From contig NZ_CP035088.1 of the NCBI RefSeq assembly GCF_004786035.1, forward strand, positions 81,001 through 145,000: 64,000 nt of DNA, written 5' to 3'. The position numbers and the translations under genes were made by a program. Origin of the DNA: Pseudomonas viciae. Lineage in GTDB: Bacteria; Pseudomonadota; Gammaproteobacteria; Pseudomonadales; Pseudomonadaceae. Every line of letters starts with the position of its first letter. The stretch's first letter is position 1. This document shows, one piece after another, positions 1 to 64,000 of the stretch. The notes under the pieces were generated by a model. That model saw nothing but the letters and a program-made list of their open reading frames with translations, had not been told where the DNA came from and made no database searches.

Positions 1-13
1 TAGGAGTGACTGG

Positions 14-1387
14 ATGAAAATCATCATCCTCGGCGCAGGACAAGTCGGCGGTTCGCTGGCAGAGCATCTGGCCAGCGAAGCCAACGACATCACCGTGGTC
101 GACACCGACGGCGACCGCCTGCGGGACTTGGGCGACCGCCTCGACATCCGTACCGTACAAGGGCGCGGCTCGCTGCCTACGGTGCTGCGCCAGGCCGGTG
201 CCGACGACGCCGACATGCTGGTAGCCGTGACCAACAGCGATGAAACCAACATGGTCGCCTGCCAGGTCGCCCACACGTTGTTCCACACCCCGACCAAAAT
301 CGCCCGGGTGCGCGAAGCGTCCTACCTGACCCGCGCCGAACTGTTCGACAACGAAGCGATTCCGGTGGATGTGCTGATCAGCCCCGAGCAGGTGGTGACC
401 AATTACATCAAGCGCCTGATCCAACACCCGGGCGCTTTGCAGGTGATCGACTTCGCCGAAGGCAAGGCCCAACTGGTGGCGGTCAAGGCTTACTACGGCG
501 GGCCGCTGGTGGGTCAGCAACTGCGCCAGCTGCGCGAGCACATGCCGAATGTGGAGACCCGGGTCGCGGCGATTTTCCGACGTGACCGGCCGATCCTGCC
601 CCAGGGCGATACGGTGATCGAAGCGGACGACGAGGTGTTCTTCATCGCCGCCAAAGCGAACATTCGCGCCGTCATGAGCGAAATGCGCCGTCTCGACGAG
701 AACTACAAGCGCATCGTGATTGCCGGTGGCGGGCAGATCGGCGAGCGCCTGGCCGAAGCCATCGAAAGCCGCTACCAGGTCAAGATCATCGAGATGAACC
801 CGGCACGCTGCCGCTACCTCTCGGACACCCTCGACAGCACCGTGGTGTTGCAGGGCAGTGCCTCGGACCGCGACCTGTTGATGGAAGAGAACATCGCCGA
901 CGCCGACATCTTCCTGGCCCTGACCAATGACGACGAAGCCAACATCATGTCGTCGCTATTGGCCAAGCGCCTGGGGGCGAAGAAGGTGATGACCATCATC
1001 AACAACCCGGCCTACGTCGACCTGATCCAGGGCGGTGACATCGACATCGCCATCAGCCCGCAACTGGCGACCATCGGCACCTTGCTTGCCCACGTGCGCC
1101 GCGGCGACATCGTCAGCGTGCACTCCCTGCGCCGTGGCGCGGCCGAAGCGATCGAGGCGATTGCCCACGGCGATGCCAAGTCCAGCAAAGTCATCGGCAA
1201 AGCCATCCGCGACCTCGGCCTGCCGCCAGGCACCACCATCGGCGCGATCATCCGCGACGAAGAAGTGCTGATCGCCCACGACGACACCACCATCCAGACC
1301 GGCGACCATGTGATCCTGTTCCTGGTGGATAAAAAGCACATTCGTGATGTCGAGAAGCTGTTCCATGTGGGGTTGAGCTTCTTCTGA
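14..1387 (+). CDS. trkA: Trk potassium uptake system peripheral protein TrkA
   Basis: TrkA is the cytoplasmic NAD(H)-binding regulator that gates the TrkH/TrkG potassium channel. The 457-residue product has the usual full-length layout of two RCK halves. Each half opens with a Rossmann glycine motif, GAGQVG at residues 7-12 and GGGQIG near 238-243, and each is followed by an RCK_C domain. The ATG lies just after a GGAG-like site (GGAGTGACTGG-ATG). In Pseudomonas trkA usually follows rsmB (sun), which would end just left of the window; bases 1-13 are too few to confirm this. The family assignment is firm. Confidence 0.97.
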
Positions 1388-1417
1388 TTCAGGCTTTGCG
1401 GTGGCAGTAATGGCCCC

Positions 1418-1437
1418 ATCGCGAGCTTGCTCGCGAT
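1418..1437. repeat. Short REP-like palindrome after trkA
   Basis: Arms ATCGCGAGC and GCTCGCGAT are separated by TT. This is the core of the REP family found elsewhere in the window. It may act as an RNA hairpin at the end of the trkA transcript, but no T-tract follows it. Confidence 0.7.
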
Positions 1438-1491
1438 AGCTATCTAGCAGCCAACTGATCAACCCCTGACACAACCGATAAGGACGCCGCC

Positions 1492-1803
1492 ATGCTCGAC
1501 TCCCTGGAAAAAATGCTCGCCAAGGGTGTGGATAACTCCCTGCTGCGCTTCGGCCTGGGCAAGGGTTACCTGGACCTCGGCGAATTCGCCCGGGCAGCCG
1601 AACACCTTCAGCACTGCGTCGAATTCGACCCCAAATATTCGGCGGCATGGAAACTGCTGGGCAAGGCCCACCAAGGCCACGGCGACCTACCGGCGGCCCG
1701 CCACGCCTGGGAACAAGGCCTCGAAGCCGCCCGAGCCCACGGCGACAAACAAGCCGAAAAAGAAATGACCGTGTTCCTCAAAAAACTGGACCGCCAGCGC
1801 TGA
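1492..1803 (+). CDS. Small tetratricopeptide-repeat protein
   Basis: This 103-residue, probably cytoplasmic protein has two TPR-like units, roughly residues 22-55 and 56-90. They carry the typical pattern of small and aromatic residues (GKGYLDLGEFARAAEHL, then AWKLLGKAHQGHGDLPAARHAW). It has no signal peptide and no other domain. TPRs mediate protein contacts; the partner cannot be read from sequence. The gene stands alone between trkA and the accessory region. Its last 39 bases (1763-1801) recur almost exactly at 2991-3029, so the locus downstream has been rearranged. Confidence 0.85.
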   Translation: MLDSLEKMLAKGVDNSLLRFGLGKGYLDLGEFARAAEHLQHCVEFDPKYSAAWKLLGKAHQGHGDLPAARHAWEQGLEAARAHGDKQAEKEMTVFLKKLDRQR

Positions 1804-1835
1804 AAACTTTCAGCCCAGCACAGCCCCCGTGGCGA

Positions 1836-1849
1836 GGGAGCTTGCTCCC
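1836..1849. repeat. Solitary REP-like half (GGGAGC-tt-GCTCCC)
   Basis: A small palindrome lies 33 bases after the TPR gene: GGGAGC, TT, GCTCCC. It is a variant of the REP core and a possible transcript-end hairpin. Confidence 0.6.
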
Positions 1850-1928
1850 GCTTGAGTGCAAAGCACTCATAAAAAAGCCCACCCCCAACCCACTGCCAAT
1901 CCGCTAAAAGCTCAGACGGCGCAAAAAC

Positions 1929-2020
1929 TGTGGGAGCAAAGCTTGCTCGCGATAGCGGTAGACCAGCCAAACCCGTTGTCGACAGCCCTGCCCCAATCGC
2001 GAGCAAGCTTTGCTCCCACA
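1929..2020. repeat. Paired inverted REP element (REPIN-like)
   Basis: TGTGGGAGCAAAGCTTGCTC at the left is mirrored by GAGCAAGCTTTGCTCCCACA at the right, with about 45 bases of unrelated sequence between. Two inverted REP units at this spacing match the REPIN organisation described in fluorescent pseudomonads. There is no coding content. Confidence 0.85.
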
Positions 2021-2056
2021 AGTTTGCGGCTTAACTGGCCGGCATTCCCCGCTCAT

Positions 2057-2104
2057 GAAAAGGGGACAGAATTATTGGCTGGAAATAAATCTGCCCTTTT
2101 TCTG
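2057..2104. repeat. GGGGACAG-type hairpin, copy 1
   Basis: GAAAAGGGGACAGAATTATT on the left pairs imperfectly with AAATAAATCTGCCCTTTTTC on the right. It belongs to a hairpin family seen several times between 2.0 and 14.6 kb here. It lies directly downstream of the minus-strand gene at 2126-2554, so it could end that transcript. Confidence 0.7.
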
Positions 2105-2125
2105 AAGCGATTCACTCCGCCCCCG

Positions 2126-2554
2126 CTAGCCCGGCTGATTACCGATGCAATCAGGCAGGTCGGTGCCAATCGTGATCATTTCGACGGAAACTGTGGGGTG
2201 GCTGCCGAAGCCCCAAGACACAGGTCCCCCATAATTCACCAGATCGTAGATCGCGCTTTCGCCAATCAGCTGGCCGTTGCGATTATCGTACAGGCGAAAA
2301 AAGGCCGGAATCTCCCAGCGAACAAACCACTGCTGCTGCTCTGGCTCATCCGGGGGCGACTGGGGGTGAAAGAGGCCGGGCAGTAACCAAAAAGGTTTGA
2401 ATTCCTGAACTCGGTAGCAGCCGTTGGGGCTGATCCTGGCGGCGCCAACGGGCTTCGCCAGAGCCTTTTCCCACCACTGTGAAACGGCCCATAGCCCCGT
2501 GCAGAACACGATTGCAATGAGGGCTAACGTTGGGAGCCGGGTTAGTTTTTTCAT
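2126..2554 (-). CDS. Hypothetical small protein with one N-terminal membrane segment
   Basis: I do not recognise the family. From the ATG at 2554 the product is 142 residues. It begins MKKLTRL, followed by a hydrophobic stretch (about residues 6-24) that could be a signal anchor or an uncleaved signal peptide, then a hydrophilic soluble part. A longer frame runs back to 2629, but MKKL followed by a hydrophobic run is the natural start. No strong Shine-Dalgarno site is visible. It sits alone between repeat elements and is probably periplasmic or membrane-anchored. The bracketing repeats suggest recent insertion. Confidence 0.55.
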   Translation of the reverse strand: MKKLTRLPTLALIAIVFCTGLWAVSQWWEKALAKPVGAARISPNGCYRVQEFKPFWLLPGLFHPQSPPDEPEQQQWFVRWEIPAFFRLYDNRNGQLIGESAIYDLVNYGGPVSWGFGSHPTVSVEMITIGTDLPDCIGNQPG

Positions 2555-2711
2555 GTTCGCAGACCTATCGGTAACTCGCATATGAAGTTGTTCCCACTCT
2601 TGAGCCCCTGGCACTGGGCTAACGCTCAATGCGCGGTTTGACTGCCGGAATGGCAGTCACCTTACTCAAGGCAGATTTGAGACGTTGCGGGCAAGCTATT
2701 GAGGGACAGAA

Positions 2712-2762
2712 AAGGGGACACCCAATAGCCGGTATCAAGTCAAGGCTAACGGGTGTCCCCTT
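2712..2762. repeat. AAGGGGACACCC inverted repeat
   Basis: The perfect 12-base arms AAGGGGACACCC (2712-2723) and GGGTGTCCCCTT (2751-2762) enclose a 27-base loop. It resembles the other GGGGAC hairpins but has a different inner sequence. Confidence 0.75.
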
Positions 2763-2814
2763 ATTCCTTGAGACGGGTTGCATCGATAGCAGAGTAGAGG
2801 GTCGTCCAAGCACC

Positions 2815-2897
2815 TCCCTTCGTCTCGTAAAGTGGCAACCCGACTGAGCCGTGCCTATAGTCTTTGGCGCCATTTTGGCTATCGGAGGCATGGACAT
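2815..2897. repeat. Direct repeat A: copy of the upstream region of the RTX gene
   Basis: This stretch matches 9510-9590 in the same orientation with roughly ten differences by eye. It includes the words GAGCCGTGCCTATAGT and GGAGGCATGGACAT, i.e. the putative -10 and the ribosome binding site of the RTX gene. Here no gene follows; the copy breaks off into GGGGAC repeats right after the start-codon region. With direct repeat B it brackets the whole MoxR-vWA-beta-propeller operon. Confidence 0.85.
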
Positions 2898-2900
2898 TGT

Positions 2901-2980
2901 GAAAAGGGGACTGTGTGTGTGAAAAGGGGACTGTGAAAAGGGGACAGATTTATTTGCGGCAAATAAATCTGTCCTCTTAT
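2901..2980. repeat. Triple GAAAAGGGGAC run ending in a hairpin
   Basis: GAAAAGGGGAC occurs at 2901, 2921 and 2935. The last copy forms the left arm of a strong hairpin: GGGGACAGATTTATTT, a short loop, then AAATAAATCTGTCC. This is the clearest copy of the GGGGACAG family in the window. Such hairpins are known around IS200-like/REP-associated transposase loci, but no transposase is present here. Confidence 0.8.
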
Positions 2981-2990
2981 ACCCAAAAAA

Positions 2991-3029
2991 AAATGACCGT
3001 GTTCCTTAAAAAACTGGATTGCCAGCGCT
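2991..3029 (+). pseudogene. Duplicated 3' tail of the TPR gene
   Basis: These 39 bases match 1763-1801, the last codons of the TPR gene, with three substitutions. The frame would continue past the TPR stop because TGA is replaced by CATAAAAA. The sequence that follows, CTCATAAAAATCCCACCCC, resembles 1867-1884, so the duplicated junction differs from the present TPR gene end. It is a non-functional remnant. Confidence 0.75.
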
Positions 3030-3055
3030 CATAAAAATCCCACCCCGGCGGCGCG

Positions 3056-6016
3056 TCACTGCACCGACAAAGTTCGAGTCATAGAGCGGGTTGTGTCGAC
3101 ATGCCACAGGCGGCCCTGATGGTCGAAAAGCACCCATTCATTACCCACGCAACGCAGTTGCGCATGATGCAGCGGCCAGTGCAGGACGGCGCATAACCGG
3201 TCACTGTGGCGGTGGATGAAGTGCCAGCGTGCCTCATCGTCGCCGGTTGCGTAGCAGACCACCAGCCACTGCTCAAACGAGTAGATGTACAACGGATCGG
3301 TAAACTCTTGAATCAGACCGGGCAAGGGATAGCGCTTGCTCGTGCCGCCTTCGTACGCCCTCAGCATGGGATCGCTGTCGGCTTCATGCTCGATCCAGAA
3401 CTCAGTGGTTCGGCCCGTCGCGTTATACACCTGCCAACTGTGTTCCTGACGCCGCGCGGGCATAGAGTCGCGGCTGAGCAATCGGCGGTCGGGCAGGCGG
3501 TAATGCCAGAGCTGGAAATTGTGTGGGGTTTCCAGCAATACGGATTCGTTGCACTCGTCATCCCGAAGGAAGGTAACCTGCCCGGGCAGATCGCCGACGT
3601 GCCAGAGTGTTTCGAACCGGCGATCCACGTCCACGACGCGCAATTGCGAGCCTCGGCCGACGGTCCAGGACGTGCCGTCGAAATTCTTGGCGAAGGCATC
3701 CAGCATCAGCACGCCCAGATCGCTGGCGCTGCGATTGACCAGATCCAGTTTGCAGATGCGCCAGACGTCGCCGCGACGCGCGAGCGCCAGCGCGACCTGT
3801 CGGCTGTGGCCCAGCACGATGGTCTGGGCGGGTACCGGAAAGTGAAAGGCCGTCTTGCCGCTAGCCTCTACCACCAACGCGCCAGCTTCGCCCAGTGCCA
3901 AAAGGTAGCGTCCGTCGGTCAAGGGCACGGCATCGCAGAGAGTCCGGTTGCCCCTTTCTGGCGCCGAGAACGACAAGGGGTCGCTTACCCGCTCAAGGCC
4001 CTGATTAAGAAGTTTGTTCTTGGGAAGGGCGCTGCCGGGCAAGTCCGCTTGTAGCAATTTGTCCTTGCTCATTTTTACCAGCGCTTGAAGCTGGTTCTGG
4101 GTGAGATGGGCGTGTGGCCCGGCCTGATCGCGGATCATCGCCCGCACGGTCGCGGCAGCCAGCCAGGCCAGCGCGGGACTGTGGGCCTTGTGGGCCAGCA
4201 GCGCCTGGGCCAACGTGGCGCGCTCCATAATCCGCTCGGGGTCGTTGCGCAGTTTTTCGACCCAGCTTTCGTATGTCGAGAGGGTGTCGGGTAGCAGGAT
4301 GGCCCGTTTCACCAGTGCGCCGATGGCCAGGCTCCCTCCTGCGGCCTCGGCGGCCAACAGCCATTGTGTGGCGCGTTCGTGCTCTGCCGGCAGACTCCAG
4401 ATCACGTCCACCGCCTGCAACCACAAACCTTTCTCGGTCAGAGCCAGCGCCCATTCCAGGCGCAGACGCGCGGCGGCTTCCGGCCATTTCTTTTCGAGCA
4501 AGAGGACGGCATCGGCGAACGCGTTGTCGCGCCGCGCCACTTGCAACGCTCGCTGCCAATCTCCTGCCAGGCATAGCAGGCGCACGATGGTTGAGCTGGG
4601 CACATCCCAGGCCAGCGCAAGGTCGGCCGCCTGTTGGTGGCGCTGGTGTTTTTCCAGGTAGTCGAGGGCTTCATGTCGTGCCCTCAACAGCTCGGCCAGG
4701 ACAAATACAGCTTCCTCGATACGCCCCTCGCGATCCAGTCGCTCAAAGGACTGCCGGTAGACCTGCTTGAGGTGGGTTCCAAGATCTGCCTCAAACAGCA
4801 TGCTGGTGCGAGGCCCCGATTGCTGGGTGAGCGTCAGATCCTGGCGCCTGTTGGGCGTGCCGAAGGCTTGACCTGCATCGCCCTGGCCGCCGCCCAGCGG
4901 GATGGCGTGGCGCAGTGCTTCTTCCAGGTCGCCATTTTCGAACATTTCCAACATGCGTTGCATGTAAGCGGCCTGCCGCTTTCCGTAAAGCGCTGACAGG
5001 CGTGAATTCTGGGTCAGGCGCGTCAGCCAGCGCCGCCATCTGGCCGGGCCACGTGGCTGGCCCGACGCCCGTGGCGGCACGCTCGGCTTCGATGGTCGGG
5101 CGGCATTGGCGGTAGTGGCAGTGGACGTGTTTCTTGCTGCCGAGAGTGTGCCATTGCGCCGCATCCAGGCACGCACGGCCATCAGTATCAGGGTGAAGAG
5201 TGCCGCGCCGATGACCGTCCAAACCAAGACACTGCCCAGATCGAATGTGGAAGGATCCACAGAGCGTGGCGGCTTGGCGCTCTCAGTCGCAGGGGTAGCG
5301 GTCGGCAACTGCGGACCGTCAAGGGACAGAAATCGGTAAAGGCCAATGCCCACGGCCAGCGCAATTAAACCTAGCAGGCCGTTTTTCAACTCGCCGGTAC
5401 TATGCCGGTTGTTCGCCGGGCCTGGCGTGTGACGCGCCGCAGGTACACCAGGTGTGGCGGCCTGACGCTGGCGCTCCAGCAGGGCTTGCATCACCGCCTC
5501 CCGCTCGGGGCTAACCGGCGCAAGCGAGTCACCCAGGATTTCCCGTATGTCGGTCTGTACCGCCAGCGGATCGGCTAGCGGTTCCGGCAATACGTCCTGG
5601 CAGTCGTAGGTGTCGAGCAGCGCGTACTGGCTGACGTCGATCCATTGATCGGGGGCCAGCGCAGTGGCGTCGCGCAGGTGCAGGGCATTGACCCGGGTGC
5701 CGCGTACCAGCCAGATATCGGCGTGGGCCAGGCGCTGCATTTCTTCAGGACTCAGCCGTGCTGAGCAAAGCGCTCGACCCTGGCGGATCAGCGGCCAGCC
5801 AGCGAGCCCTTCACAAAGCATGGCGCGTGCTTTGGGAAAACGCAGCAGGTCGCCGTCGGCAAAACGATAGGCCCTGGCGTCGGTTTGCCAGTGGGTGAGT
5901 ATCAACCGCGCTCGTTCCTGCTCGCTGAATCGCTCGACGGGAAGCCACAGCGCCTCGATCGGTTGATGACCGCTCAGTGCCGGACGGCGAATAATGACTG
6001 CATCAGGTCCGGACAT
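3056..6016 (-). CDS. bpX6-type membrane-anchored beta-propeller protein of a MoxR-vWA ternary system
   Basis: This 986-residue protein is the last gene of the operon. Its N-terminal part (about 1-180) resembles the bpX6 domain of MoxR-vWA-beta-propeller ternary systems. Two membrane segments follow (about 213-232 and 260-284), then a Ser/Thr/Pro/Arg linker, a helical repeat-like region (about 340-640) and a C-terminal beta-propeller-like region rich in short Trp/Asp strands. I chose the ATG at 6016 because GGAGG lies 9 bases upstream; the ATG at 6025 abuts that site. The start overlaps the end of the upstream gene. The likely role is to tether the ATPase machine to the inner membrane. The bpX6 name is family recall; the propeller is inferred. 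Confidence 0.7.
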   Translation of the reverse strand: MSGPDAVIIRRPALSGHQPIEALWLPVERFSEQERARLILTHWQTDARAYRFADGDLLRFPKARAMLCEGLAGWPLIRQGRALCSARLSPEEMQRLAHADIWLVRGTRVNALHLRDATALAPDQWIDVSQYALLDTYDCQDVLPEPLADPLAVQTDIREILGDSLAPVSPEREAVMQALLERQRQAATPGVPAARHTPGPANNRHSTGELKNGLLGLIALAVGIGLYRFLSLDGPQLPTATPATESAKPPRSVDPSTFDLGSVLVWTVIGAALFTLILMAVRAWMRRNGTLSAARNTSTATTANAARPSKPSVPPRASGQPRGPARWRRWLTRLTQNSRLSALYGKRQAAYMQRMLEMFENGDLEEALRHAIPLGGGQGDAGQAFGTPNRRQDLTLTQQSGPRTSMLFEADLGTHLKQVYRQSFERLDREGRIEEAVFVLAELLRARHEALDYLEKHQRHQQAADLALAWDVPSSTIVRLLCLAGDWQRALQVARRDNAFADAVLLLEKKWPEAAARLRLEWALALTEKGLWLQAVDVIWSLPAEHERATQWLLAAEAAGGSLAIGALVKRAILLPDTLSTYESWVEKLRNDPERIMERATLAQALLAHKAHSPALAWLAAATVRAMIRDQAGPHAHLTQNQLQALVKMSKDKLLQADLPGSALPKNKLLNQGLERVSDPLSFSAPERGNRTLCDAVPLTDGRYLLALGEAGALVVEASGKTAFHFPVPAQTIVLGHSRQVALALARRGDVWRICKLDLVNRSASDLGVLMLDAFAKNFDGTSWTVGRGSQLRVVDVDRRFETLWHVGDLPGQVTFLRDDECNESVLLETPHNFQLWHYRLPDRRLLSRDSMPARRQEHSWQVYNATGRTTEFWIEHEADSDPMLRAYEGGTSKRYPLPGLIQEFTDPLYIYSFEQWLVVCYATGDDEARWHFIHRHSDRLCAVLHWPLHHAQLRCVGNEWVLFDHQGRLWHVDTTRSMTRTLSVQ

Positions 6017-7838
6017 GGGTGTCATCCTCCGACTGCGGTTGTGCCTGATTGCACATGACCTGCAACACCCTGCGCTCGTCCCGGACCGAATACACCACCA
6101 GTTCCCGAGCCTTGGTCAGGGCGCCGATCAGTCCGCTCATCGGACAAAAGCTGATTCTGGCAATGGTCTCGTTGGTGGTGAACAGCACATGTTGCTCACC
6201 CCGGCAGTACAAGGCGACGGTCTGCTGGTTGGGGCCGAGCAAGACCATGGAAAATGCCTCGTCCTCCCCAATCAGCAATCCCAGGCCTTTCCAGCCGGGT
6301 CCCAGGTCGACCTGGCTGGTCCGAAGGTCGGGGGCCACCATCTGCCACTGCTGCTGCCCGTCGACCAGGCGCATCCACGCGCAACCGTAAAAGGTTTTGT
6401 TCCAGTGCGGACTTGCCGGGAACAGTACCTGATCGATGTCGACGTCCTTCGCCGTGCCGACCACATAGCCCGTGGACTGGCTGATCCAGGGATTGATTTG
6501 GTGGACATACAATCGACCGGCATCGTGGCGCAGATAGGCCAGCATGCTGCGATCGACCTGCGCCATGCCCACCACCTTATCGGCGATCGAGTGGGTGACA
6601 CCGGGCTGATGCGGGGTGGGCAGCTTGCCGTTGTCGACCACCCAGAAGGCCAGATGACCCTGGCCGTCGAGCAGGAAAACCCTGCCGTAGGTGCCGTTGT
6701 GCAACCACACCACAGGCAGCAGCGTGGCAGTGCCTGGGGGCAACTGCAGTTGGTCACGCTCGGGGCGGGCGACGGGTTTGAGGCCAGGCATGTTCCAAAA
6801 GACCAGTTGCTCGTCGAGGCTCAGGACCGCGCCGGGCATGCGGCCCGGGAACGTGATCGCCAGCGGCGTGCTGCGGTTGTTCCAGAGAGTCCGGCGAACA
6901 TCGAGCGGTTTTTTCTGCCGGGGAGCCGGAAGCTTGATCACCACAAGCCCAGGCTCGTCGAGCAGTTTCAGGGCGACATGGAAGCCGCTGCTGGCAATGA
7001 TCGGGGCCAGCGTCAGCGCAACCCGTGGAATGAGGGTCTTGACCGCGGTGCGAGCGATCTGTCGCGCGACGTCGAACTCGCCCTTGATCAATTGCAAGGC
7101 AAGGCGCTGGTCGGGGTTGGGCAGGGCAACTTGTCGGGTGGCCCTGTCTTGCAGCGCGACCATCAGGCTGCGGCCATCGAGGCTGTCCTGTATCTGGACC
7201 CGATGAGTGCAGGAGCGGGCGTCGGTGGCAGGCAGTCGTTGGCCGACGATCCAGCGTTCGCCGCTGTCGTAATCCTGTTCCGATAGCCAAGCGCGCCAGG
7301 TGTGCCAGTGCTCATCGCTGACGGTCTGATACGTACGGGCGTCGAGCAGTTGCTTCAAATGCACTGCGCCCTTGAACTCATGTAATTGTGGCGTGTTTTG
7401 CAGGGTCCCCCAGCGCAGCTCGGCCCCGGCTTCGCTGGCCCGGCGGGCGAGCAGGATCAGCAACGCCAGATGCACCAGTCGTGGCCCGCCCAGTTGCAGC
7501 GGGCCGGCGTCGAACAGCACAACGATCATGCGGTTGGCCTGATGAGTGCGATATTGCGGCGCCAGAAACAGGTGTTCGCCAACTGCCGCCCTGCGCAGAA
7601 ATTCGTCGGGTAGCTCATCGGCCAGCAACCACTCGCTGGTCAGCAGTCGTTCATATGGGCCACGGCGTTGCAGATCGCCAAGGCCGTCGGGTTCGGGCTC
7701 GCCGCCCTGCTGCATGCCACGCAATGGACCTAGCAGCGGATTGAGGCGTACGAACAGATCCGCCAGCAATGGCAGCTGTTCGGGGGGAAACCATTGCAGC
7801 CAGTCTCTCCAGGGTTGCAGGGATTGCGGTAATTGCAT
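6003..7838 (-). CDS. vWA-like and beta-propeller protein of a MoxR-vWA ternary system
   Basis: The product is 611 residues from the ATG at 7838, which overlaps the stop of the upstream gene as ATGA. Around residues 104-135 there is a von Willebrand A-like strand and helix (VVLFDAG...GGPRLVHLALL). The metal-site motif DxSxS is replaced by DAGPL, so metal binding may be lost. The C-terminal two thirds (from about residue 190) reads as a propeller with repeated strand pairs. MoxR ATPases commonly pair with vWA proteins to remodel or load targets. In this family the propeller protein is thought to bind the substrate; that role is inference here. Confidence 0.65.
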   Translation of the reverse strand: MQLPQSLQPWRDWLQWFPPEQLPLLADLFVRLNPLLGPLRGMQQGGEPEPDGLGDLQRRGPYERLLTSEWLLADELPDEFLRRAAVGEHLFLAPQYRTHQANRMIVVLFDAGPLQLGGPRLVHLALLILLARRASEAGAELRWGTLQNTPQLHEFKGAVHLKQLLDARTYQTVSDEHWHTWRAWLSEQDYDSGERWIVGQRLPATDARSCTHRVQIQDSLDGRSLMVALQDRATRQVALPNPDQRLALQLIKGEFDVARQIARTAVKTLIPRVALTLAPIIASSGFHVALKLLDEPGLVVIKLPAPRQKKPLDVRRTLWNNRSTPLAITFPGRMPGAVLSLDEQLVFWNMPGLKPVARPERDQLQLPPGTATLLPVVWLHNGTYGRVFLLDGQGHLAFWVVDNGKLPTPHQPGVTHSIADKVVGMAQVDRSMLAYLRHDAGRLYVHQINPWISQSTGYVVGTAKDVDIDQVLFPASPHWNKTFYGCAWMRLVDGQQQWQMVAPDLRTSQVDLGPGWKGLGLLIGEDEAFSMVLLGPNQQTVALYCRGEQHVLFTTNETIARISFCPMSGLIGALTKARELVVYSVRDERRVLQVMCNQAQPQSEDDTHVRT

Positions 7839-8284
7839 CAGCGACCTGCCCACCCATCCTGAATGCGTTGCAGATGCCGGGCCGTGACGGGCAGGCATCG
7901 GTCGAGCGGCACCACTACCCTGGGTGCATGCCACAGTAGTAGTGGCGCGCGCGCGAATCTGCCGAGCAGCGCTTGCCCCATCAGATCCAGCGGTGCGTCG
8001 GGTTCCCAACTGGTGGGCAGCCAGAGACCGGGTGCGGCGGGCTCGGTGCAGGCGTAATCAATGCCCTCGACCCATGGCAGGTCATCGACATTGCCCGTGA
8101 CGATCAGCACGTCACGGTTGGCAGTGGCTTGCAGGTGCGCGATCTGGTCTTCGGGCATGCGCTGCAGCCGTGCATGCAGGCGCGCCGCGACTTCGCCCCA
8201 GGCCACGGCGGCCTGCGGTTGGCCGGGCTCGCGCCGCACTCGCCAGTTCCAATCGATGGCCGTGGCGGTGACCATGTTCGTCAT
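7838..8284 (-). CDS. Small partner protein of the MoxR-vWA ternary system (possibly bpX5-like)
   Basis: This 148-residue soluble protein has no signal peptide and no motif I can name with certainty. By size and by its place between the MoxR and vWA genes it may be a bpX5-type component. It is coupled on both sides: its ATG overlaps the moxR stop (8281-8284) and its own TGA overlaps the next ATG (7838-7840). A second in-frame ATG at 8275 is possible. The coupling implies fixed stoichiometry with its neighbours. The function is unknown. Confidence 0.6.
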   Translation of the reverse strand: MTNMVTATAIDWNWRVRREPGQPQAAVAWGEVAARLHARLQRMPEDQIAHLQATANRDVLIVTGNVDDLPWVEGIDYACTEPAAPGLWLPTSWEPDAPLDLMGQALLGRFARAPLLLWHAPRVVVPLDRCLPVTARHLQRIQDGWAGR

Positions 8285-9402
8285 GCCTGGGTTGTCAGCA
8301 GATGGGCCACTTGTCCGCGCGCCTCATGCAGGCGCTGGGGGATGGTCTGGCTGTTGAAGTTGGCATCGATTTCGCGCAGCAGTGCTTCCAGCAGTGGGCT
8401 GGCAGGCGGTTCGCTACGCGCCAGGTAATCCTCTGCCGTTTCAAGCAGACGATGCAGGCGGGCCATTGGTTGCAGCGTCGCTTCCTCGACGGCACTGAAC
8501 AGATGGCTGTTGCTGCATTGGGCAAAAAGATCCTGCAACACCTCGCGGCCGTGTTGTTGAATTTCCCGGGTCGGCAGCACGTAAAGCAGGGGCCAGAGAT
8601 CGGCTTCGCTGGCTTCCAGATGTCCGCGCAGCAAAGCCGCCGCTGCGATCAGGCGCTGAGATTTGACGATACGTCGGTCGGAGAGCTGTATACCGGCTTC
8701 CCGCAACCGGCGGATGGCCTGGGCCAGCGCAGGCCGCATCCGTGACAAATCGACGTCCTTGAGCGCGTGGCCCAGCGTGTCGAGCTGAGTCAGCCCCAGC
8801 AGTTGCGGAACCGGGCGCTGCTCCGACTGCCAGCCGCCGGCCAGCATCGCTTCGAGCTGGTTGTCGGGTACTGCGTCCACGAACAGGTGTAGCAAAAAGC
8901 GGTCGCCGAAGGCCGCCAGCGATTCGTCGTCGGGCAGGCCGTTCGCCGCTGCGACACAGACGCGCAAGGGGCACTGGACCTGGGTGTGACCACGGCGGAA
9001 ACGTCGCTCGTTGAGCACGCCAAGCAGAGTATTGAGGATTGCCGTCGAGCCCAGGAACACTTCATCCAGGAACACAATGTCGGCTTCAGGCAGCATGCCG
9101 CTGATATCGGTCTCAACCGTGCCTTCGCGCAGCTTCTTCAGGTCGACCGTGCCAAACAGTTCCGAAGGCTCGGTGAAGCGCCCTAGCAAATACTCGAAGT
9201 AGCGACCGCCCATGGACTGCGCGACTCGACGCACCACGGCGCTTTTCGCCGTGCCGGGCGGGCCCACCACCAGAATGTGCTCCTGGGCGACCGCCGCCAG
9301 TACGATCAACTCGGCCAACTGCTCGCGACCGACCAGGCCCTCGGTGGCTGCGCGAACGGCGTGACGGATCTGACTGGCGGCGAGATCGAGCGAAGCGGAC
9401 AT
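8281..9402 (-). CDS. MoxR-family AAA+ ATPase
   Basis: This 373-residue cytoplasmic AAA+ ATPase is the first gene of the operon. Walker A GPPGTAKS is at 47-54, Walker B IVFLDE at 109-114, and a sensor-like AAAN follows. MoxR ATPases act as chaperone-like remodelers together with vWA partners. The frame opens further upstream, but the start at 9402 is supported by AAGGAAG 7 bases before the ATG, and the upstream extension is translated intergenic sequence. It is divergent from the RTX gene across 186 bases. Expected cofactor: ATP/Mg. The ATPase class is certain; the target is unknown. Confidence 0.9.
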   Translation of the reverse strand: MSASLDLAASQIRHAVRAATEGLVGREQLAELIVLAAVAQEHILVVGPPGTAKSAVVRRVAQSMGGRYFEYLLGRFTEPSELFGTVDLKKLREGTVETDISGMLPEADIVFLDEVFLGSTAILNTLLGVLNERRFRRGHTQVQCPLRVCVAAANGLPDDESLAAFGDRFLLHLFVDAVPDNQLEAMLAGGWQSEQRPVPQLLGLTQLDTLGHALKDVDLSRMRPALAQAIRRLREAGIQLSDRRIVKSQRLIAAAALLRGHLEASEADLWPLLYVLPTREIQQHGREVLQDLFAQCSNSHLFSAVEEATLQPMARLHRLLETAEDYLARSEPPASPLLEALLREIDANFNSQTIPQRLHEARGQVAHLLTTQA

Positions 9403-9509
9403 GGGGCATCTTCCTTGAATCTGGAGGGCACATCTTGCCTGAAGGAAAGGGCGAACTGGCCAGTTCATCGGCATGCGATGCGCAAGCTTGAGGCTGTATG
9501 CGTCAGTCT

Positions 9510-9590
9510 TCCCTTCGTTTCGTAAATGGCAACCTGACCGAGCCGTGCCTATAGTTTTTGGCGCCACATCGCTATTGGAGGCATGGACAT
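9510..9590. repeat. Direct repeat B / shared upstream region of moxR and the RTX gene
   Basis: This is the partner of 2815-2897. It lies in the 186-base divergent region between moxR and the RTX gene and ends in the RTX gene's ribosome binding site (GGAGG at 9577-9581). TATAGT at 9551-9556 could be a -10 box; no convincing -35 box is seen. It therefore probably carries expression signals, and its twin carries the same signals with no gene behind them. Confidence 0.75.
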
Positions 9591-11577
9591 GAGCCAGAGC
9601 ATTTCGCCCGCCGCTTCAGCTGCGCGGAACACAGGCATGGTCGCCACGACCTTATGGGGCTCGGACAAAATCGCAGGTATCACGGTCGATCCAGACGGTG
9701 CGATCTGGCTTGGCGCTTATAGTCGCCTGGGGCTAGGAGGCGAAGAGGATTCAGGCTTCACCGGCAGCCTGGTCCGGTTCAATGCCAACGGTAGCCTGGA
9801 CCGCGACTTCAGCGGCGACGGTAAATCCCTGCTCCCTGTGTCGCTCGATATCGAGGACGGCGGTAATGCCGCCGTGCAGCCGGGCGGGGGCTACCTGGTG
9901 GCGCGCTACGTGAAAGTAGGCGACGCCTGGGTGTCGGGCGTCAGTCGTAATTTGGCGGACGGCAGCCTCGATACGAGTTTCGGGAACGGCGGCACCGTGA
10001 CAGTGCCTTTCTATTGGAATGAAGATCTAGGCCAGCAAGCGTCGTTCTCCGTGCAACGCGACGGCAGCTTCTTCGCAAGCGCTGGGTATCCCTCTGGAGA
10101 GATCTACATCGCCCGCTTCGACGCGACGGGGGCCTTGGTTTCGTCTTTCGCAGAGGCCGGGGTCCTGCACCTGCCAGCATCTGTCGGCATTCATCCCGGC
10201 GGCACGATCGACGTTTCGCTGCAAGGAGACGGGAAGGTATTGATCACGGGGCAAGATACCCTGACCCGCCTCAACCCGGACGGTACGCTGGATAGCAGCT
10301 TTGCGAACGGGGGCAGCCTGGCCTTGGATGTCCATGCAGACGCCCTCGTCATCCAGAACGACGGCAAAATCCTGCTGGCGGGCGCCACGGGCGGCGTGGC
10401 GACCGTCATCCGACTCAATGCCGACGGCTCACTCGACAGCGATTTCGGTGATCAGGGGCGGGTAAGTTGGGGCTCGGAAAGCGCTCCTTTCGCAGTCGCC
10501 GACATGATCGTGCTGGCCGACGGCAGACTATTGATTGGTGGAAGCCAAGGTACGAGCGCGGACGGCTACCTGGCCGCCTTGGTCCAGTTGAACCCCGACG
10601 GCAGCCTGGACCACAGCTTTGGCAATCCCGACGACGGCTATTACCACCTCGACGGTGGCCGCGACGATGACTTCTTGCTCGGGACCGCCTCGTTCGACGA
10701 TGCGATCTTTGGCGGGGCCGGTAACGATCTGCTCGATGGCCAGCAAGGTCGCGACTTGCTGACGGGCGGTGTCGGCGCCGATACGTTCCGTTACCAGTCA
10801 GTCACCGACAGTTACCGAACCGCAACCGCGGCCCATAGCGACCGAATCACTGACTTCGACCCCGGCACCGATACGATCGACCTCGCCTCCCTGGGCTTCC
10901 TCGGGCTGGGCAATGGACATGACGGAACGCTGGCGATACGCGTCAATGAAAGCGGGACGCGGACCTACCTCAAGAGTTTCGATACCAACGCGGACGGGGA
11001 ACGTTTCGAAGTGGTCTTCGACGGTAACTTGGGCCAAGCGCTGAATGAAACCAACATTCTGTTTCAGCAAGCCAGGTTGGTGGGCACAGAAGGGGACGAT
11101 CGTTTACAAGGCAACGCTCGAGGCGAAATCATCGAAGGGGGCGCGGGCGATGATCGCCTTTATGGCGCGCTAGGGAATGATGTGTTGGTTGGCGGAGAGG
11201 GCCGGGACCTATTGGTGGGTGGTGGTAACAACGATGTGTTCCGCTTCGACGGACTGAGCGACAGCTACCGTACCGCCACCGAAAACCACACTGATCGCCT
11301 GATGGACTATACCGCGGGTGAAGACACGATCGACTTGTCTGCCTTGGGCTTTACCCGGCTGGGGGATGGTTATGGCGGCACGTTGGATGTGGTGGTCAAT
11401 GAAGCCAAGAACCTGACTTACTTGAAGAGCTACGAAGTCGATGCGTCCGGGGCTCGATTTGAGTTGAGCTTGGTGGGGGACCACTCCGGTTACCGTGATT
11501 TGAACATCATCTTTGCCGAGCCCTCGGAAGGGGAGGCCATTCAATTAGTTGGAGTGGCTAATGACGTCTGGGTGTAA
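9589..11577 (+). CDS. Delta-60 repeat / RTX calcium-binding protein, probably type I secreted
   Basis: The product is 662 residues without a signal peptide. The first half has repeated units of the delta-60 type (LNPDGSLDxSFGNxG pattern, several copies between about 60 and 350), expected to fold as a propeller. The second half has two RTX nonapeptide blocks (GGAGNDLLDG near 380, GGAGDDRLYG near 520). Each is followed by a closely related module of about 100 residues (DSYRTAT..DTIDL..LGF). RTX repeats bind calcium and mark substrates of type I exporters; no exporter is nearby. The start at 9589 was chosen because GGAGG is 7 bases upstream; ATG at 9583 is too close. Substrate and activity are unknown. 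Confidence 0.85.
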   Translation: MSQSISPAASAARNTGMVATTLWGSDKIAGITVDPDGAIWLGAYSRLGLGGEEDSGFTGSLVRFNANGSLDRDFSGDGKSLLPVSLDIEDGGNAAVQPGGGYLVARYVKVGDAWVSGVSRNLADGSLDTSFGNGGTVTVPFYWNEDLGQQASFSVQRDGSFFASAGYPSGEIYIARFDATGALVSSFAEAGVLHLPASVGIHPGGTIDVSLQGDGKVLITGQDTLTRLNPDGTLDSSFANGGSLALDVHADALVIQNDGKILLAGATGGVATVIRLNADGSLDSDFGDQGRVSWGSESAPFAVADMIVLADGRLLIGGSQGTSADGYLAALVQLNPDGSLDHSFGNPDDGYYHLDGGRDDDFLLGTASFDDAIFGGAGNDLLDGQQGRDLLTGGVGADTFRYQSVTDSYRTATAAHSDRITDFDPGTDTIDLASLGFLGLGNGHDGTLAIRVNESGTRTYLKSFDTNADGERFEVVFDGNLGQALNETNILFQQARLVGTEGDDRLQGNARGEIIEGGAGDDRLYGALGNDVLVGGEGRDLLVGGGNNDVFRFDGLSDSYRTATENHTDRLMDYTAGEDTIDLSALGFTRLGDGYGGTLDVVVNEAKNLTYLKSYEVDASGARFELSLVGDHSGYRDLNIIFAEPSEGEAIQLVGVANDVWV

Positions 11578-11623
11578 AACGCAGACCGGGTTATTCCTTG
11601 TCTTGGGCCGCATCCCTTTACTC

Positions 11624-11656
11624 CCAGATCACCCTCGCTTGTTGGGGGTGATCTGG
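11624..11656 (+). terminator. Rho-independent-like terminator after the RTX gene
   Basis: A perfect 11-base stem, CCAGATCACCC with GGGTGATCTGG, has an 11-base loop and lies 47 bases after the RTX stop codon. Only a weak T-run follows (GGTCTTTG). The rest of 11578-11820 shows no gene. Confidence 0.65.
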
Positions 11657-11820
11657 GGCTGTCGGTCTTTGCCGTGGCGATGGGGGGGTCATGAAGCGGT
11701 GGTGGTTTGAGTAGGTTTACTGAAGAGAGAAAGGGGGGCGGACTGAATATCAAAAAATAAATGCGTCACTCTTTCACGTCCCAATGCCCAGCAGATCTGC
11801 GCAAAACAACACCTCAACCC

Positions 11821-12303
11821 TTAGGTTGAACAGAACGTAAGTACGCTCTCATATATTACTGCGTCTTGAGTTATCAGTAAGAGGCGACAGGCGCCCAGCA
11901 GAGCATGCACGGGTTGTAAATCTTCAATTTGTGCCCAGAACGCGTCGACCTTATCGCTCTCTCCGAACGGTTGAAATGCGATAGCGCTGCTAAATCTGGA
12001 GAGCCTCACCCGATCAGGCAAGCGCTCAAAAACATACCACTCATCAAAGCCCGGCGTGGGCAACTGAGCGATATCCATAATGATAGGACTGATCGCCAAG
12101 TCACCTACACGTTGCCACCCGCTAGCGATCTCAACGGCGCTAAGGTTATAGGGCCCGCTATCCGACGCAGCAATCGCCACATAACGCCCACGTACGAGCT
12201 GAGGAAGCTGGCGAATGAGGTCGCCCAGGTTAACGTCGTATCCATCGTGCCAGTCGAGAGCGCTGTAGCCCGCGTGCGCCCCGGTATGCAGTTCGGTTGT
12301 CAT
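11821..12303 (-). CDS. Hypothetical protein, 160 residues
   Basis: I do not recognise this protein. It starts at the ATG at 12303, which has AAAGGA 5 bases upstream; the open frame continues back to 12474, but that part runs through a hairpin repeat. It is soluble, with no signal peptide or membrane segment, and has several Trp and acidic residues, e.g. HDGYDVNLGDLIRQL near the N-terminus. It stands alone with a GGGGAC-family hairpin just upstream. A small orphan of this kind may be an immunity-like cargo gene, but nothing in the sequence proves it. Confidence 0.6.
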   Translation of the reverse strand: MTTELHTGAHAGYSALDWHDGYDVNLGDLIRQLPQLVRGRYVAIAASDSGPYNLSAVEIASGWQRVGDLAISPIIMDIAQLPTPGFDEWYVFERLPDRVRLSRFSSAIAFQPFGESDKVDAFWAQIEDLQPVHALLGACRLLLITQDAVIYESVLTFCST

Positions 12304-12330
12304 ATATTTCCTTTGAGGATCAGCGATGAC

Positions 12331-12366
12331 AAAAAAGGGATTTATTTTCTGAAAATAAATCTGAGA
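12331..12366. repeat. Degenerate GGGGACAG-type hairpin
   Basis: The perfect 10-base arms GATTTATTTT (12339-12348) and AAAATAAATC (12352-12361) have a three-base loop and sit next to AAAAAAGGGA. It is a decayed copy of the repeat family, in the 5' region of the minus-strand hypothetical gene. Confidence 0.65.
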
Positions 12367-12447
12367 GTCATCTGGCCGGCCTCCCCACCTCACAGAGGTG
12401 GCGCAAAATTCAAGGTGCGAACTTAGACTTTTGCTGAGGAGGTCGTG

Positions 12448-13125
12448 ATGAAATTCTGTGGCATAGACCTGCATTCGAACAACAGCATTGTAGTGCTGGC
12501 CCTAGTCCTCACGCTGTTCGGCTGCGCTACCGCGTCGGACCCGCCGAGGGGCGAGGGTGGCGATTGGCGGTCCTTCTATGTAGTGAATCATGGCCTGCAT
12601 ACCGGGTTGGTGATTGCGCGCCCCGATCTGCTTCAGGTGCTTCCCGCACTGGCTGAAGAATTCAGCGACGGCGACCTCGTTGAGTTCGGTTGGGGTGACG
12701 AGGATTTTTACCGAGCCCCACAGGCCACCTTGAGCCTTGCCCTGCGAGCCTTGTTCGGGTCGACGGCAACCGTGCTGCATGCGGTCAAGATTGACGGGGA
12801 CCCCAGGCGGCGTTTCGCCGCAAGCGAGGTCATCGAGGTGCGGGTGACGGAGGACAGCTACCAACGACTGCTCGCGTTCGTGGCCGGGACCTTCACCCAC
12901 TCAGCGACGGGCACCTTGGTGGTGCTCGGGCCTGGTCTGTATGGAGAGAGCCGGTTCTACCAGGCCGAGGGTCGCTATTCGCTGTTTTATACTTGCAATA
13001 CCTGGGTCGCAGAGGCGCTGGCCGCGAGCAACTGTCCAATGTCGCCTGCAGCGGTGATTACGGCGGGGAACGTCATGTCGCAGTTGCGCCGGGCGACAGC
13101 GGTCGGTGCATCCTGCCTTGACTGA
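12448..13125 (+). CDS. DUF2459 (TIGR02117-like) lipoprotein with an IS110-like N-terminus
   Basis: From the ATG at 12448 (GAGGAGGT upstream) the product is 225 residues. From about residue 40 it follows the DUF2459 pattern (FYVVNHGLHTGLVI, VEFGWGDEDFYRAP, CNTWVAEAL). Residues 14-26 are a hydrophobic run ending in the lipobox LFGC, so it is probably an exported lipoprotein. Oddly, residues 1-13 (MKFCGIDLHSNNS) are the hallmark start of IS110-family transposases, not of a signal peptide. The gene appears to use the start and ribosome site of an IS remnant. DUF2459 function is not established. Confidence 0.75.
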   Translation: MKFCGIDLHSNNSIVVLALVLTLFGCATASDPPRGEGGDWRSFYVVNHGLHTGLVIARPDLLQVLPALAEEFSDGDLVEFGWGDEDFYRAPQATLSLALRALFGSTATVLHAVKIDGDPRRRFAASEVIEVRVTEDSYQRLLAFVAGTFTHSATGTLVVLGPGLYGESRFYQAEGRYSLFYTCNTWVAEALAASNCPMSPAAVITAGNVMSQLRRATAVGASCLD

Positions 13126-13172
13126 AAAGGGGGAGAATTATTTTGCTGGAAATAAATCTGTCCCCTTTTTTG
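13124..13172. repeat. GGGGACAG-type hairpin after the DUF2459 gene
   Basis: AAAAGGGGGAGAATTATTT pairs with AAATAAATCTGTCCCCTTTT across TGCTGG. It begins at the DUF2459 stop codon and ends in a T-tract, so it may serve as a terminator. Confidence 0.75.
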
Positions 13173-13233
13173 TGCAGTACAATTTGAGTTTACTGGAAAA
13201 CCCAAAACGGGTTTGGAAGTTTGGAGGCATGTT

Positions 13234-13893
13234 TTGGCAAAGAATAAACTCGGAGAGTCGCAAGTTATAGACTTTTTCTCTTCGGTATTGAGGGATCAGC
13301 TGGTCAATAAATTTGGAAGCCATTCGGAATATTTCATTGGGAATTTTTCTGGCAGTCAAGATCGTAAGTATGCAGATTTTTTTGCTGGAACTAATTCCTC
13401 GTGCGTACTTATTGAGTTTAAAGAGTTTGAACGCGAGATTCGGGATGAATACAGGAAGCCTCTCCGAGAAAAGCTATGTAAAAATCTAACGAGTAAAACG
13501 GCAGCATTATCCAGAACTACCCATTTTATTGCCTATAGAGTTTCGAGTATATGTATGGATATAAAGCTATCACCATATGTAGATGTGGTTTGCCCGAAGT
13601 GGTCAATTGGAAGCCCTCCTCTTGAGGCTATAAGCTCTAAAGCACATTATGACTTTATTGATGACTTTCTCTCAGCAAAAGAAGGTGTGGCTATTGATAA
13701 ATTTTTAAAGTACGCAGGGCATCTTAACTCTACCGCTGGAGGTATTGCAGATGGGGCCAGTGCCCCCTTCAAATCAGTACTTTATAGTCGTAATACTCAA
13801 GGTAGAGTTGTAGGTACCATCTTTAATTCACTGGGCGAACTACGAAAACTAATAGATAAGGCACCGAAGATTACACAATCCTGGGAGCCGTAG
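13234..13893 (+). CDS. AT-rich orphan gene, putative PD-(D/E)XK nuclease-like protein
   Basis: From the TTG at 13234, with GGAGG 6 bases upstream, the product is 219 residues. The open frame also includes a TTG at 13213, but that one precedes the ribosome site. Residues 43-66 read QDRKYADFF then VLIEFKEFE, giving D48...E61-x-K63 in a strand context, the core of PD-(D/E)XK nucleases; the motif is short, so this is tentative. The gene is clearly more AT-rich than its surroundings and uses codons such as TTA, ATA and AGA, which suggests horizontal transfer. No methylase or partner gene is adjacent. A defence or mobile-element role is possible. Confidence 0.6.
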   Translation: MAKNKLGESQVIDFFSSVLRDQLVNKFGSHSEYFIGNFSGSQDRKYADFFAGTNSSCVLIEFKEFEREIRDEYRKPLREKLCKNLTSKTAALSRTTHFIAYRVSSICMDIKLSPYVDVVCPKWSIGSPPLEAISSKAHYDFIDDFLSAKEGVAIDKFLKYAGHLNSTAGGIADGASAPFKSVLYSRNTQGRVVGTIFNSLGELRKLIDKAPKITQSWEP

Positions 13894-13915
13894 CGGGTTC
13901 TTGTCTTTCATGAAA

Positions 13916-13943
13916 TGATGACGTCATCACTCATAGTATGAGT
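13916..13943. repeat. Two abutting palindromes after the AT-rich gene
   Basis: The perfect 14-base palindrome TGATGACGTCATCA (13916-13929) abuts the inverted repeat ACTCATA-G-TATGAGT (13929-13943). It could be an operator or a terminator-like structure; no T-tract follows. Confidence 0.6.
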
Positions 13944-13985
13944 CATTGAAGAATGAAAAAAAGTTTGAGAGTCGGGAGTCTTCAG

Positions 13986-14006
13986 AGAAATAAATCCGTC
14001 CCCTTA
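13986..14006. repeat. Half copy of the GGGGACAG repeat
   Basis: GAAATAAATCCGTCCCCTTAT is a single right arm of the repeat family, without its left arm. It lies between the AT-rich gene and the hypothetical gene that follows. Confidence 0.55.
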
Positions 14007-14054
14007 TTGGTCCTAGTTTCCGCGCCCGTTTCCGTCTTGAGTTAGAGCACGTCG

Positions 14055-14450
14055 TTAAATGGTGGACAAGTCTTTGGCAAAACGCTCGACTTGGCTCGGG
14101 AGGACCAACAGAGAAGCATTTATCCGCCAATCGCAACCGTCATCTGACGTTGAACCCAAGTAGACGCGCAAGAAAACAAATCCTGGAAAAGCAGGATCCA
14201 GGCAGGCCGAGATCGCAAAGTCCTCGCTTTCAGAAAGCCAGTCTTTCGAGGCGCCTTCCTCAAGTTGCGCTACCGAGGCGAAGAACTCGTCAAGTAGATG
14301 CTGGTTATCCGCAGCGGAAATCCATTCTGATGTAATTTCTGCGTGCAGATCAGTACCCGCGAGTCGAGCGACAATGCAGCCAGCCCGGCCGCTAGGACAC
14401 GGAATGATGGTCAGTGTCAGCCCATCCTCTTGCTTTATTTCTGCTGGCAT
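14055..14450 (-). CDS. Hypothetical protein, possibly DUF6228-like
   Basis: This is a small soluble protein of 131 residues from ATG 14450; an in-frame GTG at 14480 would add ten residues, and neither start has a good ribosome site. The C-terminal sequence (WRINASLLVLPSQVERFAKDL) has the pattern of DUF6228 proteins, which often occur as lone orphans near toxin or repeat loci. There is no signal peptide or membrane segment. It lies in the repeat-rich accessory region. The assignment is tentative and the function unknown. Confidence 0.5.
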   Translation of the reverse strand: MPAEIKQEDGLTLTIIPCPSGRAGCIVARLAGTDLHAEITSEWISAADNQHLLDEFFASVAQLEEGASKDWLSESEDFAISACLDPAFPGFVFLRVYLGSTSDDGCDWRINASLLVLPSQVERFAKDLSTI

Positions 14451-14534
14451 TGCTGCACCGGTATCAGAACTGAAGTGCACGATATTACGTATGCACGAGC
14501 TGAAAATTCAAAGACGGATTAGTACGGGGAAACT

Positions 14535-14596
14535 GGGACAGACCACGATTTTGCGCTCACCTGTAATCGGACCGTCTCATAATCGTGGTCTGTCCC
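14535..14596. repeat. GGGACAGACCACGATT inverted repeat
   Basis: The perfect 16-base arms at 14535-14550 and 14581-14596 enclose a 30-base loop. The outer end GGGACAG is shared with the other hairpins, but the inner part is different. It is non-coding. Confidence 0.8.
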
Positions 14597-14609
14597 CCGT
14601 TCCTGCCGG

Positions 14610-14697
14610 TGTGGGAGTGGATTCGCGAAGGCGGCGGCACATTCAACATTGATGCAAGCTGACCCGCCACCTTCGCGAGCAAGCCCGCTCCCACAGG
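14610..14697. repeat. Paired REP element before the sco gene end
   Basis: TGTGGGAGTGGATTCGCGAA is mirrored by TTCGCGAGCAAGCCCGCTCC. It lies 50 bases beyond the end of the minus-strand oxidase operon, a common place for REPs in pseudomonads. Confidence 0.8.
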
Positions 14698-14746
14698 GGA
14701 TCGGGGTGTTGCAGATACTGTATTCCGCAGGGGTCTCGCCTTGGCC

Positions 14747-15382
14747 TTATTTACGCTTGAGCATCTCCGGCAACTGCGCCACCAGTTTCTGGTTGTTCAA
14801 TGGCGCACGAATAAACCCACGTTGGGTGCCGTCCGGGCCGATGACGGCCAGGTTACCGCTGTGATCAACCGTGTAGTTGGGCTTGCTGGTATCCGCCGGA
14901 ATGAACGGAATGCTCACCGCATTCGCCAGTTTCTGCAGGTCTTCAACCGACGAGGCGGTCAGCCCTTTGAACTGCGGGTCGAAGTAGCCCAGGTACTGCT
15001 TGAGTTGCTTGGGCGTGTCGCGGTTGGGGTCGACGCTCACCAGTACGATCTGCAACTTATCCACAGCCTCGGGCGGCAGTTCGCTTTTGATCTGGCGCAG
15101 TTGGGCGAGGGTGGTCGGGCAGATGTCCGGGCAGAAGGTGTAGCCGAAGAACAGCAGGCTCCATTTGCCTTTCAACCCGTCCATCGCCACGGGCTGGCCG
15201 TCCTGGTCGGTCATTTTCACGTCCGGCAGGTTGCGGCTCTGGGGCAGCAGGATGATGCCGGCATCGATCAGCGCAGTCGGGTCGCCCTGGCCTCTGCCGG
15301 ACAGTACTTTGTTGATGGTCAGGCCGAGGATCACAGCGATCACGGCCGCGAGGATGAAGACGGTTTTCTGGGTTCGAGTCAT
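14747..15382 (-). CDS. SCO1/SenC copper chaperone
   Basis: SCO proteins deliver copper to, or reduce, the CuA site of cytochrome c oxidase subunit II. This 211-residue protein has an N-terminal membrane anchor (about 7-27) and a periplasmic thioredoxin-like fold. The copper ligands are CPDICP (CxxxC) and a later His in the TVDHSG motif. Its ATG overlaps the cyoE stop as ATGA, so it is the last gene of the oxidase assembly operon. A longer frame extends upstream through cyoE but is an artefact of GC-rich coding sequence. Confidence 0.95.
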
Positions 15383-16278
15383 AGGCTCAACAGTAAGTAA
15401 TGATCTACAAGCAGGGCGATGAACAGCAGGAACAAGTACCAGATAGAGTACTTGAAGGTGTTGATCGCCGCGTGCGGCCGACTGCCACGGTACAACACCA
15501 CGGCCCATTGCAGGAACCTGGCGCCCAATACGAGAGCGCAGACAAGATAGAGCATCCCGCTCATCTGGATCACGAACGGCATCAGGCTCACCGCCAGCAG
15601 CACCAGGGTGTACAACAGGATATGGATCTTGGTGTAGTGCTCGCCGTGGGTCACCGGCAACATCGGGATGTCCGCCTTGGCGTATTCCTCCTTGCGGTGA
15701 ATCGCCAGGGCCCAGAAATGCGGCGGGGTCCAGGCGAAGATGATCAGCACCAGCAACAGCGGTTCGGCGCTGACATGACCGGTGGCGGCCACCCAACCCA
15801 ACAGCGGTGGCGCCGCACCGGCGAGGCCGCCGATGACGATGTTCTGCGGCGTCGCCCGTTTGAGGAAACCGGTGTAGACCACCGCATAGCCCAGCAACGA
15901 GGCCAGGGTCAGCCAGGCGGTCAGCGGGTTGGTGAACGCCAGCAGCATGGCCTGGCCGGCCACTGCCAGCGCCAGGGCGAAGGTCAGTGCGGCGGCCGGT
16001 GAGATGCGTCCCTCGGCCAAGGGTCGTTTGTGGGTACGGGCCATCACCGCATCGATGCGCCGGTCCACCACATGGTTGACTGCCGCCGCGCCACCGGCAC
16101 ACAGGGCGATCCCCAGGTTGCCGAACACCAGGACCGTCCACGGCACCCCGGCGCGGGTGGCGAGGAACATGCCGACCAGCGAGGTGATCAGCATCAGCAC
16201 CACCACTTTGGGCTTGGTCAGCTCCAGATAGTCGCGCCAGATCGCCTGGTTGTGGCGTTCACCGGTCAGGGTTGCCAT
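15379..16278 (-). CDS. cyoE: Protoheme IX farnesyltransferase (heme O synthase)
   Basis: The enzyme adds a farnesyl chain to heme B to make heme O, the precursor of heme A. The 299-residue integral membrane prenyltransferase has several hydrophobic helices and the conserved [20 protein letters not shown] motif (Asp-rich, prenyl-diphosphate/Mg binding). The start at 16278 has GGAGAG upstream and overlaps the end of ctaA by 13 bases. It works with CtaA next door. It is also called ctaB in this gene context. Confidence 0.95.
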
Positions 16279-17345
16279 GGCATCTCTCCTTTTATTGTTA
16301 TGGGACTGGCGCTGTGTTTATGCGGGTAGAAGCGCCAGCGCAGCGGGACGTGATGCTTGACCCGGACCAGGCTGGTACGGGCGTGATAATTGACCAGCAC
16401 CAGGGTCAACAGCAGCGCGGCGCCCCCGGCGTTATGAGCGACCGCCACCGGCAACGGCAGATGGAACAGCACGTTGCTGATGCCCAGGGTGATCTGCGCC
16501 GCCAGGGCGATCAACACCAGCCCGGCCAGGCGGGTCATGCCAACCGCCTTGAGTTGCCAGGCCAGCCCCAGTAGCACCAGCGTCACCAGCAATGCGCCAA
16601 TGCGATGGGTCAGGTGGATGGCTGTGCGCGCATCGCTGTCGAGCTGGCCGCCCAGGTAGTTGGGGCCGATGTGCTGGGTCAGGTGAAAGCCATTGGCGAA
16701 ATCGGCTGGTGGCAGCCATTGGCCGTGGCAGGTGGGGAAATCAATGCAGGCCACCGCCGCGTAATTGGAGCTGACCCAGCCGCCCAGGGCGATCTGGCCG
16801 ATCACCAGCAGCAGCCCGGCCGTCGCCCAATGTTGCAGGCGCTTGGGCACAGTCAGCGCCGGCAGTACGCCGGACAATCTCAAGGTCAGCAGAAACAGCA
16901 GGCTCAACGTCGCGAACCCGCCCAGCAAATGCCCGGTGACCACTTGCGGCCAGAGTTTCAGGGTCACGGTCCACATGCCGAACGCCGCTTGCGCAAAGAC
17001 CACGGCCAGTAGAAACAGCGGCAGCTTCAAGGGTAGACCGGGGTGACGACGGTTCATCCAGGCCCGGGCGGCCAGCACGGTAATCATTAGCCCCAGGGCG
17101 CCCGCGAAGTAGCGATGGACCATTTCGTTCCAGCCCTTGTGGGCTTCCACCGGGGCGTCGGGATAATGCAACTCGGCATGGGCCAGTTGGGCTTCGCTCT
17201 TGGGCACGCTGATAAAACCGTAGCAACCGGGCCAGTCCGGGCAACCGAGGCCCGCATGGGTCAGCCGGGTGTAGGCGCCCAGCAGGACGACGATCAGTGC
17301 CAGCAACGTGGCAAACAGCGCGAGGCGAAATCCAGGTTTGGCCAT
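16266..17345 (-). CDS. ctaA: Heme A synthase (COX15/CtaA family)
   Basis: CtaA oxidises the methyl group of heme O to give heme A for the aa3-type oxidase. The 359-residue polytopic membrane protein starts with a hydrophobic helix and carries the typical [19 protein letters not shown] loop after the first helix, plus His-containing helices for heme ligation ([19 protein letters not shown]). It is followed, with overlap, by cyoE and lies 10 bases after the preceding gene, consistent with one transcript. Confidence 0.95.
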
Positions 17346-17355
17346 GTCGATGCCC

Positions 17356-17940
17356 TCATCCGATGTTCGACAGTTTCAGCAGGTGGCGCAGGTCGTTGAG
17401 CAAGTCCTTGCCCTTGACCCGGGCGTCGTAGCGCAGCACCAGGTTGCTGTGGGGATCGATAATCCACAGTTGCGCGCCGCCAGAGCCCTGGGCGCCTTTC
17501 TGATAGGCCGGCAGGTCCAGTGGATAGCGTTGCAGTTGCGGGTATTCGCGCTGCAGTTGCGCGTCATAGTCCGCATCCAGCGGTTGTGCGATGGCCAGGG
17601 CGTGGCTGGCGCGACCGGCTTCGCGGCCCAGGCCGATCTGCACCTGGCGGGCCAGGTACACCAGTTGCCGGCAATCCACCGAGCATTCCTGCGGTGCGGT
17701 GACCAGGATCTGCCAGCGCTGTTCATCGGCCTGTACGCCAATTTCGGCGCGGGTCTGGCCGTTGCCGATCAGTTCGCCGTGGTAGCTGCGGCTTTCCGGC
17801 ACCCAGAACTGGAATTTGTACATGCCGGTGGCGAGAATCATCGGGCCGATCACCCCGAGCACGATCAGCAGCAATTGCACGCGGCCCTTGCGACGGTTGG
17901 GCGCCTCAGACGTGTTGGTTGGATTCATGGTGCTTCCCAT
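17356..17940 (-). CDS. Conserved oxidase-cluster protein with one membrane anchor
   Basis: This 194-residue protein is of the kind found between surf1 and ctaA in Pseudomonas oxidase clusters. It has one membrane helix (about 23-43) and then a soluble, probably periplasmic domain. The C-terminal part (LWIIDPHSNLVLRYD) resembles thioredoxin-like/SCO-type folds but lacks a CxxxC copper site. The start at 17940 was chosen because GGAG lies 5 bases upstream; it overlaps the surf1 end by 35 bases. A role in oxidase assembly is inferred from position only. Confidence 0.75.
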   Translation of the reverse strand: MGSTMNPTNTSEAPNRRKGRVQLLLIVLGVIGPMILATGMYKFQFWVPESRSYHGELIGNGQTRAEIGVQADEQRWQILVTAPQECSVDCRQLVYLARQVQIGLGREAGRASHALAIAQPLDADYDAQLQREYPQLQRYPLDLPAYQKGAQGSGGAQLWIIDPHSNLVLRYDARVKGKDLLNDLRHLLKLSNIG

Positions 17941-18643
17941 GGTGTCTCCCTGCGTTGTGCCATCCGAGATAAAGGAACAGGCCAAACAGCGCCGCCGCCA
18001 TGGCGAACCACTGCACGGCATAACCGAGGTGTTTTTCCGGCCCCATGGCCACCACGGGCCAATCGGTCCGGTAGGCGCCGGGGCCGTTTTGTTGGCGTAA
18101 CTCGTAAGTGAAACCGTTGCGGCCCAGTTCGGCCCAGAGTTTGCCCGGCTCGATGGCGGTGACCAGTCGCGGCCACGGTGCATCGGCCGGATCGGCGTGC
18201 AATTGGAACGTGGCGCCCGGTGCAACGTAGACCCAGGCTTGGAGGCTCACAGGTGCTTCAGGTGTGTTGAAGACTGGCGGGGTGCGGCGGTCGGGCCAGG
18301 GTATCCAGCCGCGATTGACCAGCAGCCACAACCCGGTTGCCTGGTCGAGAAACGGTTGCAGCAATTCGACGCCGACCTTGCCGTCGTGCTGGCGGTTGTC
18401 CAAAAGGATGCTGTGCTCGGTGTCGAACTGGCCGTGCAGGCTGACCGGTCGAAAAGCCGGATCCGGCGTTTGTTGCAACTGCGTGCTGTCCAGCGGCGGC
18501 GCCACGCGGCGCTCGGCGTAACTGTCCATGAGCACACGCTTTTGTTCGCCCCGGCTCAATTGCCAGAACCCCAGGCACACCATGACCGGCACCAGAACAG
18601 CGACCACCAGAGACGGCACGACGCCCGGCCGGAAGTGTTTCAT
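17906..18643 (-). CDS. SURF1-family oxidase assembly protein
   Basis: SURF1 proteins help insert heme A into subunit I. The 245-residue product has the family layout: an N-terminal helix (about 9-27, ending GFWQLSRGEQKR), a periplasmic domain with the LLVNRGWIP motif, and a C-terminal helix (YAVQWFAMAAALFGLFLYLG). The start MKHFRPG at 18643 fits the family; upstream frame extension would run into the opposite gene's promoter. It lies divergent from the DUF2909 gene. Confidence 0.93.
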   Translation of the reverse strand: MKHFRPGVVPSLVVAVLVPVMVCLGFWQLSRGEQKRVLMDSYAERRVAPPLDSTQLQQTPDPAFRPVSLHGQFDTEHSILLDNRQHDGKVGVELLQPFLDQATGLWLLVNRGWIPWPDRRTPPVFNTPEAPVSLQAWVYVAPGATFQLHADPADAPWPRLVTAIEPGKLWAELGRNGFTYELRQQNGPGAYRTDWPVVAMGPEKHLGYAVQWFAMAAALFGLFLYLGWHNAGRHHGKHHESNQHV

Positions 18644-18713
18644 GGCACCGTCCGAAAGCCGTCGAACGGGATAGCTATACTCACGTGCATTGCATCCCCC
18701 CGGAGTGTCCCTA

Positions 18714-18917
18714 ATGCTAAAAGCAGCCATCGTCCTGATGCTGATTGCCACGATTGCCAGCCTGTTCAGCGGTCTGTTTTTTCTGGTCAAGGACGACAGC
18801 AGTTCCAATCGCCTGGTCATCGCCCTGGCGATTCGGGTCAGCCTGGCTGCCGCCACCGTCGGCTTGATTGCCTGGGGTTTTTTCAGCGGCCAGTTGGTCT
18901 CCCACGCGCCCTGGTAA
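18714..18917 (+). CDS. DUF2909 twin-transmembrane small protein
   Basis: This 67-residue protein is nearly all membrane: two helices (about 3-24 and 34-58) joined by a short charged loop (KDDSSSN). GGAG stands 8 bases before the ATG at 18714. It is the only plus-strand gene inside the oxidase cluster, converging on coxC with 8 bases between stops and divergent from surf1. Small DUF2909 proteins are typical at this locus in Pseudomonas. The function is unknown, presumably linked to the oxidase. Confidence 0.85.
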   Translation: MLKAAIVLMLIATIASLFSGLFFLVKDDSSSNRLVIALAIRVSLAAATVGLIAWGFFSGQLVSHAPW

Positions 18918-18925
18918 CGTTGGTT

Positions 18926-19813
18926 TCAGAGCACGTAGACGAAGACGAACAAGCCAATCCACACCACATCGACGAAGTGCCAGTACCAGCTCGCCGCCTC
19001 GAAGCCGAACTGGTGCTCGTTGTCGAAATGCCCGCGCATGATCCGCATCAGCATGACGAACAGGATGATCGTGCCGATGGTGACGTGGGCGCCGTGGAAC
19101 CCGGTGAGCATGAAGAACGTTGCGCCGTAGACACCCGAGCCCAGGGTCAGGCCCAGTTCCTTATAGGCGTGGATGTATTCCTCGGCCTGGAAGCCCAGGA
19201 AGGCACAACCCAGCAGGACAGTGATCGCCAGCCAGATTTTCAGCGCGCCGCGATGGCCTTTTTTCAGGGCATGGTGGGCGATGGTGACGGTCACGCTGGA
19301 GCTGACCAGCAGGATGGTATTGAGCAGCGGCAAGCCCCAGGGGCTGATGACGTCCTTGGGCGCCGGAAAGAGTTTCGGGTCGGGGTTGTTCAGCAAGGGC
19401 CAGGCGAACTCGAAGCTCGGCCAGAGCATGTGCGACAGCCCCTTGGTGCCTTCACCCGCCAGGCCTGGCGCCGAGATGTTGCGCACATAGAACAGCGCAC
19501 CGAAGAAGGCGATGAAGAACATTACTTCGGAAAAGATGAACCAGCTCATGCCCCAGCGGAACGAGCGGTCGAGCTGCGCACTGTAGAGCCCGGCGCGACT
19601 TTCCTTGATCACCGCGCCGAACCATCCGAACAGCATGTAGGCCACCAGCAGGCCGCCGACGAAAAAGATCAGCGGGCCATGGGATTCCGGGCGCGCCGCC
19701 TTCAGGTCGTTGAACCAGGTCGCCAGGCCATACACCGTGACGAACATCCCGACCGTGGCGATGATCGGCCATTTGCTCTGGGCCGGAACGTAATAGTGTT
19801 CGTGAGTTGCCAT
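18926..19813 (-). CDS. coxC: Cytochrome c oxidase subunit III
   Basis: Subunit III stabilises the catalytic core and shapes proton uptake. The 295-residue protein has about seven membrane helices and typical subunit III motifs (FHGAHVTIGT with the conserved His, EAASWYWHFVDVVWIGLF near the C-terminus, FSEVMFF). It follows ctaG by 24 bases. The His-rich plus-strand frames across this gene are shadows. Confidence 0.97.
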   Translation of the reverse strand: MATHEHYYVPAQSKWPIIATVGMFVTVYGLATWFNDLKAARPESHGPLIFFVGGLLVAYMLFGWFGAVIKESRAGLYSAQLDRSFRWGMSWFIFSEVMFFIAFFGALFYVRNISAPGLAGEGTKGLSHMLWPSFEFAWPLLNNPDPKLFPAPKDVISPWGLPLLNTILLVSSSVTVTIAHHALKKGHRGALKIWLAITVLLGCAFLGFQAEEYIHAYKELGLTLGSGVYGATFFMLTGFHGAHVTIGTIILFVMLMRIMRGHFDNEHQFGFEAASWYWHFVDVVWIGLFVFVYVL

Positions 19814-19837
19814 TTATTGTTCTCCTTATCGGGCACG

Positions 19838-20389
19838 CTATCGGTCAGTGTTTACAGCCACCGGTGGATGACGAGCGGTGATATCGAACAGCGTGTAGGA
19901 CAGCGTCAGGTGCTTCACTTCCTTGGGCATGTCCCGGTCAACGATGAAGCGCATGGGCATTTCGATACGTTCGCCGGGTTGCAGCACTTGCTGGGTAAAA
20001 CAAAAACATTCGGTCTTGTGGAAATAGGCCGCCGCGTTGCTCGGCGCGATGCTCGGCACCGCCTGGGCGCTCATCGGCCGGTTGGTGGGGTTGTGGGCGA
20101 CGAAGACCATCTCGTTCACCGCCCCCGGCCGGACCACCAGTTCATCGCCCTTGGGGTAGAAGTCCCAGACCATGTCCACTGAGTTGGTCGACAGGAACTG
20201 CACGCGAACCTGCCGTGATTCATCGACGGTTTGCTCACCTTCGTACTGCCCCGCGGTCTTGCCGTTGATGCCAAACGCCTTGCACATCACGTCGTAGATC
20301 GGCACCAGGGCAAAGCCGAAGATAAACATGGCCACCACCACCATCAGCAGGCGAGTGACCAGCTTCTTCAGCGAGATCGAGTCAGCCAT
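19838..20389 (-). CDS. ctaG: Cytochrome c oxidase copper-assembly protein CtaG/Cox11
   Basis: CtaG/Cox11 supplies copper for the CuB site of subunit I. The 183-residue protein has one N-terminal membrane anchor (about 13-33) and a periplasmic immunoglobulin-like domain carrying the copper-binding CFCF motif (ECFCFTQQVLQPGE). It lies between coxA and coxC, as in other pseudomonads. Confidence 0.95.
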   Translation of the reverse strand: MADSISLKKLVTRLLMVVVAMFIFGFALVPIYDVMCKAFGINGKTAGQYEGEQTVDESRQVRVQFLSTNSVDMVWDFYPKGDELVVRPGAVNEMVFVAHNPTNRPMSAQAVPSIAPSNAAAYFHKTECFCFTQQVLQPGERIEMPMRFIVDRDMPKEVKHLTLSYTLFDITARHPPVAVNTDR

Positions 20390-20414
20390 GGTTCTGAACC
20401 CCTACACATAACCC

Positions 20415-20502
20415 TGTGGGAGCGGGCTTGCTCGCGAAGCAGGCGCTGCGGTCTAACAGAAACACCGCGTCATCGTTCTTCGCGAGCAAGCCCGCTCCCA
20501 CA
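20415..20502. repeat. Paired REP element between coxA and ctaG
   Basis: TGTGGGAGCGGGCTTGCTCG is mirrored by CGAGCAAGCCCGCTCCCACA across about 50 bases. Placed inside the oxidase operon, it could cause partial termination or protect the coxBA messenger end. Confidence 0.88.
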
Positions 20503-20519
20503 TGGGCTCCATGTGTCAT

Positions 20520-22112
20520 CTATTTCACTTCCGGCGGCGTAGTGAAGGTGTGATACGGCGCCGGCGAAGGCACGCTCCACTCCAACCCTTCGGCCCCATC
20601 CCACGGCTTGGCCGGTGCTGGCTCGCCACCACGGATGGTCTTGATCACGATGAACAGGAAGAAGATCTGCGTGGTGCCGAACATGAATGCGCCGATGGAC
20701 GAAACCATGTTGAAGTCGGCGAATTGCAGGTTGTAGTCGGGGATCCGCCGGGGCATGCCCGCCAGGCCGACGAAGTGCATCGGGAAGAACGCCAGGTTCA
20801 TGCCGACGAACGACAGCCAGAAATGCAGCTTGCCGAGGGTTTCGTCATACATGTGGCCAGTCCACTTCGGCAGCCAATAGTAGGCCGAGGCGAAGATCCC
20901 GAAGATCGCGCCAGGCACCAGCACATAGTGGAAGTGCGCGACCACGAAGTAGGTGTCCTGGTACTGGAAGTCCGCCGGTGCGATGGCCAGCATCAGCCCG
21001 GAGAAACCGCCAATGGAAAACAGGATCACGAACGCCACGGCAAACAGCATCGGCGTTTCGAAGGTCAGCGAGCCTTGCCACATGGTGCTGGCCCAGTTGA
21101 ACACCTTCACCCCGGTGGGCACGGCGATCAGCAGGGTGGCGTACATGAAGAACAGCTCGCCCACCAGCGGAATGCCCACCACGAACATGTGGTGCGCCCA
21201 GACGATGAACGACAGGAACGCAATGGCCGCCGTGGCGTAGACCATCGAGGTGTAGCCGAACAACGGTTTGCGTGAGAACGCCGGGATGATCGAGCTGACG
21301 GCACCGAAGGCCGGCAGGATCATGATGTACACCTCGGGGTGGCCGAAGAACCAGAACACGTGCTGGAACAGCACCGGGTCACCGCCGCCGGCGGCACTGA
21401 AGAAGCTGGTGCCGAAGTGGATGTCCATCAGCATCATCGTCACGCAGCCGGCCAGCACTGGCATTACCGCAATCAGCAGGAACGCGGTGATCAGCCAGGT
21501 CCAGACGAACAGCGGCATTTTCATCAAGGTCATGCCGGGGGCGCGCAGGTTGAGGATGGTGGCGACCACGTTGATCGCGCCCATGATCGAACTGATGCCC
21601 ATCAGGTGGATGGCGAAGATGAAGAACGTCACGCTTTCCGGCGCATAGGTGGTGGACAACGGCGCGTAGAAGGTCCAACCGAAGTTCGGCCCGCCGCCGG
21701 GTGTGAACAGTGTCGACACCAGCATCAGGAACGCCGCCGGCAACAGCCAGAAGCTGAAGTTGTTCATCCGTGGCAGCGCCATGTCTGGTGCGCCGATCAT
21801 CAGCGGGATCATCCAGTTGGCGAGGCCGACGAAGGCCGGCATCACCGCGCCGAAAACCATCACCAGGCCATGCATGGTGGTCATCTGATTGAAGAATTCC
21901 GGCTGCACGATCTGCAAGCCGGGCTGGAACAGCTCGGCGCGGATCACCATGGCGAACGAGCCGCCCAGCAGGAACATCGAGAACGCGAACCACAAATACA
22001 GCGTGCCGATATCCTTGTGGTTGGTGGTCAGTACCCAGCGCATCAGGCCCTTGGCGGGGCCGTGGGCGTGGTCGGCACCGGCATGACCGTGGTCATCGAT
22101 CACAGCACTCAT
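20520..22112 (-). CDS. coxA: Cytochrome c oxidase subunit I (heme-copper, aa3 type)
   Basis: This is the catalytic subunit, reducing oxygen to water and pumping protons. The 530-residue protein has about twelve helices and the heme-copper signature: TTMHGLVMVF (heme a His), WFFGHPEVYIMILP (CuB His and the cross-linked Tyr), WAHHMFVVG and the VVAHFHYVLVPG heme a3/a motif. The start at 22112 (MSAVIDD) was chosen because GGAG lies 7 bases upstream. It follows coxB by 82 bases. Confidence 0.97.
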   Translation of the reverse strand: MSAVIDDHGHAGADHAHGPAKGLMRWVLTTNHKDIGTLYLWFAFSMFLLGGSFAMVIRAELFQPGLQIVQPEFFNQMTTMHGLVMVFGAVMPAFVGLANWMIPLMIGAPDMALPRMNNFSFWLLPAAFLMLVSTLFTPGGGPNFGWTFYAPLSTTYAPESVTFFIFAIHLMGISSIMGAINVVATILNLRAPGMTLMKMPLFVWTWLITAFLLIAVMPVLAGCVTMMLMDIHFGTSFFSAAGGGDPVLFQHVFWFFGHPEVYIMILPAFGAVSSIIPAFSRKPLFGYTSMVYATAAIAFLSFIVWAHHMFVVGIPLVGELFFMYATLLIAVPTGVKVFNWASTMWQGSLTFETPMLFAVAFVILFSIGGFSGLMLAIAPADFQYQDTYFVVAHFHYVLVPGAIFGIFASAYYWLPKWTGHMYDETLGKLHFWLSFVGMNLAFFPMHFVGLAGMPRRIPDYNLQFADFNMVSSIGAFMFGTTQIFFLFIVIKTIRGGEPAPAKPWDGAEGLEWSVPSPAPYHTFTTPPEVK

Positions 22113-22194
22113 GTCCTGTCTCCTTCGAACGAGTGGGCTGGACGGCGCGGGGCGCTGAGCCCCGACCGGCTGCAGGAACAAGCATCAGGCCGGC

Positions 22195-23322
22195 TCATTT
22201 GCTTTCCGCCTGTTTGAGTTCCAGCACTTGTTTGGGCGTAACCATGTCGCCCTTGTTGTTGCCCCAGGCGTTACGTTCATAGGTCACGACCGCGGCGATA
22301 TCGACTTCCGACAACTGCTTGCCGAATGCGGCCATGGAGGTGCCGGGTTTGCCGTGGAAGACAATGTTCAGGTGGTCAGCCACAGGCCCGGTGGCGATTT
22401 TCGAGCCCTTGAGTGCCGGGAACATCGGCGGCAGGCCCTGGCCTTCGGCCTGGTGACAGGCCACGCAGGTGGTGTGGTAGACCTTGTCACCGCGCTCGAT
22501 GAGCTCCTGCTGGGTCCATTCCTTGCTGGTCAGCTCTTTAAGCTGCGCGGCCTCGGCCTTGCGCTCGCCCAGCCACTTTTCATAGTCGGGCTTGCTCTTG
22601 ACCTCCACCACGATCGGCATGAACCCGTGGTCCTTGCCGCACAGCTCGGCGCACTGGCCGCGGTACAGGCCGGGCTTGTCGACGCGGGTCCAGGCTTCGT
22701 TGACGAACCCGGGAATCGCATCGCGCTTGACCGCGAAGGCCGGCACCCACCAGGAGTGGATCACGTCGGCGGAGGTCACCAAAAAGCGCACCTTGGCATC
22801 GACCGGCAGCACCAGCGGCTTGTCGACTTCCAACAGGTAATGTTCGCCCTTGGCGCTCTGGTTATGGATTTGTTCGGCGGGGGTGGCCAGGTTGCTGAAG
22901 AACTCGACGTCCTGGCCCAGGTACTTGTAGTGCCACTTCCATTGATAGCCGGTGACCTGGATATCGATGTCCGACTCGCTGGAGTCGTACATCTTGATCA
23001 GGGTGGCGGTGGCAGGAATCGCCATCAGCACCAGGATCAGGAAGGGCACGATGGTCCAGAGAATTTCGACCCGGGTGTTTTCGTGAAAATGAGCGGCATT
23101 TTGGCCGGTTGAACGGCGGTGCATGATCATCGACCAGAACATGGCGCCGAAGACGATGATGCCGATGACTACACAGATCCAGAAAATGGTCATGTGCAAG
23201 TCGAACACTGCGTTGCTGATCTGTGTCGCTCCAGGCGCCATATTCACAGTCCAGGCCGCTTGCGCCTGGCTGAAAATCGACCACAACAGGAGGCCCATCC
23301 ATACGTGTGGATGTCGCGTCAT
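22195..23322 (-). CDS. coxB: Cytochrome c oxidase subunit II with fused cytochrome c domain
   Basis: The 375-residue subunit II receives electrons from cytochrome c. It has a signal peptide (about 1-22), two membrane helices (about 45-67 and 87-107), a periplasmic CuA domain with CAELCGKDHGFM (near 215-226), and an extra C-terminal heme c domain with CVACH (near 287). The fusion makes it a caa3-type subunit. It is the first gene of the minus-strand operon, downstream of the promoter region 23323-23694. Confidence 0.96.
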   Translation of the reverse strand: MTRHPHVWMGLLLWSIFSQAQAAWTVNMAPGATQISNAVFDLHMTIFWICVVIGIIVFGAMFWSMIMHRRSTGQNAAHFHENTRVEILWTIVPFLILVLMAIPATATLIKMYDSSESDIDIQVTGYQWKWHYKYLGQDVEFFSNLATPAEQIHNQSAKGEHYLLEVDKPLVLPVDAKVRFLVTSADVIHSWWVPAFAVKRDAIPGFVNEAWTRVDKPGLYRGQCAELCGKDHGFMPIVVEVKSKPDYEKWLGERKAEAAQLKELTSKEWTQQELIERGDKVYHTTCVACHQAEGQGLPPMFPALKGSKIATGPVADHLNIVFHGKPGTSMAAFGKQLSEVDIAAVVTYERNAWGNNKGDMVTPKQVLELKQAESK

Positions 23323-23694
23323 TGCGGGTTCCCCTTATCGTTCTTGTTATCCCGTAGGCTTAACGCCTGCGGCAAGGGAGCGGTTACAACAGACTACGAA
23401 CTCGACCGCCGTGCCTTGCTGCTTGTGCATCGGGTGTCATCAGCTAACTCCATTCAGAACCGAGTATAGACAGCGACTGCAACCTCGCAACGCGATGGCG
23501 TAAATCGTTTGAAACAGACGGGGCTTGCGCTAGAGCCCGCGAATGGAGAAGGATGCGAACTGCGTGATGGCAAATCGATATAACTGATGTCGTATCAAGG
23601 AAGAGGCAGTTATGCAAAATAGGTCTTAGGAGTGTTTTTGCGCCAGCTAAGTTATGTCTTCCCTATTTCATTGCCTTTGTTTCCTGGAGTTGTC
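23323..23694. promoter_or_regulatory. Divergent intergenic region upstream of coxB
   Basis: These 372 bases lie between coxB (minus) and the plus-strand hypothetical gene and must hold both promoters. I see no convincing -35/-10 pair, REP or operator palindrome. In P. aeruginosa the equivalent aa3 operon is induced by starvation and RpoS; no such site can be proven here by eye. Confidence 0.5.
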
Positions 23695-24345
23695 ATGAAC
23701 ACCGCCGCATTGCGCGAGCAGATCCAAAAAGCCCAACAACATGAAGCCGAGACCGGCCAGTTGACCCGTCAGCTGGAAGCCCAGTTGCCGAGCTTGCATG
23801 CAGCCATTCAACTGCCAGACGTTGATGCCAAGGGCGTCATGACCCGCTTTGTCACCGCTTATATCGAGCAGGTGCCCGACCTGCTGGACGCCGCCAACGA
23901 GGTGGCTCGCGAGGCCGGTATTGAATCGCAGATCAAGCCGGTGCTGAAAATCGCCGAGCAGTTTTTCCTCCAGCCACCCAAGTTGATGGAAGGTCACGTC
24001 GGCCTGGACAGCCTGTTGGATGAAGCCTACCTGGCGCACCGGCTGGTGGAGGAGGTCAACGATTTGTACATCAAGCATTTCAGCCAGCCACTGATCCCAC
24101 TGGACATGACCGTCGCCAACCTGATCGCCCACCATTTGATCGGCGAACCGTTCGCCAACCAGTTGGATGAAGCCGTGCACCACGCGGTGGATGAAATGCT
24201 CGACGAAGACAGCTTTGCGCTGGAGTCGGTGGAATCGTATCGGGAAAAGCTCAACAGCCCGGACACCGGCGCTGCCTGGAAGCGCTGGCCGTGCCTGTCG
24301 CGCCAGTTGGGCGTTGGGTTGGAGCTGGATCAGCCAGCGGCTTGA
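23695..24345 (+). CDS. Conserved hypothetical protein, 216 residues
   Basis: I do not recognise the family. From ATG 23695 (GGAG 6 bases upstream) the product is 216 residues, soluble and acidic, mostly helical with several Leu-rich amphipathic stretches and a central His-containing segment (LIAHHLIGEPF). It has no signal peptide and no named motif. A longer in-frame extension to 23632 starts TTG and lacks a ribosome site. It stands alone between the oxidase operon and the T6SS effector genes, with a REP pair directly downstream. Confidence 0.75.
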   Translation: MNTAALREQIQKAQQHEAETGQLTRQLEAQLPSLHAAIQLPDVDAKGVMTRFVTAYIEQVPDLLDAANEVAREAGIESQIKPVLKIAEQFFLQPPKLMEGHVGLDSLLDEAYLAHRLVEEVNDLYIKHFSQPLIPLDMTVANLIAHHLIGEPFANQLDEAVHHAVDEMLDEDSFALESVESYREKLNSPDTGAAWKRWPCLSRQLGVGLELDQPAA

Positions 24346-24366
24346 TCCAGCAGAAACCTAACCCCC

Positions 24367-24458
24367 TGTGGGAGCGGGCTTGCTCGCGAAAGCGGTGGAT
24401 CAGTTAACGAACAGGTTGACTGGTGGTCTGCAATCGCGAGCAAGGCTTGCTTTCGCAT
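24367..24458. repeat. Paired REP element, right half degenerate
   Basis: TGTGGGAGCGGGCTTGCTCG is followed after about 50 bases by CGCGAGCAAGGCTTGCTTTC. The outer end of the right copy has lost the TCCCACA match. Confidence 0.8.
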
Positions 24459-24517
24459 TGGATCTCAGTTGTTCCTAAATTATTTGTCCTACACACGACC
24501 CGTTCGCCCCTCTTGGG

Positions 24518-26707
24518 TCAGATGATCGAATCAACATCCAGCATATAAGGTTTGCCAACGACGTACCCGCGAGCACCACTGACCAGTTCTATGTCAGCAT
24601 TTACCGTAGGTGCCATTGCCAATTGCTCAGCGACCCTGTTCTCTGCATGTGCCCGCCAGCGGGCCAAGCTTTTTGCCAGACGTTCGGGGTGTTCCGACAA
24701 GCTTCCGTAAACGTCTTTTCCGCTGACCGATGTGGTACGCAGCGTAACCAGGCGGGCCTGCGTGGCGCGCGTCTTGTCAATCTCGTGGGTGAGCGCAATG
24801 CTAATGGGCCTTTCGCTACGTCCATTGGGGGCGCCCCGTCCTGTCAGATACCTGTTTTCGTCGCGCAACTGCTGGGTAATTCGTTCCAGTGCGTCGGCTA
24901 TCCACTCATATTCGCGCCTTGTCACCAACGTGTCCCCCGACGCCTGCGCTTGATGCCAGCGTCGCAAGGTTGCCCAGCAAGCGGGGATGTAGCTAGGGAC
25001 CATGAAGTGATTGCTGATGTGGAAGAGTTGAGACACTAATGCCGGACGATCCGGTAAGCCGTGCTTATGCTGGAGGGCCACTTCGCAGGCAGCGTGTTGA
25101 GTAATGGTGTCGCAACTGGGCGTCCACAGGATCGAAGACTTCTCCTGGCGGCCGAACTCCACCGGGAGGAAGTGCCGCAAAATGCCGTGGTGTGCGTAGG
25201 GCTCGCCTGTCCAGTTGGTGATACCGGCCACGAACACTGAAAGGCCAACGGGTACGTTGATAAACATCAGTGCGGTTCCTGTGCCATAAACGCCTGGCTT
25301 GGTGTTCATCCAACTGCCGGGCACGCTGGGTACCGGGTCGTTATGGTTGACCATGCGGTAGTGCACCAGGGATTGGGCATTTTTAACGAATGTGGCATCT
25401 GCGGCGCGGGGCGCGCCGTAGGTGTAGAGCTGGATGTTGTAATCGAAACCTGCTCTGCGACGCAGCATTTCCGAAAGCAAAAGTGCCACGGCTCCGCCCA
25501 GGCTGTGGCCGCAAATCAGCAGCTTTTGCCCTGTGTAGAACCTGTCCAGATAGCTTGTCACGAAGGCCGCCGCTTTTTTAGCGGCCCCATAGAACCCTTG
25601 ATGCACTTGGCCGACACCTTCTTCAAATGGCACTTGTCGCGCATCGGCGTCGCGCAGGCCGTCCGGGAGCGTTTCCGAAGTGCCGCGCACTGCAATCAGG
25701 ATCAATTCGTTGTTGTGGGTGATAAAAGCCTGGGTATCAGTGGCTTTCGCCCCGAGTTTGCGGTCGTCGAGAAAATGGACTTTGGCGGGATGTTCCTGAT
25801 CTACGCCCAATTCTGGATTATTGACCGCGTAGAGGTTGGGGTCGAACGGCACGATCTCTAGACGTTTGGAGTAGGGCACGTCCTCGTACAATGGGTAGTA
25901 ACAAGGTTTTGCTTGCTCTGGATAGAGCTTCCAGAGCTCTTCGAATTTAGCCAATGCATCCGCGAACCAGTTACCTATGCTCGGCTGTTGAGTGAAGCTT
26001 ACCGGTGTTGTTATCGGCGATTTGTCAGGCATCTGGCCGAAGGGGCAATAGGTCAAGGTTGACATGAGCGCCAGTTGGTACAGGTTAAGTGCGCAGAACT
26101 CAGGTGCGGTAGACAACATAGGCCGTAAGGCCCGCAGAGGGCGAACTTCCAGCACCGTATGCTTTTGCGGCATCAGGGCCACTCCGAGCTTGCCGTGCTC
26201 GCCCATGAGCCGTGCCGGTCCCATGCTGAGTGGGTAATGGCGATACACCTCTGGCGGCAGATGCGCGACATGCCTGACCAGATGGCGTACTTCCACTTGG
26301 AAGAACTCATCGGCGCGGGCTTGCGCGGGATTTTCTCGGGTGCGGGTGGCGTTGGTGTTCAGGTAGCGTGTTTGTTCGGCGCGGACTTGCAGTTCGGTGA
26401 TTTCGAGGGGGTAGCTATCTCTGCGCTGGAGCTCCGTATAGAGCTTTTCATGGGCTCGATACTTCTGATCCAAGACAAGGCTAATTGGTCCGGCGTAGTG
26501 GTTATCGACTTTGCCGATGCCTGTAGCATCCAGGTTGCCAGGGTATCGCTGACCCTCTGAATCGGTAACAAAATATGCCAGCCCAGCATATGGCTCACCC
26601 GAGCCAAACTCGTCCACGAGTTGAAAACTGGTCCATTGCCCACCCACGGGGCAGGCCAGCTTGCGACTGCTCAGCGGCGATTCCAATTCCTTTTGCAATG
26701 ACAACAT
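24518..26707 (-). CDS. Class 3 lipase-like protein, probable T6SS phospholipase effector
   Basis: The 729-residue protein contains a lipase class 3 alpha/beta-hydrolase core. The nucleophile elbow is GHSLGG at about 401-406, preceded by an ILIAVRGTSE-type strand near 340 and with a YGAPR strand after it. An N-terminal region of about 230 residues (starting SSRKLACPVGG) and a C-terminal helical region of about 200 residues are not recognised. The start at 26707 was chosen because GGAG lies 8 bases upstream; the TTG at 26713 is too close. It is last in the vgrG-adaptor-lipoprotein operon, 12 bases after the lipoprotein gene. It probably degrades target-cell membrane lipids after VgrG-linked delivery, as Tle effectors do. 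No secretion signal is seen. Confidence 0.8.
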   Translation of the reverse strand: MLSLQKELESPLSSRKLACPVGGQWTSFQLVDEFGSGEPYAGLAYFVTDSEGQRYPGNLDATGIGKVDNHYAGPISLVLDQKYRAHEKLYTELQRRDSYPLEITELQVRAEQTRYLNTNATRTRENPAQARADEFFQVEVRHLVRHVAHLPPEVYRHYPLSMGPARLMGEHGKLGVALMPQKHTVLEVRPLRALRPMLSTAPEFCALNLYQLALMSTLTYCPFGQMPDKSPITTPVSFTQQPSIGNWFADALAKFEELWKLYPEQAKPCYYPLYEDVPYSKRLEIVPFDPNLYAVNNPELGVDQEHPAKVHFLDDRKLGAKATDTQAFITHNNELILIAVRGTSETLPDGLRDADARQVPFEEGVGQVHQGFYGAAKKAAAFVTSYLDRFYTGQKLLICGHSLGGAVALLLSEMLRRRAGFDYNIQLYTYGAPRAADATFVKNAQSLVHYRMVNHNDPVPSVPGSWMNTKPGVYGTGTALMFINVPVGLSVFVAGITNWTGEPYAHHGILRHFLPVEFGRQEKSSILWTPSCDTITQHAACEVALQHKHGLPDRPALVSQLFHISNHFMVPSYIPACWATLRRWHQAQASGDTLVTRREYEWIADALERITQQLRDENRYLTGRGAPNGRSERPISIALTHEIDKTRATQARLVTLRTTSVSGKDVYGSLSEHPERLAKSLARWRAHAENRVAEQLAMAPTVNADIELVSGARGYVVGKPYMLDVDSII

Positions 26708-26719
26708 ACGCAAATCTCC

Positions 26720-27493
26720 TTATTCCGTACAACCTGGGTAAATGGTGCATTTGCGCCCATCCGGCATCCGAAAGCCGCTGAAGTCTTTGTAATTGCCAAA
26801 GCAAAATGCGTATTGATCTTCAAAGTTATCGCCCATGCAGCGCTTCCAACCGTTAGGGACTTTCACCCAGGTATCCGCCATGTAGGGTCTTTCCTCTTCT
26901 GCCAACCTGATATTCATTTTCACGGTCTTACCCGGCAGTTGATCAAGGGTGTACGCCGAGAAAGGGCGACCACGTCCGGGCTCTCCCTGAGGGTTGGTTT
27001 TTTTACAATCGAGAATTTTTACGATGCGTCGCTTGCCCCCTGAAGTGCGGAACAACCACTGACATTGACCGTAAAAGGTGCTTTCACCTGCTTCGTTGAA
27101 AATGCCTTTGTACTGCGGTTCCAACTCCTCACGTATGACAACGGCTGCGGAATCTCCGCTGATGTCCCCCCAGTCATCGCCATAAGCCGAATTGATTTCG
27201 AGCCTGATGCGAGAGATCACCAATGGGCAGCCGCTAACTGTTCTGTGCAGGGCAATCTGAGAGTTCGGCTGATATTGTTTGCGCCACTCCAGGTTGTACC
27301 CGACTTCCGTATTTCTACCCCCAGGTACGGTGCAGGTTTGCCCCTTGGCTGGTACGTACACGGCAACGGCCTGATAGGCAAAATCGGGCGGCAGATCAGC
27401 GATAAAATTGAAAGTATTCGGCTGTTGGCTCACGCAACCTGTCGTTGTCGCAATGCTCAAGCCAAGGCTTATCCCCTGCAGGGCGCTCTTCAT
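26720..27493 (-). CDS. Lipoprotein, probable immunity protein for the lipase
   Basis: The 257-residue product has a signal peptide ending in a lipobox (TTGC near residues 17-20), so it is exported and lipidated. The rest is a Cys-containing soluble domain (e.g. CTIYPGC at the end) that I cannot assign. The ATG at 27493 overlaps the adaptor stop as ATGA; a longer start at 27514 is less likely. Immunity proteins for periplasm-acting T6SS lipases are usually lipoproteins encoded next to the effector, which is the reason for the call. The role is inferred from context, not from a family match. Confidence 0.65.
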   Translation of the reverse strand: MKSALQGISLGLSIATTTGCVSQQPNTFNFIADLPPDFAYQAVAVYVPAKGQTCTVPGGRNTEVGYNLEWRKQYQPNSQIALHRTVSGCPLVISRIRLEINSAYGDDWGDISGDSAAVVIREELEPQYKGIFNEAGESTFYGQCQWLFRTSGGKRRIVKILDCKKTNPQGEPGRGRPFSAYTLDQLPGKTVKMNIRLAEEERPYMADTWVKVPNGWKRCMGDNFEDQYAFCFGNYKDFSGFRMPDGRKCTIYPGCTE

Positions 27494-28344
27494 AACGGCG
27501 CTTCTCCCTGCCAAAACTCCGCTGTCAAACGCACCCGTTCAAAATGTTCGTCGGGGCTTTCGCCGGAGCGCGCCTGCCAGTGGGACGCCAGCGAATGGGC
27601 TGGCGCTTGCAGGCTCTGGGTCAGCAAAAACGCCAGCTGTTCCGGCGCCTGCCAGTTCCACACCTGCGCCTGGTTGAGCGTGGTGCGTAACCACCCGTCC
27701 GGGTCCTGCCGCTCGGCGAGTTTGGCGTAGACCTGGACATGCTCAGCTAGCAGAAAACGCCGTGCATTGATCAGACGGGTTTCCATGGTTTGCCATGGGG
27801 GAGCAGGTGCCTGTAGCCAAGGCGGCGAATCAGGTACCGGATGCTTGTCTGGGCACGGGTTATCGGTGCTTTCCCAGCCCGTACCCTGCCAATAGCACAC
27901 ACTGATCGCCGGCCCGAGATAGGCCGGATAGGCTTCCACAGGCAGATACTTGAGCGCCCGGGCCAATACGCGATTGTCATGGAAGCGATACAGCGCCTGA
28001 TGGGGGGGCTTCCCGATGATTAATCGCTCACGCCAGTGTTCCACCAGCATGGGCAGATACCCTTTGGGAACGCTGGCAAGCCACCCCCAATGGCTGTATG
28101 GCCGCTTGAGCAGTTTGTTGATGTTTCTATCGTTGGGCTGATCGAAGGTGAAGACAAACGGGCCTGCATCATCGAGGTCAGCGACCGTGGTCTGGCCGTA
28201 GACACTCAGGTACTTATCGGGACGGCTGCTCTCCAGCAATGTCTGGCGCATCGGGCGCTCATTCTCGCAGTCCAGCACGATGCACAACGCGTGGCCGAGG
28301 CGATGCTGTTCGATCAACCATTGATGAGGGAGCGAGTGAGTCAT
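27490..28344 (-). CDS. DUF4123 T6SS effector adaptor
   Basis: DUF4123 (Tap/TEC) proteins load a cognate effector onto VgrG. The 284-residue cytoplasmic protein has the family's N-terminal domain (ALCIVLDCENERPMRQTLLES, GPFVF, HWRERLII, RFHDNRVL) followed by a specific C-terminal part (about 170-284) that probably recognises the cargo. Its ATG overlaps the vgrG stop as ATGA and its TGA overlaps the lipoprotein start, so the trio is translationally coupled. Its presence suggests the lipase needs an adaptor for export. Confidence 0.88.
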   Translation of the reverse strand: MTHSLPHQWLIEQHRLGHALCIVLDCENERPMRQTLLESSRPDKYLSVYGQTTVADLDDAGPFVFTFDQPNDRNINKLLKRPYSHWGWLASVPKGYLPMLVEHWRERLIIGKPPHQALYRFHDNRVLARALKYLPVEAYPAYLGPAISVCYWQGTGWESTDNPCPDKHPVPDSPPWLQAPAPPWQTMETRLINARRFLLAEHVQVYAKLAERQDPDGWLRTTLNQAQVWNWQAPEQLAFLLTQSLQAPAHSLASHWQARSGESPDEHFERVRLTAEFWQGEAPL

Positions 28345-30410
28345 GCGGCTGCGGCTCCTGTTGGACAGATACCTTCGCAACAGGCCTTGCAGACCGGACA
28401 GAAGTCCAATCCCACGGCTTTACTGACCGTCATCAGGGCACGCTGAGTGGGGGCGAACACTGGGGGCGGATTCAGCAGCGCAGCCAAGGAGGCTGTTGAT
28501 TCAGGTTTCAATGACGAGGCTCTGGTGCCTGACAATGGGGTACCGCCGATCTGGATTTCACTGCTGCTGTGGATACCGCTGTGATCGATCACAAGGTGCT
28601 GGCCCCCTGCACTCAAACTGAGGGTTGCACCTGCCTGGAGGACCAGATGAGCACCTGCCTTGATATGCACTTGCTGGCCAGCCTCGACGACTAGCGTTTG
28701 CTCGACGCTGGTGTGGCGGTTGGCCACTCGCAGGTAGTCGTTGCCGTCGACCTGGGTTGTGCGATCGGCAGCCGTGGTCCGATGCTCTTCTGCTTGCAGT
28801 ACGGTAATGCTGTTGCCCTTGATGGTTTCCCGACGCTCGTTGCCCACCACCAGACGACTGTCGTTTTCTATCTTCTGCTCCATGTCACGCTGGGCGCGCA
28901 GGTAGATCAGTTCCTGACCTGCGCGGTCTTCCAGATGCAATTCATTGAAGCCTTCGCCTGGTGAGCTGCGAGAACGGAACACCGTGCGGCTTTTGTGGGC
29001 AGGCAAGGGATAGGGCAAAGGGTTGGCGCTATTGGTCAGGCATCCGCTGATCAAGGGCTTATCGGGATCGCCTTCCATGAAGGACACCAGCACTTCCATG
29101 CCTACTCTTGGGATCGTGACACCGCCGTAGCCGTTGCCTGCCCAACTGGATGCGACGCGCAACCAGCAACTGCTGCCGTCATCGAAGTGGCCCGAGCGGT
29201 CCCAGAAAAACCTGACCTTGACCCGGCCATAGGCGTCGCAGTGAATGTCTTCGCCTTCAGGCCCCGTGACGATTGCTGTTTGGCTGCCCGATATGCGTGG
29301 TTTTTGGTAAGCCCGCTGCGAGCGAAAGATTGCATCCCAGGGCGTGGCCACGAAAGTATTGCGGTAGCCCTGATGGAAGCGGTCATTCTGTGCGTCAGTG
29401 TCGATGCTGGTACTTTCTTCCAGCACCTGCGGCTGTTTGCCTTCGTGCTGCACTTCGGTCAGCAGCCATAGATCATTCCACTCTTGGCGAGGGTGTTCAC
29501 TCAATGGCAGGAAATGTCCCGTTGCCAGTTCCGGCTGATCACTCCTGCCTTCGGCCTGGCGGTAGTCGGCGCGATGGCGCTCCAGGGCCCGCCGAGTCAT
29601 TAACTTGCCGCGATTTTCCTGGGTAAACCCGCCGGGAAAATCATAGGCCTCCAAGTCTGGTCGAAATTCGTCGATGTCTGGTTTACAGGCATTCTCCAGG
29701 AGAAACGTTGCCTTCTTGAAATCGTAATCACGGCGAGTGACTCGGCTGGTCCGAGTCTCCAGCCGCAGGCCAAAACGCTGGATAACCGGCTCGTCGCAAA
29801 CCATACCGCTGTCGTGTTTATAAACGGTGGAGCGGTCAAGTTTTGGAAATACGGTCTGGTCATCGCCAAAGACCAGGTGGTGGCCTGAACCATCGTGCTG
29901 AAAATGATAGTGCATACCTTCTTCGTGACAGAGGCGCTCGATGAAGTGCAAGTCAGATTCGTGGTACTGCACACAGTAGTCACGCGGCGGATAATGCTCA
30001 CTCAATTGGAAGCGATGAGTATCGGTGAAAATGCCATGTTCCTTAAGGATCAATGTGATGATCTGCGGAACACTGACGTGCTGAAAAATACGTTGATTGG
30101 TGCGGTGTTTCAAATAAGCCAGTTGTGGCACTAGCTGAATTTTGTAACGAGTTAAATATGTGCCGGGATCATTCTGTATAACGTGATAAATCAACCCGTG
30201 AACGCCGCGGTCTTGTTGATTTAACGCAAGAAACGCCGGCTTGTTTAACAGGCGTTCAAGATCCATATCCCTCCGTTCGCTGACGAGTTCAATATCGAAT
30301 GAATAGGGTGTGCTAATGGCTTCGTATCCTTTGAAGCGCAAAACTTTGAGATCATGTTTTAGGTCGGCAATCTTGAGGCGAAAGTTAGAGCGATCAATGG
30401 TGTGGGACAT
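28341..30410 (-). CDS. tssI: Type VI secretion tip protein VgrG
   Basis: VgrG trimers form the spike at the tip of the Hcp tube. The 689-residue protein has the gp27-like base (about 1-350; HESDLHFIERLCHEEG, FHQGYRNTF), the OB-fold/gp5 part (about 380-470; HCDAYGRVKVRFFWDR) and a C-terminal beta-helix needle (about 500-630; LVVGNERRETIKGNS). The tail carries a short Cys cluster (CPVCKACCEGIC, about 670-681), possibly a metal site or contact for cargo. It starts the effector operon, divergent from tssA. Confidence 0.95.
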   Translation of the reverse strand: MSHTIDRSNFRLKIADLKHDLKVLRFKGYEAISTPYSFDIELVSERRDMDLERLLNKPAFLALNQQDRGVHGLIYHVIQNDPGTYLTRYKIQLVPQLAYLKHRTNQRIFQHVSVPQIITLILKEHGIFTDTHRFQLSEHYPPRDYCVQYHESDLHFIERLCHEEGMHYHFQHDGSGHHLVFGDDQTVFPKLDRSTVYKHDSGMVCDEPVIQRFGLRLETRTSRVTRRDYDFKKATFLLENACKPDIDEFRPDLEAYDFPGGFTQENRGKLMTRRALERHRADYRQAEGRSDQPELATGHFLPLSEHPRQEWNDLWLLTEVQHEGKQPQVLEESTSIDTDAQNDRFHQGYRNTFVATPWDAIFRSQRAYQKPRISGSQTAIVTGPEGEDIHCDAYGRVKVRFFWDRSGHFDDGSSCWLRVASSWAGNGYGGVTIPRVGMEVLVSFMEGDPDKPLISGCLTNSANPLPYPLPAHKSRTVFRSRSSPGEGFNELHLEDRAGQELIYLRAQRDMEQKIENDSRLVVGNERRETIKGNSITVLQAEEHRTTAADRTTQVDGNDYLRVANRHTSVEQTLVVEAGQQVHIKAGAHLVLQAGATLSLSAGGQHLVIDHSGIHSSSEIQIGGTPLSGTRASSLKPESTASLAALLNPPPVFAPTQRALMTVSKAVGLDFCPVCKACCEGICPTGAAAA

Positions 30411-30805
30411 CTGTTGGTCCTTGGGCTGTGGCTGTGACTCTTGGTCATATTGAAGCAGGCCTGGCGGGGGAAAATATCTATGACTGCAAAAAAAGAAAAG
30501 GATGTAGGATTTTTCTTCGGAGTAAAAGTGCGGTTGAGTATGAAACAGTTTGAAGTGATTTCCAGTGGATGGATGATGTGTCCAAACTTTACGAGAACGG
30601 CATGGTTTCGGAAGTTTCTGAGGGTGAGGTTTTTTTCGTAAAAGGAGAAATTTCCTACTTTTTTATTTGCCAAACTTTGGCATTCTTTGCGGCGTTCGGA
30701 TGTTGAGTTGTGGTGTAAGTTTCTATTTGTAAGTTAATTTTTACCTTGAGTAACTATGCCTCCGAACGACCAAGTCATAAGCCAAATTTATTTACAGGAT
30801 CGTGA
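30411..30805. promoter_or_regulatory. Divergent promoter region between vgrG and tssA
   Basis: These 395 AT-rich bases separate the effector operon from the T6SS structural operon and must drive both. A TTGGCATTCTTTGC word (30677-30690) is close to a sigma54 site, but its GG-GC spacing is two bases short. No other clear promoter or operator is seen, and the short frames here do not look coding. Confidence 0.55.
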
Positions 30806-32362
30806 ATGTCGTATTCCGGAAAACTGTCCGCCTATTATTTGGCTCTCGCCAAATCGCCCGTTTCCAAGGAGCGTTTTGCGGGTACGGACGTCCGTTTTTC
30901 AAACGAATACGAAGCTTTGGAAAGCGAGCTGGGCAAAGCCCTGTCGATGCATGAAAGCGGTCAGGTCGACTGGCTGAAGGTCCTTGAGCAAAGTGAAGCG
31001 CTGTTGCGCACTCAGTCGAAAGATCTGCGAGTGGCAGCCTGGCTGACGTGGGCTTTGTACCAGCGTGAATCCTTCCAGGGGTTGTTAGCCGGTCTCGGTC
31101 TCTTGCAGCATTTGTGCAAAAACCACTGGTCCGAGATCTATCCAGCCAAGGCACGAACCCGTGCCGCCAGCATCAATTGGCTGATACCGCGCCTTGAGCG
31201 GGCGTTGAGCGATGATGTTGCGATCAAGGAGCAGTTACCGTTGTTCCGTCATCTGGCGCAGCAACTTGACGGTCTCGATGCCGTCTGCACCGCCCATTTG
31301 GGTGATGATGCCCCTCTGTTGTTACCGCTGTCCCGGCGATTCATCAACATGATCCAGCGCGTCACCGACAGCCAGCCACAAACCGGCCCCGTTGGGACGG
31401 TAGTGGCTCAGGTGAAGCAGGCAGCCACTCAACTGTTCACTCCCGGTGCGCCGATCGAAAACGAAAAAGAGGCCCATAAGGCCCTGCGTGCCCAGCAGGA
31501 AGGGGCGCGTCCGCTATGCGCCTGGTGGCTCAAACAAAAAGCCACTGACGTTCGCGCCCTGCGCCTCAATCGTACCTTGCTCTGGTTGGCTATCGACGTT
31601 ATGCCCGAGCGCAATGCCGAACAGATAACCCTGCTGCGTGGGCTGCCGACGGACAAGCTCAAGGCGTATCAGGACACCCTCCAACAGGGCAACTACGCGG
31701 ATCTGCTGGTGGAGCTCGAGATCAGCCTGGCGAAGGCCCCCTTCTGGCTCGATGGCCAGAGACTCGCCTGGGAGTGCCTGCAAGGTCTGAACGCCGAGCT
31801 GGCCATGCGGGAGGTGGAAATCCATTTTGCCTTGTTCATCCAGCGCCTGCCGGGTGTTGTCGAACTGCGTTGGCATGACGGTGCGCCGTTCGCGGACCCG
31901 GCCACCCGAGCCTGGATCGCTGCCCAGGTAATGCCTCACCTGCAAAGCCCCGGCGCCGCGCCCAGAGCCGACATTGCCGAGGACGCTACGCCTTGGGAGC
32001 TGGCGCTGGAAGAGGCTCAGTCGATACTGCGCAAAGATGGCCTCAAACCTGCCGTCCAGTTGCTCAGGCAAGGCATGCAACACGTTCACGGCGCCCGCGA
32101 GCGTTTCCTTTGGCGTTTCGCGATGGCTCGCTTGTGCTTCTCAGCCAAGAAATACGAACTCGCCAAGGTTCAGCTCGAGGCCCTCGATCAGACGCTACTA
32201 CACCCGGACCTGAATGCCTGGGAGCCCGAGCTCGGGTTGCAGGTGCTGCATTTGTTGCACAACTGCTGCGAGTTGTTGCCCCAAAACCACGCCGTGCGTG
32301 ATCGCAAGGAAGAGACCTACCGCAGGCTGTGTCACCTCGACCTGGAGCGGGTAATCGAATAG
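30806..32362 (+). CDS. tssA: T6SS cap/baseplate protein TssA
   Basis: TssA coordinates sheath and tube polymerisation. The 518-residue product has an ImpA_N domain in its first third (DVRFSNEYEALESELGKALS, VAAWLTWALYQ, GLLQHLCKNHWSEIYP). A variable middle part follows, then a C-terminal helical region with conserved PWELALEEAQ and LYELA-like helices. It opens the cluster, 33 bases before tssB. Confidence 0.93.
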   Translation: MSYSGKLSAYYLALAKSPVSKERFAGTDVRFSNEYEALESELGKALSMHESGQVDWLKVLEQSEALLRTQSKDLRVAAWLTWALYQRESFQGLLAGLGLLQHLCKNHWSEIYPAKARTRAASINWLIPRLERALSDDVAIKEQLPLFRHLAQQLDGLDAVCTAHLGDDAPLLLPLSRRFINMIQRVTDSQPQTGPVGTVVAQVKQAATQLFTPGAPIENEKEAHKALRAQQEGARPLCAWWLKQKATDVRALRLNRTLLWLAIDVMPERNAEQITLLRGLPTDKLKAYQDTLQQGNYADLLVELEISLAKAPFWLDGQRLAWECLQGLNAELAMREVEIHFALFIQRLPGVVELRWHDGAPFADPATRAWIAAQVMPHLQSPGAAPRADIAEDATPWELALEEAQSILRKDGLKPAVQLLRQGMQHVHGARERFLWRFAMARLCFSAKKYELAKVQLEALDQTLLHPDLNAWEPELGLQVLHLLHNCCELLPQNHAVRDRKEETYRRLCHLDLERVIE

Positions 32363-32394
32363 GCCCGCGGGCCCCAATTGCAAGGAGAAAAATC

Positions 32395-32898
32395 ATGGCC
32401 CAAGAAGGCTCGGTCGCTCCGAAAGAGCGTATCAACGTCACTTTCAAACCCGCCACCGGTGGGGCTCAGGAAGAAATTGAGCTGCCGCTGAAACTGGTGG
32501 CGATCGGTGACTACACCCGCCGAAAAGATGAACGCAAGATCGAGGAACGTAGGCCCATCGGCATCGACAAGATGACTTTCGACGAGGTGTTGGCCAAGCA
32601 AGAACTGAGCTTGACCCTGAGCGTACCGAGCCGTCTTCAGGAGGAGCACGATACCGGGGAATTGGCCGTGCAACTGCGCCTGAACTCGATGAAGGACTTC
32701 AATCCGACGAGCCTGGTCGATCAAGTTCCAGAGCTCAAGAAATTGATGGAGCTGCGCGATGCGTTGGTAGCACTCAAGGGCCCGCTGGGCAATGCCCCGG
32801 CGTTTCGCAAAGCCATCGAAGGGGTACTCGCTGACGACGAATCCCGAAGCCGTGTGCTAGATGAGCTAGGCCTGAACACCTCAGCCATGGACGTTTGA
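32395..32898 (+). CDS. tssB: T6SS sheath small subunit TssB
   Basis: TssB pairs with TssC to make the contractile sheath. The 167-residue protein has the family motifs KERINVTF, LPLKLVAIGDYT and VPELKKLMELRDAL. The ATG at 32395 follows AAGGAG by 7 bases; an upstream in-frame start inside tssA is rejected. It lies 25 bases before tssC. Confidence 0.97.
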   Translation: MAQEGSVAPKERINVTFKPATGGAQEEIELPLKLVAIGDYTRRKDERKIEERRPIGIDKMTFDEVLAKQELSLTLSVPSRLQEEHDTGELAVQLRLNSMKDFNPTSLVDQVPELKKLMELRDALVALKGPLGNAPAFRKAIEGVLADDESRSRVLDELGLNTSAMDV

Positions 32899-32923
32899 TT
32901 CACTCAGTCAAGGAAGCCGACAC

Positions 32924-34399
32924 ATGAGTACCCCTGCTGCACAGCAACAGACCCAAGACAATGGCGATTACAGCATTCTTGAAAGCATCATTGCCCAAAC
33001 CCGTTTGACCCCGGACGATGAAGCCTACGACATCGCCAAGCGTGGCGTGTCGGCGTTCATCGAAGAGCTGCTCAAGCCGCAGAACAGCGGCGAGCCGGTC
33101 AAGAAAGCCATGGTTGATCGCATGATCGCTGAGATCGATGCCAAGCTCAGTCGTCAGGTGGATGAGATCCTCCATCACCCGGAGTTTCAGGCGTTGGAGT
33201 CGGCTTGGCGCGGTTTGCAATTGCTGGTTGAACGCACCAACTTCCGCGAAAACATCAAGATTGAAATGCTCAACGTCTCCAAGAGCGATCTGCTGGACGA
33301 CTTCGAGGACTCACCGGAAGTCATGCAGTCGGGTTTATACAAGCATATCTACACGGCTGAATACGGCCAGTTCGGCGGGCAACCGGTGGGTGCGATTATC
33401 GCTAATTACTTTATGTCCCCAAGCTCGCCAGACGTGAAGTTGATGCAGTACGTGTCCAAAGTCGCCTGCATGTCCCATGCGCCGTTCATTGCTGCGGCCG
33501 GTCCTAAATTCTTTGGTCTGGAGAGCTTCACCGGCCTGCCGGATCTCAAAGACCTGAAAGACCACTTCGAAGGCCCGCAATTTTCCAAGTGGCAGAGCTT
33601 TCGTCAGTCGGAAGACGCTCGCTACGTAAGCCTGACCGTACCGCGCTTCCTGTTGCGCAACCCATACGATCCGCAAGAGAACCCGGTCAAGTCGTTCGTA
33701 TACAAGGAAACCGTTGCCAACAGTCACGAACATTACCTGTGGGGCAACACTGCGTATGCGTTCGGCACCCGGTTGACCGACAGTTTTGCCAAGTTCCGCT
33801 GGTGCCCGAACATCGTCGGTCCACAAAGCGGTGGCACGGTTGAAGACCTTCCATTGCACCACTTCGAGAGCATGGGGGAAATCGAAACCAAGATTCCTAC
33901 CGAAGTGTTGGTTTCCGATCGCCGCGAATACGAACTGGCCGAGGAAGGCTTCATTTCCCTGTCCATGCGCAAAGGCAGCGATAACGCTGCGTTCTTCTCC
34001 GCCAGCTCAGTGCAGAAGCAGAAATTTTTCGGTACCAGCGCCGAGGACAGGCAAGCAGAGCTGAACTACAAACTTGGCACCCAGCTACCGTACATGATGA
34101 TTGTCAATCGCCTGGCCCATTACTTGAAAGTGCTGCAGCGCGAGCAGTTGGGGTCATGGAAAGAGCGCACGGACCTGGAGCGTGAGCTCAACAACTGGAT
34201 ACGCCAGTACGTGGCTGACCAGGAAAACCCGAATGCCGAAGTCCGTGGCCGTCGTCCGCTGCGTGCGGCCAGGATTGTCGTCAGTGATGTGGAGGGTGAG
34301 CCAGGCTGGTACCGCGTTGGCCTGAACGTACGACCTCACTTCAAGTACATGGGCGCCGATTTCACCCTGTCGTTGGTTGGCAAACTGGACAAGGCATAA
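32924..34399 (+). CDS. tssC: T6SS sheath large subunit TssC
   Basis: TssC is the major sheath subunit and is recycled by ClpV through its N-terminal helix (the DNGDYSILESIIAQTRL region). The 491-residue length is usual. Signature segments include LQLLVERTNFRENIKIE, GQFGGQPVGAIIANY and GLPDLKDLKDHFEGPQFSKW. Confidence 0.97.
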   Translation: MSTPAAQQQTQDNGDYSILESIIAQTRLTPDDEAYDIAKRGVSAFIEELLKPQNSGEPVKKAMVDRMIAEIDAKLSRQVDEILHHPEFQALESAWRGLQLLVERTNFRENIKIEMLNVSKSDLLDDFEDSPEVMQSGLYKHIYTAEYGQFGGQPVGAIIANYFMSPSSPDVKLMQYVSKVACMSHAPFIAAAGPKFFGLESFTGLPDLKDLKDHFEGPQFSKWQSFRQSEDARYVSLTVPRFLLRNPYDPQENPVKSFVYKETVANSHEHYLWGNTAYAFGTRLTDSFAKFRWCPNIVGPQSGGTVEDLPLHHFESMGEIETKIPTEVLVSDRREYELAEEGFISLSMRKGSDNAAFFSASSVQKQKFFGTSAEDRQAELNYKLGTQLPYMMIVNRLAHYLKVLQREQLGSWKERTDLERELNNWIRQYVADQENPNAEVRGRRPLRAARIVVSDVEGEPGWYRVGLNVRPHFKYMGADFTLSLVGKLDKA

Positions 34400-34407
34400 G
34401 CGCAGTC

Positions 34408-34818
34408 ATGACTTATGGCAGCCTTTTCGAGCGCCTGAATGGCGCAGTCCAAAACCGTGCGGGTATGAGCCGAGAGGTTTGCGTCGTGACATCCGTGGCT
34501 GCTCACCTGGCCAAGATGCTCAGCACCCGCGCGGGCAGCGTGCAGACTTTATCCGGTTACGGGTTACCGGATCTCAACGACATGCGCCTTAGCCTGCATG
34601 ACGCCAGGAGTCAGGCCCGGAAGGCAATCGAGACATTCATCGAGTCTTACGAGCCACGCCTCAGGAATGTCTGTGTCGCTTCGTTGCCGAACAATGCCGA
34701 TCAGCTTCGCTTGTCTTTCCGCATCGACGCTTTGCTGGATGTGGAGGGGATTAAGCGGCAGGTGAGTTTTTCCGCATGCCTGGACGGCAGCGGCCAAGTC
34801 AGGGTCAACCAAGGATAG
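34408..34818 (+). CDS. tssE: T6SS baseplate protein TssE
   Basis: TssE is a gp25-like lysozyme-fold wedge of the baseplate. The 136-residue product begins with SLFERL and carries the gp25 pattern (SVAAHLAKMLSTRAGSVQTL, YGLPDL, IETFIESYEPRLRNVCV). No strong ribosome site is visible 8 bases after tssC, so coupling is likely. Its end is followed directly by tssF. Confidence 0.93.
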   Translation: MTYGSLFERLNGAVQNRAGMSREVCVVTSVAAHLAKMLSTRAGSVQTLSGYGLPDLNDMRLSLHDARSQARKAIETFIESYEPRLRNVCVASLPNNADQLRLSFRIDALLDVEGIKRQVSFSACLDGSGQVRVNQG

Positions 34819-34823
34819 CTCCC

Positions 34824-36611
34824 ATGTCGTTCAACCACTATTACCAGAGCGAGTTGACCGCGCTGCGCCAGTTGGGCCGGTGTTTCGCCGAGCGTAACCC
34901 GGCGTTGGCACCGTTTCTGGGGCAGGCTGGGCGGGACCCGGATGTGGAACGTTTGTTGGAGGGGGTCGCGTTTCTGACGGGGCGCCTGCGTCAGAAGCTT
35001 GATGACGAATTGCCGGAGTTGAGCCATTCGTTGATGCACCTGTTGTGGCCGAACTATATGCGGCCACTGCCGGCCTTCAGTATTTTGCAGTTCGATCCCC
35101 TCCAGCGATCCGGACCCGCACTGCGGGTGGAGCGCGATACGCCGGTCGAGAGCAAGCCTGTCCAAGACGTACGTTGCCGTTTTCTGACTTGTTACCAAAC
35201 TGAGGTCCTGGCGTTGGATCTGACTGGGTTGAGTTATTCGGTAAAGGGGGATGGTTCGCTGTTGAGCTTGCGTCTGGAGATGCGCTGCGACGGTCATTTG
35301 GGGGAGTTGCAGTTGAGCCGTTTGCGTCTGCACTTCGCTGGCGAACGGTACATCAGCCAGATGCTCTATCTCAGTCTGTTGCGCAAACTTGAAGGTATCG
35401 AGCTGATCCCTCTGGATGATACGGGCAGCCCCATCAGCGCCGTGGACGGTGCTCCAATGACGTTCCGGCTCTGCGCCGACTGTGTCCAACCGGTAGGGTT
35501 TGCTGAAGAGGAGGCACTAATCCCGTATCCGTTGAATACCTTTCGCGGCTATCGCTACTTGCAGGAGTACTTTGCCTTTCAGGACAAATTCCTGTTCGTC
35601 GACGTCAATGGCCTGGACGTGCTCAACGCTTCACCGCAAGAGGCCCTCAAACAGATGCGTGGTCTGGATCTGCGCTTCGATATTGGCAAGAGCGGCATCC
35701 AGCGGCTGCGTCCAACGCTGGATAATGTGAAGCTCTATTGCACGCCTATCGTCAATTTGTTCAAGCATGACGCGCAGCCAATCCGATTGGATGGCAAGCA
35801 GGACGAGTACCTGCTGCTGCCGGCCAATTACGACCAGGAGCACTGCGGCGTGTTTTGCGTCGAAAGCGTCACTGGCTGGGACCCCGGCGGCCAGGGTAAT
35901 CAGGCCTACGTGCCGTTTGAGTCCTTTGAGCACGACTCAAGCTTCGATGTTCCCCACAGCCGCCCCTATTACAGCGTCCGCCAACGTCCGTCACTGCTGC
36001 ATGGCGGCCTCGACACCTGCCTGGCCTTTGGTGCCCGGAACACTCAGACCTATGAAACCCTGTCGATCGAGCTGATGTGCACCAACCAGAATCTGCCCCG
36101 TCAACTCAAGCCCGGTGAGATCGACCAACCCGCCGAAAAGAGCCCTGAGTCGTTGAGCTTTCGCAACATAGGCTCGGTCACCCCGTGCTTCGCTCCGCCA
36201 ATCAATCAGGACTTCCTCTGGAAGCTGATCAGCAACATGTCACTCAACTATCTGTCGCTGGCTGACGTGAGCGCGCTCAAGGTCATTCTCGAAACCTACG
36301 ATTTTCCGCGCTACTACGACGAGCAGACAGAGAAAGTCAGCAAGCGCTTGCTGGACGGGCTCAAGTCGATCAGGCATCGCCACGTCGACCGGCTGCATCG
36401 CGGGTTGCCGGTTCGCGGCTTGCGCACCGAACTGACCATCGACCCCCAGGGATATATCGGCGAGGGCGATGTGTTCGTTTTTGCTTCGGTTCTTAACGAG
36501 TTTTTTGCGCTTTATGCCAGCCTCAATTCGTACCACGAACTGCGGGTGAACAGCACACAAGGAGAGGTGTACCAATGGACACCGCGTATGGGCCAGCAGC
36601 CGCTTCTATAA
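34824..36611 (+). CDS. tssF: T6SS baseplate protein TssF
   Basis: TssF with TssG and TssK forms the baseplate wedge. The 595-residue product starts MSFNHYYQSELTALRQLG, the family hallmark (YY..EL..LR..G..FA), and continues with DPDVERLLEGVAFLTGRLRQ and LLWPNYMRPLPAFSILQF. The start at 34824 was chosen as the family start; the earlier ATG at 34776 lies within tssE. The end overlaps tssG by 37 bases. Confidence 0.96.
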   Translation: MSFNHYYQSELTALRQLGRCFAERNPALAPFLGQAGRDPDVERLLEGVAFLTGRLRQKLDDELPELSHSLMHLLWPNYMRPLPAFSILQFDPLQRSGPALRVERDTPVESKPVQDVRCRFLTCYQTEVLALDLTGLSYSVKGDGSLLSLRLEMRCDGHLGELQLSRLRLHFAGERYISQMLYLSLLRKLEGIELIPLDDTGSPISAVDGAPMTFRLCADCVQPVGFAEEEALIPYPLNTFRGYRYLQEYFAFQDKFLFVDVNGLDVLNASPQEALKQMRGLDLRFDIGKSGIQRLRPTLDNVKLYCTPIVNLFKHDAQPIRLDGKQDEYLLLPANYDQEHCGVFCVESVTGWDPGGQGNQAYVPFESFEHDSSFDVPHSRPYYSVRQRPSLLHGGLDTCLAFGARNTQTYETLSIELMCTNQNLPRQLKPGEIDQPAEKSPESLSFRNIGSVTPCFAPPINQDFLWKLISNMSLNYLSLADVSALKVILETYDFPRYYDEQTEKVSKRLLDGLKSIRHRHVDRLHRGLPVRGLRTELTIDPQGYIGEGDVFVFASVLNEFFALYASLNSYHELRVNSTQGEVYQWTPRMGQQPLL

Positions 36612-37582
36612 GCGTGCTGACACGAGGAATACGTGAGTACTCGCTGTTCCAGGCCGTGTTGCTGGTCGTGGACCGACTGCGAGAGGCACACCCGTTTTTG
36701 GACGATGAGGATCTGTACGAGCGGTTGGAGTTTTGTGCCAACCCAAGCCTCGGATTCCCGGGTAGTGACATTGATCGATTGGAGTTTTTCGAGGAACACG
36801 GGCAGGTGCGGGCTCGTCTGCGCTTGAACCTGATTGGCTTGGTGGGCGCTGGGTCCCCCTTGCCTGCGTTCTATGGTGAACAGGCTTTGGGGGACGACGA
36901 AGAGGGCAATCCAACTCGTGATTTCCTCGACCTGTTCCACCATCGTCTTCAACGATTGATGCTGCCTATCTGGCGTAAGTACCGCTATTGCGCCAGTTTC
37001 CAAAGGGGGGCCCGCGATCCGTTTTCCGAGCAACTGTTGGCGCTGATTGGCTTGGGCGGCGAACAGATCCGCAAGGCCACTCAATTGAATTGGAAACGTC
37101 TGCTGCCGTACCTGGGCCTATTAAGTCTGCGGGCGCATTCGGCGGCGTTGATCGAAGCGGTACTGCGTTATTACTTCAAGCACGCCGAATTGAACATCGA
37201 GCAGTGCATCGAGCGTCGTGTGGCCATCCTTGGCGAGCAACGCAATCGTCTGGGGAACGCCAAGAGCCTACTGAGTGAGGATTTGGTGCTGGGCGAACGA
37301 GTTCGTGATCGCAGCGGCAAGTTCCGGATCCATATCTGCGAACTGGACTGGCAGCGTTTCCATGAGTTCTTGCCGATCGGCGTCGGTTACCAGCCGCTGT
37401 GCATGCTGGTGCGATTCACCCTGCGCGATCCCCTCGAATATGACATTCGCCTGGTCTTGCGCCGACAGGAAATACGCGATCTGCGTATTGGAGAACAGAA
37501 CATCTGCCGCCTGGGATGGACCAGCTGGCTGGGGCGTGAACGCGCTGACGGCGTGGTGATCCTCAGCAGTAAAACTCAATAG
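36575..37582 (+). CDS. tssG: T6SS baseplate protein TssG
   Basis: The 335-residue TssG partners TssF. Typical segments are YSLFQAVLLVVDRL, LEFCANPSLGFPGSDI, VRARLRLNLIGLVGAGSPLP and LDLFHHRLQRLMLPIWRKYRY. The ATG at 36575 follows AAGGAGAGG and overlaps the end of tssF. Confidence 0.96.
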   Translation: MDTAYGPAAASISVLTRGIREYSLFQAVLLVVDRLREAHPFLDDEDLYERLEFCANPSLGFPGSDIDRLEFFEEHGQVRARLRLNLIGLVGAGSPLPAFYGEQALGDDEEGNPTRDFLDLFHHRLQRLMLPIWRKYRYCASFQRGARDPFSEQLLALIGLGGEQIRKATQLNWKRLLPYLGLLSLRAHSAALIEAVLRYYFKHAELNIEQCIERRVAILGEQRNRLGNAKSLLSEDLVLGERVRDRSGKFRIHICELDWQRFHEFLPIGVGYQPLCMLVRFTLRDPLEYDIRLVLRRQEIRDLRIGEQNICRLGWTSWLGRERADGVVILSSKTQ

Positions 37583-37593
37583 GAATGGACGAC

Positions 37594-40176
37594 ATGATCA
37601 ACGTAGACCTTCAGCAACTCATTCAGGCGCTGGACGCCGACACCAGGAGCGACTTGGAACGTTCGGCCGAGCGCTGCGTGGTCCGTGGCGCAAACAAGGT
37701 CCTGGTGGAAGACTTGTTGCAGGGTCTGCTGGAACGACCGCAAGGTCTGCTCGCCCGTGCTTTGCAGGATGCCCAGCTAAGCGCAAGCGAGCTGAGCGCC
37801 GCGCTGCAACCGCGTACTGAGCATAGCGCCTCGCGCAACCCGATATTTGCCCCTGAGCTGGTGCAGTGGCTGCAAGATGCGTTGCTGGTGGCCAATCTCG
37901 AACTGGGCCAGAGCCAGGTCGGGCAAGCAGCCTTGAACCTGGCGTTGCTGCGCAATCCGATCCGCCACGCGGGCAGCTATTACCAAGTGTTGCTTAGCCG
38001 GCTGAACGTCGACCGGCTGAAAGATTTCGCCTTGTCACAACAGGTACAACCGGTTGCCGGTCAATTCGCCGTGCCAGGCGACTCCCTGCTGGAGCGCTTC
38101 ACTCATAACCTGACCCAGCAGGCCCGCGATGGCCAACTCGACCCAGTGCTTTGTCGGGACGGTGAGATCAGGCAGATGATCGATATCCTCGTTCGTCGCC
38201 GCAAAAACAATCCCATCGTGGTCGGTGAAGCGGGGGTGGGCAAGACCGCTATCGTCGAAGGCCTGGCCTTGCGCATCGCCGCCGGGGAGGTACCGTCAGT
38301 ACTCGAAGGTGTCGAATTACTGTCGTTGGATATGGGACTGCTGCAGGCCGGAGCCAGCATCAAGGGCGAATTCGAGCGTCGCCTCAAAGGTGTGATCGAC
38401 GGCGTCAAGGCTTCGCCAAAATCCATCATCCTGTTCATCGACGAAGCCCACACCTTGATCGGTGCGGGTGGCAATGCTGGTGGTTCTGACGCGGCCAACT
38501 TGCTCAAGCCGGCCCTGGCCCGAGGCGAACTACGGACTATCGCGGCCACTACCTGGGCTGAGTACAAAAAATACTTTGAGAAAGACCCGGCCCTGGCTCG
38601 TCGTTTCCAGCCAGTGCAGTTGCACGAGCCGACCGTCAGTGACGCGGTGACCATCCTGCGTGGTCTGGCCCAGGTCTACGAGGCCAGTCACGGTATTTAC
38701 CTGCGTGATGATGCGGTGGTTGCGGCGGCGCAATTGTCCGCCCGCTATCTGGCTGGTCGTCAACTGCCGGACAAGGCCGTCGATGTGCTCGACACTGCAT
38801 GCGCGCGCGTGCGCATCAGTTTGGCCGCTGCGCCACAAAGCCTCGAGCGACTGCGCGGCGAATGGACCGAAGGCGAGCGTCAGCGCCATGCGCTGCGTCG
38901 TGATGCGCGGGCCGGCCTGTTGATTGATCTCCTGGAACTGGAGGCGCTGGAGGGGCGTCTGGATGGCATCGAAGACGAGTGTCGGGTACTGGAGATCCAA
39001 TGGACCGAGCAACGAATTCTTGCTGAGCGCTTGCTGTCGCTGCGTCAGCAACTGGCCAGAGCGCGGGAAGCCGCGGTGGATCAAGCCTTGTGCGTCGAGA
39101 CCCTGGAAGCGGCATTGAGCGAAACCCATAGCGCATTGATGGAGGCGCAAGTTCAGGGACGTCTGGTCAGTTTCGAAGTTTGCCCACGGCTGGTGGCCGA
39201 AGTGATCGGTGCCTGGACAGGCATACCGCTGGCGCAACTGGCACGGGAGCACAACGTTAAAGTCGCCAGCTTCGCGGCTGACCTGCGTACACGCATTCGC
39301 GGTCAGGAACAGGCTGTGCAGGCGCTTGACCGTGCGATGCGCGCCACCGCTGCTGGCCTGAACAAACCTGACGCCCCGGCGGGTGTATTTTTGTTGGTGG
39401 GGCCCAGCGGCGTCGGTAAGACCGAGACGGCTCTGGCCTTGGCTGATCTGCTATACGGTGGCGACCGTTTTATCACCACCCTCAATATGGCCGAGTTTCA
39501 GGAAAAACATACTGTTTCCCGACTGATCGGCGCACCACCTGGCTATGTCGGTTTTGGTGAAGGCGGCATGCTTACCGAAGCCGTGCGGCAAAAACCCTAT
39601 TCAGTCGTGTTGCTTGACGAGGTCGAAAAGGCTGACCCGGATGTGCTGAACCTGTTCTACCAGATCTTCGACAAAGGTTTGGCCAATGACGGGGAAGGGC
39701 GAGAGATCGACTTTCGTAATGTCCTGATTCTGATGACGTCGAACCTGGGCAGTGAGCGCATCAGCGAGCTGTGCGAGAACGGCGCGCAACCGAATGCCGA
39801 ACGCCTCGAAGAAGCCATTCGCCCAATACTCAGCAAACATTTCAAACCAGCGCTGCTGGCACGCATGTGCGTGGTGCCGTACTACCCGGTAAGCGGCTCG
39901 GTGTTGCGTGAGCTGGTGGAAATCAAACTCGATCGCTTGGGTGGGCGACTGCACCGTCGTCAGCTGACCTTCAGTTATTGCGGGAGGCTTGTGGACCACT
40001 TGGTTGAGCGTTGCGCTCGTAGCGACGGTGGCGCTCGGCTAATCGATCATCTGCTCGACCTGCACCTGACCCCGCGGGTGGCGGACCGCTTGCTCGCGGC
40101 CATGGCGGCTGGTGAACAGCTGCGACATGTACACGCCACGCTTAGCGGCGACGCCGTAGCTTGCGAATTCAACTGA
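37594..40176 (+). CDS. tssH: T6SS sheath-recycling AAA+ ATPase TssH (ClpV)
   Basis: ClpV disassembles contracted sheath using ATP. The 860-residue Clp/Hsp100 protein has an N-terminal TssC-binding domain, two AAA+ modules with Walker A GEAGVGKT (about 211-218) and GPSGVGKT (about 602-609), and a middle coiled-coil. The start MINVDLQQLI at 37594 was chosen because AGGA lies about 8 bases upstream; the ATG at 37585 gives three more residues and is possible. Confidence 0.96.
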   Translation: MINVDLQQLIQALDADTRSDLERSAERCVVRGANKVLVEDLLQGLLERPQGLLARALQDAQLSASELSAALQPRTEHSASRNPIFAPELVQWLQDALLVANLELGQSQVGQAALNLALLRNPIRHAGSYYQVLLSRLNVDRLKDFALSQQVQPVAGQFAVPGDSLLERFTHNLTQQARDGQLDPVLCRDGEIRQMIDILVRRRKNNPIVVGEAGVGKTAIVEGLALRIAAGEVPSVLEGVELLSLDMGLLQAGASIKGEFERRLKGVIDGVKASPKSIILFIDEAHTLIGAGGNAGGSDAANLLKPALARGELRTIAATTWAEYKKYFEKDPALARRFQPVQLHEPTVSDAVTILRGLAQVYEASHGIYLRDDAVVAAAQLSARYLAGRQLPDKAVDVLDTACARVRISLAAAPQSLERLRGEWTEGERQRHALRRDARAGLLIDLLELEALEGRLDGIEDECRVLEIQWTEQRILAERLLSLRQQLARAREAAVDQALCVETLEAALSETHSALMEAQVQGRLVSFEVCPRLVAEVIGAWTGIPLAQLAREHNVKVASFAADLRTRIRGQEQAVQALDRAMRATAAGLNKPDAPAGVFLLVGPSGVGKTETALALADLLYGGDRFITTLNMAEFQEKHTVSRLIGAPPGYVGFGEGGMLTEAVRQKPYSVVLLDEVEKADPDVLNLFYQIFDKGLANDGEGREIDFRNVLILMTSNLGSERISELCENGAQPNAERLEEAIRPILSKHFKPALLARMCVVPYYPVSGSVLRELVEIKLDRLGGRLHRRQLTFSYCGRLVDHLVERCARSDGGARLIDHLLDLHLTPRVADRLLAAMAAGEQLRHVHATLSGDAVACEFN

Positions 40177-40177
40177 G

Positions 40178-41704
40178 ATGAGTGCGATGTTCAAGCAAGT
40201 TTCGCAACCGCTGGCCTACGCAGAAGCCCTGGCGGCGTTGTTTTCCAACCTTTCGCGCTCGGTCGATGGTGTTGCGCTGTCGGCGGATTTCATTCTGGGA
40301 GCCGCGCGGCTCATTGGCTGCGAACTGGTGCAGTTGTACGTGCGCGATACCACCCGCACTCACCTGGAAATAGACACCGAATGTCTGGAGGGCCAGTTGC
40401 AGTTTCGTGACCGAGCCGGCCTACCTTCCGATTACAACGGTGAGCAATTGTTGCAGTTCGCCCTGTGCCAGAACCGCGTGGTGTGCCTCGGCGCGTTGAG
40501 CGACAGCGTGCACGACACCCGCTTTCTACCGGTCCGGGCCAAGCCTTGGCAGTCACTGCTCTGCGTGCCGTTAGCCAACTCGCAGGGAGACGTCGAGGGC
40601 TTGTTGCTGTGCGCCAGCAGTCAACACGTCGACCTGCGCGGGTTCGCCGAATCCTTAGGGCATCTTGGGGCGTTCGTGCTCAACCAGATGCACCGATTGC
40701 AATGCCTGCGCCGTCCTGCTGGCGAAACCCAGCCTATCGCCACAAGCCTGCCGAGTGCCACCGGCTACGGCTTGATTGGTAGGAGCGCGGCGATGCGCCA
40801 TACCTGCTCATTGATCAGCAAAGTACTGCATAGCCCTTATACCATCTTGCTGCGTGGTGAGACCGGCACGGGCAAGGAGGTGGTGGCTCGGGCCATCCAT
40901 GATTGGGGGCCGCGTCGGTCCAAGGCATTTATCGTGCAGAACTGCGCGGCGGTGCCCGAGAATTTGCTGGAAAGCGAGCTGTTCGGCTATCGCAAGGGCG
41001 CGTTCACTGGAGCGGACCGGGACCGTGCGGGGCTGTTCGATGCGGCCAACGGCGGCACGCTGCTGCTCGATGAAATCGGCGATATGCCATTGTCCCTCCA
41101 GGCCAAGCTGCTACGGGTGTTGCAGGAGGGTGAGGTCCGTCCGCTGGGGTCTAACGACACCCATACCATCGACGTACGCATCATTGCCGCCACTCACCGC
41201 GATCTGAAACTGTTGGTGACGGAAGGCAAGTTCCGTGAAGACCTGTATTACCGCCTCGCCCCGTTTCCGATCCAATTGCCGGCGCTGCGTCAACGCGAAG
41301 GCGACGTCATCGAACTGGCGCGACATTTTGCCGACAAGGCTTGCACGTTATTGCGGCGTGATCCGGTGCGCTGGTCCGACGCGGCGCTCGATCATCTGGC
41401 CGCCTACGGCTTCCCCGGAAACATACGTGAACTCAAAGGTGTCGTGGAAAGGGCCGTGCTGTTGTGCGAGGGCGGCGAACTGCTGGTCGAGCATTTTGAG
41501 CTGTATATCGAGCCCCCGCCGGAACGTGGCCGCATGAACCTTCGCGAACGGCTGGAGCAGGTTGAACGTGGCTTGCTGATCGATTGCCTGCGCGAGAACG
41601 CCGGTAACCAGACACGCACCGCCCGCGAACTCGGCATTGCACGCCGCACGCTGCTTTACCGCCTCGCACGACTGAATATTCATCGGAGGGATTACGGTGA
41701 TTGA
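40178..41704 (+). CDS. Sigma54-dependent T6SS transcriptional activator (Sfa/VasH type)
   Basis: The 508-residue enhancer-binding protein has an N-terminal GAF-like domain (about 10-180), a central AAA+ domain with Walker A GETGTGKE (about 228-235) and the sigma54-contact loop GAFTGA (about 275-280), and a C-terminal Fis-type helix-turn-helix ([20 protein letters not shown]). In the H2-type T6SS of P. aeruginosa the equivalent gene is sfa2, which acts with RpoN. The ATG at 40178 follows clpV by one base; a second ATG is at 40187. The likely targets are T6SS genes. Confidence 0.93.
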
Positions 41705-41766
41705 CCCTCGTCCTCACCCACTCATGCCGATGCTGGTTCAGCCCTTTCATTGATGGAGAACTTTCT

Positions 41767-41907
41767 ATGCCTGTCTATCCCTGGCAAGCCCTCCTGCTGA
41801 CTTTCGTCGTGCTATTCGGCCTCGGCGGCTGTAGCGGTAATTACAAATTCAATGACAGTGGCTATCGCCCACTGGGTGATCCGCAGGCGGTCAATCGCGG
41901 CAAGTGA
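41767..41907 (+). CDS. Small T6SS-cluster lipoprotein
   Basis: This 46-residue lipoprotein has a signal peptide (about 1-21) ending in the lipobox LGGC (about 19-22) and a short soluble tail (GNYKFNDSGYRPLGDPQAVNRGK, split here as two motifs: YKFND and YRPLGDP). GGAG precedes the ATG at 41767. It corresponds in position to the small orfX gene between sfa2 and fha2 of the P. aeruginosa H2-T6SS. The function is unknown. Confidence 0.85.
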   Translation: MPVYPWQALLLTFVVLFGLGGCSGNYKFNDSGYRPLGDPQAVNRGK

Positions 41908-41925
41908 TCGCAAGGAGTCTCATCG

Positions 41926-43128
41926 ATGGAACTTGTTTTCGAAATGCTGAATGCCAGGCAATTCATCGCTACACCGCCGCGTCAGAAAACTTTCGGGCCG
42001 GCCGGTGGCGTGATCGGGCGAGGCGAGGGCTGTGACTGGATCATCCCGGACCATCGGCGTTTGCTGTCCAAGCGCCATGCGCAAGTCAGCTTCCGTGAGG
42101 GCGAATTTTTCCTAACCGACATCAGTGGTAACGGCACGACCCATCGTGAAAGCGGCGAGCGCCTGCCCAATGGCGAACCGGTACGCATCAAGGACGGCGA
42201 TATCTACATGATGGGCGATTTCGAAGTCCTGGCCCGGCTGCTCGCCGGCCCGGCCAGCAACGCTACCGAAACCGTACGTCCGGTACCCACCGGCAATCTC
42301 ATTCCAGACGACGCATTTCTGGATCTTGATCCGTTGAAGGCCTTGGACCAACGGGAGCGTGTTTACCCGGAAATAGATGAGTTGATCAACCCTACAGTCG
42401 TACCGCCGGATGCCCTACATCGTCCGGACTACGCACGCGTCGACATGGAGAGCCTGCTGTTGCCGGAACTGATAGACGCTCCGATCGAGCCTGCGCGGGA
42501 GTCGGTTGCATTATCCGATGCGGTCGAACGTCCACACGAAGGTTTCTGGGAGCGTTTCGGTAACGCACTGGGCATGGATCTGAATAGCTTGGACATTGAG
42601 GCCCGCGAAGCCCTGGCGATCAGTACCGCGCGGCTGCTTAAGGAAAGTGTCCAAGGTCTGCAGCAGAGTTTGCGCACCCGTGCCGAGCTGAAAAACGAAC
42701 TGCGTTTGGCCCAGACCCTCATCCAAAGCGAGCAGAAGAACCCGCTGAAGTTTGCCGACGATGCCCGTCATGCCCTGCAGGTGCTGTTGCAGCCGGCCCA
42801 ACCTGTCCAGTTATCTGCCGACCAGGCCATAGCCCGTGCATTCCGTGATTTGCAGGCTCATCAAATAGCCTTGCTAGCTGCTAGCCGCACCACCTTGCGC
42901 GCAACGCTGGAACATTTTTCGCCTCAGTTATTGGCCCTTCGTCTGGAGCGGGACCATAGGCCGCTGATCAACACCGCTGGCCACTACTGGAGGGCTTATG
43001 GCCGCTATCACCAAGCCCTTTGCCAGAACGACGATTGGACCGAGCGTCTGCTGGCCCGTGACTTTGCCCAGGCCTATGAGGAACAGGTTCGCCTTATTTC
43101 CACCCTGCACACCAATCACCATGGATGA
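41926..43128 (+). CDS. tagH: T6SS FHA-domain protein TagH (Fha)
   Basis: TagH is the phospho-threonine reader of the T6SS kinase/phosphatase switch. The 400-residue protein has an N-terminal FHA domain (about 25-90; IGRGEGCDWIIPD, SKRHAQVSF, NGTTH) and a C-terminal FHA-type T6SS domain (about 190-400; GFWERFGNAL). It is followed by tssJ with an ATGA overlap. Its likely partner is the Stk1/Stp1 pair at the end of the operon. Confidence 0.94.
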   Translation: MELVFEMLNARQFIATPPRQKTFGPAGGVIGRGEGCDWIIPDHRRLLSKRHAQVSFREGEFFLTDISGNGTTHRESGERLPNGEPVRIKDGDIYMMGDFEVLARLLAGPASNATETVRPVPTGNLIPDDAFLDLDPLKALDQRERVYPEIDELINPTVVPPDALHRPDYARVDMESLLLPELIDAPIEPARESVALSDAVERPHEGFWERFGNALGMDLNSLDIEAREALAISTARLLKESVQGLQQSLRTRAELKNELRLAQTLIQSEQKNPLKFADDARHALQVLLQPAQPVQLSADQAIARAFRDLQAHQIALLAASRTTLRATLEHFSPQLLALRLERDHRPLINTAGHYWRAYGRYHQALCQNDDWTERLLARDFAQAYEEQVRLISTLHTNHHG

Positions 43129-43637
43129 CGTACATGTCTCGCTGCACGATGCATTTATTCAGAACTTCGACGGTATTTGCCACGATGCTGCTGTTGGCTG
43201 GCTGCGCTACGTTGTCGCCTTTGTCGACGATGACCAAACTCAACCTCACGCTGACGGCCAGCGCTCAAGTCAATCCAGACCTCAACGGACGGCCATCACC
43301 GGTGGTGGTGCGGTTGTATGAGCTCAAGCATCCGGTGGCTTTCGAAAACGCGGATTTCTTCAGTCTCTATGAACGCGCCAGGGAAAGCCTGTCGCCCGAT
43401 CTGGTTTCCAGCGAAGAGCTGGAGCTACGCCCAGGTGAAACTGTCGAACTCAGGCTCGACATCGCCAGGGGCGGACGTTATGTCGGTGTGCTCGCGGCGT
43501 ATCGTGATCTGCCGAAAGCTCGATGGCGTTATACGCTGCCGGTCGCTGCGGCGCGGTTGACCGAGGCGAACCTGACCTTTGATCAGGACGGCATCGCTGG
43601 CGCTCATGAACGATTGGCCAAGGCATATGATCGATGA
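43125..43637 (+). CDS. tssJ: T6SS outer-membrane lipoprotein TssJ
   Basis: TssJ is the lipoprotein of the TssJLM membrane complex. The 170-residue precursor has a signal peptide with lipobox LAGC (about 24-27) and a transthyretin-like domain (about 40-165; VVVRLYELKHPVAFENADFF). The ATG at 43125 overlaps the tagH stop; starts at 43134 or 43149 (MHLFRT) would give a more usual signal peptide. It overlaps tssK as ATGA. Confidence 0.95.
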   Translation: MTYMSRCTMHLFRTSTVFATMLLLAGCATLSPLSTMTKLNLTLTASAQVNPDLNGRPSPVVVRLYELKHPVAFENADFFSLYERARESLSPDLVSSEELELRPGETVELRLDIARGGRYVGVLAAYRDLPKARWRYTLPVAAARLTEANLTFDQDGIAGAHERLAKAYDR

Positions 43638-44965
43638 ACCACGATAAAGTCATCTGGCAGGAGGGCATGCTGCTGCGTCCGCAACATCTGCAGCACAATG
43701 ATCGTTACTTCGATCACCAGTTGAAGGTCCGCACCCGGTTGCTAACCAGTTACGCTTGGGGTTTCCTGGCGCTGGAAATCGATTCGCAGTTTCTCAACAT
43801 GGGCCAACTGGTGGTCAGCCAGGCTGCTGGCGTCTTGCCGGATGGCAGCTTGTTCGAATTGGGTGGAAGCGCCGAACCGCTGGTCCTAGAAGTCCCGTCC
43901 AATACCAGCAATGCCCCTATCTATCTCGCGCTGCCACTGGTAACCGGCAATCACATCGAGTCCCGTCGTCCGGAGCAGTCTGACGTGCTGGCGCGCTACA
44001 CCACCTACGAAGCGCAGGTGGCTGACTCCAATGCCGCAGACGCCAGCAGCAGCCAGATCAGCTGTGGCCGTCCTGATTTGCGCCTGCTGCTGGGGGAGCA
44101 ACAGAGCGACAATGCGTTTGTGAAACTCAAGCTTTGTGAGGTGCTCGACACCACGCCTGATGGTGTGATCAAGCTTGATCCGAACTTTGTGCCGACCTTT
44201 ATCCAGGCCAGATCATCCAGCTACCTGCTGTCGTGCCTCAAAGAGGTCATCGGCATGCTAGGTCTTCGGGGCGACAGCCTGGCAGAGCGGGTTCGCTCCA
44301 GCGGCAGGGGGGGTGGTGCACAAGTCGGTGATTTCATGATGTTGCAACTGATCAACCGCACCGAACTGTTGCTACGTCATTATCTGGACCTGGAGCAGGT
44401 GCATCCCGAAACGCTATACCGCTCACTGTTGGTCCTGCTGGGTGACCTGGCGGCTTTCTCCAGTGACAGTAAACGCCCGCCGCTCAGTAACCGTTACCAG
44501 CACAGCGACCAGGGCGGATGTTTTCGAAACCTGATGCAAGCGATCCGTCAGGTACTGTCAATGGTGCTTGAGCAGCACGCTATCGAACTGCAACTGCAGG
44601 TGCGCCAATACGGAATTACCGTTTCGCCAGTGCAGGACCTCTCATTGCTGGATTCGGCTTCGTTCGTATTGGCGGCAAGTGCCAACTGCGACGGCGAAGA
44701 GCTGCGCCATCGCTTGCCGTCGCACTTAAAGGTCGGTTCGGTTGAGCGCATTCGTCAGTTGGTCAATCTGCATTTGCCTGGGATCAAACTCAGGCCATTG
44801 CCCGTGGCGCCGCGGCAGATCGCATTCCATGCCAACAAAACCTATTTCATCCTCGAACCTAGCTCCGAAGACCTGGCTCAGCTCAAGCGCTCCGCCGGCT
44901 TTGCATTCCATGTTTCCGGGGATTTCGCCGAGCTTGAACTGAATTTTTGGGCCATTAGGAATTGA
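43634..44965 (+). CDS. tssK: T6SS baseplate-membrane linker TssK
   Basis: TssK joins the baseplate to the membrane complex. The 443-residue product starts with the signature VIWQEGMLLRPQHLQ and has a gp8-like shoulder and head. Length is normal. It overlaps tssJ (ATGA). Confidence 0.97.
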   Translation: MNHDKVIWQEGMLLRPQHLQHNDRYFDHQLKVRTRLLTSYAWGFLALEIDSQFLNMGQLVVSQAAGVLPDGSLFELGGSAEPLVLEVPSNTSNAPIYLALPLVTGNHIESRRPEQSDVLARYTTYEAQVADSNAADASSSQISCGRPDLRLLLGEQQSDNAFVKLKLCEVLDTTPDGVIKLDPNFVPTFIQARSSSYLLSCLKEVIGMLGLRGDSLAERVRSSGRGGGAQVGDFMMLQLINRTELLLRHYLDLEQVHPETLYRSLLVLLGDLAAFSSDSKRPPLSNRYQHSDQGGCFRNLMQAIRQVLSMVLEQHAIELQLQVRQYGITVSPVQDLSLLDSASFVLAASANCDGEELRHRLPSHLKVGSVERIRQLVNLHLPGIKLRPLPVAPRQIAFHANKTYFILEPSSEDLAQLKRSAGFAFHVSGDFAELELNFWAIRN

Positions 44966-44970
44966 CCACC

Positions 44971-45834
44971 ATGGATAAGGATAATCCTCAGGATGAAACA
45001 ACCGTCTTGCTCGATCATTACGGACGACACCCGGCTTCGGCGCCATTGACCAATGCTGCAGCGCCGCCGCGAATCGAGCAGCTGCAAGAGCGCATGATCT
45101 ACGCCGCTCACCGCCCGCCGTCTCAGATATTCAATTCCACCCTGAACCCGCTGGTGGCGGCTGCGTCCGGTTTGCTGTCGCAATTGGTGTCTATCCAGCA
45201 CGGTCGCGATCGTGAGGATCTGCAAAACCTCAAGCGGGAGCTGACCTTGGACCTGGAGCTATTCGAAGCTCGTGCCTTGCAGGGAGGCGTTGAAAGCAGT
45301 CAGCTAGTTGCCGCTCGATACGTGTTGTGCACAGTGCTTGATGAAGCGGTCGTCACCACATCGTGGGGACAGGGGAGCAGTTGGTCACAAATCAGCCTGC
45401 TCAGCACCTTCCATAATGAAACCTTCGGCGGCGAGAAAGTTTTCCAATTGCTTGATCGCTTGTCGAAACACCCTGACAAGCACCTGCCGATACTCGAGTT
45501 GTTGTACCTGTGCCTGTCCCTCGGCTTCGAGGGCAAATACCGTGTTCAGACACGCGGAATGCTCGAACTCGAAGGCATCCGCGACACCCTTTACCGGCTG
45601 ATTCGGCAGGTACGCGGTGACATCCCTCGTGAATTGTCACCCCACTGGGAAGGCCTCAATGGCGCGCGTCTTCATCCTGCACGCATTGTCCCGGCGTGGG
45701 CAGTGGCAGTCCTGACGCTGGTCTGCCTGGGGGGGATGTATTCGAGCTTTGCCTGGGTGTTGGACGAGCAACGCCAAAGTGTACTGCAACCTTATCAACT
45801 GCTTGAGCCGATCATCGCTCAGCCGCAGCCGTAA
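44971..45834 (+). CDS. tssL: T6SS inner-membrane protein TssL (DotU)
   Basis: TssL is the DotU-family inner-membrane component. The 287-residue protein has a cytoplasmic helical domain (NPLVAAASGLLSQLVSI, YVLCTVLDEAV) and one C-terminal membrane helix (about 240-262). It ends soon after the helix, without the peptidoglycan-binding extension of some TssL. The ATG at 44971 is preferred; an in-frame TTG at 44962 overlaps the tssK stop. Confidence 0.95.
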   Translation: MDKDNPQDETTVLLDHYGRHPASAPLTNAAAPPRIEQLQERMIYAAHRPPSQIFNSTLNPLVAAASGLLSQLVSIQHGRDREDLQNLKRELTLDLELFEARALQGGVESSQLVAARYVLCTVLDEAVVTTSWGQGSSWSQISLLSTFHNETFGGEKVFQLLDRLSKHPDKHLPILELLYLCLSLGFEGKYRVQTRGMLELEGIRDTLYRLIRQVRGDIPRELSPHWEGLNGARLHPARIVPAWAVAVLTLVCLGGMYSSFAWVLDEQRQSVLQPYQLLEPIIAQPQP

Positions 45835-45844
45835 ACAGGGACGT

Positions 45845-48800
45845 ATGATGAAATTGCTTTTCAGGAAAGCCGGCGCCTGGATGCGTCAGACTTGGGTCTG
45901 GACGTTGCTGTTGGTATTTTGCGCGGCGTCGCTGGTGTGGTTCGTCGGGCCACTGCTGGCAGTCAACGACTACAAATTCTGGGCGAGCCCGACGGCGCGG
46001 CTGCTGAGCATCAGTGCGTTGCTCCTGGGCTGGGGCCTGGGGATGGTTTGCGTCAATGGGCGCGTGGCGAACAGGGAAACCAAGGAAACAGACACCGACC
46101 GGCTGCGCATTCTGCGTCAGACAAGAATTGATAATGAGCAACGCGAGCTGCGCTCGCGTTTCAAGAAAGCCTTGAAGGCGCTAAGGACCTCAAGCCTTTA
46201 TCCCGGTCGTGGCGAACGCTGGCGCAACGATTTGCCGTGGTACTTGCTGATGGGCCCTCCCGCCAGCGGCAAGACCAGCCTACTGGACTGCTCGGGCCTC
46301 GAATTTCCCCTCAACAAGCTTGAGCGAAGGCCGATGGGCGAGGCGTCGGGCACTCGGCATTGCGACTGGTATTTTGCCGAACATGCCGTGCTGGTCGACA
46401 CTGCCGGACGCTACTTGACCCAGGTGGATGTTGATGTCGACTCAAGCGCTTGGGCCACTTTGCTAGAACTGTTGCGCAAGCGTCGTCGCAGTCGACCCTT
46501 GAGCGGCATGTTGGTGACTGTACCGACCGAGGTTCTGCTGGAAAACAGCGAGGACGAGGTTGCCACGCTGGCCTGTAAGATTCGTGGGCGCTTGCAAGAG
46601 GTGCAACGGCGATTGCACGTTGATGTGCCCATTTACCTCGTGCTGAGCAAAGCGGACAGCGTGTCCGGCTTCAATGAATTCTTCGATTCTCTGACGCACG
46701 AGGAAAGCGACCAGGTGTTGGGTGTGAGTTTCGGTCGGGAGCAGCGCGGTATGGATGTGGCCGTCTTGCGTTCCGAGTTCGAGGCGCTACTGCATCGGCT
46801 CGATAGCCAGGTGATCATGCGCATGCATCAGGAGCGCGACATCTTGCGCCGTAGCCGCATTCTTGATTTTCCCCATCAACTAAGGCAAATCGGCACGAAT
46901 CTGTGCCTGCTGGTCGAACAGGCGTTCACCGGCAGTGCCTGCCCGCTACGTGGCTTTTACTTGACCTGCGCATTGCAGCCGGCCCATTGCGTAGCCCCGA
47001 CTGTCGCCCGCAGTAATGCGAGGCCCCACGCCAGCGATGGTGCGGCTGGTCGGCGCTCGCGGTTTATTCATCAGTTACTCAGTCGGGTGATTTTCCCGGA
47101 GGCCGATCTTGCTGGCCTTAATCAGCGCGAGCGCCTTCGTATTCTTTGGGGCCAGCGGGCTCTGTTCCTCGGGGCGCTAACGGCCCTCGGCCTGTTCGGG
47201 TTGTTGTGGGCGAGCGGTTTCTCAGCCAACCATGAGCGTTTGGAAAACTTGCGTACATTGACGCAACGCTGGGATCACCAGCGCTTGGCCCTGATGACAG
47301 GTGATGATTCGATTGCGATGCTCGAATCACTTGATATCCGACTCAAAGCCACTCAGGTTTTCCCACCCAGTAGGGAAGTGCCGCTGTATGAGCGAGTTGG
47401 TCTTTACCAGGGGGACGCGAGTAACCCGCCAGTGACCAGCGCTTACGAGCGTGAACTACAGGCGCAACTGTTGCCTCGGGTCGCGCAGATGCTCGAGGAG
47501 CATATCCGCGGCAATATGAATAATCGCGAACAGCTGATCAATAGCCTGCGCGCGTACTTGATGCTCGACCTGCAGGAGCGTCGCGATGTCGCGTGGCTCA
47601 AGGATCGGGTCGCCCACGACTGGTCCCTGCGTTACGCTGGCAACACAGCGGTGCAGAAGGGTTTGAATGCCCACTTCGAGCGTTTGCTGGAGCAGCCATT
47701 TACCCATGGGCTCAACAAGCCGTTGGTGATCCAAGCCCGGGAAGCCCTGCGCAGAGAGTCCCTTGCCACCGTCGTTTATCGAATGTTGCGCGAACAGGCC
47801 AGTCACCTGCCGCAATACCGGTTCAGCCAGCATCTGGGACCACAGGGTTCGTTGCTGGTTGGCGTCGATCGTGTGATTCCCGGTTTCTACACTCGGCAGG
47901 GTTACGAACGATACTTTTCGATTCAGGGTTCGGCACTGGTCACTGAATTGCTGCGGGACAACTGGGTACTGGGAGAAGGTGCGGGTCTTAGCGACATGGA
48001 CATGCGCAGCCTGATGATTGAACTGGAGCAGCTATATTTTCGTGACTACGCTGATCATTGGAGCGAAGCGGTTGGCCAGGTTGCCTTGCAATCGATCAAT
48101 CGCGCAGATGAGGGCGCCGAGCAACTGGCGGGGCTGACCTCGGCCCATTCGCCGATTCTGCAGATGCTGGTGCAAGTGCGCGAAAACACTCGGATCCAGA
48201 CGGTTGCCGAGCGTATTGGCGACGTGACGCAAGCGGTCGGAAGGGGGAGCGACACTATTACTCAACTCGCTGCCCTCGCAGGGAAGGCCAATGGTTCCCT
48301 GGCCGAAAACCTGCCGGACACTGCACAAAAATCCTTGCAGCGGCGTTTTGAACCGCTGCACCGTTTGCTGGACCCGGACAATGGCCCGACGGCGGACCTG
48401 ATTCAGGCCTTGCAGGCCCTCGATGACGTGCAACTGCAACTGGCGAGCCTGGCCCGTGCCAGTTCGCCAGAGCAGGCCGCGTTCGAGCTGGCCAAAAACC
48501 GCATGGGTGGCCAGCGCGATGCACTGGGTAACCTGCGCAACGCGTCCGCTCGTTTGCCGCGTCCGGTTGGTGTGTGGTTCAACGGATTGGCCGAAGACAG
48601 CTGGCGCCTGGTACTCAATGATTCATACCGTTACCTGAACCAGCGCTACCAGAGCGAGCTGTACAGCTTTTATGGCAAGGCGATCAGCAAGCGCTATCCG
48701 TTCAGTGCCCACAGCGCCAGTGACGTAGCGATCAATGATTTCAGGGAGTTCTTCAAGGACCAAGGTATCGTCGATCGATTCTTTGAAAGTTACATGCGGC

Positions 48801-49333
48801 CTTTCGTCAGTGGCCATCCGGGGCACTATCGCCTGCGCAGCATCGACGGCCAAAGCCTACCGATGTCCAGGGCCTATCTTGATCAAATGGTGACGGCGCA
48901 CACCATCCGCCAGAGCTTTTTCGCCGAAACCCCGTCCGAGCCGCAGGTGCAGTTCATGCTTGAGCCGTACACGCTCGATTCTACTGTGAGCCGTTCCGAA
49001 TTCCGATTTGGCGACAAGTCGCTTGAGTACCGTCACGGTCCGATCCTGCCCATGGCATTCACCTGGCCAAACGACGCGCAGGACGGGCGAACCGCCCTGG
49101 TGCTGGACAAAATGGTCGGGCGAGGAGTCGGCATCGAGAAGAACACCGGGCCATGGTCACTGTTTCGTTTGTTCGACCTGATGCAGACCGAGTACCTGAC
49201 CGGTCGCGACGTGCGCGTGCTCAAGGCGGACTTGGGGGGCTTGCGAGCCAATTATCTGTTGACGAGTCAGCGCGCGCCGAACCCTTTCGACATGAGCGTG
49301 CTACGTACCTTCCGAATGCCGGTGCAGCTTTGA
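45845..49333 (+). CDS. tssM: T6SS inner-membrane protein TssM (IcmF)
   Basis: TssM spans the periplasm to contact TssJ. The 1162-residue protein has two N-terminal membrane helices (about 15-36 and 47-67), a cytoplasmic GTPase-like domain with the P-loop GPPASGKTS (about 138-146), a third helix near 440, and a large periplasmic C-terminal part. A second ATG at 45848 is equally possible. Its stop overlaps the next start (TGATG). Confidence 0.96.
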   Translation: MMKLLFRKAGAWMRQTWVWTLLLVFCAASLVWFVGPLLAVNDYKFWASPTARLLSISALLLGWGLGMVCVNGRVANRETKETDTDRLRILRQTRIDNEQRELRSRFKKALKALRTSSLYPGRGERWRNDLPWYLLMGPPASGKTSLLDCSGLEFPLNKLERRPMGEASGTRHCDWYFAEHAVLVDTAGRYLTQVDVDVDSSAWATLLELLRKRRRSRPLSGMLVTVPTEVLLENSEDEVATLACKIRGRLQEVQRRLHVDVPIYLVLSKADSVSGFNEFFDSLTHEESDQVLGVSFGREQRGMDVAVLRSEFEALLHRLDSQVIMRMHQERDILRRSRILDFPHQLRQIGTNLCLLVEQAFTGSACPLRGFYLTCALQPAHCVAPTVARSNARPHASDGAAGRRSRFIHQLLSRVIFPEADLAGLNQRERLRILWGQRALFLGALTALGLFGLLWASGFSANHERLENLRTLTQRWDHQRLALMTGDDSIAMLESLDIRLKATQVFPPSREVPLYERVGLYQGDASNPPVTSAYERELQAQLLPRVAQMLEEHIRGNMNNREQLINSLRAYLMLDLQERRDVAWLKDRVAHDWSLRYAGNTAVQKGLNAHFERLLEQPFTHGLNKPLVIQAREALRRESLATVVYRMLREQASHLPQYRFSQHLGPQGSLLVGVDRVIPGFYTRQGYERYFSIQGSALVTELLRDNWVLGEGAGLSDMDMRSLMIELEQLYFRDYADHWSEAVGQVALQSINRADEGAEQLAGLTSAHSPILQMLVQVRENTRIQTVAERIGDVTQAVGRGSDTITQLAALAGKANGSLAENLPDTAQKSLQRRFEPLHRLLDPDNGPTADLIQALQALDDVQLQLASLARASSPEQAAFELAKNRMGGQRDALGNLRNASARLPRPVGVWFNGLAEDSWRLVLNDSYRYLNQRYQSELYSFYGKAISKRYPFSAHSASDVAINDFREFFKDQGIVDRFFESYMRPFVSGHPGHYRLRSIDGQSLPMSRAYLDQMVTAHTIRQSFFAETPSEPQVQFMLEPYTLDSTVSRSEFRFGDKSLEYRHGPILPMAFTWPNDAQDGRTALVLDKMVGRGVGIEKNTGPWSLFRLFDLMQTEYLTGRDVRVLKADLGGLRANYLLTSQRAPNPFDMSVLRTFRMPVQL

Positions 49334-50061
49334 TGCGGGACGCTGTCCACTGGCGCAGCGCAGCGCGTACAGACCCAGGCAAGGTTCGGTCACGGAACGA
49401 GGATGCGTTTCTCGACTGCCCGCAGCTGGGGCTGTGGGCGGTCGCCGACGGAATGGGCGGTCATGCGGGGGGGGATATCGCCAGCCAGTTGATCGTTGCC
49501 AACCTGGCGGAGTTGCCGCTGTACCCGGACCTCGACGAGCGATCGAAAGCGGTGCGCCAGTGTCTGCGCTGGACCAATCGACGGCTGAGCGAGGAACTGA
49601 CCGTCAACGCCGGGCGTGATCCCGGCATCATGGGCAGTACCGTGGTGGCGCTGTTGCTGGAAGGCAACCGTGGGGCCTGCATCTGGGCCGGCGATAGTCG
49701 CTGTTACCTGTGGCGCGGTCGGCGGTTGTATCAGTTGTCCAAGGACCATTCATTGCTACAACGACTGATCGACAAGCAAAAAATGAACATCGATGAAGCT
49801 CTTAGCCATCCTGCGGCCAGAGCGTTGACCCGTGCAGTGGGCGCCGCGCAAGAGCTGAGGCTGGAAGTACTGGAACTGGCGATTCACTCCGGCGACACCT
49901 TCTTGTTGTGCAGTGACGGCCTGTATCAGGACCTCAGTGGCGAAGCGCTTGGCGATGCGTTGAGCCTGGCCTCACCGCGTCTGATGCTGGAGTGTCTTTT
50001 CGAAGGCGTTTTGCGAGGCACGGCACGAGATAACCTGACGGCGGTGGTGATTCGGCTGTGA
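49333..50061 (+). CDS. stp1: PP2C-type Ser/Thr phosphatase of the T6SS switch
   Basis: The 242-residue cytoplasmic phosphatase has the PP2C metal-site motifs RSRNEDAF (about 19-26), ADGMGGH (about 38-44), AGDSRCY and LLCSDGL, plus the closing DNLTAV. It reverses phosphorylation by the adjoining kinase. The ATG at 49333 overlaps the tssM stop by one base and its own TGA overlaps the next GTG. In P. aeruginosa the H2-T6SS equivalent is stp1. Confidence 0.93.
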   Translation: MRDAVHWRSAARTDPGKVRSRNEDAFLDCPQLGLWAVADGMGGHAGGDIASQLIVANLAELPLYPDLDERSKAVRQCLRWTNRRLSEELTVNAGRDPGIMGSTVVALLLEGNRGACIWAGDSRCYLWRGRRLYQLSKDHSLLQRLIDKQKMNIDEALSHPAARALTRAVGAAQELRLEVLELAIHSGDTFLLCSDGLYQDLSGEALGDALSLASPRLMLECLFEGVLRGTARDNLTAVVIRL

Positions 50062-50990
50062 GTGAAGAGGGCAGTCATTGCATCTATTCCGCCTTCGCCA
50101 ACGCTTTGCCTATAGCGACACCGAACCTGCGCGGCATCAGCGAAGCACCGGAAATACTCGCCGGTCGCTACCGCCTCGAACGCTTGCTCGGGGCCGGTGG
50201 CATGGGGATTGTTTACCGTGCTCGGGATCTGCTGCATGAACAATACGGCGATCCCGATCCGTATATCGCGTTGAAAATGCTCAGTGAGGTATTCGACGAG
50301 TCACCCGACGCCAGCGCGTTGCTCTACAGTGAATTCGCCCTCACGCGGCGATTGCATCACCCGAACGTGCTGCGCCCCTACACCTTCGAAGTAGACGCTA
50401 CCCATCGGCGGGCTTTCATCACCATGGAGCTGATGCACGGGCTGACGCTGGACAAGCTGCTCTGCGAACGACCCCTCGGGTTACCCTGGCAGGAGCTGAA
50501 GGCTATCGCGGTGCCGCTGCTCGACGCCCTGGCGTATGCCCATGGTAGGGGCGTGCTGCACGGCGACATCAAGCCCAGCAATGTCATGCTGGGCGAAGAG
50601 GGTGTGCGTCTGTTCGATTTTGGCTTGGGTCTGGCACAGGATGGGCCTTTGAAGAACCTGCCCAATCTGAACCGCAAACAGCTCAACGCCTGGACCCCTG
50701 GCTACGCCGCCCCTGAGTTGCTCGAAGGTGCGCCTCTGTCCGCGAGTGCCGATGTCTATGGTGTGGCTTGCGTGCTGTATGAACTGGCGAGCGGCAAGCA
50801 CCCGTTCCGGCGTTTACCTTCAACCCAAGCACGCGATGCGCGCTTGGCGCTTGAACTCAAGGCGCTGCGCAACCTGCCCAAGCGCTGCTGGCCGGCGCTG
50901 CGAAGGGCGCTGGCGTTTGATCCGGGGCAGCGGGGCATTGGTGCGGCTCAGTTGTGTGATGTGTTGGGGGGCGTTTCGTGCTGGTGGTAA
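50058..50990 (+). CDS. stk1: Serine/threonine protein kinase of the T6SS switch
   Basis: The 310-residue Hanks-type kinase has the ATP loop GAGGMGIVY (about 47-55), catalytic HGDIKPSN (about 173-180), metal motif DFG (about 193-195) and GYAAPE. No membrane helix or sensor domain is seen after the kinase fold, unlike the larger PpkA kinases. It starts at GTG 50058, overlapping the phosphatase stop, and completes the stp1-stk1 pair. The likely substrate is TagH or another T6SS component. Confidence 0.9.
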   Translation: MSEEGSHCIYSAFANALPIATPNLRGISEAPEILAGRYRLERLLGAGGMGIVYRARDLLHEQYGDPDPYIALKMLSEVFDESPDASALLYSEFALTRRLHHPNVLRPYTFEVDATHRRAFITMELMHGLTLDKLLCERPLGLPWQELKAIAVPLLDALAYAHGRGVLHGDIKPSNVMLGEEGVRLFDFGLGLAQDGPLKNLPNLNRKQLNAWTPGYAAPELLEGAPLSASADVYGVACVLYELASGKHPFRRLPSTQARDARLALELKALRNLPKRCWPALRRALAFDPGQRGIGAAQLCDVLGGVSCWW

Positions 50991-51397
50991 AGCAGAGTTT
51001 GCGGGAGCCGTCGCTTTTCCGTTTGCTGCTCCCTGAGCAAAGACTGTGTCGCTTGCTCGATGTAATCAAATACCTCAGTCGGAACTGAATATTGGTATTG
51101 CTTATGACGATTATTCGAAACGGTCCCATTGTTCGTCAGGCACATCATTACGAGGGTCAGATCACTACCACGCACGTCGTAAGCTTCGTTGACCGCCTGA
51201 ACGACCTGATCGTAGTTCGCAAGGAAGATTGTTTCCTCACGAAGCTCGACTTCAATCGCTCGCTTGGCCATTTCCAATGGTGAAGCGGACCCCGAGCGTG
51301 GCATCCCAGAAGCGGTAGATTGCAGGATCACCGGTAAAGTCGATCGCGACAGAAACTGGCGGGATCGACCTTTATCCAGCACTCGGTTCGCCAGCAA
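50948..51397 (-). CDS. Unrecognised gene converging on stk1, start uncertain
   Basis: The product is 149 residues from TTG 51397, soluble, without a motif I recognise (a middle segment reads AIEVELREETIFLANYD and QVVQAVNEAYDVRG). Its 3' end overlaps the stk1 end by 43 bases on the opposite strand. The same frame stays open upstream to a TAA at 51503-51505, with coding-like residues (VAFYTTIVASFDLIEL) and no ATG, GTG or TTG before 51397. No ribosome site supports 51397. The gene may be 5'-truncated or begin at a non-standard codon. Confidence 0.45.
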   Translation of the reverse strand: MLANRVLDKGRSRQFLSRSTLPVILQSTASGMPRSGSASPLEMAKRAIEVELREETIFLANYDQVVQAVNEAYDVRGSDLTLVMMCLTNNGTVSNNRHKQYQYSVPTEVFDYIEQATQSLLREQQTEKRRLPQTLLYHQHETPPNTSHN

Positions 51398-51575
51398 TGA
51401 ACTCAGTTCGATCAGGTCGAAGCTGGCAACGATGGTGGTGTAAAAAGCTACGCCCGACTTGTCGACGATTTTTTTATTCTTCCGTTTTCTTCCTAGAGAT
51501 CCTTAAGGTAAGAAATATCTGAAGGGGCAAAGTAGTGCCAGTCAGCTAAGAGAGGTAACGCCTGGCACCGAACGG

Positions 51576-53537
51576 TCAAGGCAACTCCAACCCTCCGCCG
51601 GCCTTGTGCAGTTTGCGCAGATGCTCGCCAATCGCTTTGACGTTGGCCTCACTCGCGGCAATTTCAGCGGCGCGGCTGGGTTCAAGTAGAGCCCTGACTT
51701 CCTTATCCAGATCGCCTGTCAGCGTTTGCAGCTGTTTCTGACGCAGGCTGCTTTCCGATTCCAGTCGCTGCCACTCGCTGGGCTGTGGCAACCCATAGCC
51801 GCTGCTGCCGAGCAATTCGGCGGGGCGGCTCAGGAAGCCGCTGTTGGCGAGGATCTGCTGCAGCGTTGCGTTGGCTCTTTCCATGCCGCCGTTCTGCAAT
51901 TCACGGGCACCCAGGTAGCGCTGTTTGACTTCATCCTGGGCCAGCAACAATTGTCGACGATAACTGGCCTGCTCCAGCAGCAACAACGCGGCGCTGGTAC
52001 GCAGGTCGGCCTTTTCGAACCAGGCGCGACGTTCGGCGGCGTCCAGGGCCAGCCAGTCTTCTACGGTTTGTTGCTTGATGGGCAAATACTTCTTCAGCAC
52101 GTCAAACATCGCTTGATAGCGCTCGCGGAACGAATCGAAGCGGTAGCCCAGGCGCAAGGCTTCCTTGGGGTCATCGAGCACGCTGGTATCGGCCAGGCCC
52201 CGCCCCTTGAGCACTTCCAGCAAGCCGTTGGGCATGATGCTGTCCAGGCCCTTGAACTGCGCGTTATTACTACCGCTGCGCAACAGCTTCAGGCTTTCCA
52301 CCGCGCAGTTATTCGACAGGAAGTAGTAGTTGCCGTCATAGCTCCAGTGCATTTCAGCGGCGTGCTCGACCGTTTCCTCGATCTCGGTGCGCGACAGATT
52401 CAGCGGCACTGACGCCAGGCTGCGCAGTTCGGTCTTGGTGTATTCATCGATCACTTGGGCCAGCGGCAGTACGAACAGGCGCGATGGGTATTTGCCCACC
52501 AGCCCATCCCAACTGGACAACTGCACATCACCCACGAAGGCGCGATACGACAGCACCAAGTGTTGATCCAGATCCAGGCGGCAGTCCGGGCCACGGGGGC
52601 GGCCCGGCGCGCAGATCACCAGCCGGAGCATGCTGTGGCCCCAGCGGCTGACCCAGTTCTGGTTGGCTTCGGCCAGCAGGTAATCGACGGCATAGACCCG
52701 CTCGGGGTCGACCTTGCCCAGTGGTGTCTTGGCGAAATCGTTGCCGGCATTGAGGAAGGCGAAGGATTTGGCGCAGGTGTCCTTGGCGGCGGGCGCCCAC
52801 CCGAAGTGTTCCTGGTAATAACGATACAGTGCGGGCCGTCGGCAGGCGTAGCTCGGGTCGAGGAGAAAGTACTCCATGTTGACCGCGACAAACTCCTTGG
52901 GGCTGCTCGTCTCGTAGAGGTCGGGGCTGCGGGCGACCTGGCGGTTATGCTGTTCCCGCTCTCCGCGACGGCCGACGTATTGCGGCCAACCGGCGAGATC
53001 CAGCAAGCGTGGATCATCGCTGAGGGTGAAGCGGCGGTCGTTCTGGCCTCGGCATTCATCCGGAAGGCCGATTATCCCGGCACTGCTGTTACGTCGGGTG
53101 CAACGCTGGATCAGCGTGCGCTCGGCATCCGGCCATAAACGCGAGCGGTCATAGATGTGGGTCAGTTCATGCAGGACCGTGGCGAGCATTTCTCGCCGCA
53201 CTGTGCCATGGGGGCGTTGGGTCTTTTGCGTGGCGGCGCTGCCGTCGGTGAGGCTGTCGAGTAGATTGCTATTGAGGTCCAACTGCGACACCAGCGAGGC
53301 CTGGCCGTAGGCGTTGGCGGGCATCTGGTCGGTCCAGCCGACATCGATGCGTCGGTCCAGTCGCTCGATGAAACGCGGCGGCAGGGCCCGCATGGCTTCA
53401 TCGAGCAGTGCCTGGCTGGCCTGCTGTTGCGCCGGGCTCAAGCCGTCGCCATTGAGGTGCAGTTGCAGGCCGGCCTGGGCCATGCTGCCCGTGAGCAACA
53501 AGACCCCGGCCGCCAGCCAGGCGGCGAACCGCCTCAC
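51576..53537 (-). CDS. DUF4105 periplasmic protein with HExxH metalloprotease motif
   Basis: The 653-residue precursor has a cleavable signal peptide (about 1-22). Near the N-terminus lies a zinc-peptidase-like motif, HELTHIYD at 123-130. The DUF4105 domain follows in the middle (about 290-400; LLAEANQNWVSRWGHSMLRL, SYRAFVGDVQ, YDGNYYFLSNNC). A long helical C-terminal tail completes it. The first gene of the adjacent DUF2388 group ends at its ATG with an ATGA overlap, so it is co-transcribed and translated after those small proteins. The substrate is unknown. Confidence 0.85.
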   Translation of the reverse strand: MRRFAAWLAAGVLLLTGSMAQAGLQLHLNGDGLSPAQQQASQALLDEAMRALPPRFIERLDRRIDVGWTDQMPANAYGQASLVSQLDLNSNLLDSLTDGSAATQKTQRPHGTVRREMLATVLHELTHIYDRSRLWPDAERTLIQRCTRRNSSAGIIGLPDECRGQNDRRFTLSDDPRLLDLAGWPQYVGRRGEREQHNRQVARSPDLYETSSPKEFVAVNMEYFLLDPSYACRRPALYRYYQEHFGWAPAAKDTCAKSFAFLNAGNDFAKTPLGKVDPERVYAVDYLLAEANQNWVSRWGHSMLRLVICAPGRPRGPDCRLDLDQHLVLSYRAFVGDVQLSSWDGLVGKYPSRLFVLPLAQVIDEYTKTELRSLASVPLNLSRTEIEETVEHAAEMHWSYDGNYYFLSNNCAVESLKLLRSGSNNAQFKGLDSIMPNGLLEVLKGRGLADTSVLDDPKEALRLGYRFDSFRERYQAMFDVLKKYLPIKQQTVEDWLALDAAERRAWFEKADLRTSAALLLLEQASYRRQLLLAQDEVKQRYLGARELQNGGMERANATLQQILANSGFLSRPAELLGSSGYGLPQPSEWQRLESESSLRQKQLQTLTGDLDKEVRALLEPSRAAEIAASEANVKAIGEHLRKLHKAGGGLELP

Positions 53538-53854
53538 AATGCGAGGATGGCTTCGGCGAGAACCTGGTCACTGGCATCGCGGGCTTCTGGCACGCGAGTG
53601 CGCAAGGTGTCGAAGGCGGCCTCGAGATGAGCACCACGAATTTCACCGTTACTGGCGACAAAACTGGCCGCATCGTCATGAGCTTCACGAACGATTTTCG
53701 AGTCGCGGATGGACGTCGTGGTGTCGGACGTGAAATCGATCGTGCGCTGGGAAGCGCGAACGATGATGTTACTGGTGGCTACCAGGGTATGTGCCTGGGC
53801 CACATCGGCCAACAACAGCAGGCCTAGGGTGGCAGCAATCAGCGGGCTACGCAT
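53534..53854 (-). CDS. DUF2388 secreted small protein, copy 1
   Basis: The 106-residue precursor has a signal peptide (about 1-21) and a DUF2388 body with the core KIVREAHDDAASFVAS, which is shared with the two neighbours. The stop overlaps the DUF4105 gene start. It is one of three paralogues here. The function is unknown. Confidence 0.85.
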   Translation of the reverse strand: MRSPLIAATLGLLLLADVAQAHTLVATSNIIVRASQRTIDFTSDTTTSIRDSKIVREAHDDAASFVASNGEIRGAHLEAAFDTLRTRVPEARDASDQVLAEAILAL

Positions 53855-53880
53855 GGAACGACTCCGGAGAATAAAGATAA

Positions 53881-54189
53881 CTATTGGACGAGAATTGCTT
53901 GTGCCAGTTCAAGGTCGCTGGCGCGAAGTTTTGGCTGGGTCCGGCGCAGGTAATCCAGGGCCGATTCCAGTTGTGCCCCTCGCAGTTGCCCGTCACTGGC
54001 GATGAATGCCGCAGCGTCATCGTGAGCGGCGACGATCAGTTTATGGTCGAAGGGCGCGGAGGTCACCATGCTTGAGGCATAGCCGCTGACCACCACTTGT
54101 TGAGTGGACACATCGAAGGCATGGGCCGGAACGGACCAGCAGAAAGCGCTAAAGAAAAATGCGATGACCAGATTTGAGTAGAAACGCAT
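53881..54189 (-). CDS. DUF2388 secreted small protein, copy 2
   Basis: The 102-residue precursor has a signal peptide ending near AHA (about 23-25). The core KLIVAAHDDAAAFIASDG matches the family, followed by the QLESALDYLRR segment. ATG 54189 (MRFYSN) was chosen; the longer frame to 54267 has no signal peptide at its start. It lies 26 bases upstream of copy 1. Confidence 0.83.
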   Translation of the reverse strand: MRFYSNLVIAFFFSAFCWSVPAHAFDVSTQQVVVSGYASSMVTSAPFDHKLIVAAHDDAAAFIASDGQLRGAQLESALDYLRRTQPKLRASDLELAQAILVQ

Positions 54190-54295
54190 AAGACTCGACG
54201 GTTGATGGCGAGTCCGAAGGCTAGCGCAAACTCCCGGTCCAGAGCCAGTGTTGAAACATCGGAACACGATTGGCGGGCCGATGTTTCATGTTGGA

Positions 54296-54613
54296 TCAGA
54301 TCACCAGAATGGCCTGGGCCAGCTGCGCATCGGTGGCAGTCAACTGCGGCGCTTGCTGGCGGATGTAATCCAGGGCGCTTTCCAGTTTCACACCCCGGAT
54401 TGCGCCTTCACTGGCCACGAAGCTGGCTGCGTCGTCGCGGGCGGCCTGAACGATTTTGTTATCGCGCAGCGATGAGGTTGCATCGGAGGTGACGTCGGAC
54501 GTGGCCTTGAGTGCACCCACGATGGAGTCGGTGGTGACGATAAAGCTGCTGGCATTGGAATGGGCGGTTACGGCCAGCAGGGCGGCAGCGCTGAGCAGAC
54601 GAAGACGGATCAT
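54296..54613 (-). CDS. DUF2388 secreted small protein, copy 3
   Basis: The 105-residue precursor has a signal peptide (about 1-21) and the same core, KIVQAARDDAASFVASEG, then KLESALDYIRQQ. AAGGAG precedes the ATG at 54613. It lies about 106 bases from copy 2 and is first in the probable four-gene operon. Confidence 0.85.
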   Translation of the reverse strand: MIRLRLLSAAALLAVTAHSNASSFIVTTDSIVGALKATSDVTSDATSSLRDNKIVQAARDDAASFVASEGAIRGVKLESALDYIRQQAPQLTATDAQLAQAILVI

Positions 54614-54936
54614 GATGAAACTCCTTAACAATAAGAAAGGCCGGTGCGTGTAGCTGGAGAGGAGACGCATGCTCGACTCGCTTCGCCACGTTCGGTTCGA
54701 TATTAGGTCAGAACGCGTCGGCTGACAGCCTTGGGATGGCCGCTGACGATTTTATCGCGGTGCCAGTAAAACTGTACTGGTTAATTTTTAATATGTTTAA
54801 AACTGTTTTTTCGTGGTGTTGACATGAAAATCAAACCCGGAAACGACAAAACCCGCCGTGGTTTCCCACGACGGGTTTTGTTTGTTCAATTCGATGCTGG
54901 CGGTGGACCCGGTGGGTCAGGGCCAGCGACGCTAAA
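54614..54936. other. Intergenic region between DUF2388 copy 3 and the DUF1127 gene
   Basis: These 323 bases must hold the DUF2388 promoter. They contain an ACTGTACTGG word (54771-54780) and, near the right end, the terminator of the DUF1127 gene. No other gene is seen. Confidence 0.6.
54847..54880 (-). terminator. Rho-independent terminator of the DUF1127 gene
   Basis: CAAAACCCGCCGTG pairs with CACGACGGGTTTTG with a single mismatch and a six-base loop. The A- and T-rich flanks make it able to work in both directions. It lies 56 bases beyond the minus-strand DUF1127 gene. Confidence 0.85.
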
Positions 54937-55152
54937 TTAGCGCCAGAACGGCTTGCTCAGCTCTTCGTAGCGTTGTGCTTCGCTGATACCGGCGTCAGCC
55001 AGCAGGCGCGAATCCAGACGGGCCAGTTGGTGGCGGCTGGCGATGCGGCGCTGCCACAACATCAGGTTAGCGATAACGCGAAGAGGCAGGGAAGCCTGGT
55101 TTTTTGCAGCTTTGTCTTCGAAAAACAGCTCGGAACTGAGTGTACGTTCCAT
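54937..55152 (-). CDS. DUF1127 (YjiS-like) small protein
   Basis: DUF1127 proteins are small basic proteins with an amphipathic C-terminal motif. This 71-residue protein has the family pattern near its end (RHQLARLDSRLLADAGISEA). ATG 55152 is preferred because GGAAGG lies 9 bases upstream; the earlier ATG at 55161 abuts that site. In other bacteria related proteins affect RNA turnover or phosphate uptake; no role can be assigned here. The long 5' region holds repeated ACTGTA-type words. Confidence 0.85.
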   Translation of the reverse strand: MERTLSSELFFEDKAAKNQASLPLRVIANLMLWQRRIASRHQLARLDSRLLADAGISEAQRYEELSKPFWR

Positions 55153-55470
55153 GGTTGACATCCTTCCGCTTATGGCGGGATTAGGTAGTGGTTTAACTGG
55201 TGCCCATATTCCTCTCGTTTGGCCAGTCTCTCTAGATACAGTTCACCTGTATTGTGAGAGACCAGTTAACTGTTAAAGAGTGGTGTACTGGTCGATATTG
55301 AGGCAACTGTACCTGTCGGCACTAAATTGGTGCAATATCGGCGATCGGAGTGTGTTTTGTGGGAAAAGACTGTAAGAAAACACCGGTACAGCAGTACAGT
55401 TTTTGTCGCGTTTGCCACGAATGGCAGAGCCCAGCAAAACTGTATTTGCTGTCGCGGTGATCCAGTTGTA
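55153..55470. promoter_or_regulatory. Upstream region of the DUF1127 gene with repeated ACTGTA words
   Basis: There is no gene in these 318 bases. A symmetrical unit, ATACAG (55236-55241) and CTGTAT (55247-55252), sits within a larger imperfect inverted repeat (55222-55265). Further ACTGTAC, GTACAG and ACTGTAT words lie around 55306, 55369, 55385, 55394 and 55439. Such words resemble operators of GntR/MocR-type regulators, but no such regulator is encoded in the window. Confidence 0.6.
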
Positions 55471-56964
55471 TCAAACCGCCAACATGCACCCGGTTTCTTC
55501 CAGGTTCAGGTGCCAACTCAGTGCATCGCGCAAGATGTGCGGTGTATGCCCCCCCAAGGCGCATGCTGCTTCAAAGTAATCATTCAATGCCTGGCGGTAG
55601 GACGGGTGCACGCAGTTATCGATGACCACTCGTGCCCGCTCCCGTGGCGCCAGGCCCCGCAGGTCAGCCAGGCCGATCTCGGTCACCAGGATGTCGACAT
55701 CATGCTCTGTGTGGTCCACATGGCTGACCATCGGCACAACACTGGAAATCGCGCCGCCCTTGGCGATCGACTTGGTGACGAAAATTGCCAAGTGTGCATT
55801 TCGGGCGAAATCCCCTGAGCCGCCGATACCGTTCATCATCCGCGTGCCGCAGACATGGGTGGAGTTGACGTTGCCGTACAGGTCGAACTCCAGCGCTGTA
55901 TTGATGGCAATGATGCCCAGGCGGCGTACCACCTCCGGATGGTTGGAAATCTCCTGCGGGCGCAGGACCAATTTATCCTTATACCTTTCCAGATTTCCGA
56001 AGACGTCGGCATTGCGTCGAGCCGACAGTGTGATGGAGCTGCCCGAGGCAAAGCTCAGTTTGCCGGCGTCGATCAGATCGAACGTAGAATCCTGCAGCAC
56101 TTCGGAGTACATGGTCAGGTCTTCGAAGGGGGAGTCGATCAACCCGCACATCACGGCGTTGGCGATATTACCGATACCGGCCTGTAACGGTCCGAGCTTG
56201 TTGGTCATGCGTCCGGCCGCGACTTCCTGCTTGAAGAAATCGATTAAATGATCAGCGATAGCCTGGGTATCGCTGTCCGGTGGCAAAACTGTCGAAGGCG
56301 AATCGGCTTGGTTGGTAATGACAATAGCGGCTATTTTTTCCGGTGGAATCGGAATCGCGGAACTGCCAATACGGTCGTCGACCTTTATCAGGGGAATCGG
56401 CGTACGGGTCGGGCGATAGGTCGGGATATAGATGTCGTGCAGCCCTTCCAGGTTCGGATTGTGCGCCAGGTTGATTTCAACGATCACTTGTCTGGCGAAG
56501 ATGGCAAAACTGGCCGAGTTACCCACCGAGGTGGTCGGCACGATGTGCCCCTGCTCGGTAATGGCCACCGCTTCGATCACCGCAATGTCCGGCAGCTTGA
56601 GCTGGGCATTGCGCAGTTGTTCGACGGTTTCCGAGAGGTGCTGGTCGATGAACATCACCTCGCCTGCGTTGATCGCCTTGCGTAGTGTGCTGTCGACCTG
56701 GAAAGGCATGCGTCGCGCCAGCACACCCGCTTCGGTGAGCTCTTTATCCAAGTCATTACCCAGGCTCGCCCCGGTCATCAGGCTGATTTTCATGGGGGTG
56801 ACCTTGGCGCGCTCGGCCAGGGCGTGGGGCACTGCTTTTGCTTCTCCGGCGCGGGTAAAACCGCTCATGCCGACGGTCATGCCGTCCTGAATCAACAAGG
56901 CTGCTTCGGCAGCGCTCATCACTTTATTCAACAAAGAGGGCAAGCGGATGCGATCACGGTACAT
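55471..56964 (-). CDS. Acetyl-CoA hydrolase / CoA-transferase family protein
   Basis: The 497-residue enzyme belongs to the acetyl-CoA hydrolase/transferase family (succinyl-CoA:acetate or similar CoA transfer). Features are the N-terminal MTVGMSGFTRAGEAK glycine-rich segment, the GxGxxAxA-like turn GIGNIANAVM and the catalytic Glu in YSEVLQD (about 289-295), then GSSITLS and GIGGSGDFARNA. A likely role is acetate or short-chain acyl-CoA metabolism. It is monocistronic, bounded by the pntB terminator upstream. Confidence 0.92.
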   Translation of the reverse strand: MYRDRIRLPSLLNKVMSAAEAALLIQDGMTVGMSGFTRAGEAKAVPHALAERAKVTPMKISLMTGASLGNDLDKELTEAGVLARRMPFQVDSTLRKAINAGEVMFIDQHLSETVEQLRNAQLKLPDIAVIEAVAITEQGHIVPTTSVGNSASFAIFARQVIVEINLAHNPNLEGLHDIYIPTYRPTRTPIPLIKVDDRIGSSAIPIPPEKIAAIVITNQADSPSTVLPPDSDTQAIADHLIDFFKQEVAAGRMTNKLGPLQAGIGNIANAVMCGLIDSPFEDLTMYSEVLQDSTFDLIDAGKLSFASGSSITLSARRNADVFGNLERYKDKLVLRPQEISNHPEVVRRLGIIAINTALEFDLYGNVNSTHVCGTRMMNGIGGSGDFARNAHLAIFVTKSIAKGGAISSVVPMVSHVDHTEHDVDILVTEIGLADLRGLAPRERARVVIDNCVHPSYRQALNDYFEAACALGGHTPHILRDALSWHLNLEETGCMLAV

Positions 56965-57116
56965 GGAGGATTATCTCGGGCTGGAAGCAAGATGCGCAGT
57001 CTAGTGAATTCGCGCCGTGCCCGACCCGCTACAAAAGTCGCATTTTAGGCGTCTATTACGGGCGTTTCAGGCAAAACATTATTACCGGATCGGTAACGTT
57101 CGGCCTTGATACAAAT

Positions 57117-57141
57117 CAAAACGCCCCGACAAGTCGGGGCG
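57117..57141 (-). terminator. Rho-independent terminator of the pnt operon
   Basis: The perfect stem CGCCCCGAC-AA-GTCGGGGCG (57122-57141 on the plus strand) is followed on the minus strand by GTTTTGATTTG, a T-rich tail. It lies 22 bases beyond the pntB stop. Confidence 0.9.
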
Positions 57142-57162
57142 CTAGTGGTGACGCAGTGAGCT

Positions 57163-58599
57163 TTATTCCACTGCTTTGACCATGTCTTCGATGACCTTCT
57201 TGGCGTCGCCGAACACCATCATGGTCTTGTCGAGATAGAACAGTTCGTTGTCCAGGCCGGCGTAACCGCTGGCCATCGAGCGCTTGTTGACGATGATGGT
57301 CTTGGCCTTGAACGCTTCGAGGATCGGCATGCCGGCAATCGGCGACTTCGGATCGTTCTTCGCCGCCGGGTTCACCACGTCGTTGGCGCCGAGCACCAGC
57401 ACCACGTCGGCCTGGCCGAACTCGGAGTTGATGTCTTCCATCTCGAACACCTGATCGTAAGGCACTTCGGCCTCGGCCAGCAGCACGTTCATGTGTCCGG
57501 GCATGCGACCGGCCACCGGGTGGATCGCGTATTTAACGGTCACGCCGTGGTGGGTCAGCTTCTCGGTCAGCTCTTTCAGCGCGTGCTGCGCCCGTGCTAC
57601 CGCCAGGCCGTAGCCCGGCACGATGATCACGGTGTCGGCGTTGGTCAGCAGGAAGGTCGCGTCGTCGGCCGAACCGGATTTCACCGGTCGCGCTTCTTTG
57701 GAGCCTGCCGGGCCAGCAGCATCCGCTGTGTTGCCGAAACCGCCGAGCAATACGTTGAAGAACGACCGGTTCATGGCCTTGCACATGATGTACGAGAGGA
57801 TCGCACCGCTCGAACCCACCAACGAACCGGCAATGATCAGCATCGAGTTGTTCAGCGAGAAGCCGATACCCGCTGCGGCCCAACCGGAATAGCTGTTGAG
57901 CATCGAGACGACCACCGGCATGTCCGCACCGCCGATCGGGATGATGATCAACACGCCCAGTACGAACGCCAGGGCCAGCATCAAGGCGAACGCGCCGAGA
58001 TTGCCGGTGAACATGAAGGTCAGGCCCAGGCCCAGTGTTGCAAGGCCGAGGATCAGGTTGAGCTTGTGCTGGCCGCCAAACTGTACCGGTGCGCCTTGGA
58101 ACAGGCGGAACTTGTACTTGCCCGACAGTTTGCCAAAGGCGATCACCGAACCGGAGAAGGTAATTGCACCAATGGCTGCGCCGAGGAACAGCTCCAGTCG
58201 GTTACCGGCCGGAATCGCATCGCCCAACTGCTTGACGATGCCCAGGGACTGCGGCTCGACGACGGCGGCAATAGCGATAAACACTGCGGCCAGGCCGATC
58301 ATGCTGTGCATGAACGCCACCAGCTCCGGCATCTTGGTCATCTCGACACGCTTGGCCATGATCGAACCGGCGGTGCCGCCAACCAGCAGGCCGACGATGA
58401 CGTAGCCGATGCCGGCAGTGGCCAGCTCAGCGCCGAGCTTATAGATGAGGCCCACAGTGGTGAGCACCGCCAGCGCCATGCCGAGCATGCCGAACAGGTT
58501 GCCGCGTCGCGAGGTGGTGGGGTGCGACAGGCCTTTGAGGGCCTGGATGAAACAGATCGACGCGATCAGGTAGAGCGTCGTTACCAGGTTCATGCTCAT
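57163..58599 (-). CDS. pntB: NAD(P) transhydrogenase subunit beta
   Basis: PntB makes up the NADP(H)-binding domain and part of the membrane proton channel that couples hydride transfer from NADH to NADP+ with proton movement. The 478-residue protein has about nine helices and then a C-terminal nucleotide domain with GYGLAVARAQHAL and VLVLGANDVVNPAA. ATG 58599 (MSMNLV) overlaps the preceding stop by one base. Confidence 0.96.
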   Translation of the reverse strand: MSMNLVTTLYLIASICFIQALKGLSHPTTSRRGNLFGMLGMALAVLTTVGLIYKLGAELATAGIGYVIVGLLVGGTAGSIMAKRVEMTKMPELVAFMHSMIGLAAVFIAIAAVVEPQSLGIVKQLGDAIPAGNRLELFLGAAIGAITFSGSVIAFGKLSGKYKFRLFQGAPVQFGGQHKLNLILGLATLGLGLTFMFTGNLGAFALMLALAFVLGVLIIIPIGGADMPVVVSMLNSYSGWAAAGIGFSLNNSMLIIAGSLVGSSGAILSYIMCKAMNRSFFNVLLGGFGNTADAAGPAGSKEARPVKSGSADDATFLLTNADTVIIVPGYGLAVARAQHALKELTEKLTHHGVTVKYAIHPVAGRMPGHMNVLLAEAEVPYDQVFEMEDINSEFGQADVVLVLGANDVVNPAAKNDPKSPIAGMPILEAFKAKTIIVNKRSMASGYAGLDNELFYLDKTMMVFGDAKKVIEDMVKAVE

Positions 58600-58922
58600 T
58601 ACTTGGGCGCCTCTTCTTTTACGGCTTTCGGGGCTTTTTTCTTGAACATCTCGAGCATGCGGCGCGTCACCAGGAAGCCACCGAACACGTTCACTGCCGC
58701 CAGGGCCACGGCGAGGGTGCCCATGGTCTTGCCCAAAGGGGTCACGGTCAGCGCGGCGGCGAGCATGGCGCCAACGATCACGATCGCCGAAATGGCGTTG
58801 GTCACCGCCATCAACGGTGTGTGCAGTGCGGGTGTAACGTTCCAGACCACGTGGTAACCGACATAAATCGCCAGCACGAAGATGATCAGGTTGTAGATAC
58901 CGGGGGAGATAAGCTCTTCCAT
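58599..58922 (-). CDS. pntAB: NAD(P) transhydrogenase alpha subunit, membrane part (PntAB)
   Basis: In this split-alpha arrangement the small subunit supplies the three membrane helices that are C-terminal in single-chain PntA. The 107-residue product has hydrophobic segments at about 8-25, 33-53 and 58-80. It lies 15 bases after pntAA, and its TAA overlaps the ATG of pntB. Confidence 0.95.
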
Positions 58923-58937
58923 TGTCTGAATCCCTGC

Positions 58938-60059
58938 TTAGGCGTTTTTGCGGATGACCTGGCCGTCGCGGCACATCAGGCACGCGGCGACGATGTCGTC
59001 TTCCAGGTTCACGTCGAACTGACCTTCCTTGGTGAAGACCAGCTTCAGGAAGTCCAGCAGGTTGCGGGCGTACAGCGCCGAAGCATCGGCCGCGACTTCG
59101 CCAGCCAGGTTGGTCGGGCCGCAGATGGTCACGCCATTCTCGACCACCACCTGATCAGCCACAGTCAGCGGGCAGTTGCCGCCCTGAGCCGCTGCCAGGT
59201 CGATGACCACCGAGCCGGGTTTCATCTGCGCCACGGTTTCGGCACTCAGCAAGGTTGGCGCCTTGCGGCCCGGAATCAACGCCGTGGTGATGACGATGTC
59301 GGCCTGTTTGGCGCGCTCGTGCACGGCCTGGGCCTGGCGTTGCATCCAACTGGCTGGCATCGGGCGGGCGTATCCGCCGACACCGACAGCGCACTCGCGC
59401 TCTTCGTCAGTTTCGTAGGGCACGTCGACGAACTTGGCGCCGAGGGATTCGATTTGCTCCTTCACCGCAGGTCGTACATCCGACGCCTCGATTACCGCGC
59501 CCAGGCGCTTGGCCGTGGCAATTGCCTGCAGCCCGGCCACGCCGGCGCCGAGAATCAGCACGCGTGCCGCTTTCACAGTGCCTGCAGCGGTCATCAGCAT
59601 CGGCATGAAGCGTGGATAGTGGTGAGCGGCCAGCAGCACGGCTTTGTAGCCGGCAATGTTCGCTTGAGACGACAGCACATCCAGGCTCTGGGCGCGGGAG
59701 GTACGTGGCGCAGCCTCCAGGGCGAAAGCGGTAATACCGCGTTCGGCCAGCTTGGCGATGGTTTCGTTGTTGAACGGATTGAGCATGCCCACCAGAACGG
59801 TGCCGCTCTTGATCAACGTCAGTTCGCTGTCGCTGGGGGCGACCACCTTGAGAATCAGTTCGGCCCCGAACGCATCATTGGCACTGCCAATGGTTGCACC
59901 CGCGGCTTCATAAGCACTGTCGATAACGCTGGCCTTGATGCCGGCACCGCTTTGAACAGTGACTTTATGACCTTGGCCGATCAGCTTCTTGATGGTTTCC
60001 GGGGTTGCAGCAACCCGTGTTTCACCCGTTTGGGTTTCGAGGGGAACACCAATGTGCAC
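58938..60059 (-). CDS. pntAA: NAD(P) transhydrogenase alpha subunit, NAD-binding part (PntAA)
   Basis: This part binds NAD(H) and resembles alanine dehydrogenase. The 373-residue product has the family N-terminus (HIGVPLETQTGETRVAATPE) and the Rossmann motif GAGVAGLQA near 172-180. It starts at GTG 60059, chosen because GGAG lies 7 bases upstream and the family begins with HIGVP; the open frame continues to 60134 without such support. First gene of the pnt operon. Confidence 0.95.
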   Translation of the reverse strand: MHIGVPLETQTGETRVAATPETIKKLIGQGHKVTVQSGAGIKASVIDSAYEAAGATIGSANDAFGAELILKVVAPSDSELTLIKSGTVLVGMLNPFNNETIAKLAERGITAFALEAAPRTSRAQSLDVLSSQANIAGYKAVLLAAHHYPRFMPMLMTAAGTVKAARVLILGAGVAGLQAIATAKRLGAVIEASDVRPAVKEQIESLGAKFVDVPYETDEERECAVGVGGYARPMPASWMQRQAQAVHERAKQADIVITTALIPGRKAPTLLSAETVAQMKPGSVVIDLAAAQGGNCPLTVADQVVVENGVTICGPTNLAGEVAADASALYARNLLDFLKLVFTKEGQFDVNLEDDIVAACLMCRDGQVIRKNA

Positions 60060-60493
60060 GTCAAATCTCCTGCGTGATCTTATTGAGTAAACCCAGGCAC
60101 TTCGGATGGTGCGGCTGGGGCGGCCGATCAGCACGATCCCGCCGAATCAGGCGGGGCGCGGCATTTTGCAGGCGAAAATTCAGCCCTTCAAGGGATTATG
60201 ACTGGTGACGGAAAATTAACTACAAGTCACCCTGTGACCGAATGTCGCAATTGTTGATCGGAACCCCGTGTAGGCCGTACGTTTCAAGGATTTAGGCCCG
60301 AATTGACCAATTTTCCCATCGGCCAGATGAATAAGCCCTGATGCGCTGCGCGATATGGCTCAAAGCCATGTATTTAAACGCTTCAGAGACTACTGGACTG
60401 ACTTCATAGCAGACTGACTGAATGCGACATAAACTTATATCTGTAGCGACTTTTGTTAGTTGACTACCTAAGGTGTTTACAGTTTTTTCTTTA
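60060..60493. promoter_or_regulatory. Intergenic region upstream of pntAA
   Basis: These 434 bases hold the pnt promoter and the 3' end of the LysR transcript. I see no strong hairpin, REP or clear promoter. A short minus-strand frame (60292-60528) overlaps the LysR gene end and shows no support. Confidence 0.45.
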
Positions 60494-61390
60494 TTAATCA
60501 AGCTGATAGCTCGTTGCTTGTTGTACAAGCCAATCGCGAAAAGCCCGAAGAGATGCAGATTCGACCTTTCGTTCAGGAATCATCAGGTAATAGGCCTTGA
60601 TACTCGACAGTGCATTCCGGTTGGCAACGACCAGTCGTTTCTCTGCCAGTTCACGCTGGATCAAAAAGGGTGGGATCAACGCAACTCCCATATCGTGCAT
60701 GGCTGCCTGGGCAAGCATGGAGAATAGTTCATAACGCGGGCCTGTCAGGTCTCGGGCAATGTTCAGGCTCTGTGAGTTGAACCACTGGCGCCAGGCATAC
60801 GGGCGAGTGGTCTGCTGGAGCAAGGGCAATTCGGCGATGGCCTCCGGTGTCAGGCTCTGCTTGCCGCCCAGTAAGGTAGGGCTGCATACCGGCATCGGAT
60901 TTTCGCCCATCAGTTTGTGGGACTCGGTACCAGGCCAGTCCGCATCGCCGAAATAGATGGCTGCGTCAAACTCCGTGTCCGCAAAGAGGAAGGGTCGCGT
61001 GCGGTTGGTCAAGTTGACGGTGACTTCCGGATGCTGTTGTTGGAAGTCCTTGAGGCGCGGTAATAGCCATTGGGTGCCAAACGTGGGTACCACCGCCAGC
61101 TCGATGACGTTCGCGCCGGTGTGTCCCATCACCGAAAGGGTATCGCGCTCCACAGCGTCCAGTTGGGTGGCAACCCGGCGGCTGTAGGAAAGACCTGCTT
61201 CGGTCAGTTTGACCCCGCGTCGTGAGCGTCGGAACAACTCCACGCTGAGGAATTCTTCCAGGCTGGCAATCTGTCGGCAAATAGCCCCTTGCGTCAGAGA
61301 AAGCTCTTGCGCCGCTTTGGTGAAGCTCTCGTGACGTGCCGCAGCTTCAAAACTGATTAGGGCGGTGGTGCTGGGGATTTTGCGGCGCAT
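60494..61390 (-). CDS. LysR-family regulator (GcdR-like) of glutarate genes
   Basis: The 298-residue LysR regulator has an N-terminal winged helix-turn-helix (ALISFEAAARHESFTKAA, LTQGAICRQIASLE) and a C-terminal effector-binding domain. It is divergent from the glutaryl-CoA dehydrogenase gene, the arrangement of gcdR-gcdHG in Pseudomonas, so glutarate or a related CoA ester is the likely inducer. ATG 61390 is preferred; an in-frame GTG lies at 61405. Confidence 0.9.
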   Translation of the reverse strand: MRRKIPSTTALISFEAAARHESFTKAAQELSLTQGAICRQIASLEEFLSVELFRRSRRGVKLTEAGLSYSRRVATQLDAVERDTLSVMGHTGANVIELAVVPTFGTQWLLPRLKDFQQQHPEVTVNLTNRTRPFLFADTEFDAAIYFGDADWPGTESHKLMGENPMPVCSPTLLGGKQSLTPEAIAELPLLQQTTRPYAWRQWFNSQSLNIARDLTGPRYELFSMLAQAAMHDMGVALIPPFLIQRELAEKRLVVANRNALSSIKAYYLMIPERKVESASLRAFRDWLVQQATSYQLD

Positions 61391-61547
61391 ATACGAAAGC
61401 CTCACTCAAGATCGACATAAACAGGGTTCATGACGTTTACGGAGTGAGAAATTAGCACAAGACTATGCGGAATCCTCGTTTGCCCTCGTAGGAAACCGCG
61501 CCTAGGATCAATCCACGATTTTTCATTTAGTTGGCGAGGACTCTTTC
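61391..61547. promoter_or_regulatory. Divergent control region between the LysR gene and gcdH
   Basis: These 157 bases should carry both promoters and the LysR operator (T-N11-A type). Candidate words such as ATTAGCACAAGACTAT are present, but none is decisive by eye. Confidence 0.5.
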
Positions 61548-62729
61548 ATGGCCGGTAAAGCGAGCTTCAACTGGATCGATCCATTGTTGCTGGACCAGCA
61601 GCTCACCGAAGAAGAACGCATGATTCGCGACACTGCTGAGCAGTTCGCCCAACAGAAGCTCGCGCCGCGAGTGCTGGAAGCGTTCCGTCATGAGAAAACC
61701 GACCCGGCGATCTTCCGTGAAATGGGGGAAGTGGGGCTGCTGGGCGCAACCATTCCCGAACAATACGGTGGCAGTGGGCTGAACTACGTCAGCTATGGCC
61801 TGATCGCCCGCGAAGTGGAGCGCGTCGATTCCGGCTATCGCTCAATGATGAGTGTGCAGTCCTCGCTGGTCATGGTGCCGATCAATGAATTCGGCACCGA
61901 GGCCCAAAAGCAAAAGTACCTGCCCAAGCTGGCTTCCGGTGAATGGATCGGTTGCTTCGGTCTGACAGAGCCGAACCATGGTTCCGACCCGGGGGCGATG
62001 ATTACTCGTGCGCGCAAGGTGGAGGGCGGCTACAGCCTGACGGGCAGCAAGATGTGGATCACCAACAGCCCTATCGCCGACGTATTTGTTGTCTGGGGCA
62101 AGGACGACGCGGGGGATATCCGCGGCTTTGTGCTCGAGAAAGGCTGGAAAGGTCTGAGCGCACCGGCCATTCATGGCAAGGTCGGCCTGCGTGCGTCGAT
62201 CACCGGCGAGATCGTCATGGACAACGTGTTCGTTCCGGAAGAGAACATCTTCCCGGATGTCCGGGGTCTGAAGGGGCCGTTCACTTGTCTGAATTCGGCG
62301 CGCTACGGCATCTCCTGGGGTGCCTTGGGTGCCGCCGAGTTTTGCTGGCACACCGCTCGCCAATATACGTTGGACCGGCAGCAGTTCGGTCGCCCTCTGG
62401 CCGCCAATCAGTTGATCCAGAAGAAGCTGGCCGACATGCAGACCGAAATCACTCTTGCCCTACAAGGATGTCTGCGTCTGGGGCGTATGAAAGATGAGGG
62501 TACGGCTGCGGTTGAAATCACTTCGATCATGAAGCGCAACTCCTGCGGCAAGTCTCTGGATATCGCTCGCATGGCACGGGACATGTTGGGCGGCAACGGT
62601 ATCTCCGATGAGTTCGGCATCGCCCGTCATCTGGTGAACCTTGAGGTGGTGAACACCTACGAAGGCACGCACGACGTTCATGCCCTCATTCTTGGGCGTG
62701 CGCAAACCGGCATCCAGGCGTTCTATTAA
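61548..62729 (+). CDS. gcdH: Glutaryl-CoA dehydrogenase
   Basis: This FAD enzyme oxidises and decarboxylates glutaryl-CoA to crotonyl-CoA in lysine and glutarate catabolism. The 393-residue acyl-CoA dehydrogenase has the family FAD/substrate segments ([16 protein letters not shown] near 139-154, [17 protein letters not shown]) and the catalytic Glu in [11 protein letters not shown] near 376. It is followed 12 bases later by the CoA transferase gene. Confidence 0.96.
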
Positions 62730-62741
62730 TAGGAGGACGGT

Positions 62742-63962
62742 ATGGGCGCGCTTTCGCACCTGCGGGTATTGGATTTATCGAGGGTGCTGGCTGGGCCTTG
62801 GGCCGGACAGATCCTGGCTGACCTGGGGGCTGAGGTTATCAAGGTCGAGCGTCCGGGCAATGGTGACGATACGCGCGCCTGGGGGCCGCCCTTCCTAAAG
62901 GATGCCTATGGCGAGAATACGACCGAGGCGGCGTATTACTTGTCGGCCAATCGCAACAAGCAATCGGTAACCATCGATTTCACTCGTCCCGAGGGGCAGA
63001 AGCTGGTGCGGGAACTGGCGGCCAAGTCCGACATCCTGATCGAGAACTTCAAGGTGGGTGGGTTGGCGGCTTATGGTCTGGACTACGACTCGCTGAAGGC
63101 GGCCAACCCGCAATTGATCTATTGCTCGATTACCGGGTTCGGCCAGACTGGTCCTTATGCCAAGCGCGCCGGGTATGACTTCATGATTCAGGGGCTGGGA
63201 GGCTTGATGAGCCTTACGGGGCGCCCTGAAGGTGATGAGGGGGCGGGGCCGGTGAAAGTCGGGGTCGCGCTCACGGATATTCTGACGGGTGTTTATTCGA
63301 CTGTTGCCATTCTGGCGGCGCTGGCTCACCGCGAGCACGCAGGCGGTGGGCAGCATATCGATATGGCCTTGCTGGATGTTCAGGTGGCTTGCCTGGCCAA
63401 CCAGGCAATGAACTACCTGACCACGGGTGCTGCGCCGAAACGATTAGGTAACGCCCATCCGAACATCGTGCCCTACCAGGATTTCCCTACGGCTGACGGT
63501 GACTTCATCCTTACCGTGGGGAATGACGGCCAGTTCCGAAAATTTGCCGAGGTGGCCGGTCAGCCGCAATGGGCTGATGATCCTCGTTTCGCGACAAACA
63601 AACTGCGGGTGGCGAACAGGGCGGTATTGATTCCTTTGATTCGCCAGGCGACGGTCTTCAAGACTACTGCCGAGTGGGTGGCTCAGTTGGAGCAGGCCGG
63701 TGTGCCTTGTGGGCCAATCAACGATCTGGCGCAGGTGTTTGCTGACCCCCAGGTGCAGGCTCGTGGGCTGGCGATGGAATTGCCTCACGCGCTGGCGGGT
63801 AAAGTACCGCAGGTGGCCAACCCGATTCGGCTGTCCGAGACGCCGGTGGAGTATCGCAGCGCGCCTCCTTTATTGGGAGAGCACACGCTGGAGGTGCTGC
63901 AGCGGGTATTGGGAGTGGATGAGGCTACGGTGACGGCTTTCAGGGAGGCCGGGATCCTTTGA
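62742..63962 (+). CDS. Type III CoA transferase (CaiB/BaiF family), probable glutarate CoA-transferase
   Basis: The 406-residue CaiB/BaiF enzyme presumably activates glutarate to glutaryl-CoA, feeding GcdH. It has the family N-terminus (LRVLDLSRVLAGPWAGQILADLGAEVIKVE, cited by its parts LDLSRVLAGPWA and LGAEVIKVE), the SANRNKQSVTIDF segment, and the catalytic Asp region in GGGQHIDMALLDVQ. AGGAGG lies just before the ATG at 62742. The substrate is inferred from the gcdH operon. Confidence 0.92.
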   Translation: MGALSHLRVLDLSRVLAGPWAGQILADLGAEVIKVERPGNGDDTRAWGPPFLKDAYGENTTEAAYYLSANRNKQSVTIDFTRPEGQKLVRELAAKSDILIENFKVGGLAAYGLDYDSLKAANPQLIYCSITGFGQTGPYAKRAGYDFMIQGLGGLMSLTGRPEGDEGAGPVKVGVALTDILTGVYSTVAILAALAHREHAGGGQHIDMALLDVQVACLANQAMNYLTTGAAPKRLGNAHPNIVPYQDFPTADGDFILTVGNDGQFRKFAEVAGQPQWADDPRFATNKLRVANRAVLIPLIRQATVFKTTAEWVAQLEQAGVPCGPINDLAQVFADPQVQARGLAMELPHALAGKVPQVANPIRLSETPVEYRSAPPLLGEHTLEVLQRVLGVDEATVTAFREAGIL

Positions 63963-64000
63963 GTCTTCCTTCTATATAGATGAAGTCGTTTAGAGGATGG

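Follow-up and report, generated by a model that had tools for sequence, protein, structure and literature searches.

The beta-propeller type of MoxR–vWA ternary system was described by Kaur et al. 2020 (PMC7159879, subsystem 4), whose outline of it gives Pseudomonas and Xanthomonas as its known hosts. As presented there, a MoxR ATPase, for whose beta-propeller class the P-loop GXXXTAKS is named, is joined by a divergent vWA domain plus a propeller of about four blades and by a third component consisting of an N-terminal domain, a membrane segment, helical repeats and a propeller; a conventional effector module is absent. The class is so far a prediction, and no experimental study of the beta-propeller type was found in the open-access literature consulted. 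The VMAP, iSTAND and FtsH systems share the grammar of MoxR–vWA plus a third component, with a different third component: the sections devoted to them describe identifiable modules, among them peptidase, TIR and Ubl (PMC7159879), none of which was found at the locus considered here. NorQ–NorD and CbbQ–CbbO each pair a MoxR ring with a partner protein in which an N-terminal domain is combined with a vWA domain. In NorQ/NorD, the vWA domain plugs the ring and its MIDAS site binds the target (PMC9976466), and RavA and ViaA are described as acting at the inner membrane (PMC9489729).

The present locus lies in a window of 64,000 nucleotides from Pseudomonas viciae (GCF_004786035.1, contig NZ_CP035088.1, forward-strand positions 81,001 to 145,000). 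Four minus-strand genes at window positions 3056–9402 encode a MoxR ATPase, bpX5, a vWA-like/beta-propeller protein and bpX6, with intact frames, overlapping junctions and intact ATPase motifs (Table 1). The operon is a beta-propeller MoxR–vWA ternary system of the bpX5/bpX6 subtype; as this copy belongs to the system of Kaur et al. 2020, the kind of system is not new, and Pfam already has names for its components (bpMoxR, bpX5 and bpX6). It resembles subsystem 4 in its P-loop, in its putative divergent vWA domain with a predicted propeller, in the architecture of the third component and in the lack of a conventional effector module. New here are the fixed four-gene unit with no conserved fifth gene, the insertion at a position unoccupied in relatives, the exclusion of the divergent RTX gene as a partner, the replacement of the MIDAS motif by DxGPxQxG and, among close copies, the near-constancy of MoxR and of the N-terminal helices of the vWA protein against variable propellers and linkers. 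Intact frames and ATPase motifs, a culturable genus and relatives with an empty site make this copy a convenient test case: the four-gene definition shows experimenters which genes to clone, and the loss of MIDAS together with the constant/variable split points to the first sites for mutation.

Table 1. Features of the operon and its flanks (window positions)
Feature	Position	Strand	Basis
Left copy of insertion-site sequence (second copy of RTX gene start)	2830..2897		91-95% identical to 9524-9590, two repeat families
Partial copy of TPR gene 3' end, left edge of operon	2982..3034		87% identical to original 1754-1806
bpX6 protein, 989 aa (986 aa from ATG at 6016)	3056..6025	-	PF19922 E=4.8e-64, residues 12-181
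Predicted C-terminal beta-propeller of bpX6, residues 684-987	3065..3976	-	AlphaFold2 model
Predicted helical solenoid of bpX6, residues 415-661	4043..4783	-	model, 16 helices
Hydrophobic segment 2 of bpX6, residues 266-284	5174..5230	-	Kyte-Doolittle mean 2.55
Hydrophobic segment 1 of bpX6, residues 217-235	5321..5377	-	Kyte-Doolittle mean 2.02
bpX6 N-terminal domain, residues 12-181	5483..5992	-	Pfam; alpha/beta in model
vWA-like/beta-propeller protein, 611 aa	6003..7838	-	AlphaFold2 model; no Pfam match
Predicted C-terminal beta-propeller of vWA protein, residues about 270-605	6024..7031	-	AlphaFold2 model
vWA-like alpha/beta domain, residues 103-262	7053..7532	-	strand/helix order in AlphaFold2 model
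DxGPxQxG	7488..7511	-	end of first vWA strand, where DxSxS MIDAS motif expected
N-terminal helical region of vWA protein, residues 1-102	7533..7838	-	conserved RGxYxxLLxSE and DEFxRRA
bpX5 protein, 148 aa	7838..8284	-	PF19921 E=6.7e-52; 112 homologues
MoxR AAA+ ATPase (bpMoxR), 373 aa	8281..9402	-	PF20030 E=1.4e-89; AAA_5 E=2.4e-24
Walker A GPPGTAKS	9241..9264	-	P-loop GXXXTAKS
Right copy of insertion-site sequence	9524..9590		repeat comparison and relatives' loci

Gene order is identical in all 28 other operons of the genus and in 70 of 73 named loci, the remaining three being interrupted by contig ends (the two sets share 20 loci). In contrast with subsystem 4 as outlined by Kaur et al., the operon is a constant unit of four proteins, bpX5 included, wherever the contig is complete. 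Across 369 genomes of the class, the bpX5 cut-off was exceeded in four, and the bpX6 cut-off was exceeded in the same four. No conserved fifth gene emerged among 102 loci (29 + 73, 20 counted twice): the largest flanking cluster, an ABC-transporter-like family at varying distance, is present at 18 of them, and the second, a gene directly next to bpX6 in a single Pseudomonas group, at 14. A first-pass annotation had described a complete MoxR/vWA-like-propeller/bpX6 operon with a membrane hairpin and no obvious effector. Pfam, structure models and hydrophobic segments support that description, and scans with Pfam, NCBIfam and PADLOC returned no effector-type domain. The profile searches it had proposed matched bpMoxR, bpX5 and bpX6 in Pfam and left the vWA protein unmatched. 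Both large proteins are modelled with propellers and the genes are conserved together, so that neither of the outcomes it had named as refuting occurred.

Relatives have an empty site where the cassette was inserted here. The insertion-site sequence, a single place in relatives without the operon, is duplicated in this genome, and a copy of the RTX gene start flanks the operon on either side. Within the genus, bpX6 is found in 29 of 398 genomes. The operon probably serves an accessory function that comes and goes as a cassette, and this function is more likely tied to stress or conflict than to housekeeping.

MoxR, whose start codon was chosen by the length of its homologues, scores 299 bits against the bpMoxR profile (cut-off 27). 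Other MoxR proteins of 57 related genomes also pass this cut-off, yet attain at most 76 bits, and five bpMoxR matches of at least 207 bits stand above them. GPPGTAKS and FLDE are present in 29 of 29 MoxR proteins of the genus; in the named loci (n=70) the P-loop reads GPPGTAKS in 68 and GPPGTGKS in two. For bpX5, nine of nine hhalign comparisons (bpX5 against the bpX6 N-terminal domain, the vWA protein and the bpX6 propeller, and propeller against propeller) gave probabilities below 2; these nulls are weak evidence of absence, as hhalign later failed a positive control.

The vWA-like/propeller protein is least variable in its helical residues 1–102, which have the lowest entropy of the whole protein. 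All 69 homologues longer than 550 aa have both RGxYxxLLxSE and DEFxRRA; one extra duplicate copy in locus L165 lacks them. Since no sequence profile detects the domain that follows, its vWA identity is suggested solely by the order of secondary-structure elements in the model, with an invariant D110 after the first strand. Pfam found no vWA domain among 72 close and 39 distant members, its weak matches being mostly unrelated (best propeller E 0.0036 and 0.015). When the PDB was searched by sequence, the close alignment had no match at E≤10, and the distant one had seven at E 0.38–2.7, mostly propeller proteins and none named vWA. The hhalign comparison with CoxE is to be read in the light of its positive control, CoxE against a clear vWA protein, which failed, and of two wrong CoxE frames out of six (L189, L192). 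FDxGPxQxG is found in 67 of 69 homologues, the exceptions (L142 and L168) differing at G or P; DxSxS occupies strand 1 in only one of 69, L142, which reads DASPS. Asp stands at residue 200, the analysts' choice for the strand-4 position, in three of 39 sequences. A canonical MIDAS, marked by DxSxS following the first strand and Asp following the fourth, is lacking in nearly all of them. This sets the protein apart from NorD and CbbO, as do the mid-protein position of the vWA-like domain, the propeller that it carries and the absence of a linked conserved client gene. The model gives the propeller 26 strands and six or seven blades, more than the number in subsystem 4.

The bpX6 protein scores 215.7 bits against its profile (cut-off 27). 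Model confidence is high over residues 11–130 (pLDDT 80–95), low past that block, and low in the linkers and membrane segments. Two hydrophobic segments are present in 57 of 67 homologues and one in the other ten. Entropy is 1.41 bits in the N-terminal domain versus 1.87 in the propeller, and 1.17 bits over residues 329–662; within the bpX5/bpX6 subtype the N-terminal domain is thus well conserved, unlike the picture drawn for subsystem 4 in the account of Kaur et al. A PDB sequence search returned a single irrelevant match (E 0.97). The models, together with structural matches of propeller type, support two propellers, one each in the vWA protein and bpX6. Because the VIA-align comparison of the models covers mainly propellers, the bpX5 fold, the bpX6 N-terminal domain and the solenoid are unmatched in a way that does not imply novelty.

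Selection was estimated as dN/dS from 12 chosen pairs, of which two, L084/L106 and L085/L129, compare a genome with itself and carry no information. Over seven close Pseudomonas pairs, omega was 0.03–0.09 for MoxR, 0–0.06 for the N-terminus of the vWA protein (six pairs informative), 0.12–0.23 for its propeller, 0–0.22 for the bpX6 propeller and 0–0.20 for the bpX6 N-terminal domain. The vWA-protein N-terminus remains at 0–0.06 in six of nine informative pairs and rises to 0.29–0.37 in the other three, the distant L139/L141, L147/L150 and L121/L124, where the propeller of that protein gives 0.29–0.41 and constraint hardly differs. All values are below 0.7 except one for bpX5, 0.96 in L076/L077; the L077 bpX5 reads differently past about residue 104. 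The operon genes are under purifying selection, and no omega above 1, the signature of an arms race, was seen in the pairs compared. Fast propeller evolution may reflect weaker constraint alone.

The preferred reading, held tentatively and at somewhat less than an even chance, is a constant four-protein machine in which a MoxR ring, fixed to the inner membrane, remodels a propeller-selected target. MoxR would form a hexameric ring, on which the helical N-terminus and vWA-like domain would dock by analogy with NorD and CbbO. The assembly would be anchored in the inner membrane by the two-helix hairpin of bpX6, whose large domains would be cytoplasmic. The propellers, which evolve fast, may pick the target in place of the lost metal-binding MIDAS site, and ATP hydrolysis may remodel or extract a protein close to the membrane. 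The probable role of bpX5 is that of an adaptor linking MoxR/vWA to bpX6. The first-pass proposal that the operon remodels or senses a target was a fair inference.

A phage-defence system, in which propellers sense the invader and a MoxR switch triggers the bpX6 N-terminal domain and hairpin as a membrane effector, is rather unlikely. Defence is proposed for the whole class in section 22 of Kaur et al. (PMC7159879), and agrees with the patchy distribution, with insertion at a variable site and with the listing of the system within a region of genome plasticity of P. syringae clade 2b-a (PMC9677677). However, PADLOC 2.0.0 has no match for bpX5, the vWA/propeller protein or bpX6, and MoxR finds only weak AAA matches (best a generic AAA, E=1.6e-4). 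Further, bpX6 had no match in 72,556 plasmid and 50,697 phage records, and its N-terminal domain, given the entropy and omega above, is not hypervariable within the subtype. Nor did any defence model recur among 109 neighbouring ORFs from 38 loci, a set without a matched control and retained from 145 mechanical calls, some surely antisense; at E≤1e-5, 11 models each had a single ORF as their match. Of the 92 Pfam families in these ORFs, the 25 listed represent mostly ordinary genes, with LysR regulators the most frequent (5/109).

A chaperone role in the maturation or upkeep of a complex in the inner membrane, as for RavA–ViaA or NorQ–NorD and with no part in conflict, is unlikely. RavA is the closest NCBIfam relative of MoxR (E=1e-49), RavA–ViaA combine a MoxR protein with a vWA partner at the inner membrane, and MoxR is under strong purifying selection; yet the RavA score of 170 bits lies far under the equivalog cut-off of 681. 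Propellers, bpX5 and bpX6 are not known to belong to RavA–ViaA. Of the 398 genomes of the genus, 369 lack the operon; its flanks hold no constant partner gene, and the MIDAS DxSxS, a motif needed by NorD for its client (PMC9976466), is present in one of 69 homologues.

It is doubtful, though conceivable as a variant of the membrane-tethered machine, that in the bpX5/bpX6 class the vWA domain has swapped metal-dependent client binding for a new, conserved DxGPxQxG site with an internal use, with two propellers reading the target and the ATPase itself as effector. If true, this would be a conflict system working without a separate toxin or nuclease, because the ATPase would itself be the effector.

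Duplicated vWA genes bear on the split between constant and variable parts. The operon of Massilia frigida (L163) contains two copies of the vWA gene. Their identity is 80% for the N-terminal helices, 55% for the vWA domain and 38% for the propeller, suggesting that one end is kept constant while the propeller end diverges. In the L165 duplicates the propeller (40%) and the vWA part (41%) diverge equally.

The RTX and MoxR genes are divergent neighbours (9583 and 9402), and the first-pass annotation took the RTX protein as the nearest candidate target. That view did not hold up: of 398 genomes, 14 carry an RTX orthologue (86% identity or more) and 29 carry bpX6, with both in two, namely the genome of the window and one other in which they lie on separate contigs; at a looser E≤1e-60, an RTX relative is present in 38 genomes, three of which also have bpX6. 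The operon was beside RTX at none of seven fetched loci (out of 13 other orthologue loci), and RTX was in none of the 28 stretches fetched around other operons of the genus. By this distribution and by the operon-free RTX loci, the RTX protein is rejected as an operon partner, and a chaperone or secretion aid dedicated to it is highly improbable; the position of the operon between the doubled RTX starts also speaks against it. Weaker RTX relatives do lie near two other operons: L113 (one of 73 named loci) has a 45% RTX-like stretch some 1.5 kb away from MoxR, and G101 has a 50% relative about 10 kb from the operon.

The four minus-strand genes constitute a clean member of an already known kind of system (see table). 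The genome, 6.70 Mb in two contigs, harbours a single copy, by searches with the vWA protein and with bpX6 alike. As the first-pass annotation had described, the genes overlap at their junctions: ATGA between MoxR and bpX5, 1 nt between bpX5 and the vWA gene, and 14 or 23 nt between the latter and bpX6, depending on which of two ATG starts is chosen for bpX6. Three of the proteins carry Pfam names as components of 'MoxR-vWA-beta-propeller ternary systems', whereas the vWA protein, whose best named relatives come from Pseudomonas fluorescens, P. brassicacearum and P. kilonensis, matches no Pfam family. Experiments on the beta-propeller type were not found in searches of the open-access literature.

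Genes of the operon, in window positions
Gene	Position	Strand	Profile match
MoxR	8281-9402	-	Pfam bpMoxR, E=1.4e-89
bpX5	7838-8284	-	Pfam bpX5, E=6.7e-52
vWA/propeller	6003-7838	-	no Pfam match
bpX6	3056-6025	-	Pfam bpX6, E=4.8e-64

Within the genus, bpX6 exceeds the cut-off in 29 of 398 genomes, the window's genome counted, and all 28 others carry MoxR, bpX5, vWA/propeller and bpX6 in this order on one strand. The 4-nt MoxR/bpX5 overlap is present in 28 of the 29 loci. Frames are broken, shortened or changed at three of the 28: L068, from a genome that is 86% complete, L094 and L077 (bpX5). Beyond about residue 104 the bpX5 sequences of L077 and L100 depart from that of the closely related L076, in the manner expected of a frame change. 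A pattern-based scan of 84,980 species genomes yielded 73 bpX6 loci, chiefly from Pseudomonas, Variovorax, Xanthomonas, Lysobacter and Massilia; all four genes occur in order at 70, the other three being cut by contig ends. As 20 of the 28 same-genus loci have a bpX6 identical to one of the 73, the two counts are not independent, and it is on these overlapping sets that the expected joint conservation of the genes was confirmed. In the class, bpX5 exceeds its cut-off in 4 of 369 genomes, each of which passes that of bpX6 as well; the three outside the genus show the full order in two cases and a split between contigs in one. Another genome, G776, has a sub-threshold bpX5 match and no significant bpX6. 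The phylum sample contains bpX6 in 3 of 349 genomes, and plasmid and phage records gave no bpX6 match. Additional linked genes are mentioned for 'a subset' of systems by Kaur et al. (PMC7159879, section 22); among the 102 loci (20 of them duplicates), no fifth gene is shared by a majority. Given this fixed content, the 'ternary' system is a four-gene unit within the bpX6 subtype.

The divergent gene at 9583-11577 (+), encoding a Delta-60-repeat / RTX protein of 664 aa, had been put forward as the candidate target of the operon. This proposal is not supported, its orthologues not being linked to the operon: RTX orthologues (at least 86%) occur in 14 of 398 genus genomes and together with bpX6 in two, and the operon is absent beside the orthologue at all seven loci fetched out of 13 other orthologue loci. 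Less similar RTX relatives are found close to the operon at locus L113 and about 10 kb from it in genome G101.

Relatives carry the same site devoid of the operon. At one such locus, L182, a small gene matching window 2126-2560 is followed directly by RTX, and window segments 2109-2897 and 9510-11604 both align to L182, sharing 79 bases there. The window thus has two copies of the insertion-point sequence (2830-2897 and 9524-9590), which include the RTX gene start, against one in L182. At the left edge of the operon, the 3' end of the TPR gene adjoining trkA (1754-1806) is partly copied at 2982-3034. These repeats suggest that the block was imported with its own copies of the flanks. In P. syringae clade 2b-a, ravA-bpX5-(6ND4)-bpX6 is located within a genome-plasticity region (PMC9677677), and the '6ND4' label fits because 6nd4 chains are among the propeller matches found here. 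Flanked by the TPR gene and the RTX start, the small gene (minus strand) encodes a protein that has a hydrophobic N-terminus and matches no Pfam or PADLOC model; in one relative, L182, it likewise adjoins RTX. Further along, 13213-13893 (+) encodes a 226-aa protein with no Pfam match over the cut-off, whose D...IEFK stretch we take to be reminiscent of PD-(D/E)XK nucleases.

The vWA-like domain is predicted by the structural model to contain a strand (104-109), a helix (118-136), a strand (140-145), two helices (158-166 and 175-187) and a strand (192-199), with three further strands between residues 212 and 240. This alpha/beta order suits a divergent vWA domain. No vWA profile match was obtained among 72 close or 39 distant members (Pfam), and PDB sequence searches with the protein returned no vWA chain. 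The motif FDxGPxQxG stands at the end of strand 1 in 67 of 69 homologues (>550 aa, named genomes), the exceptions, L142 and L168, differing at G or P; DxSxS occurs at that position in L142 alone (DASPS), and Asp at residue 200, our choice of strand-4 position, in 3 of 39 members. The usual metal motif is therefore unconserved and another motif is conserved. According to Kaur et al. (PMC7159879), one MIDAS aspartate or both are missing from certain vWA domains of this class. A 'finger' has been proposed in NorD (PMC9976466), to which the strands at 212-240 could, as a guess, correspond. A different MoxR-vWA pair, L096 (genome G039, contig C17, 11049-14447; bpMoxR score 207 bits), has a vWA protein with a MIDAS-like motif, DTSAS.

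By analogy with NorQ-NorD and RavA-ViaA, MoxR would form a ring on which the vWA protein would dock through its helical N-terminus and its vWA-like domain; bpX6 would tether this assembly to the membrane, and target choice would fall to the propellers. The NorD vWA domain has been modelled as a plug of the NorQ ring, its MIDAS being required for the client and dispensable for the ring (PMC9976466), and RavA and ViaA act at the inner membrane (PMC9489729).

Mean column entropy within the genus is 0.45 bits for MoxR (29 loci), 1.09 for bpX5, 1.27 for the vWA protein and 1.33 for bpX6 (27 loci, without L068 and L094). Wider alignments gave 0.80 for the N-terminal helices, 1.40 for the vWA part and 1.87 for the propeller of the vWA protein, 1.41 for bpX5 and, along bpX6, 1.41 for the N-terminal core, 2.5-2.9 for linkers and membrane region, 1.17 for the solenoid and 1.87 for the propeller. 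Among 12 chosen pairs, two of them uninformative, dN/dS of MoxR lies at 0.03-0.09 across seven close Pseudomonas pairs and at 0.06-0.35 across the remaining three. For the N-terminal helices of the vWA protein it is 0-0.06 in six of nine informative pairs, with 0.29-0.37 in the other three, and for the propellers it is 0-0.23 in close pairs, reaching at most 0.61 in the others. The sole value near 1 (0.96) belongs to bpX5 in a pair that includes L077 with its changed frame. In Massilia frigida (L163:5440-9026) the operon contains two tandem copies of the vWA/propeller gene; identity between them falls from 80% in the N-terminal helices to 55% in the vWA part and 38% in the propeller, the most diverged portion. 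The gene is likewise doubled in M. mucilaginosa (L165:5009-8958), with 41% (vWA) and 40% (propeller) identity and an otherwise conserved helical motif lost from one copy. A constant end joined to a changing propeller end would fit a propeller that chooses the target; relaxed constraint would look similar. Kaur et al. (PMC7159879) suggest that the N-terminal region of the third component is highly variable and effector-like, whereas by entropy and dN/dS that of bpX6 is not especially variable within its subtype; the effector argument thus holds between subtypes, if at all. Between L072 and L076, synonymous divergence shifts several-fold, from 0.97-1.18 in the vWA gene to 0.26-0.34 in the solenoid and propeller of bpX6, which suggests recombination within the operon.
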